Assembly: GCA_022563535.1 (NCBI GenBank)
Contig: JADFNE010000043.1
Location: 1 to 36,803, forward strand
DNA from: Myxococcales bacterium
Lineage (GTDB): Bacteria > Myxococcota_A > UBA9160 > UBA4427
DNA length: 36,803 bases
Direction of reading: 5' to 3'
Both the position numbers and the translations under genes were made by a program. Positions 1-36,803 of this stretch are shown piece after piece. Under the pieces are notes generated by a model that saw nothing but the letters and a program-made list of their open reading frames with translations, did no database searches and had not been told where the DNA came from. Numbering within the stretch: the stretch's first letter is position 1; each line of letters starts with the position of its first letter.

Positions 1-200
1 GAAACGATTGATCCCTCACTCAGCGCCTGAGCGATATCGGCGAATCGCAGTCCCGGGCCCGGGTCGCTCCAACGCACGCTGTTGTACCAGAGCAATTTTC
101 CGGGCAGCAGCACAACGACCAATATCGCGGTGACCACCACGATCAAGCATCGCCCTCGGTTGCGCTCCAACCAATTCTGGCCCCTGTGCTTCGTCGACAA
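1..200 (-). CDS. Membrane-anchored protein, N-terminus only (cut by window edge)
   Basis: The reverse strand carries an open frame running off the left edge. It starts with a short basic stretch (K, H, R, R-rich), followed by one strongly hydrophobic segment rich in V, I, A and L (about residues 20-38), then a W-Y-N and P-G-L-R-F containing stretch. This is the topology of a signal-anchor protein whose bulk lies outside the cytoplasm. A GGGGGAG ribosome-binding site lies about five bases before a TTG at 200; a GTG at 206 is the alternative but abuts that site. The PGLRF stretch faintly recalls the start of membrane proteins with a concanavalin/LamG-like fold, but too little is visible to name it. 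Confidence 0.5.
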   Translation of the reverse strand, partial: MSTKHRGQNWLERNRGRCLIVVVTAILVVVLLPGKLLWYNSVRWSDPGPGLRFADIAQALSEGSIV

Positions 201-347
201 AATCACTCCCCCACACTACGGGAATCTCGTGGACCGCGACCTCACTGAAGCGAGTCCGCCGCAACCCTAACCCAGGCCGCGGCTGCGAGTCAGCGGGCAT
301 CCGCTAGTTTGTACACGTATTACCCAATGGAAGTATTGGAGGGCGCA

Positions 348-1283
348 ATGGGACTTCTCATCGACGGCATATGGCACGGCCAGTGGTACGACACCAAGTC
401 GAGCGGCGGTCGCTACGAACGCAAGAGCAGCGCGTTTCGCGGGCGCATCGGAACCGATCGGGACGCGGAGTTTCCCGCGGAGGCCAATCGCTACCACCTA
501 TACATTTCGCTCGCCTGTCCGTGGGCGCACCGGACATTGATTTTTCGCAAATTGCTCGGACTCGAGGAGATCATTTCATTGTCGATTGTCGACCCATACA
601 TGGGTGCAGATGGTTGGATCTTCTCGACCCAAGCTGGCGCTATTCCCGACTACGTCAACGAGACGCGTTTTTTGCGAGATATCTATCTGCTCTCGGATTC
701 GAAATACACGGGCCGTGTCACGGTACCGGTACTCTGGGACCGCAAGACCCAGGTCATCGTGAACAACGAATCTTCGGAGATCATTCGAATGTTCAATTCG
801 GGTTTTGGTGATCTCGCCAGGGCATCGACTGACTTCTACCCCAAAGCCCTGCGCAGTGAAATCGATGCCGTAAATGACTTCATCTATCCGAGCATCAACA
901 ACGGGGTCTACCGCTGCGGGTTCGCGACAAGCCAGAGCGCCTACGAGGAGGCGTTTGGCGAACTCTTCGGCGCGTTGGACATCCTGGAACAGAGGCTCAT
1001 GAATCGGGACTACTTGCTCGGGGAAGCGATTACCGAAGCCGATTGGCGACTCTTCACCACCCTCGTTCGTTTCGATCCGGTTTACGTCGGACACTTCAAG
1101 TGCAATCTGCGGCGTATCGCGGACTACCCCAATCTCACTCGCTATCTGGAATCTCTCTATCGCGTTCCCGGAATCGCAGAGACCGTGAACTTCACGCACA
1201 TCAAACGCCACTACTACGAAAGCCACGAGACGATCAATCCCACCGGCATCGTGCCACTGGGACCGAAACTCGCCCTGGATTAG
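348..1283 (+). CDS. Glutathionyl-hydroquinone reductase (YqjG/ECM4-like GST)
   Basis: Predicted cytosolic Xi-class glutathione transferase that reduces glutathionyl-hydroquinones with glutathione, as known for E. coli YqjG and yeast ECM4. The protein of 311 residues opens with the family-typical M-G-L-L-x-D-G-x-W and has the catalytic C-P-W-A-H motif at residues 57-61 in a thioredoxin-like N-terminal domain, followed by an all-helical GST C-terminal domain with the E-A-D-W-R-L-F-T-T-L-V-R-F-D signature. Length is close to E. coli YqjG (about 328). The ATG at 348 is chosen because GGAGGG sits just upstream and the product then begins like its homologues; an open frame continues upstream to 309 without such support. 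It stands alone, facing right. Confidence 0.93.
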   Translation: MGLLIDGIWHGQWYDTKSSGGRYERKSSAFRGRIGTDRDAEFPAEANRYHLYISLACPWAHRTLIFRKLLGLEEIISLSIVDPYMGADGWIFSTQAGAIPDYVNETRFLRDIYLLSDSKYTGRVTVPVLWDRKTQVIVNNESSEIIRMFNSGFGDLARASTDFYPKALRSEIDAVNDFIYPSINNGVYRCGFATSQSAYEEAFGELFGALDILEQRLMNRDYLLGEAITEADWRLFTTLVRFDPVYVGHFKCNLRRIADYPNLTRYLESLYRVPGIAETVNFTHIKRHYYESHETINPTGIVPLGPKLALD

Positions 1284-1376
1284 CACTTCACCTTCGCGCC
1301 GCAGATCAATTGATCTATCGTAACCAGTCACGGGACTTGCAAGACTTGGTATTTGGCATTTGGAGTAGACGCGGGA

Positions 1377-2084
1377 ATGGATCTAGACCGAGCGAATCGA
1401 AGGGCGCTGCTGGGGCGATTGCTCATGTTACTCGTCGTGTGTGCGTTCCTCGTCGGAGCTCATTTCCTGCGCAAGCAAACCGGGATCGAATGGTCCGCGG
1501 CCTCAATCCAAGAGGCCGTGAGAAACTTCGGGCCGTATGTGCCAATTGGTTTCGTCCTATTGGTGATGTTTCGCCAGGTCATGTTGTTGTCCTCCGGGTT
1601 GTTGCTCACATCTGCGGGTCTGCTGTTTGGGGCGCCCATGGGTACGCTGCTGGGCGCCGTCGGGGTCACGTTGAACGCATTCACGTTGTTCACCTGTGCA
1701 CGCCTGCTGGGGCGCGATTGGGTCGAGCCGCGAATTCGAGCCCGCTATCCCCAATTCGAGCAACATGCAAGAACCGCTGGCCCGTGGGTGATCGCTCTGA
1801 TGACCGGGCATCCGATGGGCATCCTCACCCCGTTCCACTTTGCGGCCGGACTGACCCGGATCACCTGGCTCCGTTTTTTGCTCGCGGTGGGACCCGCGGC
1901 GATCGTTCGCGCGGCTTGTTTCTCGTTTTTGGGTGCCAACCTGTTGGATCCCGGATCGCCGCAACTCTGGATTGCTTCGGGCATCCTGGTCGCGCTCGCA
2001 TTTCTACCCTTGGCACATCCGGGTCTGCGGGCTCGGCTCTTGCAACTCACTCCGAAAATCGTGCGGAAGTCCTCAGGCAGCTAG
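1377..2084 (+). CDS. TVP38/TMEM64-family integral membrane protein
   Basis: Polytopic inner-membrane protein of about 235 residues in the TVP38/TMEM64 (VTT, DedA-related) family. Hydrophobic segments lie near residues 13-30, 50-90, 95-110, 155-170 and 195-215. The central part has the family pattern of a re-entrant G-L-L-F-G-x-P-x-G-T segment followed by the F-x-x-A-R-x-L-G-R-D helix and later a G-L-T-R-I-x-W-x-x-F stretch. Bacterial members are thought to move lipids or maintain membrane homeostasis; the substrate cannot be read from sequence. The ATG at 1377 is preferred over a TTG at 1353. It ends shortly before the terminator of the opposing cold-shock gene. Confidence 0.8.
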   Translation: MDLDRANRRALLGRLLMLLVVCAFLVGAHFLRKQTGIEWSAASIQEAVRNFGPYVPIGFVLLVMFRQVMLLSSGLLLTSAGLLFGAPMGTLLGAVGVTLNAFTLFTCARLLGRDWVEPRIRARYPQFEQHARTAGPWVIALMTGHPMGILTPFHFAAGLTRITWLRFLLAVGPAAIVRAACFSFLGANLLDPGSPQLWIASGILVALAFLPLAHPGLRARLLQLTPKIVRKSSGS

Positions 2085-2105
2085 GAGCCTGCGCGGCACC
2101 GGTCC

Positions 2106-2137
2106 AAAAAAAACGGCGACCCTCGAAGGGGTCGCCG
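2106..2137 (-). terminator. Intrinsic terminator of the cold-shock gene
   Basis: On the reverse strand a nine-base-pair stem with arms CGGCGACCC and GGGTCGCCG (2114-2122 with 2129-2137) and a six-base loop is followed directly by eight T residues (2113-2106). This is a textbook Rho-independent terminator 26 bases beyond the stop of the cold-shock gene. It could also slow transcription arriving from the convergent TVP38 gene, but on that strand no T tract follows. Confidence 0.9.
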
Positions 2138-2162
2138 AATTCGATCTGTCTACGGCAGCTGT

Positions 2163-2366
2163 TTAGAGCGGCTGAACGTTTGTAGCTTCGGGACCCTTTC
2201 GGCCCTCGCCTGCCTCGTAGGTCACCTTCTGACCTTCGCTCAGCGACTTGAAGCCGTCGCCCGAAATATTTGAGTAGTGAACGAAAAGGTCCTTACTGCC
2301 ATCGTCGGGGGTAATAAAGCCATAACCTTTTTCGTCGTTGAACCACTTAACCGAACCACCTGCCAT
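2163..2366 (-). CDS. Cold-shock domain protein (CspA family)
   Basis: Single cold-shock domain protein of 67 residues, the usual family length. It binds single-stranded RNA or DNA and acts as an RNA chaperone. RNP1 appears as K-G-Y-G-F-I (residues 13-18) and RNP2 as L-F-V-H-Y (27-31), preceded by the canonical V-K-W-F-N start. A strong GGGAGGAG ribosome-binding site precedes the ATG by eight bases. It is monocistronic: its own terminator lies downstream and a long AT-richer leader with a hairpin lies upstream, as is usual for csp genes. Whether it is cold-induced or constitutive cannot be told. Confidence 0.97.
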
Positions 2367-2401
2367 TCTATATTTCTCCTCCCTTCGTCAAACGCCGCGA
2401 T

Positions 2402-2423
2402 TCCAATTCCACAAGGAATTGGA
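2402..2423 (-). promoter_or_regulatory. Hairpin in the presumed 5' leader of the cold-shock gene
   Basis: A perfect nine-base-pair inverted repeat (arms TCCAATTCC and GGAATTGGA, four-base loop) lies 36 bases before the cold-shock start codon, just ahead of the ribosome-binding site. csp messages in E. coli carry structured leaders that control cold translation; whether this hairpin does the same is inference. It has no T tract on the reverse strand, so it is not a terminator. Confidence 0.4.
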
Positions 2424-2890
2424 GCCTACGAATTCTTTAGAAGGGGTATTGCGACATAAAGCGCTTGTTGTTTCGTCATTGTTACGGGCCGCGTTCTCTA
2501 CTGTTCTCTACTGTAGATCGCCCGGCCTGCAGTCTTGAGTTCTCAAGACGCGCAAAGACTACCGTACCCCCATGATTTCCCAAACAGGGTAATTCTCATC
2601 GTCACAGAGAAACTCTGCCTCTGTCCTTCGCATTGTCCCCAAGAACGGGTACAGCCCAATTTTGGGGCCGAAAGCGCAGCGAGTGGAGTCTCCGCAGATG
2701 CACAACGACTGAGGTTGGATCTCTACATTCTCGAATCCGAAGCGTGCACCGTCACAATAGGTGGCAACTATCGAGCAGATCGCTGGAACAGACGCCGCCA
2801 ATGCAAGCCAAGATTCGTATGACTCGCTGACCCGCAACCTCTTGGAGAAATCCGCTCAAGTGCATCGAAGCGAACATCGGCCTTCGGGAG
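2424..2890. other. Intergenic stretch without a supported gene
   Basis: About 470 bases of lower GC than the flanking genes. It holds an exact 10-bp tandem duplication of GTTCTCTACT at 2493-2512, which probably sits close to the cold-shock promoter on the reverse strand. A 92-codon reverse open frame (2559-2837) has no ATG start, no recognisable domain and no spaced ribosome-binding site, so I do not call it. I see nothing else. Confidence 0.5.
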
Positions 2891-3493
2891 TCAATCGGCT
2901 TGCGCCTGCCTCAGGGCCAGCAGGCGATCGACCATTGAAAGCACGGTGGACCCGAGCAGCAGCCAGCCCAGCAACAAGATGATTCCGTCGTCTGGCCACG
3001 ACCAGCCCAGCGTATTGCGAATGATCGGCGTCCCGAGAAAAACGAAGTAAAGGATGCCGTTCCATTTCCCCAGTGCACTCGCGCGCAGCTGCCGGCCCTC
3101 GAGCGCCCGGGAATCAAGGGTGTACTGAACGAACGCCAGCGCGATCAACGGCGGAAGAGCTGTCGGGGCGAGACCGCGGCAGACCAGGGCCGACACTCCC
3201 ATGACGACGAACGTCGCATCGGTACCGTGATCCAGCAGCGCACCAAAGGCGGAAGACTGGCCCCACTTGCGAGCCAGGGGGCCGTCGGCGAAATCGGTCG
3301 CAATGGCAAATGCAAAAACGATCACCGCTTCGACGTCACGACCTTCGAACACGAGGTATCCGCAGACCGGCGCGGCGATGAGACGCATGAGCGTGAGCGC
3401 GTTTGCGACGGTAAACCGCTGAAATCTCGCACGCGATTCGCTTCCCAGATCCGCGGGGGGTTCGGGTGACTGAGAGTTCTGCCGGGAGATCAT
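2891..3493 (-). CDS. CDP-alcohol phosphatidyltransferase family membrane protein
   Basis: Integral membrane enzyme of 200 residues in the family that transfers a phosphatidyl group from CDP-diacylglycerol to an alcohol (PgsA, Pss, cardiolipin and inositol-phosphate relatives). The active-site signature D-x2-D-G-x2-A-R-x8-G-x3-D-x3-D is complete, with the four aspartates at residues 67, 70, 88 and 92. Hydrophobic helices flank it on both sides. The first 25 residues are polar and probably cytoplasmic. Which alcohol is used is not visible; the C-terminal half is divergent from classical PgsA. It follows proS by 17 bases on the same strand and is likely co-transcribed with it. Confidence 0.82.
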   Translation of the reverse strand: MISRQNSQSPEPPADLGSESRARFQRFTVANALTLMRLIAAPVCGYLVFEGRDVEAVIVFAFAIATDFADGPLARKWGQSSAFGALLDHGTDATFVVMGVSALVCRGLAPTALPPLIALAFVQYTLDSRALEGRQLRASALGKWNGILYFVFLGTPIIRNTLGWSWPDDGIILLLGWLLLGSTVLSMVDRLLALRQAQAD

Positions 3494-3510
3494 CCGAAGG
3501 CCCGGTTCGC

Positions 3511-5223
3511 TTAGCGCCGTTCGGCGAGAACTGACTCCTCGACAGTCTCGGCAGCGCGCTCGATCAGAACATCGGTGACTTCTCCGTCACGCCGACACTT
3601 CAGCTCGACGTGGCCCGAAGCAATGCCCTTGGGTCCTACCGTAATCCGGTAGGGGAAGCCGATCAGGTCGGCATCCTTGAACTTTACGCCGGGTCGCTCG
3701 TCGCGATCGTCGAGGATCACGTCGATCTTGGCCGCGACCAGTGCATCGTAGATCCGCTCGCCGACTTCCATGCACTCGACATCTTTGGTCTTCACCACCG
3801 TGATCACAACCTCGAACGGCGCCACGTTGACCGGCCATTTGATGCCGTCCTCGTCGTGACAGGCCTCGACGACTGCCGCCAATCCTCGCTCGATTCCAAT
3901 GCCGTAGGATCCCATGACGATCGGCCGGGCCTTGCCATTCTGGTCCAGGACGCTCGCCCCCATGGATTCGCTGTAACGAGTGCCGAGCTTGAATATATGA
4001 CCCACCTCGATCGTCTTGTAGATGACGATGGGTTTGCCGCACTGAACGCAAGGCTCGCCATCGTTTACCTCGCGAAGATCGAGCCATCCCTTGACGTCGA
4101 TGTCCCGCTCGACCGAAACCCCCCGGTAGTGGAAGTCGTCCGCGTTGGCGCCGGTCGTCATGTTCGTGCGCCCGCGGAGCGCTTCATCGGCGATGATGAA
4201 GTGGTCCGTCACTCCTACCCCTCCCAGACTCCCAGGAGAAGCGCCGAGTGCCGCAACGATTTCTTCCGCGGTGGCGGCGCGAATTTCCTCGGCTTCGACG
4301 GCATCGACGAGCTTCTGTTCGGAAAGAACGTCGTCGCCCCGCAGCAACACCAGGACCACCTTGCCATCGATCATGTAGACGAGGGTCTTGATCTGAGAAG
4401 AACCGGGGGTGCCCTGCTCGAAGTTCTCGAGATCTTGAATCGTCCGCATGCCTGGCGTGGCAAACTTTTCGGGTGACTCGAGTCCTTCTTCGTCGACAAC
4501 TGCGGGGAGTTCGCTGGTCGCCTTTTCGACATTGGCCGCGTAGCCACATGCTTCACACGAAGCGATCCAGTCCTCGCCGGCGTCGCTCCTGAGCATGAAC
4601 TCGACCGATTGACTGCCCCCCATCGCGCCAGACGAAGCCTCGACCGCAACCGGATCGAAACCCATGCGCTTGAAGATCTTGCGATAGGCCTTGAAGTGAC
4701 AATCAAAGGAATAGTCGAGACCCTCGTCGTCGATGTCGAGGGAGTAGGAGTCCTTCATGGTGAATTCGCGCACGCGCAACAGGCCACTCTTCGGGCGAGC
4801 TTCGTCGCGGAACTTGGTGTGAATCTGAAACCAGATCTGGGGCAGTTGTTTGTACGAATGCAGCTCGCTGGCGAGGTGTGCAAAGACCTCTTCGGCGGTC
4901 ATCCCCAAGCCAACCTGGGAGCCCCGGCGATCTTCGAAGCGGAACATCTCCTGGCCCATCGCGTCCCAGCGGCCCGACTTGTCCCAGATTTCGCGGGGGT
5001 GAAGCGTCGGAAGCTTGAGTTCTTGCGCGCCGAGTTTTTGCATTTCGTCGCGAACGATTTCGGTGATCTTGTGTGCGACGCGAAAACCGAGGGGCAGCAG
5101 CGTATACACACCGGCCATCAACTGACGCATGAATCCGGCGCGCAACAGCAGCTTGTGGCTCACCGCCTCGGCGTCACTCGGATCGTCGCGAAGAGTAGGA
5201 AGAAAGGACTTTGACCAGCGCAC
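3511..5223 (-). CDS. proS: Prolyl-tRNA synthetase (bacterial type, with editing domain)
   Basis: Charges tRNA-Pro with proline in the cytoplasm. The 570-residue protein has the class II order: motif 1 region with L-L-R-A-G-F near the N-terminus, T-A-E-E-V (position of the T-x-E-E proline-site loop), F-R-D-E-A-R-P of motif 2, the long insertion carrying the trans-editing (YbaK-like) domain in the middle, motif 3 G-S-Y-G-I-G-I-E-R, and a C-terminal anticodon-binding domain containing D-D-R-D-E-R-P-G-V-K-F. Length matches E. coli ProRS (572). The GTG at 5223 is chosen: AGGAG lies seven bases upstream and the product then aligns with the usual start; a GTG at 5244 would add seven residues. It leads the phosphatidyltransferase gene. 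Confidence 0.97.
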   Translation of the reverse strand: MRWSKSFLPTLRDDPSDAEAVSHKLLLRAGFMRQLMAGVYTLLPLGFRVAHKITEIVRDEMQKLGAQELKLPTLHPREIWDKSGRWDAMGQEMFRFEDRRGSQVGLGMTAEEVFAHLASELHSYKQLPQIWFQIHTKFRDEARPKSGLLRVREFTMKDSYSLDIDDEGLDYSFDCHFKAYRKIFKRMGFDPVAVEASSGAMGGSQSVEFMLRSDAGEDWIASCEACGYAANVEKATSELPAVVDEEGLESPEKFATPGMRTIQDLENFEQGTPGSSQIKTLVYMIDGKVVLVLLRGDDVLSEQKLVDAVEAEEIRAATAEEIVAALGASPGSLGGVGVTDHFIIADEALRGRTNMTTGANADDFHYRGVSVERDIDVKGWLDLREVNDGEPCVQCGKPIVIYKTIEVGHIFKLGTRYSESMGASVLDQNGKARPIVMGSYGIGIERGLAAVVEACHDEDGIKWPVNVAPFEVVITVVKTKDVECMEVGERIYDALVAAKIDVILDDRDERPGVKFKDADLIGFPYRITVGPKGIASGHVELKCRRDGEVTDVLIERAAETVEESVLAERR

Positions 5224-5350
5224 CGGACTTCTCCTGGCTCGCACGGACGACGATCGACACGCGCCGGCGGGTTGAAGGCCCGACTAGCATAGCCACCCGC
5301 ACCGCGGCAGCGCTCGTCAGCCGTGCGGCAATTGGAGCGGCAAATGGCCC

Positions 5351-6214
5351 TCAGTACGCCGTGCCGTGGGCGAGGGTATAGGGGCCGAAGTCGTCGATCA
5401 GTCTCTGCATGATCGGACGGTCCAGATTGCCAATCGTTTCGCCGTCGAGGGTCGCGATGGGAACGATGCGCGCTCCAGAGCCACTGATGAACACCTCGTC
5501 AGCGGCGAGAAGGTCAAAGCGTCCAAGGCTGCGTTCCCGGGTCTCGATGCCGGCCGCGCTGGCAATTTCGAGAATGCTGTCCCGGGTGATTCCCTCGAGC
5601 GATCCATCGCTGGCCGGTGGCGTCGAGAGCACTCCTCGATAGACGGTGAACACGTTGGCAACGCTCGCCTCAGCGACCAGACCCGCGTGGTTCAGGATCA
5701 GCGCTTCGTCGGCGCCGCGGAGCTTTGCTTCGCGCTTTGCGAGGGCATTATTGAGGTAGTTCAGACTCTTGACCCTGGGGTCGAGGGCGTCTGCCGCCGG
5801 GCGGCGCATGCTGGCGGTCACCATGTCGAGCCCGCGTGCGAGCTTTTCAGGGTCGAAGAGATGAATTCGGTCTGCGATACAGAAAAGCGTAGGGTTGTCA
5901 CAGGTCGTCGGATCCACCCCGAGCGCCCCGACCCCGCGAGTCGCGATCAGCCGCATGTAGCCTTCGCTTTCGTCGAATGCCCGCGCGGTTTCGAGCACGA
6001 TCTGCCGGACGGCTTCGAGCCCCCCCGGCAGCACAAGACCGATCGCCTTGGCCGCAGTGCCGAACCGGTGCAGGTGATCGGGCAGGCGAAACACTTTCGC
6101 GCCGTAGATGCGAATTCCCTCGAAGATGCCGTCTCCATAGAGCAGGCCGTGGTCGAGGACGCTGATTTTTGCTTCCTCGGGCGGAACGATTTGACCGTTC
6201 ATCCAGATCTTCAT
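5351..6214 (-). CDS. ilvE: Class IV PLP aminotransferase, branched-chain type
   Basis: Fold-type IV PLP enzyme of 287 residues that most likely interconverts branched-chain amino acids and their 2-oxo acids. The PLP-binding lysine is K149 in the K-S-L-N-Y-L-N-N-A-L-A-K context, and the glutamate that contacts the pyridine nitrogen is E182 in A-E-A-S-V-A-N-V-F. The N-terminal D-H-G-L-L-Y-G-D-G-I-F-E-G signature is complete. The K-S-L-N-Y-L wording favours IlvE over D-alanine transaminase or aminodeoxychorismate lyase, but specificity is inferred. The start codon ATG overlaps the TGA of the upstream iclR gene (ATGA), with GGAGGGG before it, so the pair is translationally coupled. Confidence 0.85.
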   Translation of the reverse strand: MKIWMNGQIVPPEEAKISVLDHGLLYGDGIFEGIRIYGAKVFRLPDHLHRFGTAAKAIGLVLPGGLEAVRQIVLETARAFDESEGYMRLIATRGVGALGVDPTTCDNPTLFCIADRIHLFDPEKLARGLDMVTASMRRPAADALDPRVKSLNYLNNALAKREAKLRGADEALILNHAGLVAEASVANVFTVYRGVLSTPPASDGSLEGITRDSILEIASAAGIETRERSLGRFDLLAADEVFISGSGARIVPIATLDGETIGNLDRPIMQRLIDDFGPYTLAHGTAY

Positions 6215-6987
6215 TTCGGCCCCTCCGAAGCCCTCTGTGCATATTCTGAAGAATCGACAGCGAGGCGCGCTTCGATTCGCGCGGCTGCGTCCAATACCTC
6301 GCGCGTCACGCTGCCACTTCCCATCACCGCGAGCCGCGCGGAAGCCGCACCCAGGGCGACCACCGCCACCAGGCGATCGCGAAAGCAGATCGGAGCCGCA
6401 ACCACCCCGAGACCCGGTACCCACTCTTCATCGCTGCGGGCAAAGCCTTGGTCGCGAACGGTGGCCACCACGGCGGCAAGCTCGTCGGCAGAAGTCGTCG
6501 TGCCCTCGGTAAAGGACGTAAGCGGGTCTTCGACATCGACACTGTCAGGTGCGAAGGCGAGGTACAGCTTGCCCACCGCCGTGGCGTGCACCGGCACGCG
6601 TTCACCAACCTGGGGCGAGGCCCGCAGAAAGCCTTTGCCCTCGGCTTTGTCGAGAATCATCAGCTCTCGGGATTGGGCGGCGACCAGAAAAATCGTCTCC
6701 CCAAGCTTTGCGGAAGTTGCCTCGAGAACCCCGCGCGCGAGTTCGACGATGGGTTCGCGCTCGAGCGCCCCGAGCCCCAACGCGATCAAGGCGGTGCCGG
6801 GTCGGTAGCGGCCGCGTTCCGAGCGATCGACCAGGCCGCGCCGACCCAGGGCAGCGAGCAACCGGTGGGCACTCGATTTTGGCAAACCTAGCGACCGGCC
6901 AATGGCGGTCACGCCCTGGGGCTCCGAAGACGCGTGGAGATGAAACAAGATGTCGACGGCTTTCTCGACCGTGGTGAGTGGGTCCAT
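6211..6987 (-). CDS. IclR-family transcriptional regulator
   Basis: DNA-binding regulator of 258 residues with an N-terminal winged helix-turn-helix (about residues 5-65, T-A-I-G-R-S-L-G-L-P-K-S-S-A-H-R-L-L-A) and a C-terminal IclR effector-binding domain containing V-P-V-H-A-T-A-V-G-K and a D-E-E-W-V-P-G-L-G stretch. Members sense small acids or aromatic compounds; the ligand here is unknown. It overlaps the aminotransferase gene by four bases and probably controls this two-gene operon together with itself, because a palindromic site of the IclR type lies at 7061-7079 upstream. Its presumed leader (6988-7060) is almost pure purine in the mRNA. Confidence 0.93.
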   Translation of the reverse strand: MDPLTTVEKAVDILFHLHASSEPQGVTAIGRSLGLPKSSAHRLLAALGRRGLVDRSERGRYRPGTALIALGLGALEREPIVELARGVLEATSAKLGETIFLVAAQSRELMILDKAEGKGFLRASPQVGERVPVHATAVGKLYLAFAPDSVDVEDPLTSFTEGTTTSADELAAVVATVRDQGFARSDEEWVPGLGVVAAPICFRDRLVAVVALGAASARLAVMGSGSVTREVLDAAARIEARLAVDSSEYAQRASEGPK

Positions 6988-7060
6988 TTGCTTCCTGTTC
7001 TTTTTATCCTTCTGTTCTCTCTAGTTCTCTTCTTTCTAGTTCTCTCTGTTCTTTATTTTT

Positions 7061-7079
7061 TGTTCCGAATATCGGAACA
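7061..7079. promoter_or_regulatory. Palindromic operator upstream of the iclR-ilvE pair
   Basis: A perfect 8-3-8 inverted repeat, TGTTCCGA-ATA-TCGGAACA, lies 73 bases before the iclR start. GTTCC-type half sites around a short AT spacer are typical for IclR-family operators, so autoregulation is the simplest reading. A further GGAACC half site occurs at 7095-7100. Binding by this particular protein is inferred from position only. Confidence 0.7.
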
Positions 7080-7158
7080 TAATATCTTTATATGGAACCA
7101 AACTAGCGGGCGCAACGCTCCCGGGCAATACCTGCATGAAAATTCGAGGGGAGGGGCA

Positions 7159-8334
7159 CTAGCCCTCGAGAATGGCCAGCAACCCGCAATCGTTCAGGGC
7201 CGTGCAGACGGTGCCGACGCGTCCCGCTGGACCGAGGAGCTGGCTACCGCGCAAGCCGAGGACCGGAAAGTCGGGATCGTGATCCCGAAAGCAGCGCGCG
7301 TCGCGCGCCGCGCCGCGGGCTCCCGCGTAGTCGAGCGAGCTTCCCGAAAGGTAGAGCCCGAGGCCACGCTCCCGATCTACCTGTCCGGCTACCTGCCCTG
7401 CAACCAGGGTTTCGAGATTCTCCCGGGCGGCGACCGCGTCGCGCACGACAAAGCGCAATCGAGTCCCGGGTTGGAGATCGTCCGGCACCAGAATCGCCTT
7501 CCGGCGCGGATCAATCCCGACGACGCTGCGGAGCAGGCTTCCGGCGGCACTCTCGCTCTCGCCGTTCGGTGCGTGATCGATTTCGAGCATGATCTGTCGC
7601 AGTGATTCGGCAGTCGCCGGGAGCCCGGCTCGCTCTGCAACCTCGCGCAGGATGTCGAGGGCCGGCTGCCCGTCGAAGCTGCTGATCCAACGGTCGCGCG
7701 CCCGGGTCACGAGATGATCTCCGGACAGCGCCCGACAACCTCGAGCTACGCCCCATTGTGTAGACCCAGCTCCCCGCAGCACGACCCCGAGCAGCCCACC
7801 GGACACGATCTGGTCGTTGTGCCACACCACAGCGTCGCCACCCGTGGGAGCACTCGCGCCCAGACCTACGACCAGGCCGTCGTGGAGCTGTTTTGCGAGG
7901 GTGCGGAACAATGGGGCTGGGCTCTGGTGATGCATATCGAGCAGCAGCAGCAGCAGATCCATCTCTCCCGGTGGACGCTCAAAATGATCGAGGATCTCCG
8001 AACCGCTTTCGGGTTCGTCAGCCGGGAGGTCCTCGAACAGGACCGCTTCGATCTCGAGGCCCGTGAACTGGGCTACCACGAGCCCGGGATTGTCTGCGGT
8101 CCCCTCACCGTCCGCGAAGAGCCCCGCCACGCTCGCCCCATAGATCTCACAGGCGCCGAGTTCCCGGCGAACCGCCTCGAGGAGATCCGGGAGACCGGGA
8201 CCCCAGGCGACCGTGGCAAACACCAGGGCTGTCTCCGGGAGGGCCCCGCCGAGGATTTCTCGCCCCCGACCGACCGCTTGCCGAGCCGCCAGCTGAGCCG
8301 ATAGTTCCTCCGAGAAGCCCACGCCTGCCTTCAT
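7159..8334 (-). CDS. FIST domain protein (FIST N plus FIST C)
   Basis: Predicted sensory-ligand-binding protein of 391 residues built from the FIST N and FIST C domains, which are proposed to bind small ligands such as amino acids and are often fused to signalling domains. Here no signalling domain is attached: the N-terminal part has L-V-F-A-T-V-A-W-G-P-G and G-A-S-V-A-G-L-F-A-D-G-E-G, the middle G-L-G-A-S-A-P-T-G-G-D-A-V-V-W-H-N-D, and the C-terminal part ends with C-T-A-L-N-D-C-G-L-L-A-I. No signal peptide or membrane segment is present. ATG 8334 is chosen because GAGG lies upstream; an open frame extends to 8454. It is transcribed away from the ribonuclease D gene. Confidence 0.75.
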   Translation of the reverse strand: MKAGVGFSEELSAQLAARQAVGRGREILGGALPETALVFATVAWGPGLPDLLEAVRRELGACEIYGASVAGLFADGEGTADNPGLVVAQFTGLEIEAVLFEDLPADEPESGSEILDHFERPPGEMDLLLLLLDMHHQSPAPLFRTLAKQLHDGLVVGLGASAPTGGDAVVWHNDQIVSGGLLGVVLRGAGSTQWGVARGCRALSGDHLVTRARDRWISSFDGQPALDILREVAERAGLPATAESLRQIMLEIDHAPNGESESAAGSLLRSVVGIDPRRKAILVPDDLQPGTRLRFVVRDAVAARENLETLVAGQVAGQVDRERGLGLYLSGSSLDYAGARGAARDARCFRDHDPDFPVLGLRGSQLLGPAGRVGTVCTALNDCGLLAILEG

Positions 8335-8547
8335 CACGGCCTCAGCATAGACAACGGATCGTAGAAAGACGGTTCTCTCAACCGCTTGCCATTTCCCCGT
8401 GACTGGGCTTCGGCTAGGATCGGCAAGTGCGAGTACCCCCAGTTGGTACTGCAACCCACCCCCCGGCAGACCTAGAAACTATGCTCCGTTGTCCATTCTT
8501 GGCCGATGCCGAGGCGGTCATCGATTGTTTCGGACGCGAGGTCGGAA

Positions 8548-9783
8548 TTGGCTGATTTCGAAATTGTCGATGCACCCGAGCGGCTCAAAGAGCTAGCGGG
8601 CGAGTTCCTTGCCGAGCCGGTGCTCGCCGTCGATACCGAGGCGGACAGTTTCTATCACTACTTCGACAAGACCTGTCTGGTTCAGATCGCTACTTCGAAA
8701 CACTCTTACTTGATCGACACCCTCGCCTTCGACGGACCCGAAGCCATGGCTCCACTGGGGCCGGTGTTCGCCTCACCAGATGTACGAGTGATCTTCCACG
8801 CCGCCGAGTACGACATCTACGTGCTCAAACGAGACTATGGGTACACGTTCGCGAATATCTTTGACACCATGGTTTCCGCCCAATTGCTCGGCTACAGCGC
8901 CATTGGCCTCGCTGCGCTGATCGAACAACACTTTGGAGTCAAGGTCCCCAAGGATGAGCAGCGGTCGGATTGGTCGCGGCGCCCGTTGACCGAACGGCAG
9001 CTCGACTACGCTGCGGGCGATGTGATCTACCTCGCCCGGCTGACCAAGAAAGTGGAGCGCGAGCTCAAAAAGGCGGGTCGCCTCAGCTGGGCCGAGGAAG
9101 AATTCGACACCCTCTGCGGACGCGAATGGCCCGACCGCAAGTTCGACAAACAGGGCTACTTCCGCATCAAGGGCGCACGCAAGCTCGATCCCAAGAGTCT
9201 CAGCGTCTTGAAGGAACTTTTCTTGATGCGCGATGCTCGCGCGAGAGAGATCGACCGTCCTCCATTCAAGGTCCTGGGCAATCGCACCTTGCTCGAGATC
9301 GCCGCGGCAAAGCCCGGGCGTCCAGGTCAATTGAAGGGAATAAAAGGGATCACCGACCTGCTGGTGCGCCGAATGGGGAACGATATTCTGGCGGCGGTGG
9401 CGAAGGGGCGAGGCGTAGAGCATCCCCCAATTCCCAAGAACACCGGAAATGGCCGACGGCGCGTCGACCGCAAGACCGAACGCCGGGTGACCGAACTCAA
9501 GAGTTGGCGCGCCAAGCGATCCAAGGAATTGGCTCTCTCCCCGGGCGTGCTTTGCCCAAACGCCTCACTCGAAGCCATCGCCTGGCGAAATCCGAAAACC
9601 GGAGCGGACCTCGAAGACGTGCCGGAACTCAAGGGCTGGTTCGTACGGGAGTTCGGCGACGAGGTGTCCGCTCGCTTGAGGGACCTGGCGCCGGCCGGGA
9701 AAACCGAGGGAAAGCCCGCGACGGAGTCCAGCGAAGCTGCTGCAAAGAAAAGCAGCAAGAAGCGATCCGCCTCAAAATCCTGA
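8548..9783 (+). CDS. rnd: Ribonuclease D-like 3'-5' exonuclease with HRDC domain
   Basis: DEDDy-type 3'-5' exoribonuclease, in E. coli a tRNA 3'-end processing enzyme. The exonuclease motifs are D-T-E-A-D-S-F (about residues 27-33), F-H-A-A-E-Y-D-I-Y-V-L, F-D-T-M and Y-A-A-G-D-V-I-Y-L. An HRDC domain follows (about residues 195-275, with P-P-F-K-V-L-G-N-R-T-L-L-E-I), then a second helical region of the same kind, and the last 30 residues are rich in K, S and A, probably a nucleic-acid-binding tail. The TTG at 8548 has GAGG six bases before it and gives a homologous start; an ATG at 8506 in the same frame lacks a ribosome-binding site. Confidence 0.9.
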   Translation: MADFEIVDAPERLKELAGEFLAEPVLAVDTEADSFYHYFDKTCLVQIATSKHSYLIDTLAFDGPEAMAPLGPVFASPDVRVIFHAAEYDIYVLKRDYGYTFANIFDTMVSAQLLGYSAIGLAALIEQHFGVKVPKDEQRSDWSRRPLTERQLDYAAGDVIYLARLTKKVERELKKAGRLSWAEEEFDTLCGREWPDRKFDKQGYFRIKGARKLDPKSLSVLKELFLMRDARAREIDRPPFKVLGNRTLLEIAAAKPGRPGQLKGIKGITDLLVRRMGNDILAAVAKGRGVEHPPIPKNTGNGRRRVDRKTERRVTELKSWRAKRSKELALSPGVLCPNASLEAIAWRNPKTGADLEDVPELKGWFVREFGDEVSARLRDLAPAGKTEGKPATESSEAAAKKSSKKRSASKS

Positions 9784-9816
9784 GCGGCACCGCCGGTACC
9801 CGGCCAAGCTTCTAAA

Positions 9817-9870
9817 CCAAGCCCACCAAGCCCACCAAGCCCGCCAAGCCCGCCAAGCCCGCCAAGCCCC
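9817..9870. repeat. Six tandem copies of a 9-bp unit
   Basis: Six contiguous nine-base units CCAAGCCCR (A in units 1-2, G in 3-5, C in the last) lie between the ribonuclease D stop and the terminator of the opposing candidate RNA. Because the unit is a multiple of three the reverse strand reads G-L-G repeats in frame, but no gene is supported there. Confidence 0.9.
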
Positions 9871-9875
9871 AAACG

Positions 9876-9915
9876 AAAAATGGCCCCCCAGTTCGACCAT
9901 CGAAGCTGAGGGGCC
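9876..9915 (-). terminator. Strong intrinsic terminator facing left
   Basis: On the reverse strand a long stem forms from 9915-9900 and 9896-9882: GGCCCC with GGGGCC, CAG with CTG, TTCGA with TCGAA, loop TGG, with single-base bulges. It is followed by A and then five T residues (9880-9876). On the forward strand the same hairpin is not followed by T residues. No leftward protein gene ends here, which implies a leftward non-coding transcript. Confidence 0.8.
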
Positions 9916-10066
9916 TACTTCCAAATCCAATCACCTGGGGCTGAAACAGTGGCGGGATGCTGTCCTTGGGGGAAAGCGCCTCGTTGCTGTCACCGCTCCA
10001 GATGGTGGTTCTAACTGGATGAACGCGCCCGAAACATCCAGCATGAAACCGACGGATTATGCTTGC
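9876..10066 (-). ncRNA. Candidate structured regulatory RNA, sigma-54-type promoter
   Basis: A leftward segment of about 190 bases is bounded by a -24/-12 promoter-like element (10077-10092) and an intrinsic terminator (9876-9915). Inside, the 5' end GGGGGCAAGC (10070-10061) can pair with GCTTTCCCCC (9977-9968) over nine of ten positions, closing a long-range helix. Within it CTGGATG and CATCCAG (10041-10035 with 10021-10015) form a perfect seven-pair hairpin, and CCAG/CTGG a weaker one beside it. The longest ATG frame inside encodes 37 residues without a ribosome-binding site. I do not recognise a known RNA family (it does not look like 6S, SRP, tmRNA or RNase P). Expression is inferred, not shown. 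Confidence 0.5.
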
Positions 10067-10076
10067 CCCCTACTAG

Positions 10077-10092
10077 AGCACGATATGTGCCA
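10077..10092 (-). promoter_or_regulatory. Sigma-54-like -24/-12 promoter element
   Basis: On the reverse strand TGGCAC-ATATC-GTGCT fits the sigma-54 consensus TGGCAC-N5-TTGCW at every fixed position but one, with correct GG-to-GC spacing. Transcription would start near 10066, at the G run that opens the structured segment. Sigma-54 promoters need an upstream activator; inverted repeats at 10156-10185 and 10350-10380 lie about 65 and 260 bases upstream and are possible activator sites. Confidence 0.55.
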
Positions 10093-10155
10093 ACTTCACC
10101 AAACCTCAGAATCAGACCTTAAGTACTTGATATAAATAATGTTTTTTCACAAATC

Positions 10156-10185
10156 TGCCCATCCACTGGCGATGGGAGATGGGCA
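10156..10185. other. Inverted repeat, possible activator site or hairpin
   Basis: Arms TGCCCATC and GATGGGCA (eight pairs) enclose 14 bases. It sits in an AT-rich intergenic part roughly 65 bases upstream of the leftward -24 element and about 290 bases upstream of pepP. No T tract follows on either strand, so it is not a terminator. Confidence 0.5.
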
Positions 10186-10336
10186 AATCGCCGCAATATG
10201 ATGCAGCCCAAAATTGGGTGCATCGGTGTCTTGGCTCCCTGAATCAAGGGACCCCGTAGGCAAATATCTGAATAATATGGAGTTTTTTGGACCGACGCCA
10301 AATGTTGCAGGAAAGCCTGGAGTGCATCCAAAGTTT

Positions 10337-10380
10337 GCTGAAAAACATTCAGCGATCTCGTCCCCATAACGAGATCGCTG
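10337..10380. other. Perfect 12-bp inverted repeat overlapping a second hairpin
   Basis: Arms CAGCGATCTCGT (10350-10361) and ACGAGATCGCTG (10369-10380) pair perfectly around seven bases. The left arm also belongs to a six-pair hairpin GCTGAA/TTCAGC (10337-10342 with 10348-10353), so the two structures exclude each other. It lies 92 bases before pepP and also upstream of the leftward sigma-54-like promoter. It may be an attenuator-like element for pepP or a binding site for an activator dimer; the sequence alone does not decide. Confidence 0.55.
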
Positions 10381-10471
10381 TTTCGAGCGACCCGATTCTC
10401 GCTGGCTGACCCGTCGAGGGTCGGATGGCCAACGCTCCGCCCCGCCGAACGAGTCGCGATAGACTGCGCAC

Positions 10472-11761
10472 GTGTTTGCCGAACGTCGCAAGAAATTCTT
10501 GGAATCCATGGGCCCCGATGCAGCGGCAATCGTCATCGGCCACCACGTGGTGTCGCGTTCCAGCGACACCGAATACCCCTTCCGACAGAACAGCGACTTT
10601 CACTACCTGACGGGCTTCGACCATCCGAGCGCGGTCGCGCTGTTCCGCACGGATGACGGTCCCCCCTTCACCCTCTTCGTCCAACCCCGAGACAAGTCGG
10701 CAGAGACCTGGCACGGCTACCGCCCCGGGCTCGAAGGTGCGAAGAACGACTTCGAAGCAGACGAAGCCTTTTCGATCGACACGCTGCTCGAAGAAATTCC
10801 GAAACAGATCGAGCGTGTGGTCAGCATCTACCACACCTTGGGTCGAAGCGCGGACCTCGACCGCACGATCGTCGCGACCCTCGATAGCTTGCGGCAGCGC
10901 AGCAAGTTGGGCTTCGAACCGGCGAAAAAGATTCTCGACCCGCGAGACATTCTCCACGGCATGCGTCTGATCAAGGAACCCGGCGAGATCGAGATCATGC
11001 GGCGCGCCGCGGAGATTACCTGCACGGCTCACCAGGAGGCCGCGCGCCTGTGCCGCGACGGCAACTTCGAATACCAACTCGAAGCCGCACTGGGTCACGT
11101 CTTTCGCCGCCTCGGCGGGAGCGGCCCAGCCTACGGCACGATCGTGGGCGGAGGAAAGAACGCCACGATCCTCCACTACGTTGTGAACGACCAGAAGTTG
11201 CGCGGCGGGGACCTCTGCCTTGTCGACGCGGGCGTCGAACTCGAGGGCTACGCGTCTGATGTCACCAGGACCTATCCCGTCGGTGGCCGCTTTCAGGGAC
11301 CGGGGCGCGCGGTCTATGAAGTCGTCCTCGCCGCCCAACAAGCGGCACTCGCGGCCTGTCGGCCAGGCACTACGCTACCGGAGATCCACCAAACCACCGT
11401 GCGCACGCTAATCGAAGGGATGGTCTCCCTCGGGTTGCTTTCGGGAACGGTCGACGACCTGGTCAAGAGCGAAACCTACCGCGACTACTTCATGCACGGT
11501 ACGAGTCACTGGCTTGGACTGGACGTCCACGATGTCGGCAGTTACACCGCAAAGGGAAAAGCGCTGACGCTAGTTCCCGGAATGGTTTTCACGGTAGAAC
11601 CAGGTCTCTATATCTCCGAGGATGACACCAAGGCACCGGAACACCTGCGAGGGATTGGCATCCGAATCGAAGACGACATTTTGATCACTGAAGACGGAAT
11701 CGAGAACTTCAATCACGCGATTCCCAAGAAACCCGACGAAATCGAAGCCTGGATGAGCTGA
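10472..11761 (+). CDS. pepP: Xaa-Pro aminopeptidase (PepP, M24B)
   Basis: Cytosolic metallo-aminopeptidase removing N-terminal residues before proline. The 429-residue protein has the aminopeptidase P N-terminal domain (residues 1-160, with S-D-F-H-Y-L-T-G-F) and a pita-bread M24 catalytic domain. The five metal ligands are present: D252 (L-V-D-A-G), D263 (S-D-V-T-R-T-Y-P), H346 (H-G-T-S-H-W-L-G), E376 (T-V-E-P-G) and E400 (R-I-E-D-D). Length matches E. coli PepP (441). Start is the GTG at 10472; no strong ribosome-binding site precedes it. The unusual hairpin pair at 10337-10380 lies in its upstream region. Confidence 0.95.
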   Translation: MFAERRKKFLESMGPDAAAIVIGHHVVSRSSDTEYPFRQNSDFHYLTGFDHPSAVALFRTDDGPPFTLFVQPRDKSAETWHGYRPGLEGAKNDFEADEAFSIDTLLEEIPKQIERVVSIYHTLGRSADLDRTIVATLDSLRQRSKLGFEPAKKILDPRDILHGMRLIKEPGEIEIMRRAAEITCTAHQEAARLCRDGNFEYQLEAALGHVFRRLGGSGPAYGTIVGGGKNATILHYVVNDQKLRGGDLCLVDAGVELEGYASDVTRTYPVGGRFQGPGRAVYEVVLAAQQAALAACRPGTTLPEIHQTTVRTLIEGMVSLGLLSGTVDDLVKSETYRDYFMHGTSHWLGLDVHDVGSYTAKGKALTLVPGMVFTVEPGLYISEDDTKAPEHLRGIGIRIEDDILITEDGIENFNHAIPKKPDEIEAWMS

Positions 11762-11844
11762 CGCCACGCCATTCGCTTTGTTGAACCAAGATCAACATCA
11801 ATCTCAGTGCCATTCATTTCAGTAGTACGAGGAGTTGCCGCTCC

Positions 11845-13791
11845 ATGACCGACATCGAATCCCTGCTTGAGGAAAAGCGCACGTTCAAGCCCGATCCCGC
11901 CTTCACTCGTGCGGCGAACTGGAACAAGAAGACCGTCGCCGAGTACCGCAAGGCGGGTCAGATCAATCCCGAAAAATTCTGGGCGGCTCGCGCGAAAGAG
12001 AACATCACCTGGTTCTCCCCCTGGAAGAAGGTGTTGCAGTGGAAGCCTCCCTTCGCGAAGTGGTTCGTCGGCGGCAAGCTGAACGTCAGCTACAACTGCC
12101 TCGATCGTCACCTCGAGAGCGGGCGGCGCAACAAGGCGGCGATCATCTGGGAAGGCGAACCGGGCGACACCCGGGTGATCACCTACGCAGAACTCCACCG
12201 GGAAGTATGCAAGTTTTCCAATGTCTTGAAGGACCAGGGGATCAAGAAGGGGGAGCGCGTCGTCCTCTACATGCCGATGATCCCAGAACTCGCGATCGCG
12301 ATGCTCGCGTGCACTCGGATTGGCGCCCCGCACAGCATTGTCTTCGGCGGATTTTCCGCCGAGGCGCTGCGGGATAGGATCGACGACCTAGGAGCCAAAG
12401 CCGTCATCACCGCAGACGGCGGGTTCAGAAAGGGCGCGGCGTTCCCGCTCAAGCAAGCCGTCGACGACGCGCTGGCGAAAAAGAGTGCAATCGAATGCGT
12501 GATCGTCGTCGAACGAACCAAGCAAGATGTCAACATGGTCGCGGGTCGCGATCTCTGGTGGCACGAGTTGATGGAAGACGCGAGCCCCAAGTGCGCGCCC
12601 GCGAAGCTCGATTCTGAACACCCACTCTTCATTCTCTACACCAGCGGCAGCACCGGCAAACCAAAGGGAATCCTGCATACAACCGGCGGCTACCTCACCC
12701 ATGTAACCACGACCTTCAAGGCGATCTTCGACATCAAGGATGACGATGTCTACTGGTGCACCGCCGACATCGGTTGGATCACGGGGCATTCGTACGTGGT
12801 CTACGGCCCGCTGGCCGCCGGGGCGACCAGCATGATGTACGAAGGCGTGCCGGTCTATCCGGGGCCGGACCGCTGGTGGGCTTTGATCGAGAAGTGGGGC
12901 GTGAACATCTTCTATACCGCGCCGACCGCGATCCGAACCTTCATACGACTCGGCGACCAACACCCCAAGAGCCACGACTTGAGTTCTCTGCGACTGCTCG
13001 GCACCGTGGGTGAGCCCATCAATCCCGAAGCCTGGATCTGGTATCACAAGATAATCGGAAACAAGAAGTGCCCGATCGTTGATACCTGGTGGCAGACTGA
13101 AACCGGGGGAATCATGATCACATCCCTCCCCGGCGCCGTGACGACCAAGCCCGGTTCTGCAACCTTGCCCTTCCCGGGTATTGACCCCGCGATTTACAAC
13201 GAGGAAGGCGAAGTGGTCCGCCCACCCGCCGGCGGTCTATTGGTACTGCGCAAACCCTGGCCCGGCATGCTGCGCGGAATTTGGGGAGACGACGCACGCT
13301 TCAAGGAAACGTATTGGAGCAAATACAAAGACGCCTACTTCTGTGGTGACGGGGCTCATCGCGACAAAGACGGATACTTCTGGATCATGGGCCGCATCGA
13401 TGATGTGATGAACATCTCTGGTCACCGCATCGGCACCATGGAGGTTGAAAGCGCCCTGGTCTCGCATCCCGACGTCGCCGAAGCTGCGGTGGTTGGACGC
13501 CCCGACGACATCACGGGAACGGCGATTGTGGCCTTCGTGAGCCCTGTAGGCGGCACCCGCGCCGACGATGCCCTGAAGCAGGCTTTGGTCGCTCACGTAA
13601 CCAAGGAAATTGGCGCCATCGCACGACCGTCCGAGATTCGCTTCACCGACAGCCTGCCCAAAACTCGCTCGGGAAAAATCATGCGTCGCCTGCTGCGAGA
13701 CGTAGCCTCCGGAAAAGAATCAACCGGAGACACCTCGACCCTCGAAGACTTCGGCGTCCTGGCAAAACTGAGAGCAAGTGAAGAGGGCTAA
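11845..13791 (+). CDS. acs: Acetyl-CoA synthetase
   Basis: AMP-forming acetate:CoA ligase of 648 residues, the usual length, activating acetate to acetyl-CoA through acetyl-AMP. The phosphate-binding loop [11 protein letters not shown] is at about residues 264-274, the W-W-Q-T-E-T-G motif near 415, and the C-terminal P-K-T-R-S-G-K motif has the catalytic lysine at K611, the residue acetylated by Pat-type enzymes in other bacteria. GAGGAG precedes the ATG. It follows pepP by 83 bases on the same strand. Its TAA overlaps the stop codon of convergent tyrS. Confidence 0.97.
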
Positions 13792-15101
13792 CGCCAGATA
13801 CTGGCGTGCCACAACTTTTTGCCGCGCTTGATCAGGATCGTTTCCCCGTGCAACAAGTCTCGTTCGGTAAGCCTGGCTTCTGATATGGCCTTTTGTCCAT
13901 TGACCGCGATCGCCCCGTTCTTGAGATACTCGCGGGCCTCACGCTTGGATTTTGCGAGGCTTGTCTTGGGCAGTAGATCCGCGAGGGCAACACCATCTTT
14001 TTCGAGTTCGGTCTTTTGATGGGTAGAGTGGGGGACGTCGGCGAAGACATCGCTCAACAGCGTCGCGTCGAGATCCTGTAGCGCGCCCTTGCCGAACAGG
14101 GCCAGGGTCGCGGCCTGAACGCGCGCGAGTTCTTCCGCCCCGTGGATCAATCCCGTGATCTCTTCCGCCAGTCGCTGCTGGGCACAGCGTTCATGGGGAG
14201 CGGCGGCATGTTGTTTTTCGATCGCCTCGATTTCGTCTCGGCCGAGCAGTGTAAAGGTCCGCAAGAATCGTCCCGCGTCAGCGTCGCTGGCGTTGATCCA
14301 GAACTGGTAGAACGCGTAGGGGCTGGTACGGTCGGAGGAGAGCCAGATATTGCCCGACTCGCTCTTGCCGAACTTCTTTCCGTCGGCTTTGAGGAGAAGA
14401 GGTGTCGTGACGGCAAAGCTTTCGGCTTCTCGTCCGCTCGCGGCGGCATCGCGACGGATCAGATCCATCCCGGAGACGATGTTTCCATACTGGTCGGAGC
14501 CGGATATTTGCACTGTGCAATCGTGTGAGCGGTGCAGATGAAGAAAGTCGTATGCCTGGAGGATCATGTAGGAAAACTCGGTGTAGCTGATGCCCTGGTC
14601 TCGCTTCTCCAGTCGGTCGCGCACGGAGTCGCGTTGCATCATGGCGTTGACCGAGAAGTGCTTTCCGATGTCGCGCAGAACATCGATGAAGTTGAGATCG
14701 CTCCACCAATCGAGGTTGTTCACCAGACGCGCACCGGTCTTGGGATCTTCGTCCTCCCAGGTAAATAGCGGTCGAATGATCTTGGCCTGGCATTCGAGGT
14801 TGTGACGAACCTCGTCATCTTTCAGCAGATTTCGCTCTGCGTCCTTGCCGCTCGGGTCGCCGATCAGCCCGGTTGCGCCGCCTTGCAGCAAAATTGGGCG
14901 ATGGCCTGCCCGCTGCCAGAGCCGCATGATCGAGAGAGCGACCAGGTTTCCCACCCCGAGACTGTCCGCCGTCGGATCAAAGCCGCAGTAGGCGGTACGA
15001 CCCGGCGAAGCGATGTGGTCCGAAAGTCCGTCGCCGGCGGTCTGGTGCAACAGCCCGCGCCACTCGAGTTCGCTCAAAAATGTTTCATTGGGACGCGCCA
15101 T
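13788..15101 (-). CDS. tyrS: Tyrosyl-tRNA synthetase with altered HIGH motif
   Basis: Class Ic synthetase charging tRNA-Tyr, 437 residues. Seen: [11 protein letters not shown] (38-48), Y-T-E-F-S-Y-M and A-Y-D-F-L-H-L, G-S-D-Q-Y-G-N (tyrosine and adenosine contacts), the KMSKS-type loop K-F-G-K-S (243-247), and a C-terminal S4 RNA-binding domain. Odd: the HIGH motif reads G-V-G-N (49-52), so the first histidine, important for ATP binding in studied enzymes, is glycine; N in the last position is common. The remaining motifs are intact, so I regard it as functional. ATG 15101 gives the family-like start. It lies 57 bases downstream of the phosphatase gene on the same strand. Confidence 0.96.
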
Positions 15102-15146
15102 CGCACCTCCGAAGCAAGCCAACTGTATGAGAAACCGACCGTGGGG

Positions 15147-15163
15147 TCTAGCAGGCTGCTAGA
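15147..15163. repeat. Palindromic repeat copy supplying the phosphatase stop codon
   Basis: TCTAGCAG-G-CTGCTAGA is an 8-1-8 inverted repeat. It contains the TAG stop of the histidine phosphatase gene (15161-15159). The same CTAGCAG.CTGC core occurs at the dgkA stop (19130-19141), and a related CTAG + CCGTTGAAA segment at the aroC stop. Confidence 0.6.
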
Positions 15164-15800
15164 GGGTGAGCTTAGCTAGCTTCCAGGTTTGTTCGGCGGT
15201 ACGGGTGAGTTCGAGCAGGCCAGCGAGCGGGGGTTGATCCCGTTCGAGCGCGGCACCGCTGAGCTCCTCGACGATCGTGCGGACGATGCCCTTGTGCGCG
15301 ACGATCAGAATCGAGGCGACCGGCATGACGAGCAGGTGGGCAAGACCCGCAACCACCCGGGCGCGAAAGGCTTCCCTTCGGTCGCCGTCCGGAAAATCGA
15401 ACTTCGGACCCTGCTGCTCCCATTGGGAATAGAGCTTTGGGTCTCTTGCCTCGATTTCCTCGCGGGTGAGCCCCTCCCAGCGACCGAAATCGATTTCGCG
15501 GAACCGATCTTCCAGGCGAATCTCCCGCCCCGGAGCCACGATGAGCGCCGACCGCCACGCCCGCTGCAAAGGGCTCGCGACCACCAGATCGAAGTTCTGG
15601 GACCCGATCACTTCTGCGACCGCAGCGGCCTGGTCCGCCCCGAGCCCCGAGAGCATGACATCGGTTGCGCCGAAAAACCGCACGCTCGAACGGCCGACAG
15701 TCTCGCCGTGTCTCAAGAGAACGATACGCTGGAGTTTCGAGCTGTCCTGGGAAAATAACGGCTTGTTCGGCATCGAAGGCCAGCGGCTCCCTTTGGACAT
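15159..15800 (-). CDS. Histidine phosphatase family protein (phosphoglycerate mutase-like)
   Basis: Branch-1 histidine phosphatase of 213 residues. The L-R-H-G-E-T motif carries the phospho-accepting histidine (H31), followed by the S-P-L-Q-R-A-W motif, the F-R-E-I-D-F-G-R-W-E-G-L acid motif and the second histidine in I-V-A-H-K-G-I-V-R. The wording F-R-E-x-D-F-G-x-W-E-G-L-T is shared by CobC/alpha-ribazole phosphatases and by general sugar-phosphate phosphatases, so a role in cobalamin assembly is possible but not shown. ATG 15800 is taken; an ATG at 15773 would shorten it by nine residues. The stop codon lies inside a palindromic repeat. Confidence 0.85.
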   Translation of the reverse strand: MSKGSRWPSMPNKPLFSQDSSKLQRIVLLRHGETVGRSSVRFFGATDVMLSGLGADQAAAVAEVIGSQNFDLVVASPLQRAWRSALIVAPGREIRLEDRFREIDFGRWEGLTREEIEARDPKLYSQWEQQGPKFDFPDGDRREAFRARVVAGLAHLLVMPVASILIVAHKGIVRTIVEELSGAALERDQPPLAGLLELTRTAEQTWKLAKLTL

Positions 15801-15896
15801 TTCGCGTCAGGCTCACTGGAGATGACGTTTCCGTGCAACACCCTGTAGACTCGGGCCGGGCTAGAGACGGAGATGAGGCATGGGGGTAGTGGGTAT

Positions 15897-17264
15897 ATGA
15901 GTACCGCATTGAACTGGAAAGGGTGGACCGCAATCGGTCTCATGCTGTTCGCGGGGTCGATGCTGCTCTATTCCATTCCCAGGTTCGAGAGCGTGGCTCC
16001 ACAAATTGCGGGGCCGGAGAGTCTCGCCCTCGGAAAATCCGGCAAAAATCTCGAACTGCAACTCGACGACGCAGACACGGGGCTGCGCAGCGTCCAACTG
16101 CGCATCGTTCATCGGGGCGGAGGCCAGGTGGTCTTCGAAGAAGAGTACGCCGGCAACTTGTTCACCGGGGCAATCGAGCGCGAGGTACCCCCCGTCGTCA
16201 TTTTCCTCGATCCGAAGGCATTGGGCCTGGCCGACGGTCCCGCAACCCTGATCGTGACGGCACGGGACTGGTCCTGGAGCAACAACGGGGCGGGCAATCG
16301 CAGCGAAGTCGGGATCCGAATCGAAGTCGATACCAAGGCGCCCCGCATCGAATACAGCTCGGGGCTGACCTACATCTACCGCGGCGGCGCCGCGGCGGCG
16401 GCGTATCGCGTCGATGAAGCCACGGCAACGGATGGCGTGCGGGTCGGAGATCAATTCTATTCCGGTTATCCAGTCCCGAACACGGACGTGTCAGAGGGCA
16501 GACGGATCGCTTTCTTCGCCATCGCGGTCCACTCCCCGGCAGACCCCAAGATCGAAATCGAAGCCACCGATCACGCAGGCAATCAGACGCATGTGCGACT
16601 GCGGACCAAGATTTTCGAGCGCAGGTTCCCCGAAGAGCGGCTCTCGCTTTCGGATCGGTTCTTCGACCGGGTGATTCCACCGTTGGCCGAAAAGCTCGGC
16701 GTCTCGGCCCCGAGCAATGAGGAGGCATTCCAGCTGATTAACCGCGACGTTCGCGCCGAGAATGAACAGCGAATTCAAGCGCTGGTCGAAACGAGCGACG
16801 CGGAAAGACACTGGTCCAAGGTCTTTGTCCAGCTCCCCAATTCCAAGGTGATGAGCCGCTTTGCCGAACGGCGGCGCTACTTCAAAGGCGACGAAGAAAT
16901 TTCCGAGGCGACGCATTATGGCTTCGACCTGGCCTCACTTGCGACGGCGGACGTCATCGCAGCCAATCGGGGCCGGGTGCTGTTTGCAGACGAGTTGGGA
17001 ATCTACGGCAATTGCCTGTTGGTCGATCACGGCCTGGGGCTCACCACCCTCTACGCTCATCTCACTGACTTCGCGGTACAGGTCGGTGACATGGTCGAAC
17101 GCAGGCAGGTACTCGGCAGGACCGGGTCGACTGGTCTCGCGGGAGGAGACCATCTCCATTTTGCAATCCTGATCGGAGGGACGTACGTCGATCCGCTCGA
17201 ATGGTGGGATGCCAGTTGGATCAAGAACCACGTCGAAGTCAAGCTGTCCGCAGAAAACCTGTGA
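15897..17264 (+). CDS. Envelope M23 metallopeptidase with N-terminal anchor
   Basis: Predicted periplasmic LytM/M23 endopeptidase acting on peptidoglycan cross-links, 455 residues. A single hydrophobic segment at residues 9-28 forms a signal anchor. A long beta-rich region follows (about 40-320), resembling bacterial Ig-like or cadherin-like modules. The C-terminal M23 domain keeps all zinc ligands: H340 and D344 in H-Y-G-F-D, and H419-L-H421. Being complete, it is probably an active enzyme rather than an EnvC-type activator. It is divergent from the phosphatase gene and overlaps sfsA by four bases (GTGA), starting a tight rightward operon of three genes. The ATG at 15873 is an alternative start. 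Confidence 0.88.
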   Translation: MSTALNWKGWTAIGLMLFAGSMLLYSIPRFESVAPQIAGPESLALGKSGKNLELQLDDADTGLRSVQLRIVHRGGGQVVFEEEYAGNLFTGAIEREVPPVVIFLDPKALGLADGPATLIVTARDWSWSNNGAGNRSEVGIRIEVDTKAPRIEYSSGLTYIYRGGAAAAAYRVDEATATDGVRVGDQFYSGYPVPNTDVSEGRRIAFFAIAVHSPADPKIEIEATDHAGNQTHVRLRTKIFERRFPEERLSLSDRFFDRVIPPLAEKLGVSAPSNEEAFQLINRDVRAENEQRIQALVETSDAERHWSKVFVQLPNSKVMSRFAERRRYFKGDEEISEATHYGFDLASLATADVIAANRGRVLFADELGIYGNCLLVDHGLGLTTLYAHLTDFAVQVGDMVERRQVLGRTGSTGLAGGDHLHFAILIGGTYVDPLEWWDASWIKNHVEVKLSAENL

Positions 17265-17968
17265 ACATACCCGTGCGGGCCGATCTCAAGGGTGTCCTGC
17301 TGCGGCGCTACAAACGTTTTCTCGCGGACATCGAGACATCCGAGGGTGAGCAGATCACGGTTCACTGTCCAAACCCCGGCGCCATGACGGGCTGCGCGAC
17401 GCCGGGATCGCAGATTCGATGTTCGACCAGCGACAACCCCAAGCGCAAGTTGCGCCACACCCTCGAAATGATTCGAGTGGGACGCAGCTGGGTCGGGCTT
17501 CAGCCCATGCACGCCAACCGCCTGGTCAAGTGCGCCCTCGAAGCCGGCGCGATCGCAAAGCTTCGCGGGTATCGAGAGGTGCGACCCGAGGTCGTGGTCC
17601 ACGGAGGCTCGCGGCTCGATTTCCTGTTGAACGATCACCCGAGCAGGCGGGAACCGCTGTACATCGAGGTCAAGAGCGTGACTCTCGCCGACCGGGGTGT
17701 CGCGCGTTTTCCCGACGCCATAACGACTCGCGGACGTCGCCACATGGACACCCTCGCACAGTTGCACCGCCAGGGAGCACGCGCGGTAGTGCTGTTCATC
17801 GTGCAACGCGTCGACTGCAGCTCGATGGAGCCCGCGGACGCAATCGATCCGGAGTACGCCAAAGCCCTGCGTCGCGCTTGTGCAAGCGGAGTCGAGGCCA
17901 TCGCCATGCAGGCCCGGGTCACGTCCCGCACAATTCAGCTCGAACATGAACTGCCGGTTCGACTCTGA
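17261..17968 (+). CDS. sfsA: SfsA family DNA/RNA nuclease-like protein
   Basis: SfsA (sugar fermentation stimulation protein A) of 235 residues, typical length. Signature stretches are C-P-N-P-G-A-M-T-G-C-A-T-P-G-S and S-T-S-D-N-P-K-R-K near residues 35-65, and I-E-V-K-S-V-T-L near 132, the latter resembling a PD-(D/E)XK nuclease core (E-x-K). Function is not settled in any organism. Start GTG overlaps the TGA of the M23 peptidase gene and its own TGA overlaps the mutY ATG by one base, so the three genes are translationally coupled. No regulatory clue is visible. Confidence 0.93.
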   Translation: MNIPVRADLKGVLLRRYKRFLADIETSEGEQITVHCPNPGAMTGCATPGSQIRCSTSDNPKRKLRHTLEMIRVGRSWVGLQPMHANRLVKCALEAGAIAKLRGYREVRPEVVVHGGSRLDFLLNDHPSRREPLYIEVKSVTLADRGVARFPDAITTRGRRHMDTLAQLHRQGARAVVLFIVQRVDCSSMEPADAIDPEYAKALRRACASGVEAIAMQARVTSRTIQLEHELPVRL

Positions 17969-19095
17969 TGGCGAGAAGCAGAACAAGCGACACTCCGGTC
18001 ATGCGCGACCTCGGACCGAGAACACGGCCGGGGCGAATCAAGCGGCTGCGAGAGCGTCTTCTCGAGTGGTACGACATCAGCCAGCGCGATTTGCCCTGGC
18101 GGCGTTCGCGCGATCCCTACGCGATCTGGATCTCGGAGGCGATGCTCCAACAAACCAGGGTCGAAACCGTCATCCCCTACTACAAGCGCTTCCTCGAGCG
18201 CTTTCCCGACGTCGAGTCACTCGCGACTGCCGACCGGGAAGACGTCTTCGAAGTGTGGTCCGGTCTCGGCTACTACTCGCGCGCGCGCAACCTTCACCGT
18301 GCAGCGCTCATGGTGATGGACGAATTCGATGGATCGATCCCGAGCAACGTCGAGGCCCTGCGGAAGCTTCCCGGAGTCGGCCGCTACACCGCGGGCGCGA
18401 TCGCATCGATCGCGTTCAATCTTCCCGAGGCAATCGTGGACGCCAACGTCGTGCGCGTACTCGCTCGCCTGCTCGACATTCGCGCCGATGTGAGCCGCAA
18501 GGATGTCCATGAACGCATCTGGGAAGAAGCCGGCGCCCTCGCCAAGGGGCAGCGCCCGGGAGATCTCAACCAGGCATTGATGGAGTTCGGCGCCACGGTC
18601 TGCACACCGCAATCTCCGCGCTGCGAGCATGTCTGTCCGATGAAACGACTGTGCCACGGCCTGCGCACGGGTGAAGTCGAATCGCTTCCCAACAAGCCCA
18701 AGAAGAAAGAGCCGCGCCCGGTGACCGCCATCGCGGCCTGGCTCCCGCGCCGTGACGAGGTTCTCCTGGTTCAACGACCCGACAAGGGTCTACTTGCCAG
18801 CCTTTGGGAACTTCCAGGTGGCGAACTTCCCGCAGACGCCGAGCCCAAGGACCACGTGATGCGAATGCTGCGGGAGCGCACTGGACTTGAAATTCGAAAT
18901 CCGATCGCAGTGGGAACCGTCGAACATGTCTTTACTCATCTCAGGCTGAGTCTTCATCTTTTTCGCTGCCAACCTGTTGGTGGACGCGTGCGGCTTCGCG
19001 GTGGTTATCAGAGCCATCACTGGGTGAGACCCTCTCGCATGCTCGACTTTCCTCAAGCAACCCTGAACCGCAAAGCCCTCGAGCTGTTTCTCTAA
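17968..19095 (+). CDS. mutY: A/G-specific adenine glycosylase with unusual Fe-S spacing
   Basis: Base-excision enzyme removing adenine opposite 8-oxoguanine, 375 residues. The catalytic E57 (I-S-E-A-M-L-Q-Q-T-R) and D158 (V-D-A-N-V), the helix-hairpin-helix L-P-G-V-G-R-Y-T-A-G-A, and a C-terminal NUDIX-like 8-oxoG recognition domain are all present. The [4Fe-4S] cysteines are C212, C219, C223 and C229, giving C-X6-C-X3-C-X5-C; the family standard is C-X6-C-X2-C-X5-C, so one residue is inserted in the second gap. The codons are unambiguous here. It is the last gene of the M23-sfsA-mutY run and converges on dgkA. Confidence 0.95.
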   Translation: MARSRTSDTPVMRDLGPRTRPGRIKRLRERLLEWYDISQRDLPWRRSRDPYAIWISEAMLQQTRVETVIPYYKRFLERFPDVESLATADREDVFEVWSGLGYYSRARNLHRAALMVMDEFDGSIPSNVEALRKLPGVGRYTAGAIASIAFNLPEAIVDANVVRVLARLLDIRADVSRKDVHERIWEEAGALAKGQRPGDLNQALMEFGATVCTPQSPRCEHVCPMKRLCHGLRTGEVESLPNKPKKKEPRPVTAIAAWLPRRDEVLLVQRPDKGLLASLWELPGGELPADAEPKDHVMRMLRERTGLEIRNPIAVGTVEHVFTHLRLSLHLFRCQPVGGRVRLRGGYQSHHWVRPSRMLDFPQATLNRKALELFL

Positions 19096-19110
19096 ACTCT
19101 CGGTTCCGAG

Positions 19111-19141
19111 TCTTTCAACGGACTACTCACTAGCAGCCTGC
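19111..19141. repeat. Repeat copy between mutY and dgkA
   Basis: Read on the reverse strand this is GCAGGCTGCTAG followed after eight bases by TCCGTTGAAAGA. The CTGCTAG part holds the dgkA stop codon (19132-19130). The two halves resemble the palindrome at 15147-15163 and the CCGTTGAAA segment after aroC. Confidence 0.5.
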
Positions 19142-19558
19142 CCCCAAAAATTTGAGGCAGTGGGGGCCCAGAACGATCAGGCCCACGGCAGCGGCGGCGA
19201 TTGCCGCGATGAGGACTGCGCCCGCGGCGGCGTCCTTTGCCCGACCTACCAGCGGGTGGTCTTCGGGGTTTGTGGCGTCGGCCAAGAATTCCAGTGCGGT
19301 GTTCATTGCTTCTGCGATCCACACTCCGGCGATCGCGAGAATCAAAGCACACCATTCCAAGGCGGAGAGAGGAAGCAGAGCTCCGAGCCCGACCACCAAC
19401 AAGGTAGCGAGACAATGAATCCGAGCATTGTGCTGGGTGCGGACCACCAGGGCGATGCCCGCGAAGGCATGACCAAAGCTCTTTGCACGGCTGCCGAGGG
19501 AGAACCCCTCGGTCTCAGCCCGCGTCTCTTGGTTGGATTCGCCCGCCCGCTCCCGCAT
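19130..19558 (-). CDS. dgkA: Diacylglycerol kinase / undecaprenol kinase family (DgkA)
   Basis: Small integral-membrane lipid kinase of 142 residues with three predicted helices after a polar N-terminal 25 residues. The catalytic signature is complete: A-R-I-H-x3-T before helix 1, E-A-M-N-T-A-L-E-F-L-A-D, and G-R-A-K-D-A-A-A-G-A-V-L. The A-R-I-H wording is shared with Gram-positive undecaprenol kinases, so either diacylglycerol (lipid recycling) or undecaprenol (cell-wall carrier supply) may be the substrate. It stands between convergent mutY and the upstream GNAT gene, 59 bases away on the same strand. The last two residues and stop come from a repeat sequence. Confidence 0.93.
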   Translation of the reverse strand: MRERAGESNQETRAETEGFSLGSRAKSFGHAFAGIALVVRTQHNARIHCLATLLVVGLGALLPLSALEWCALILAIAGVWIAEAMNTALEFLADATNPEDHPLVGRAKDAAAGAVLIAAIAAAAVGLIVLGPHCLKFLGAGC

Positions 19559-19617
19559 CGCCGCTACCCCTCCGGTTCAGCATAGGGGCGCGGCCGGGCG
19601 CGTGTAAAGGCGCCGGG

Positions 19618-20076
19618 CTAACGCTTGTTCAGGTGCAACAGAATCCGATGGTGTGGATCCAGGTCATGCACATCGAAGGCGTCGCCGGCAATCTCGAAGT
19701 CGAGCGCGCAAAAGAAATCACAGGAGACGACTGGGACGTTGGCCCAGAGCAGATTGCCTCGAGAACGCGCGATGTGGCGCGCCGCTCCTTCGATGAGTGA
19801 TCGGCCACAACCTTCGCCGCGAACACTCGGATTGACCGCGAGGCCGCGCAACCGCCAGGCCTTTGCCTCGACCATCGCCGGACGCGGTTCGTTGAACAGC
19901 GAGACGATGCCCAGAATTTTCCCCTTGCGGATCGCGCCGAGGTGTTGCGTTCGCGATCGGGCATCTCCCTCAAACCCATCCGTGACAATCAAGCCGGACG
20001 CGACCAGCCACTTCTCTCGCAAGGGTTGAATCTCTTTTAGCGTGATCGATCTGACCGAAATCTTCCCTGCTGCCAT
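19618..20076 (-). CDS. GNAT-family N-acetyltransferase
   Basis: Protein of 152 residues with the GCN5-related acetyl-CoA fold. Motif A is clear: L-R-G-L-A-V-N-P-S-V-R-G-E-G-C-G-R-S-L-I-E-G-A, with the acetyl-CoA pyrophosphate loop R-G-x-G-x-G-R changed slightly to R-G-E-G-C-G-R. The C-terminal D-F-E-I-A-G-D-A-F-D-V-H-D-L-D-P-H is a motif B-type strand. The substrate is unknown. ATG 20076 is chosen because GTGGAG precedes it by five bases; a GTG at 20082 would overlap that site. It may form a two-gene leftward unit with dgkA. Confidence 0.85.
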   Translation of the reverse strand: MAAGKISVRSITLKEIQPLREKWLVASGLIVTDGFEGDARSRTQHLGAIRKGKILGIVSLFNEPRPAMVEAKAWRLRGLAVNPSVRGEGCGRSLIEGAARHIARSRGNLLWANVPVVSCDFFCALDFEIAGDAFDVHDLDPHHRILLHLNKR

Positions 20077-20246
20077 CTTCACTCCACCCGACGCGGGATC
20101 GCAGATTTAGCCCCCGCCGTCGGTCGTATCGGTACTCGGCGCTGGATCGACAAGAACTATTGTGATCTCCACCCGCCGACCCCCGCCCCGGTCGGGCGGG
20201 GAAGCCAAATTACAGGTACTCTGCCTTCAGAGACACGGAGGAACGG

Positions 20247-21362
20247 GTGGCGAGCAAGTTTGGAAAAGCCTTTCAGATTGCAACCTTTGGGGAATCCCAC
20301 GGCGGCGGCGTAGGGGTCGTGATCGACGGATGTCCGCCGAGGTTGGAGATCAGCGCAGCCGAGATCCAGCGAGATCTCGACCGCCGCAAACCGGGACAAA
20401 GCCGCCTGACATCTCCCCGCAAAGAGGCGGACGAAGTCGAGATTTTGTCGGGAGTTTTCGAGGGCGTAACGCTCGGGACTCCGATCGCACTCCTGGTCCG
20501 CAACGCGGACGCTCGCCCTTCGGCCTACGAGGACATGAAGAACCTGTACCGGCCCTCCCACGCCGACTTCACCTACGAGGCCAAGTACGGCATTCGCAAC
20601 TGGCAGGGCGGCGGTCGCGCGAGCGCTCGCGAAACCGTCGGCCGCGTGGCCGCGGGAGCCATCGCGCGCAAGATCCTCGCCCAGGTGGCAGGCGTCGAGG
20701 TGCTGGCCTGGGTGGATCGGGTGCAGTCGATCCAGGCCAAGGTGGATCCCGCAACCGTGAGCCTCGAGCAGATCGACGCAACCATCGTTCGCTGTCCCGA
20801 CCCGGACGCCGCCAAAGAAATGATCGAAAAAATCGACGAAGCCCGGGAGCGCCGGGATTCCATGGGCGGCGTCGTCGCGTGCTGCGTTCGCAACGTACCG
20901 CTGGGACTCGGCGAGCCGGTCTTCGACAAGTTGAGCGCCCAACTCGCCGGCGCAATGTTCTCGCTGCCGGCGGTAAAGGGGTTCGAGATCGGCAGTGGCT
21001 TCGCAGGAACCGAACTTTACGGCAGCGAGCACAACGATCCGTTTGTTCCCGCTCCCGGCTCGGTACCGGGAGACGGCACACCCCCCATTACGTCGAGCAA
21101 TCGCTCCGGCGGCATCCAGGGTGGGATCAGCAACGGACAACCCATCGAGTTCCGCGTGGCCTTCAAGCCCACCGCAACGATCGGCATCGCCCAACAAACG
21201 GTCGATCGCGACGGCAACCCCGTCACCCTGGAAGCCCAAGGTCGACACGACCCGTGCGTGCTCCCCCGCGCCGTCGTCATCGTAGAAGCGATGGCCTGCC
21301 TGGTCCTGGTAGACGACTACCTACGCCAAAAAGCCGTAGACGTCCTGCCCTCCATGCTCTAG
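20247..21362 (+). CDS. aroC: Chorismate synthase
   Basis: Last step of the shikimate pathway: EPSP to chorismate, needing reduced FMN. The 371-residue protein has G-E-S-H-G at residues 15-19, R[11 protein letters not shown] with the family R-E-T signature near 125-135, and [15 protein letters not shown] near the C-terminus. Length is normal (about 360). The GTG start follows GGAGG by four to five bases. Monocistronic, facing right. Its stop codon TAG sits in CTCTAGCGGCCCGTTGAAAA, which resembles the dispersed repeat noted at two other gene ends. Confidence 0.97.
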
Positions 21363-21379
21363 CGGCCCGTTGAAAAACC
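21357..21379. repeat. Repeat-like segment at the aroC stop codon
   Basis: CTCTAGCGGCCCGTTGAAAA follows the reading frame into and beyond the aroC TAG (21360-21362). The CTAG and CCGTTGAAA pieces match the reverse-strand sequence at 19111-19132. GCGGCC (21362-21367) can pair with GGCCGC (21384-21389), but no T tract follows. Confidence 0.45.
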
Positions 21380-21464
21380 CTTCGGCCGCCGTACCAAACC
21401 GCGGGTCACACCGAGGAGCGACTGGGGCAGAGTTGGGCCAACCAACCAACCCTAAATCAAAATT

Positions 21465-21488
21465 CAAACCCAAACCCAAACCCAAACT
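21465..21488. repeat. Four tandem CAAACC units (telomere-like, G-rich on reverse strand)
   Basis: CAAACC is repeated three times and followed by CAAACT, directly after the stop of the leftward PAS-receiver gene. The reverse strand, and thus the mRNA of that gene, reads GTTTGG repeats with GGG runs three bases apart, and a further GGG near 21450. Three close runs and one more distant could form a G-quadruplex. Confidence 0.8.
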
Positions 21489-22390
21489 CATTTCTCCGGA
21501 ATCACCTCCGCCAGCCAGAGTCCCAACTCCTCCGCCGACACAGGCTTCTCCAACACCCGCTCGATCCCAATCTCTTCCACCCTCGCCTTGTCGATCTCAC
21601 CGGTAAACGCAGAGGTCAAGAGAATCGGAACATCTTGGCGCAGCGCCACCAGGCGTTCTGAAAGCTCCAGACCGTTCATCTCCGGCATGCGAAAATCGGT
21701 GACGATCGCATCGTAAGCCTCAGGTGACGCTTCGAACTCCAACAGGGCCTGACAGGGCTCTGTAAAGCTCACAATTTCATATCCCATGCGGTGCAGCACT
21801 CGGGCGGTGGCCTTCAGCACCAACTCCTCGTCGTCGATGACCAGAATCCGTCCCCCCAACTCCTCGACGGGTGCAGATTCGATCTTGCCCACCGGTGCAT
21901 TCAGCTCGCTTTGCGAGCGAATATCCGGGACCAGATCATCGATATCGTCGATGGTGACGATGATGTGCTCGTCAGCCCGGCTCGAAGACCGCGACAGCTC
22001 GCTCCGGGTTCGGGCCCAGAACGCCATCCCGTTGGCTCGGCGCAACAGCAAATCACTCGACACGCTGCGCGGTCTTCCGTTCGCCAACACTAGATGTTCA
22101 GCGAAGAGTGCGGCCGAGGGTTCGCTGACGAACTTCTGGAAATTTTCATTGACCAGATCTTTGACCTGAACTCCGAGCGCGTCGGCACCGCGACGATTCA
22201 CCCGACGTATCGCACCGTCTTCTCCCAGCACGAACAAGCCGGCTGGCGCGTTCTCGAACATCAAGACCGATTCTTGCCGGTCCGCCTCGAGTGCAACCTG
22301 GGCGCGGCGATACAGCTCATTCTGCAGCTGAAGTATTTCGAGTTGATCAGGATCTTGGCTGCCGGTCTTTGTATCCAAACGACTGTTCAT
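21488..22390 (-). CDS. PAS domain-response receiver protein without kinase
   Basis: Signalling protein of 300 residues. A short helical start (Q-L-E-I-L-Q-L-Q-N-E-L coiled-coil-like) leads to a PAS domain (about residues 40-150, with F-E-N-A-P-A-G-L-F-V-L and R-R-V-N-R-R-G-A-D-A-L-G) and a C-terminal CheY-like receiver (about 180-300). The receiver has the acidic pair D-D-E, the phospho-accepting D232 (V-T-D-F-R-M-P), the conserved T/S in L-L-T-S-A and the lysine in E-K-P. Such receivers usually end hybrid histidine kinases, but no HisKA or HATPase part is present between the domains. Start at ATG 22390 is backed by GGGGG upstream; ATG 22402 and 22459 are alternatives. Confidence 0.85.
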   Translation of the reverse strand: MNSRLDTKTGSQDPDQLEILQLQNELYRRAQVALEADRQESVLMFENAPAGLFVLGEDGAIRRVNRRGADALGVQVKDLVNENFQKFVSEPSAALFAEHLVLANGRPRSVSSDLLLRRANGMAFWARTRSELSRSSSRADEHIIVTIDDIDDLVPDIRSQSELNAPVGKIESAPVEELGGRILVIDDEELVLKATARVLHRMGYEIVSFTEPCQALLEFEASPEAYDAIVTDFRMPEMNGLELSERLVALRQDVPILLTSAFTGEIDKARVEEIGIERVLEKPVSAEELGLWLAEVIPEK

Positions 22391-22639
22391 GCGATCCCCC
22401 ATGGCGCCCAACTTCAACTGGAGCCAACCAGTGCTTTCGCCAGTAATCATGGGGGGCATTTAAACGATGGCTGTCGCCTACGCGGTGCCGACACAAACTA
22501 CGTAGCAAAATTGCGTTGGCCATAGCTGGAATGGCTGGTGGGGAAATTGTCTATGAAATTACACAGAAAGCCTTAGGCCCTGATGGGGCATTCGGGTGAC
22601 CTCCCAGGTCCTATCCCGGCTCACGTCCCCAGGTATCAA

Positions 22640-23017
22640 TCAGGGAAGAAGTACGAAACCGGCGAATGCGGCCAGTGAGGCGATGAGAATTGTGAGCACC
22701 CCAAGCAAGCCGTGAATCCCCGGCTCGCCTTCTCCTCGCTCCGCGCGGTACCCCAAGTAGGCAGTGGCTCCGAACAGGCATACGACGATCAAGCCCAATA
22801 CGCCGTGAGAACTGTTGAACAGCGTCCAACCGCGAATCAACGTCGATGAGAGAGCGCCGCCGACAAATCCGAACATGACAAGAACGATTGCCGGTTTGGC
22901 GAGCTTGAGATGCAGGCGGATCAAGTCCAGGTCGCGCGGACCCCCGGCGAGCCGGCGCTTGCGCATTCTGAGTCCGATCCGCAGTGCGGCAATGAGCGCC
23001 GCCAGACACAGCGTCAT
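22640..23017 (-). CDS. Small polytopic membrane protein (DUF4079-like)
   Basis: Membrane protein of at least 125 residues with four hydrophobic segments (about residues 3-16, 41-60, 71-87 and 100-124), resembling the DUF4079/cytochrome b561-like group by its layout and by an H-x-H-P motif. That motif (H-L-H-P-A-W) lies just before the only ATG (23017), so the true start is probably upstream. The frame is open back to the amber stop of the CinA-like gene at 23078-23080 and lacks any ATG, GTG or TTG in that stretch; only CTG codons occur. It may start at CTG 23077 by coupling, or be made by readthrough. Function unknown. Confidence 0.6.
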   Translation of the reverse strand: MTLCLAALIAALRIGLRMRKRRLAGGPRDLDLIRLHLKLAKPAIVLVMFGFVGGALSSTLIRGWTLFNSSHGVLGLIVVCLFGATAYLGYRAERGEGEPGIHGLLGVLTILIASLAAFAGFVLLP

Positions 23018-23077
23018 CCACGCGGGGTGCAGGTGGGCGAGCCACCATGCGAAAGCGTCGTGGGTCGTGGGGTCCAG

Positions 23078-23803
23078 CTACTCGACCCGATGGATCGTGT
23101 TCGGCGCCAGGCGAGAGAGCAGCGAATCCAACGCGTGTTGGAGGTACTGCTCGTCGCGAGACTCGAGGGTGAGCATCACGCGAAAATCCGAATCCCCGAT
23201 TTGCGGGTACGAGCCGAGCATCAGATCCGAAAACTCAACGAGCAATTCATTGAGATGAACGGCGATCTCGCTCTCGTACGACGTCACGTAGACCCGACGC
23301 AACGCAATCGGAACCCCGACGAGTTGTTTGCGAATCGATTCGAACTTCCGCTCGAACAGATTTGGAATGCCGGGAAGAATGAAGACATTGCGAAGGCTGA
23401 TCAGCGGAAACCAGAGTTCCCCTGCTTCCTCGACGTGCGCTCCCTTGGGCAGCATCGCCATTTTTCGCATGCTTTCGTTGAAATGAACCCCCGTAGCCTG
23501 CTCGATCCGTTTGTACAGTTCGGAGTCGAGCTCGAGGGGCAGATCGAAGGCTTTTGCCACTCCTTCCATCGTGACGTCGTCATGAGTAGGGCCAATGCCC
23601 CCGGATGTCATCACGTGGTCGTAGTTCTCGCTCATGCTGCGCACTTCGCGGGCAATGATGTCGACATCGTCGGCGATGATGAGGATCCGCTCGAGATCGA
23701 CACCGATCTCTCTCAGCTGCTTGGCGAGAAAGGGCGAGTTGGTATCGACTACCTTGCCGGAAAGAATTTCGTTTCCTATGACGAGAAATCCGGCGGTCGG
23801 CAT
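23078..23803 (-). CDS. MoCF-domain protein (CinA N-terminal-like)
   Basis: Protein of 241 residues made of one molybdopterin-binding-type (MoCF/MogA-like) domain as in the N-terminal half of CinA and in the archaeal and eukaryotic FAD-synthase-associated domain. Seen: I-G-N-E-I-L-S-G-K-V-V-D-T-N at the start, the T-S-G-G-I-G-P-T-H-D-D-V-T phosphate-binding motif near residue 64-76, and L-P-G-I-P further on. The nicotinamide-nucleotide amidase half of CinA is missing, so a pyrophosphatase-like role is inferred from relatives. ATG 23803 matches homologues; GTG 23863 is possible. It is divergent from the ferredoxin gene and runs in frame, across TAG, into the membrane protein gene. Confidence 0.85.
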   Translation of the reverse strand: MPTAGFLVIGNEILSGKVVDTNSPFLAKQLREIGVDLERILIIADDVDIIAREVRSMSENYDHVMTSGGIGPTHDDVTMEGVAKAFDLPLELDSELYKRIEQATGVHFNESMRKMAMLPKGAHVEEAGELWFPLISLRNVFILPGIPNLFERKFESIRKQLVGVPIALRRVYVTSYESEIAVHLNELLVEFSDLMLGSYPQIGDSDFRVMLTLESRDEQYLQHALDSLLSRLAPNTIHRVE

Positions 23804-23884
23804 GTTCTGATCGTACCCGACGGCAAAGTCTGCGGCCAAGTCACACCCCTTCGCACGGAACACTCAATCCAGTAGTCTCCGCTC

Positions 23885-24175
23885 GTGGAATTCACGGTTC
23901 GTTTCTTGCCGTCGGGCAATATTGTCCGGGTCCCCGCCGGAACCACCCTGCTCAACGCGGCGCGCCAGGCGGGGTTGCCGGTGATGTCCGCCTGCGGTGA
24001 GAATCAGCTCTGCGCCCTTTGCGGACTTGAAATCGTCGAGGGCATCGAAGCCCTGCCCCCGGAGCCCGACGAGGAGGCGCACATCAAGGAACTCAACCGG
24101 GTCGACGAGAAGCTGCGTCTTTCGTGTCAGCTCGAGATCGTGGGCGACCTGGTGGTGAGGGCTGAATATTGGTAG
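23885..24175 (+). CDS. 2Fe-2S ferredoxin
   Basis: Electron carrier of 96 residues. The cluster ligands are C37, C43, C46 and C81 (C-X5-C-X2-C-X34-C), the spacing of the adrenodoxin-type family rather than of the plant type (C-X4-C-X2-C). The start V-E-F-T-V-R-F-L-P-S-G and V-P-A-G-T-T-L-L are typical for the beta-grasp fold. GTG at 23885 is the start, with a weak ribosome-binding site. It lies 25 bases before the CbiX gene on the same strand; the partner reductase is not in the window. Confidence 0.92.
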   Translation: MEFTVRFLPSGNIVRVPAGTTLLNAARQAGLPVMSACGENQLCALCGLEIVEGIEALPPEPDEEAHIKELNRVDEKLRLSCQLEIVGDLVVRAEYW

Positions 24176-24200
24176 CGACCGCGCGACTTTGGGAGATCTC

Positions 24201-24566
24201 GTGAAGCGAGCCATCCTGTTGGTAGACCACGGCAGTCGACGTGCCGAAGCCAACGCTCAACTGAGCGCCGTGGCCGAGGCGCTGCGCGCGCGAATTCCGG
24301 GCGAAATTGTCGAAATCGCCCACATGGAACTCGCCGAGCCCAACGTGGCCTCGGGAATTTCGCGCTGTGTCGATGCCGGCGCCCAGACGATCGTCGTGCA
24401 CCCCTACTTCCTGGGTCCCGGCCGTCACACCCGAGAGAGCATTCCCGAGTTGGTCGATGCCGCTGCACAGCAGCATCCCGGCATCGAGATCCGCATTAGT
24501 GAGCCTCTCGGGCTTCACAAGGGTTTGATCGACGCGGTACTCGATCGAGTTGCGAAGCTCGCATGA
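24201..24566 (+). CDS. cbiX: Small CbiX-type sirohydrochlorin chelatase
   Basis: Single-domain chelatase of 121 residues, matching the short CbiXS form. It inserts cobalt (cobalamin route) or iron (siroheme route) into sirohydrochlorin. The metal-binding histidines are H10 in L-V-D-H-G-S-R and H67 in V-V-H-P-Y-F-L-G-P-G-R-H. GTG 24201 is preceded by GGGAG at ideal distance; a TTG at 24189 overlaps that site. Metal choice is undecided. It follows the ferredoxin gene and is the only other gene in the window with a plausible link to cobalamin, besides the riboswitch at 35.0 kb. Confidence 0.88.
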   Translation: MKRAILLVDHGSRRAEANAQLSAVAEALRARIPGEIVEIAHMELAEPNVASGISRCVDAGAQTIVVHPYFLGPGRHTRESIPELVDAAAQQHPGIEIRISEPLGLHKGLIDAVLDRVAKLA

Positions 24567-24736
24567 ATAACGCTGCACGTCGAGACGTGCGACTCATCTA
24601 ACCCACAACATTCTCACGCAAAAATGCAGTCGACCGGGTAGCATCCGCCGCGCCTGCGCAGTGGAGATTCCCCATCACTTCATCGACAACAGAAACCACA
24701 ACATCCGCACCCAATCCGACAGAGAACCTGTTCCGC

Positions 24737-26791
24737 GTGCTGGAAAAAGGCGGGCACCTCCACATGGTGCTCGCGGCCATCGCGGTGGGCCTCGCCGGCG
24801 CGGCGGGCGCTGTGATTTTCCGCTTCATGATTCGCGCGGTTCAAGCCGTGGCGTTCGGTGGAATGGACGGCTTGAGTTTGCTCGCCGAGGAGGGATTCGC
24901 GGCCGAAGCTCACGACCCCCTGGCACAGACGATGGCACTCGAGTGGTATTGGCGTCTCATCATACCCGCCACGGGAGGACTGATCGTCGGTCCCTTGATC
25001 TATTTCTTTGCCAGGGAAGCCCGGGGCCACGGTGTGCCCGAAGTCATGAAGGCGGTGGCGCTGCGCGGCGGGATCATTCGTGCCCGCATCGTGGGCATCA
25101 AGGCCCTGGCCTCGGCGCTCTCGATTGGGACTGGCGGCTCGGTGGGTCGCGAGGGTCCGATCATCCAGATCGGCGCCGCCTTTGGTTCGACCCTGGGGCA
25201 GCTGTTGCGACTCCCGACCACGCAGATCCGCACCCTGGTCGGATGCGGCGCGGCGGCGGGCATTTCCGCCACCTTCAACGCACCCATCGCGGGCGCATTG
25301 TTTGCGGCCGAAGTCATCGTGGGCGACTTCGCGGTGACCCAGTTCACTCCGATCGTGATTGCCTCGGTCGTCGCGACCGTGGTTTCGCGTTTCTTTCTCG
25401 GCAACCATCCGGCTTTCGAGGTCCCGGTCTACGACATCGTCAGCCCACTCGAGTTGATCCCCTACATGGTGACAGGAGTGGTGGCGGGCCTGGTCGCCGT
25501 AGCATTCATTCGCTCTCTCAACGCCACCGAAATCTTTTTCGAACGTCTGTCAATCCCAACGTATTTGCAAGCAGCGGTCGGTGGACTTTTGGTCGGAGTG
25601 ATCGCAATCGAGCTTCCCCAGGTTTTCGGAGTCGGGTACACGACCATTTCGCAAGCGCTCGCGGGCACGCTTCCCGCGCTCACCATGGCGCTCCTGGTCC
25701 TGGCAAAGATCGCCGCGACCTCAGTCACCATCGGTTCGGGGGGCTCGGGGGGGATCTTTGCGCCATCCCTGTTCCTGGGCGCCATGACGGGCGGTTTTCT
25801 CGGCACCCACATCCACGCCTTCTTTCCCGAAGCCACGGCTAGCTCGGGCGCCTATGCATTGGTGACGATGGGCGCGCTCGTCGCGGCGACTACCCACGCA
25901 CCCATCAGTGCGATCATCATCATCTTTGAACTCACCCAGACGATCGACATCATTCCGGCACTGATGGTCGCCTGCGTGGTGAGTTCGCTCGTCTGCCAGG
26001 TACTGAGCCGAGATTCCATCTATACCTCCAAGCTGCGGCGCCAGGGAATTGATCTGTTTGCCCGGGAAGATCCCAATGTGTTGAAAGGACTCTATGTGCG
26101 GGATGTGATTGATCCCCACCCGGAGGTGATCCCCGCATCGGCAAACTTTCAGACGATTCTCGATCTGGTCGTGCAGAGCGATCACTCGCAGTTCTTTGTG
26201 GTCGACAACAATCAGAAGCTTCTGGGAGCGATTTCGCTCGCCGAAGTTCGACGCTTGATTTACGAGCGCGAAACCCTGCAACACCTCGTAGTCGCGGGCG
26301 ATCTGGTCGACAGCAACCGGCCAACGGTCACCGAAGAAGAAGATCTCTCGGTTGTGATGCAGTTGTTCAGCGGCACGGCGGTCGACGAGTTTGCCGTGGT
26401 GCGCGCCGAAAACACATTGAGTCTTGTGGGGGTCGTACGCGAGAAGGACGTGATCGAGGCTCACAATCGCGAGTCAATGCGCAGAGATCTGATCGGTGGA
26501 TTGTCGAGCAATCTCAGTGCCGTCGAGAAGGGCCAGACGATCGACCTGGGCTCGGGCTTCGCCATTAGAGAGATCATGGTTCCGAACCATTATCTGAATC
26601 GGAGCTTGCGCGAGCTTGCACTGCGCGAGCGCACGGGAGTTCAGGTGTTGCTCCTGCGGCGCGCCAAAAAACTCGACGCCCGCTCCAAGGAAGTACGCGT
26701 TCCGAGCGCCGACGACATCTTGCGCGAAGGCGACACGCTGGTGGTGGCGGGAGAAATCGACGCCCTGACGCAGCTCGAGCAGCCGGACTAG
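24737..26791 (+). CDS. ClC-family chloride channel with CBS pair and TrkA-C domain
   Basis: Inner-membrane ClC protein of 684 residues. The transport part (about 1-430) has the selectivity-filter motifs G-R-E-G-P with the gating glutamate E139, and G-I-F-A-P near residue 336, plus the N-A-P-I-A-G segment. Whether it is a channel or a proton-coupled antiporter is not decided. The cytoplasmic part has two CBS domains (about 450-575, A-N-F-Q-T-I-L-D-L-V and the second T-V-T-E-E-E-D-L-S-V-V), which bind adenine nucleotides in relatives, and a C-terminal TrkA-C/RCK-C domain (about 605-684). The TAG stop is shared back to back with the convergent lipoprotein gene. GTG 24737 is the start; support upstream is weak. 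Confidence 0.94.
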   Translation: MLEKGGHLHMVLAAIAVGLAGAAGAVIFRFMIRAVQAVAFGGMDGLSLLAEEGFAAEAHDPLAQTMALEWYWRLIIPATGGLIVGPLIYFFAREARGHGVPEVMKAVALRGGIIRARIVGIKALASALSIGTGGSVGREGPIIQIGAAFGSTLGQLLRLPTTQIRTLVGCGAAAGISATFNAPIAGALFAAEVIVGDFAVTQFTPIVIASVVATVVSRFFLGNHPAFEVPVYDIVSPLELIPYMVTGVVAGLVAVAFIRSLNATEIFFERLSIPTYLQAAVGGLLVGVIAIELPQVFGVGYTTISQALAGTLPALTMALLVLAKIAATSVTIGSGGSGGIFAPSLFLGAMTGGFLGTHIHAFFPEATASSGAYALVTMGALVAATTHAPISAIIIIFELTQTIDIIPALMVACVVSSLVCQVLSRDSIYTSKLRRQGIDLFAREDPNVLKGLYVRDVIDPHPEVIPASANFQTILDLVVQSDHSQFFVVDNNQKLLGAISLAEVRRLIYERETLQHLVVAGDLVDSNRPTVTEEEDLSVVMQLFSGTAVDEFAVVRAENTLSLVGVVREKDVIEAHNRESMRRDLIGGLSSNLSAVEKGQTIDLGSGFAIREIMVPNHYLNRSLRELALRERTGVQVLLLRRAKKLDARSKEVRVPSADDILREGDTLVVAGEIDALTQLEQPD

Positions 26792-27387
26792 AGCTTCTCG
26801 TCGAGAACCAGGACGACGCCGCTCGCGCCCGGTACCAGGGGAGTCGCGACCGCACCAATCAGGTCTCCTGGCAGTTTCGTCATCGCGTTGCCGTCGGAAT
26901 CGAGCCGAGCCGAGAGCTGGATTTCTCCGTCGAACTGCAGAGTGGGGATCATCACCTGGGCCTGTCCGATCTCGAAGCTGTGGGGAAAGCTTGGCGTCGG
27001 CACCCGCAGTACCGCGAGCGGAGGGCCCGTGGGCCGAGTCCGGGCAATGATGAACAGCGTGCCGTTGGCCGGGCGATCCGCGTAAAACGCACGGTCTAGC
27101 TCGATCGTTCCGGAAATCGACGCTCCCGCGCCCAGATCAGAATCCCGGATCGGCGCTGCGACGTCCCGACGCGCTGGGGCGGGAGCGGGGGGTCCACCCG
27201 GCATTCCGCCGCCCATCGGCACCGCTTTGCGCGCAACGCCATTTGGATAGATGCGGGCGAGATCGGGAGCGACCGGTTCCTCGTTCGGATCAAACGGTTC
27301 GATCCCGCGATCGCAGTGAACTGCCAACAAAGCGACGATCGACAACGAGAGCGACGCGAAGAGCTTTCGGGAGTATTGACGATTCAT
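26788..27387 (-). CDS. Lipoprotein-like protein with CcmI C-terminal-like domain
   Basis: Exported protein of 199 residues. A signal peptide (residues 1-24) ends at C25; the context L-A-V-H-C is an imperfect lipobox because H at -1 is unusual. A proline- and glycine-rich linker follows (about 60-85). The C-terminal part (about 95-199) reads G-T-L-F-I-I-A-R, P-L-A-V-L-R-V-P and A-R-L-D-S-D-G-N-A-M, then P-G-D-L-I-G, a pattern that resembles the C-terminal domain of the cytochrome c biogenesis protein CcmI/CycH. No TPR or other ccm gene is seen here, so a role in cytochrome c assembly is unproven. It is divergent from thiC and overlaps the ClC stop codon. Confidence 0.7.
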   Translation of the reverse strand: MNRQYSRKLFASLSLSIVALLAVHCDRGIEPFDPNEEPVAPDLARIYPNGVARKAVPMGGGMPGGPPAPAPARRDVAAPIRDSDLGAGASISGTIELDRAFYADRPANGTLFIIARTRPTGPPLAVLRVPTPSFPHSFEIGQAQVMIPTLQFDGEIQLSARLDSDGNAMTKLPGDLIGAVATPLVPGASGVVLVLDEKL

Positions 27388-27499
27388 GGTTCGTACACGC
27401 TAGCGCGCCTGAACTGACTCGTTGAGGTGATTTGTCGCCGAGATCCGTGATAGTGTGACGGATCAGCGCGTCCCCTAATCAATCGTAGGAGTATCGACC

Positions 27500-29347
27500 A
27501 TGTCCTCCCGATCCCCAGAGCAAGGCGACACCATTTCACTCGATCTACGTCGCGAAAGAGATCCGATCGAGCTTCCACCGCTCGGTGGCAACCCCTCGAC
27601 TCGCGCCCAGGGGACGACCCCGGGAAGTTTCGCCAACCCCGCCGACATCGGCGGCCCGCGCAGCTTCAGCTCTCCCGACACCCCCGGCATGCCGGAACCC
27701 TCTGCAAAGACCGCCTGGGATTTCATGCCCGAGGACTGGGAAGAAGTCGACGGCCGTTGGACGCCACCCGAGGGCTTCGAACCCATCACCCAACTCGAAC
27801 ACGCGCGTCTGGGGTTGATCACCCCCGAAATGAAGCGCGTCAGCGAACGGGAACCTCATCTCACCCCTTTGCAGGTGCGCGACGAAGTGGCCGCCGGACG
27901 CATGGTCATCCCGGCCAACAGAGTTCACCTCGCTAAGCAACTCGACCCGATGTGTATAGGTCGCGCGAGCAAGACCAAGGTCAACGCAAACATGGGAGCA
28001 TCGCCCCTGGCGAGCAACATCGACGAAGAGGTCGAGAAGCTTCACTGGGCCGAGAAGTGGGGCAGTGACACGATGATGGACTTGTCGACCGGGGGCGATC
28101 TGGACGCCACCCGCGCAGCAATGATCGAGAACTCCACTCTCCCGGTGGGGACCGTTCCCATTTATTCAATGATTCTGGGTCGCACGATCGAGGATCTCGA
28201 CAAGAAGCTGATTCTCGACCAACTCGAGCATCAGGCCTCTCAAGGGGTCGACTATTTTACCATTCACGCCGGAATCCTGCGTAAACATCTTCCCCTGGTA
28301 AAAGAGCGGTTGATCGGAATTGTGAGCCGGGGCGGTTCCCTGCTGGCCAAGTGGATGCTGCACCACAACGCCGAAAACCCGATGTACACCTTGTGGGACG
28401 AAATCTGCGAAGTGATGCGGCGCTACGACGTCACCTTCTCGATCGGCGACGGCCTGCGTCCCGGCGGCCTGGCCGACGCGACCGACCTCGCCCAACTCGG
28501 TGAACTCAGCGCGATCAGCGAACTGACCGAGCGTGCGTGGCGTAATGGCTTGCAGGTCATGGTCGAGGGACCCGGACATGTTCCCTTCGATCAGATCGAA
28601 TTCAATATGAAGCTGCAGCGAACACTCTGCCACGGCGCACCCTTCTATGTGCTGGGCCCGCTGGTGACCGACGTCTTCCCGGGCTACGACCACATCACCA
28701 GCTGCATTGGCGCGACCGCCGCGGCCTATCACGGTGCATCGATGCTCTGCTACGTCACGCCGAAGGAACATCTCGGTCTGCCCAAGAAAGACGACGTCAA
28801 GCAGGGCTGCGTCGCCTACCGGATCTCGGCGCACGCGGCGGATGTCGCGCTCGGGATCCCGGGGACACGGGACTGGGATGACGAACTCACCAAGGCGCGG
28901 GCGGCATTGAACTGGGAAAAGCACTTCGAACTGGCGTTCGACACGGACCTCGCCCGGGCGTATCACGACGAAGATCTCGACGTCGATACCGATTTTTGTG
29001 CCATGTGCGGCCACGATTGGTGCTCGGTGCGGATCAGCAAAGAGATCACTCAGTTCTTTTCGGGCAACGACAGCGAATACGCCTGGGACAAGCCCAAGGT
29101 CACGGCGGCCCTGTCTGAAACCCAGAAGGAGATCTTGCAAAAACGAGGCGTGCTGTCCCCGGCCGAACTCCATCGGTTGGCGTCAAAGACGAAGCGGAGC
29201 ATGGGAGAAAAGGGCGCCAAGGCTGCTTGCCACAGCGACCTCACCGATTCCAAACACGCGCAGGAACTGCAGCACGGCAAGGTTCCCGACGCAGAGGCTT
29301 CCTCGGACCCTCGGTCCGCAGAAGAAACCGCGCAGCCCCAACCCTGA
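27500..29347 (+). CDS. thiC: Phosphomethylpyrimidine synthase ThiC
   Basis: Radical-SAM enzyme converting 5-aminoimidazole ribotide to the HMP-phosphate precursor of thiamine. The 615-residue protein has the N-terminal P-A-N and K-V-N-A-N-M-G region, M-D-L-S-T-G-G-D-L, G-D-G-L-R-P-G and V-E-G-P-G-H-V-P. The C-terminal [4Fe-4S] motif is C500-X2-C503-X4-C508 (F-C-A-M-C-G-H-D-W-C). A polar extension of about 60 residues follows. ATG 27500 follows GTAGGAG. The 112-base gap to the divergent neighbour shows no TPP riboswitch (no CUGAGA or ACCCUU cores), which is unusual for thiC. A hairpin of stem about 12 pairs lies 50 bases after the stop. Confidence 0.97.
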   Translation: MSSRSPEQGDTISLDLRRERDPIELPPLGGNPSTRAQGTTPGSFANPADIGGPRSFSSPDTPGMPEPSAKTAWDFMPEDWEEVDGRWTPPEGFEPITQLEHARLGLITPEMKRVSEREPHLTPLQVRDEVAAGRMVIPANRVHLAKQLDPMCIGRASKTKVNANMGASPLASNIDEEVEKLHWAEKWGSDTMMDLSTGGDLDATRAAMIENSTLPVGTVPIYSMILGRTIEDLDKKLILDQLEHQASQGVDYFTIHAGILRKHLPLVKERLIGIVSRGGSLLAKWMLHHNAENPMYTLWDEICEVMRRYDVTFSIGDGLRPGGLADATDLAQLGELSAISELTERAWRNGLQVMVEGPGHVPFDQIEFNMKLQRTLCHGAPFYVLGPLVTDVFPGYDHITSCIGATAAAYHGASMLCYVTPKEHLGLPKKDDVKQGCVAYRISAHAADVALGIPGTRDWDDELTKARAALNWEKHFELAFDTDLARAYHDEDLDVDTDFCAMCGHDWCSVRISKEITQFFSGNDSEYAWDKPKVTAALSETQKEILQKRGVLSPAELHRLASKTKRSMGEKGAKAACHSDLTDSKHAQELQHGKVPDAEASSDPRSAEETAQPQP

Positions 29348-29394
29348 ACCTGCCCAGATCGTCACGGGATCAGGAACGGGCCCCAAAACGGAAA

Positions 29395-29424
29395 GCGCCC
29401 CGGAATCTTTCGATTCCAGGGCGT
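29395..29424. terminator. Stem-loop after thiC
   Basis: GCGCCC-C-GGAATC pairs with GATTCC-A-GGGCGT around the loop TTTC. On the forward strand no T tract follows; on the reverse strand TTTCCGTTTT follows. It could be a weak terminator for either strand, or a processing or stability element for the thiC message. Confidence 0.5.
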
Positions 29425-29980
29425 CCCGTCGAAGCCTTCCCCCCCCCGGATGGGCTTCGATCTAGACCTACTCTTCGACCCGTGCCGAAGCGGAGTTGAG
29501 TGATTTCTTGCACCAAGAATTCACATTTTTTGCGTATGGCTGAGGGCAAGATCCCTCAGCCGCCCGTATTCTCAATGCCTTCGCAGGTGGGGGAGTTAAA
29601 GTCGCGATTCTGCGGAAGAATTTCGTAGCCGGATGTCAAAGCGTGGTGTATGCTGTCGCGCGTTCCAAAATGGTTGTAAATTCAACTACTTAGAAAGCTC
29701 TTCGCGGTCGTTTCGCCGGCTTTTGCGGTCGAACGTCGCGGTTTGCTCGTCGGGTTCGTTGTGCGACGGCGGCGAGTGACAGGCTGTTTCGGGGTGCGTC
29801 TCGAGCGTCATGGGTCATAGTCATAGAACGTCATCGCATCGAAGGTCAAAGAGGCGCCACAGACGAGACCAACAGGTGGGTGGACAAGCAGGTAAGCGGA
29901 CAGACGGGACCGGCACGGCTCAGACAATTCGCAGACTGGCAGAGCCGGCTGGGGCAAGAAGGTAAGAAGGGGAGTACGCG
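29425..29980. other. Intergenic stretch between thiC and a small ORF
   Basis: About 550 bases without a supported gene. It contains a 6-3-6 palindrome TTCTTG-CAC-CAAGAA (29505-29519), a perfect nine-pair hairpin with arms GGCTGAGGG and CCCTCAGCC (29537-29560) without a T tract, and four GTCAT units at 29807, 29814, 29820 and 29830. These are candidates for the control region of the small gene at 29981. I see no RNA gene I can name. Confidence 0.5.
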
Positions 29981-30184
29981 ATGGACGTAAAAATCAATCT
30001 CTCGGTCGAATTCAGTATCACCGAAAGCAGTCTCGAAGACGCGTTCGACGAGTACGATGAACTCACGGTGGAGGGCTTGCTCCGCGAGCTCCTGGACAAG
30101 TCCGTCGCGTGCGATGACATCGCGGTAAAGGTTCTCGCAGGGCCGAACACCCTCGAGGAACTGGATGCTGCCAACAGCGCCTGA
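29981..30184 (+). CDS. Small acidic protein of unknown function (67 residues)
   Basis: An ATG with AGGGGAG eight bases upstream opens a 67-residue frame. The product is acidic (many D and E), without cysteine-rich or transmembrane parts, starting with a beta-like M-D-V-K-I-N-L-S-V-E-F-S-I and continuing into an amphipathic E-D-A-F-D-E-Y-D-E-L-T-V-E-G-L-L-R-E-L-L helix, then I-A-V-K-V-L-A-G-P. I do not recognise the family. Good ribosome-binding site, even codon use and flanking non-coding DNA make it a likely real gene. It faces the same way as dnaA, about 930 bases downstream. Confidence 0.65.
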   Translation: MDVKINLSVEFSITESSLEDAFDEYDELTVEGLLRELLDKSVACDDIAVKVLAGPNTLEELDAANSA

Positions 30185-30216
30185 AATCCTGGATCCGAAT
30201 CACCGTCTACAATTCT

Positions 30217-30324
30217 AAGCCCAGTTCCGAGCCCATTTTTAAGTCCCATCTTAAATCCGATTTTAAAGCTCACGCCTGAGTTCATCTAAGGGCTCATCCT
30301 CGAGCCCATATTCGAACCTCTGAG
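30217..30324. repeat. Degenerate 12-bp tandem repeat (about nine units)
   Basis: Nine consecutive 12-base units with rough consensus AAGCCCATTTTT run from 30217; the clearest are GAGCCCATTTTT (30229), AAGTCCCATCTT (30241), AAATCCGATTTT (30253) and CGAGCCCATATT (30301). The period keeps both strands open in one frame, which makes a spurious reverse frame rich in G, L and K. It lies 32 bases after the small ORF and about 800 bases before dnaA. Confidence 0.65.
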
Positions 30325-30439
30325 CCCTGTTCTCGTCAGATGATCCGACAGAAACGGACGCCGACGAAGTCAAGAATCTGCGAATCCGGCGGCAGACCGA
30401 TCGCGCGAATCCCACTGCAACACTCCGTACAACTCCGGA

Positions 30440-31115
30440 GTCGAATATTTTTAAAATCTCCGCTGCCCATTATGCGAACGCCATTTCAGTATCACTGGAT
30501 ATTGGCTCGATAGCGAAACGGAGTTTGCTTGAAGCGTCCTCGACAACAATTCTCCCGCAGCAATGCAACAAAAAGTTCAGCAACATTTCCAGATTCAATT
30601 TTTTGAGTAATTTCGAGAAAATTTTAGTATTTAGCAGTATGGATGAGTTTTACTTTTTTGTGATACCCGCCCCCCTACACTCGATCGTTGGCGGGGAAGT
30701 CGGCTGAAGGGTGAAGGGGAACTACTCGAATTCATAGAGCGTTCCCGAAAACAAACGACGGTATTTGCGCACGTGACGACTCGTTATTGCTACCCACTAG
30801 AGTGTATCCCCTATGCCACGATCGATGTGAATCGACTTTGCGGAATCTTGATCACATGTGGTTAACTGCGGTCCCAATCGAAGTAGCTTCCATTGATTTA
30901 TTTTTTCTCGCAGCGGGTCAAAACAGTCATGACTATCAACTTGGAACATGGTAAGAATAATTCCTCGCCGATCAGGCACACCCATTCACTCAGTCTGAAC
31001 AACTCGATCAATACACGGTTTTATTCACTCATCCGCCAGAACTCGTTTCTGCGAGTGGGTGGCGATCCAAGAGACACCAACAGAGCCCATCCATAAAAAG
31101 AGGCAAGATCAACTC
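30440..31115. other. AT-rich region upstream of dnaA, possible replication origin
   Basis: GC content falls well below that of the genes. The strongest AT run (about 30585-30660) has long T and A tracts, as expected for an unwinding element. Two near matches to the DnaA box TTATNCACA are seen, TGTGGTTAA (30857-30865, reverse sense) and TTATTCACT (31021-31029), one mismatch each. No cluster of perfect boxes exists, and dnaN is not adjacent. Origin function is a hypothesis based on position next to dnaA and composition. Confidence 0.35.
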
Positions 31116-32837
31116 ATGACCTTCCCCCCCGAGGTCTGGGACGGCGTTATGCGTCGTTTACAAGCAGCGCTCGCTCCCATTTCATTTGAAATGTGGGTGC
31201 CCCAGATTGTCGCGAGACTCGACGGCGATTGCCTCGAACTCGGTTGTCCGACGCAGTTTCACAGCGACCGCATCCGAGACTATTTCCTCCCGGCGATTGA
31301 CGACTGTGTCAACGCGGAATTTGGTCGCCGCATTCCGCTCCGCGTCAAAGTGGTAGAGCAGGCGGTCGAACCCCTAGATGCCGCCGAACCGACAGCCACA
31401 GCCGTCGCCATCAACACCATCAACACCATCAACAACAACAACACCGCCAAAAACGCAGAGACACCTCCAAACAGAGACAGCCGGAGCAAGTCTTCCACGC
31501 CGCCGCAGAGCAAGGCGTTTGCACGGTCGTCGGCCCGCTCGCATCGCGGCGCGAACCGGCGCTCGCGGGAGACGATTTCGATCGGGAAAGCCGTCGAAGC
31601 CACCCTGTCCGCGGCCTCGTTCTCGACGGCGGCTCCCAGCGCACCAGACCCGGGCGCCTGTGGTACGCCGCCCCGAAGCCTGAAAGTGGTCGGAACCGGG
31701 TCAACAGGTCGCCCAGCCGGTCCCACGCGGGTCGGCCGGCCTCGCGATCCGCTGGGGAGCGACTCCAAGACCGCAAGCGAGGTTCGGCAATCCGCCTTTC
31801 CGCTGACCTTCGATTCATTCACCGTCGGTTCGTGCAACGCGCTCGCGCGCGAAGCCGCCCTGGCCCTGGCCAATCGACAACAGTTGGGGCTGAACCAGCT
31901 CTTCATCGTATCGGAGTCGGGTCTCGGCAAAACCCATCTCTCGCGCGCAGTCATTGGCACGGCCGCTCGCGCCATCGGAGATCGCGCCCGCTATACCACG
32001 GCCGAAGCGTTTACGAGCGAGTTCACCCAGGCGATCCGCGGCAGCCAAATGCCGAACTTCAAGCGGCGCTACCGAACGCACTGCGAATTGCTCGTGGTCG
32101 AAGACGTACAGTTTTTAGCGGGGAAGGCAGCAACTCAGCTCGAGTTCTTCCACGTGGTCCAGCATGTTCTCGACTGCGGCGGCCGGGTTCTACTCACGGG
32201 CGACAAGTTCCCCCAGGAGATGAGCCAACTCGACGAACGCGTTCGAGCACGCTTGTCGAGCGGCTTCTTGGCACAGCTCGACGCACCCGATGCAATGGTG
32301 CGGCGCAACATCTTGCGCGCAAAGGCGGCCCACGGCGGTATTCGCCTGCCCGATGACTGCCTGGATCTACTCGTCGAAGAGGTCGAAGGCAATGTGCGAG
32401 AGCTGGAAGGCGCGCTGATCCAACTCGTCACAATTGCTTCTTTGTTCAAGCGACCGATCGATCTGGAACTGACCCGCGAATCTCTCCAGGGCCGAAGTCC
32501 TCGCACGAAATCGATCGCGCTTAGCACCACCCCGTCGGACATCATCGAATCGGTCGCGGGGTTCTTCCGCACCTCGCCGGCCGCACTCGCGTCGCGATCC
32601 CGACGGCGCGATGTTCTTGTCCCGCGACAGCTCGCAATGTATCTCTGTCGCCGCTACACCGAAGCCTCACTCGCGGACATCGGCCGAGAATTGAACCGCG
32701 ACCACCCTTCAGTCGCAAATGCGATTCGCAAAATTGAGCGCCAGCTACTCGAAAATGTTCGGCTGCGGTATCAGGCCGAAGCCTTGATCGCACGCCTTGC
32801 CGAACTGGGTCACCGGCCTGTTCACAACTTTGACTAG
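31116..32837 (+). CDS. dnaA: DnaA-family replication initiator, divergent domain IV
   Basis: AAA+ initiator of 573 residues. Domain I (1-85, E-V-W-D-G-V-M-R-R-L) resembles other DnaA N-termini. Domain II is a very long low-complexity linker (about 95-225) with an I-N-T-I-N-T-I-N-N-N-N run. Domain III has F-D-S-F-T-V-G, Walker A G-L-G-K-T (K272) and Walker B V-V-E-D (D330). Domain IV has the helix-turn-helix, but the box-recognition motif reads N-R-D-H-P-S-V (527-533) where E. coli has G-R-D-H-T-T-V. Two threonines that touch the DnaA box are thus P and S. It may recognise altered boxes or be a second DnaA copy. ATG 31116 fits the family; GTG 31059 is the alternative. Confidence 0.9.
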   Translation: MTFPPEVWDGVMRRLQAALAPISFEMWVPQIVARLDGDCLELGCPTQFHSDRIRDYFLPAIDDCVNAEFGRRIPLRVKVVEQAVEPLDAAEPTATAVAINTINTINNNNTAKNAETPPNRDSRSKSSTPPQSKAFARSSARSHRGANRRSRETISIGKAVEATLSAASFSTAAPSAPDPGACGTPPRSLKVVGTGSTGRPAGPTRVGRPRDPLGSDSKTASEVRQSAFPLTFDSFTVGSCNALAREAALALANRQQLGLNQLFIVSESGLGKTHLSRAVIGTAARAIGDRARYTTAEAFTSEFTQAIRGSQMPNFKRRYRTHCELLVVEDVQFLAGKAATQLEFFHVVQHVLDCGGRVLLTGDKFPQEMSQLDERVRARLSSGFLAQLDAPDAMVRRNILRAKAAHGGIRLPDDCLDLLVEEVEGNVRELEGALIQLVTIASLFKRPIDLELTRESLQGRSPRTKSIALSTTPSDIIESVAGFFRTSPAALASRSRRRDVLVPRQLAMYLCRRYTEASLADIGRELNRDHPSVANAIRKIERQLLENVRLRYQAEALIARLAELGHRPVHNFD

Positions 32838-33193
32838 GAGCCTGACCCAAGACTCTCGTGGGAAGGGGATTGAGAAAGGGCAGACGGTTCCCCATTTTGA
32901 TTTTGATTGAGTCACTGCGCAGTTTGTCGAGTTTTGTCGGCGGCTGATCGGACTCTGTACGTTTTGTCGGTGCCCGCCCCGATAGGCTCCCCGAGCCTCC
33001 CCGCCGCCAGGGTTTTTGACCCCAATACACCCAATCCGTCCGGTTTTGTCGGATTTGTGTCGCCTTGCTGGATGAAGCGCCCGCTAATCTGCCCTGAGAA
33101 CCCGAGCAGGTTTCGCAGTCGCGGGATCTCCACCCCGTCGGCTTCAAGCAGGGGGGCGAGAATGCCGAAACTCAGTCGAGGAAGGCGACGTGC
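32838..33193. other. Intergenic stretch with three GTTTTGTCGG copies
   Basis: The decamer GTTTTGTCGG occurs exactly at 32931, 32961 and 33043, with a variant AGTTTGTCGA at 32921. A six-pair hairpin AGGCTC-CCC-GAGCCT lies at 32984-32998. The reverse frame 32912-33220 is open but not recognisable. The block has the feel of a dispersed intergenic repeat or a mobile-element remnant; no transposase motif is present. Confidence 0.45.
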
Positions 33194-34957
33194 ATGATCC
33201 AGCGGGATTCGGCAGAACAACCCAAAATCGAGAACTTTCGCGTCTGGCGGAGACCGATCCAGAGTCTCCCCACGCGCATCGGGTTCTTTGTGCTCGCCAC
33301 AACCCTGTGCACCTCCCTCGCCGTTACGGGAATTGCCGTCCGCTTGATCGACTCGTTTTTGCGCCAGACAATCGAGGAATCATTTCCGGCCATTCTCGAG
33401 CGCACCGCCGCCGATCTCGAGTTCTGGTACGAAAACCGCGAGAGGGACCTGCAGACATTCGCCGAAAGCGAGGTTCTCGAGCGGCAGCTGCCCGAATTGT
33501 CCGACAGTACTGATTCAGCCACTCGCAGGTTCGCACTCGCGGAAGTCGGTCATGAATTCAAGCGACTGCTCGCCGACGCGCCCGAAATCTCTTCGGTGTT
33601 CTTGTTGGACCACAACGGCGATTCGCTGTTCTGGCAAGGTCCCCAAATCGAGTTGTCGGCGGACATGCGCAAAGAAATCCGACGCAGCGGTTTTAGTCGG
33701 GCAGGCTATTCGCGCGGACGATATTTCCAGGTTGCCTCCATCCAACTAGACCCCGTGCACGAACCGAGCGAACTCGACAGCAACACGGGCCCCACGCTGC
33801 ATCTCGTCATGGGTCTCGAGCAGTTGGCACCAATCCTGAAATTGCACGGAGGCGGCTTTAGCGCACGAATTTCCATCGTCAGTGAAGATCTCCGCTATCT
33901 GGCGTCGAGTTCTGCAGGACAGAGCCCGGAGATGTACGCGCTCCCTCTCGCAACGTCTGACGCACCCAGCAGAGCCGCAGATTCGACGGATGCCGAGGGC
34001 AAACGGCTGATCAGTAGCTCCATGGCGTTGACCCGACTCCCAGAACTTGGCTGGATGCTGGTGATCGAAGAAGAATATGATCTCGCGTTTGCGCGGGTGG
34101 TCGCGGCTACCCAACAGGTTCTGGGGATCAATCTCGCGATCGTGGCCATCTTTGCCTTGGTCGCGTATCGCATTGCAGTGGCCATGGTGCGGCCGATCGA
34201 GGCACTTTCCGAAGCCGCCATCCGGATTTCTCGGGGAGAGAAGAACGTCCAAATTCCCGAAAGCATCTCTCGAGACGAGGTGGGCCTGTTGACGAGTGCG
34301 TTCTTTGAAATGACGAACCGCCTGAATACCAACGCCCAGGAACTCGAGGCCGCCCATCGCAACGTCGAAGAAGTCAATGCCATGTTGCGAAGCCGCAACG
34401 ACGAACTTTACAGCGCCAACGAAGTACTCGCGCAGCTCTCCATCACCGACGGATTGACCCAACTGCACAATCATCGGTTTTTCCAGGACACCATTGTCAA
34501 GGAAGCCCGGCGCGCGGACCGTACCAAGGAACCGCTCGCCTTGGTCCTGATCGACATCGACCACTTCAAGTCCTGGAACGACCGGCTCGGCCACGCGGGT
34601 GGCGACGAGATCTTGCGCCGCATCGCAGCGCTGATGAGCGATCTGCTGCGAAGTACGGATCTATTGGCCCGTTACGGAGGTGAAGAATTCGCCCTCGTGG
34701 CCCCCGGGACCAACCTCGAAGGTGCGGTGCAGCTGGCAGAAAAAATGCGCATTTCAATCGGTGAAACGTGCTTTTTCCTCGATCCACCCAGCGAACACCA
34801 GCGCGTCACGGTTTCGATGGGCGTCGCGCTCTATCGGGGAGACCGCAAGCGGCTGTTCAATGACGCCGATCAAGCACTCTACCGCGCAAAGGCCGCAGGA
34901 CGCGACTGCGTTGTCGCCTTTGAGGACCCCGACTCTCCGGACGACGCAATCGCGTAG
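33194..34957 (+). CDS. Membrane diguanylate cyclase (sensor-HAMP-GGDEF)
   Basis: Predicted c-di-GMP synthase of 587 residues in the inner membrane. TM1 spans about 27-48, a periplasmic sensor of the dCache/PAS-like type about 50-300, TM2 about 309-331, a HAMP linker follows (with R-P-I-E-A-L-S-E-A), then a coiled coil (N-A-Q-E-L-E-A-A-H) and the GGDEF domain (about 420-580). The active site is G-G-E-E-F (495-499) and the inhibitory site R-x-x-D is present at R486-D489, five residues before it, so product inhibition is expected. No EAL domain. ATG with GAGGAAGG upstream. The ligand of the sensor is unknown. Confidence 0.93.
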   Translation: MIQRDSAEQPKIENFRVWRRPIQSLPTRIGFFVLATTLCTSLAVTGIAVRLIDSFLRQTIEESFPAILERTAADLEFWYENRERDLQTFAESEVLERQLPELSDSTDSATRRFALAEVGHEFKRLLADAPEISSVFLLDHNGDSLFWQGPQIELSADMRKEIRRSGFSRAGYSRGRYFQVASIQLDPVHEPSELDSNTGPTLHLVMGLEQLAPILKLHGGGFSARISIVSEDLRYLASSSAGQSPEMYALPLATSDAPSRAADSTDAEGKRLISSSMALTRLPELGWMLVIEEEYDLAFARVVAATQQVLGINLAIVAIFALVAYRIAVAMVRPIEALSEAAIRISRGEKNVQIPESISRDEVGLLTSAFFEMTNRLNTNAQELEAAHRNVEEVNAMLRSRNDELYSANEVLAQLSITDGLTQLHNHRFFQDTIVKEARRADRTKEPLALVLIDIDHFKSWNDRLGHAGGDEILRRIAALMSDLLRSTDLLARYGGEEFALVAPGTNLEGAVQLAEKMRISIGETCFFLDPPSEHQRVTVSMGVALYRGDRKRLFNDADQALYRAKAAGRDCVVAFEDPDSPDDAIA

Positions 34958-35014
34958 CTGGAACGAGTCCCCAACCCAGGCTCCTGGTAATTGATTGACA
35001 GTGCAACGCTGCTT

Positions 35015-35155
35015 CCGTTAGGCTGGCACCACCTAAATGTGCTGGAAGGAGTGCTTCTCCGAGATCGCTTCGGGGAAGACTGGGAAGCCGGTGAGAGTCC
35101 GGCGCGAGCCCGTCGCTGTAACTGGGGACAGCCTCAACGAATTGCCACTGATCCA
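35015..35155 (+). promoter_or_regulatory. Cobalamin riboswitch
   Basis: The B12-box core is present: GGGAA (35082), GCCGGTGAGAGTCC (35087-35100), GGCGCGAGCCCGTCGCTGTAA (split at 35101-35121) and the closing GCCACTG (35144-35150), in the order and spacing of the AdoCbl class. A 5' CTGGCACC part lies at 35023. It is read left to right, and the next forward gene is the PEP-CTERM protein at 35570, 415 bases on. No clear terminator follows, so control may act on translation or on a structure further down. The exact 5' and 3' borders are approximate. Confidence 0.9.
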
Positions 35156-35161
35156 CAACCG

Positions 35162-35223
35162 CCCAACGGCGTCTACGCAAAGCCAAAGCAAAGCCAAAGC
35201 AAAGCCAAAGGCGCAAAGTTGGG
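35162..35223 (+). repeat. Three 11-bp repeats inside a long stem after the riboswitch
   Basis: GCAAAGCCAAA is repeated three times exactly (35177-35209). The array is flanked by CCCAAC (35162-35167) and GTTGGG (35218-35223), which can pair and loop the repeats out. It lies directly downstream of the riboswitch, where an expression platform would be expected. A second hairpin, CGAAGAG-AGATG-CTCTTCG, is at 35334-35352. Confidence 0.75.
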
Positions 35224-35569
35224 AACGAATGGGTTGGGAAGGCGTTTGAGGTTGGTAGATCCAGAAGCCAGAAGACCGACCTTCCATCGATATGCGGGCG
35301 TGTTGAGATTGTTTCGACTTCACTGACGATCTTCGAAGAGAGATGCTCTTCGTAGCCGGGTAGAGCTCGAAACAACTCGAGGCGTCATCGGATTGAAGAT
35401 TCTTCTCCGGGGGCCGGGAAGGAGTTTCGTGTCGCTCGCCATGTTTGCGGGTGATCCCAACTCCAGCTCAATTCTCCAAGAAGTTGTTCTCTGCACATTT
35501 GGCGCACACGACAGAAGCCGTGTGTGATTGAAATGGTTTGCCTTCGAGGACCCGAGGAGATCACCACTC

Positions 35570-36385
35570 ATGCGATCTGCAACATCTTTACCACGACCCA
35601 ATTTGCGTTCAATCTCAGTATTCGTCACCGCGCTGATCTTGAGCGCGCCGGCGATGGCGGGCGTCATCGACTTCGAGAGCTTTCCCCTCGATCCAAGCGG
35701 GTACTACAACGGCAGCGACCTCGCCGGTGGATTCACGATCGACGGGACGACCTTCGACAACACCTTCACCGACTTCGGCGGAGGCTGCTGCTGGGATGGC
35801 TGGGCCGTCTCGAATCACACCGACACCACCACTGAGGGTTTCGCAAACCAATACAGCTCTTACGCGGGCGGCGGGTTTGGCGCTGGAAGCCAGTACGGCG
35901 TGCTGTTCACAGACAGCGGAAACATCACCCTGGACAGCGCACAGCTGGCCACGGGCACGTACCTCAGCACCACGACCTACTCGGCGCTCTCGATGCTGAA
36001 TGGCGACGCATTCGCCAAGAAGTTTGGCGGCGCGAGCGGGCTCGACGCAGACTGGTTCAACGTCACCATCGAGGGTTCCCTCGGCGGCAATTCCACGGAC
36101 AGCGTGGTCTTCTATCTTGCGGACTATCGGTTTGCGAATTCGGCCGACGACTACATCATCGATTCATGGACCTATGTCGATCTCAGCTCGCTCGGGCTGG
36201 TGGACGAACTCCGCTTTAGCTTCGGCTCATCCGATATTGGCTCCTTCGGAATCAACACCCCAACCTATCTGGCGATGGACGACTTCGTCACCACAGTTCC
36301 CGAGCCGGGCACCGCGGTCCTGGTTTGCATGGGTGGAGTGATCCTGGGCCAGTTGGCCCGCCGCAAGCGAGCCAAGAACAGTTAG
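35570..36385 (+). CDS. DUF4465-like PEP-CTERM surface protein
   Basis: Exported protein of 271 residues. The signal peptide ends near A-M-A-29. The mature part shows the DUF4465-like pattern N-T-F-T-D-F-G-G-G-C-C-W-D-G-W-A, S-N-H-T-D-T-T-T, N-Q-Y-S-S, then D-A-F-A-K-K-F-G-G-A-S, V-V-F-Y-L-A-D-Y-R-F-A, W-T-Y-V-D-L-S-S-L-G and N-T-P-T-Y-L-A-M-D-D. The C-terminus is a PEP-CTERM tail: V-P-E-P (243-246), a hydrophobic stretch and R-R-K-R-A-K, the sorting signal handled by an exosortase (not in the window). GAGGAG precedes ATG 35570. The cobalamin riboswitch upstream makes B12 binding or acquisition the leading idea; this is inference. Confidence 0.88.
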   Translation: MRSATSLPRPNLRSISVFVTALILSAPAMAGVIDFESFPLDPSGYYNGSDLAGGFTIDGTTFDNTFTDFGGGCCWDGWAVSNHTDTTTEGFANQYSSYAGGGFGAGSQYGVLFTDSGNITLDSAQLATGTYLSTTTYSALSMLNGDAFAKKFGGASGLDADWFNVTIEGSLGGNSTDSVVFYLADYRFANSADDYIIDSWTYVDLSSLGLVDELRFSFGSSDIGSFGINTPTYLAMDDFVTTVPEPGTAVLVCMGGVILGQLARRKRAKNS

Positions 36386-36399
36386 GAGTCAGCGCGTGG

Positions 36400-36803
36400 C
36401 TAGTCCCTGCCTCTCAGAATATGACGCAGTCGGCGCAAGGGCGAGCGGCGCGAGGGATAGATGGGCAGCACCCCGGGTGGCTGGGTCTTGAATCTTCGAT
36501 GACTCCAGATCCACTGCTCGGGAGCCTCCCGGATCGCCTCTTCGACTGCGGCATTGATCCGTTCGACGTTGCGGATCAACGCTTCGGGCGATTCTCCGCC
36601 GCCTCCTTCCAGCTCCAGTGGTGTGCCGATGCGCGCGACGTGAGTCCCCGTCTTTCCAACGCGAAAAAAGAACACCGGGACCAGGGCAGTATTTCGCGTC
36701 ATCGCGATCAGGGCGGGTCCGCTACGCGTCATGGCGGGATGTGAGAAGAAGTCCGCCAGCCCCCCTTCCCCCCCGCTTGCGCTTTGCTCCATTAAGAGCC
36801 CGA
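36400..36803 (-). CDS. Lipid A biosynthesis acyltransferase, C-terminal part (cut by window edge)
   Basis: The frame runs off the right edge and ends at 36400. Visible are L-L-M-E-Q-S-A-S-G-G-E-G-G-L-A-D-F-F at the edge, matching the L-x-D-Q stretch of LpxL/LpxM/HtrB-type enzymes, then S-G-P-A-L-I-A-M, N-T-A-L-V-P-V-F-F-F-R, and the C-terminal W-I-W-S-H-R-R-F-K-T-Q-P-P motif. These inner-membrane enzymes add secondary acyl chains to lipid A. The catalytic H-x4-D motif would lie outside the window. Which acyl chain is used cannot be told. It converges on the PEP-CTERM gene 14 bases away. Confidence 0.85.
   Translation of the reverse strand, partial: GLLMEQSASGGEGGLADFFSHPAMTRSGPALIAMTRNTALVPVFFFRVGKTGTHVARIGTPLELEGGGGESPEALIRNVERINAAVEEAIREAPEQWIWSHRRFKTQPPGVLPIYPSRRSPLRRLRHILRGRD

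What the first reader, a model, noticed from the sequence alone, without database searches (positions are those of the whole stretch)
35015..36385. Cobalamin riboswitch upstream of a DUF4465-like PEP-CTERM surface protein
The riboswitch core is plain, and the first forward gene after it is a secreted, exosortase-type-anchored protein of DUF4465-like sequence. From memory, Bacteroidetes surface B12-binding proteins (BtuG/BtuH) are encoded in riboswitch-controlled loci, and DUF4465-like proteins are found near such loci; I cannot verify the exact family match. A B12-regulated surface protein sorted by PEP-CTERM in a non-Bacteroidetes genome would be an undescribed route for capturing or storing cobamides. 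The window also has a CbiX chelatase 10 kb away.
Basis: partly seen in the sequence, partly recalled or inferred. Interest (0 to 1): 0.82.

Follow-up and report, generated by a model that had tools for sequence, protein, structure and literature searches.

The report
Riboswitch-controlled surface vitamin B12 catcher
A bacterium of the phylum Myxococcota that apparently cannot make vitamin B12 carries a B12-sensing RNA switch in front of a secreted protein of a proven B12-binding family that ends in a cell-surface sorting tag; the same arrangement recurs across several phyla, so it is most likely a B12-scavenging system that uses a sorting route not previously linked to B12.

Summary
Window 35030-35298 is a full-length cobalamin riboswitch (RF00174, 80.5 bits, cut-off 31.5). 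The first gene after it, 35570-36385, has a signal peptide, a DUF4465 domain (PF14717, 162 bits) and a PEP-CTERM tail. DUF4465 is an experimentally shown B12-binding family (PMC13398666); that paper never mentions PEP-CTERM. The link is no one-off: in the window's phylum the riboswitch precedes every assessable DUF4465 gene but one, in Verrucomicrobiota 20 of 27. The window genome has only two cobalamin riboswitches; the other controls a second PEP-CTERM protein, a BtuB-like TonB receptor and a putative lipoprotein propeller. That second protein carries a domain without a Pfam model, remotely BtuH-like, and in many relatives it is fused in one ORF with DUF4465. The genome has BtuFCD and B12 enzymes but no CbiC or CobD, so it probably imports B12. 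Best reading: riboswitch-repressed, exosortase-sorted cobamide capture, the PEP-CTERM counterpart of Bacteroides BtuJ/BtuH lipoproteins. The CbiX gene is probably unrelated. No binding, sorting or expression was measured.

The parts
34995..35023 (+). promoter-like element TTGACA-N17-TTAGGC just upstream of the aptamer
   Evidence: read from the sequence; TTGACA also precedes the aptamer in L023 and L024, degenerate (TTGGCA) in L020; the generic scan did not call it
35030..35298 (+). cobalamin riboswitch aptamer (RF00174)
   Evidence: cmscan 80.5 bits vs cut-off 31.5, model 1-189 complete; only two in the genome
35400..35428 (+). leader hairpin TTCTTCTCC..GAAGGAG, conserved in four genus members; possible part of the expression platform
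   Evidence: function not resolved
35554..35559 (+). ribosome-binding site GAGGAG
   Evidence: sequence, 10 nt before ATG 35570; conserved in L020 and L024, AAGGAG in L023
35570..36385 (+). gene for a 271-aa secreted DUF4465 PEP-CTERM protein (predicted cobamide-binding, BtuJ-type)
   Evidence: Pfam; best PDB match 9hmu, a DUF4465-B12 complex, E 2.4e-25
35570..35659 (+). N-terminal signal peptide, aa 1-30 (..SAPAMA|GV)
   Evidence: read from the sequence; no signal-peptide program was run
35789..36286 (+). DUF4465 domain, aa 74-239, with HI-loop NTPTY (Tyr233) and DE-loop Tyr137
36293..36370 (+). PEP-CTERM sorting signal (VPEP - hydrophobic - RRKR)
24189..24566 (+). CbiX-type chelatase; considered and set aside as part of this system
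   Evidence: PF01903 105 bits; no CbiC or CobD found in the genome

Best explanation
The gene at 35570-36385 encodes a BtuJ-type (DUF4465) cobamide-binding protein made when B12 is scarce. When intracellular cobalamin is low, the riboswitch leaves the gene on; the protein is exported by Sec, its PEP-CTERM tail is recognised by one of the genome's exosortases, and it ends up at or outside the cell surface. There it binds scarce cobamides tightly and hands them, probably through a second exosortase-sorted BtuH-like protein and a propeller lipoprotein, to a BtuB-like TonB receptor, from where BtuFCD imports them. When B12 is plentiful the riboswitch shuts the gene off. Shown here by computation: the riboswitch, domain, tail, partner operon, BtuFCD, B12-dependent enzymes, absence of CbiC/CobD, and the conservation of the arrangement. 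Shown in the literature for relatives: B12 binding by DUF4465. Inferred: binding by this protein, repression, surface location and hand-off.
For: Riboswitch and domain scores. Family B12 binding and structure 9HMU (PMC13398666), with both conserved tyrosines present. Riboswitch upstream in 25 of 30 Myxococcota DUF4465 loci directly, plus two more with longer flanks; the other three are cut by contig ends; 20 of 27 in Verrucomicrobiota. The only other cobalamin riboswitch of the genome precedes a PEP-CTERM protein, a BtuB-like receptor (E. coli BtuB is the best PDB match, E 6e-19) and a propeller-like putative lipoprotein. Three further members of the genus have the same split arrangement. In relatives the two proteins are adjacent or fused and co-occur (23 genomes, Fisher p 1.2e-19). 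BtuF-BtuC-BtuD gene set, four B12-binding-domain hits, no CbiC, no CobD, five exosortase-family matches, 22 PEP-CTERM matches.
Against: No experiment. The window protein has Thr134 where 99% of 87 aligned domains have Asn. A second DUF4465 copy in one genus member has no riboswitch (L042). The gene is not next to the importer in this genus. Whether PEP-CTERM proteins stay on the surface or are released is not settled in general. The Fisher test ignores shared ancestry.
Confidence: 0.82

Rival explanations
1. The protein binds cobamides but is released as a soluble exoprotein (like a proteinaceous siderophore, or ZepA for zinc), not kept on the cell surface.
For: ZepA of Anabaena, a PEP-CTERM zinc protein, is found in the exoproteome and promotes zinc uptake (PMC10957091). 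BtuJ of B. theta works on shed vesicles (PMC12751083).
Against: None of the sequence evidence separates anchored from released; the partner operon encodes a putative anchored lipoprotein.
Confidence: 0.35
2. The protein is an ordinary PEP-CTERM matrix protein that happens to sit behind a B12 riboswitch, with a structural role.
For: PEP-CTERM proteins are classically tied to exopolysaccharide (PMC1569441), and c-di-GMP riboswitches precede PEP-CTERM genes elsewhere (PMC12530212).
Against: DUF4465 binds B12 in eight distant members (PMC13398666); riboswitch, TonB receptor and BtuH-like partner are conserved with it across phyla.
Confidence: 0.05
3. The riboswitch does not control this gene: the transcript ends at the hairpin 35400-35423 irrespective of B12 and the gene has its own promoter.
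For: One terminator-like hairpin between aptamer and gene; the leader is long (271 nt).
Against: Such a hairpin is also what a riboswitch expression platform would look like, and it is conserved with the aptamer in the genus; the aptamer-gene pairing is conserved across phyla; no other promoter was found.
Confidence: 0.07

Closest known systems
BtuJ1/BtuJ2 of Bacteroides thetaiotaomicron (DUF4465, IPR027828)
   Same: Same domain family, riboswitch-controlled loci, secreted, linked to BtuB and BtuG (PMC12751083).
   Different: Lipoproteins carried on outer-membrane vesicles; here a PEP-CTERM signal, a separate locus and a Myxococcota host.
D5EK51 of Coraliomargarita akajimensis (PDB 9HMU)
   Same: Closest solved relative (E 2.4e-25); B12-bound structure.
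   Different: Its sorting tail and regulation are not discussed in PMC13398666; the crystallised chain ends at ..VPE, so a PEP-CTERM tail is likely but was not checked.
BtuH and the BtuGH fusion (BT_1490) of B. theta
   Same: The partner domain found in L002 best matches 8blw_B, the BtuG1 chain of the BtuB1-BtuG1 structure, in sequence profile (E 0.02-0.03, residues 424-477) and fold (E 6.8e-4); BtuGH is itself a fusion of capture parts (PMC12751083).
   Different: Similarity is remote (TM 0.54, 14% identity); the partner is fused to DUF4465, not to BtuG, and carries PEP-CTERM.
ZepA zinc exoprotein (PEP-CTERM)
   Same: PEP-CTERM protein that scavenges a scarce nutrient, sometimes near TonB receptor genes (PMC10957091).
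   Different: Different domain, ligand and regulator (Zur).

Membership tests
Cobalamin riboswitch RF00174 | covariance-model score above the curated cut-off over the whole aptamer | tested here: met
   80.5 vs 31.5 bits, model 1-189
Cobalamin riboswitch RF00174 | binds cobalamin and changes gene expression | not testable with these tools
   needs in-line probing or a reporter
DUF4465 / BtuJ (PF14717) | Pfam score above the curated cut-off | tested here: met
   162.2 vs 25 bits
DUF4465 / BtuJ (PF14717) | conserved HI-loop NTPxY and DE-loop Tyr of the B12 pocket | tested here: met
   NTPTY with Tyr233, Tyr137 present; but Thr134 replaces a 99% Asn
DUF4465 / BtuJ (PF14717) | binds B12 | not testable with these tools
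   shown for eight other members in PMC13398666
PEP-CTERM/exosortase substrate | C-terminal PEP motif, hydrophobic helix, basic tail plus N-terminal signal peptide | tested here: met
   PF07589 24.4 vs 20.7 bits; TIGR02595 16.6 vs 16; signal peptide read by eye
PEP-CTERM/exosortase substrate | exosortase and other PEP-CTERM proteins in the same genome | tested here: met
BtuH domain (for the partner protein L002:1975-2835) | clear sequence homology to BtuH | tested here: inconclusive
   only 8blw_B at E 0.02-0.03; fold match E 6.8e-4; no separate BtuH2 hit
BtuB (for L038:11281-13302) | TonB plug and barrel, closest to B12 transporters | tested here: met
   PF07715 and PF00593; the top PDB matches are BtuB entries
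BtuG (for L038:13296-14930) | seven-bladed YncE-like propeller homologous to BtuG | tested here: inconclusive
   no Pfam match and no meaningful PDB sequence match; predicted fold is a beta-propeller, but BtuG is not among the top 50; lipobox read from the sequence

The most novel reading that the evidence does not exclude
There is an exosortase-sorted, two-protein cobamide capture system (DUF4465/BtuJ-type plus a BtuH-like partner without a Pfam model), riboswitch-controlled and widespread in Myxococcota, Verrucomicrobiota, Planctomycetota and Burkholderiales. In many of these bacteria it is made as one polyprotein whose internal PEP-CTERM signal and internal signal peptide let exosortase and signal peptidase cut it into two separately sorted proteins.
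Probability: 0.45. Interest if true: 0.75.

Novelty: new variant of a known kind. Interest (0 to 1): 0.62.

Why it matters
The ligand and purpose of most PEP-CTERM proteins are unknown; here the riboswitch and the domain together predict a ligand (cobamides), a signal (B12 scarcity) and a partner (a BtuB-type receptor). It would extend Bacteroides-style surface B12 scavenging to bacteria that sort surface proteins by exosortase, and give a directly testable system, including cultured hosts such as Aquabacterium parvum (L111).

Tried and rejected
BtuH/BtuG homology for the window protein itself: no such match; it is DUF4465. CbiX as part of a cobamide pathway: rejected, no CbiC or CobD found. 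Pfam, NCBIfam and single-sequence PDB searches for the partner domain gave nothing usable. BtuG identity of the propeller was not confirmed by sequence or fold. The generic promoter scan found nothing. Literature searches for PEP-CTERM with cobalamin, vitamin B12 or TonB plus riboswitch, and exosortase with riboswitch, gave no description of this system in the held library.

Full report
1. The observation. An Infernal scan of the whole window finds a single RNA family, the cobalamin riboswitch RF00174, at 35030-35298 (+), 80.5 bits against a cut-off of 31.5, covering the whole model with a 75-nt insert in the variable stem. The first forward gene after it starts at ATG 35570 and ends at 36385 (271 aa). 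It matches PF14717 (DUF4465) with 162 bits and PEP-CTERM above its cut-off.

2. Is the pairing chance? The genome (4.63 Mb, 147 contigs, 97.9% complete) has two cobalamin riboswitches and one DUF4465 gene, so chance proximity within a kilobase is of the order of 1 in 2,000. It also recurs. In a draw of 379 genomes of the window's phylum, 31 have DUF4465. Of the 30 loci examined (L001, L009-L037), 25 have the riboswitch directly upstream within the fetched flank; two fused genes with short flanks have it a little further up (for L051/L031; for L055/L033), and the remaining three (L027, L036, L037) are cut by contig ends. A second DUF4465 copy in one genus member (L042) has none. In 289 Verrucomicrobiota genomes, 27 have DUF4465; 20 of 27 have a cobalamin-clan riboswitch upstream and 19 of 27 a PEP-CTERM tail.

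3. The second riboswitch of the genome. It lies on contig 10 and precedes a gene for another PEP-CTERM protein (L002:1975-2835 = L038:10413-11273; its tail is read from the sequence, Pfam score 13 bits, below cut-off), then a TonB receptor whose best solved relatives are B12 transporters, then a protein with a lipobox and no Pfam match. Three further members of the genus show the same split: one riboswitch for the lone DUF4465 gene, the other for this operon. These genomes are titled Myxococcota or Myxococcales, which places the window. In other members of the family and order the DUF4465 protein belongs to that operon.

4. The partner domain. It is strongly conserved around a FAVFEN motif, with no Pfam family and no NCBIfam family above cut-off. 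A 15- and a 68-sequence profile each find one PDB chain, 8blw_B, the B. theta BtuG1 (BtuGH) protein, at residues 424-477 with E 0.026 and 0.019, inside the roughly 270-residue C-terminal BtuH region described in PMC8941943. An AlphaFold2 model with mean pLDDT 97 has the same chain as its only Foldseek match below E 0.001, with discoidin/CBM32 folds next. Each is weak alone; that both agree makes a BtuH-like assignment likely, not proven.

5. Spread and fusion. A scan of 84,980 species genomes gave more than 547 relatives of the partner domain in many phyla; the best 80 loci were kept. Forty of the 80 also carry DUF4465, 17 of them in one ORF. Of 46 loci chosen mostly for having such neighbours, 43 have a riboswitch upstream by coordinates and inspection; in 37 of the 46 genomes it is the only one detected. 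That choice was not random and strict filters were used, so the phylum-wide draws in paragraph 2 are the better statistic. Fourteen of the 17 fusions (Myxococcota and related deltaproteobacterial MAGs, Burkholderiales-type genomes, one planctomycete) have an internal PEP-CTERM-like segment followed by a signal-peptide-like segment between the two domains; the three Bacteroidota fusions, which end in type-IX-like tails, have a short plain linker. In several of the former an internal ATG would also serve as a start, so cleavage of a polyprotein and internal initiation cannot be told apart.

6. The genome's need. No CbiC and no CobD/CbiB were found although controls ring; four B12-binding domains and a BtuF-BtuC-BtuD gene set without a riboswitch are present. 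Five exosortase-family matches and 22 PEP-CTERM tails show that the sorting system exists. The genome therefore looks like one that must import cobamides. The CbiX gene at 24189-24566 then most likely serves sirohaem (inference).

7. Mechanism. Literature: DUF4465 proteins from eight distant sources bind B12, and three structures show a jelly-roll with loops around the corrin (PMC13398666; PMC12751083). The window protein keeps both signature tyrosines but has Thr for a near-invariant Asn at residue 134. Together with the evidence above this supports riboswitch-repressed export of a cobamide-binding protein. Whether it stays anchored or is released, as ZepA is (PMC10957091), is open. Leader: a promoter-like TTGACA element just upstream and a conserved hairpin at 35400-35428; whether control is by termination or at the ribosome-binding site is not resolved.

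8. Novelty. B12 binding by DUF4465 outside Bacteroidota is published. PEP-CTERM sorting of such proteins is not mentioned in that paper, and no paper found in the held library links PEP-CTERM or exosortase with cobalamin capture. This is a new variant of a known kind.

Noticed in passing
L054, L055, L056, L057, L059-L062, L067, L083, L087, L094, L111, L113: Single ORFs that contain two complete secreted PEP-CTERM proteins in a row: internal PEP-like motif, hydrophobic helix, basic residues, then a second signal-peptide-like segment. Domain order is reversed in L060 and L113.
   Followed up: partly
L002:1975-2835 and alignment A3: A domain of about 200 aa with FAVFEN motif, widespread in B12-riboswitch loci, that has no Pfam model; relatives down to weak ones occur in 223 of 379 genomes of the phylum, mostly without DUF4465.
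   Followed up: partly
L042:9363-10172: Second DUF4465 copy in one genus member without a cobalamin riboswitch.
   Followed up: no
L080, L095, L091, L107: Members of the same protein families elsewhere end in other apparent sorting tails: SGCFVGAA / GGCFIN-type (L080, L095) and VPxPAAxWLxGSG (L091, L107); Bacteroidota members end in type-IX-like tails.
   Followed up: no
L113:6378-9105: In Aquisphaera insulae two cobalamin riboswitches lie 2.5 kb apart, each followed by a DUF4465 gene.
   Followed up: no
window 35178-35215: The variable stem of the riboswitch holds a short tandem repeat (AAAGCCAAAGC) not seen in the genus relatives aligned.
   Followed up: no
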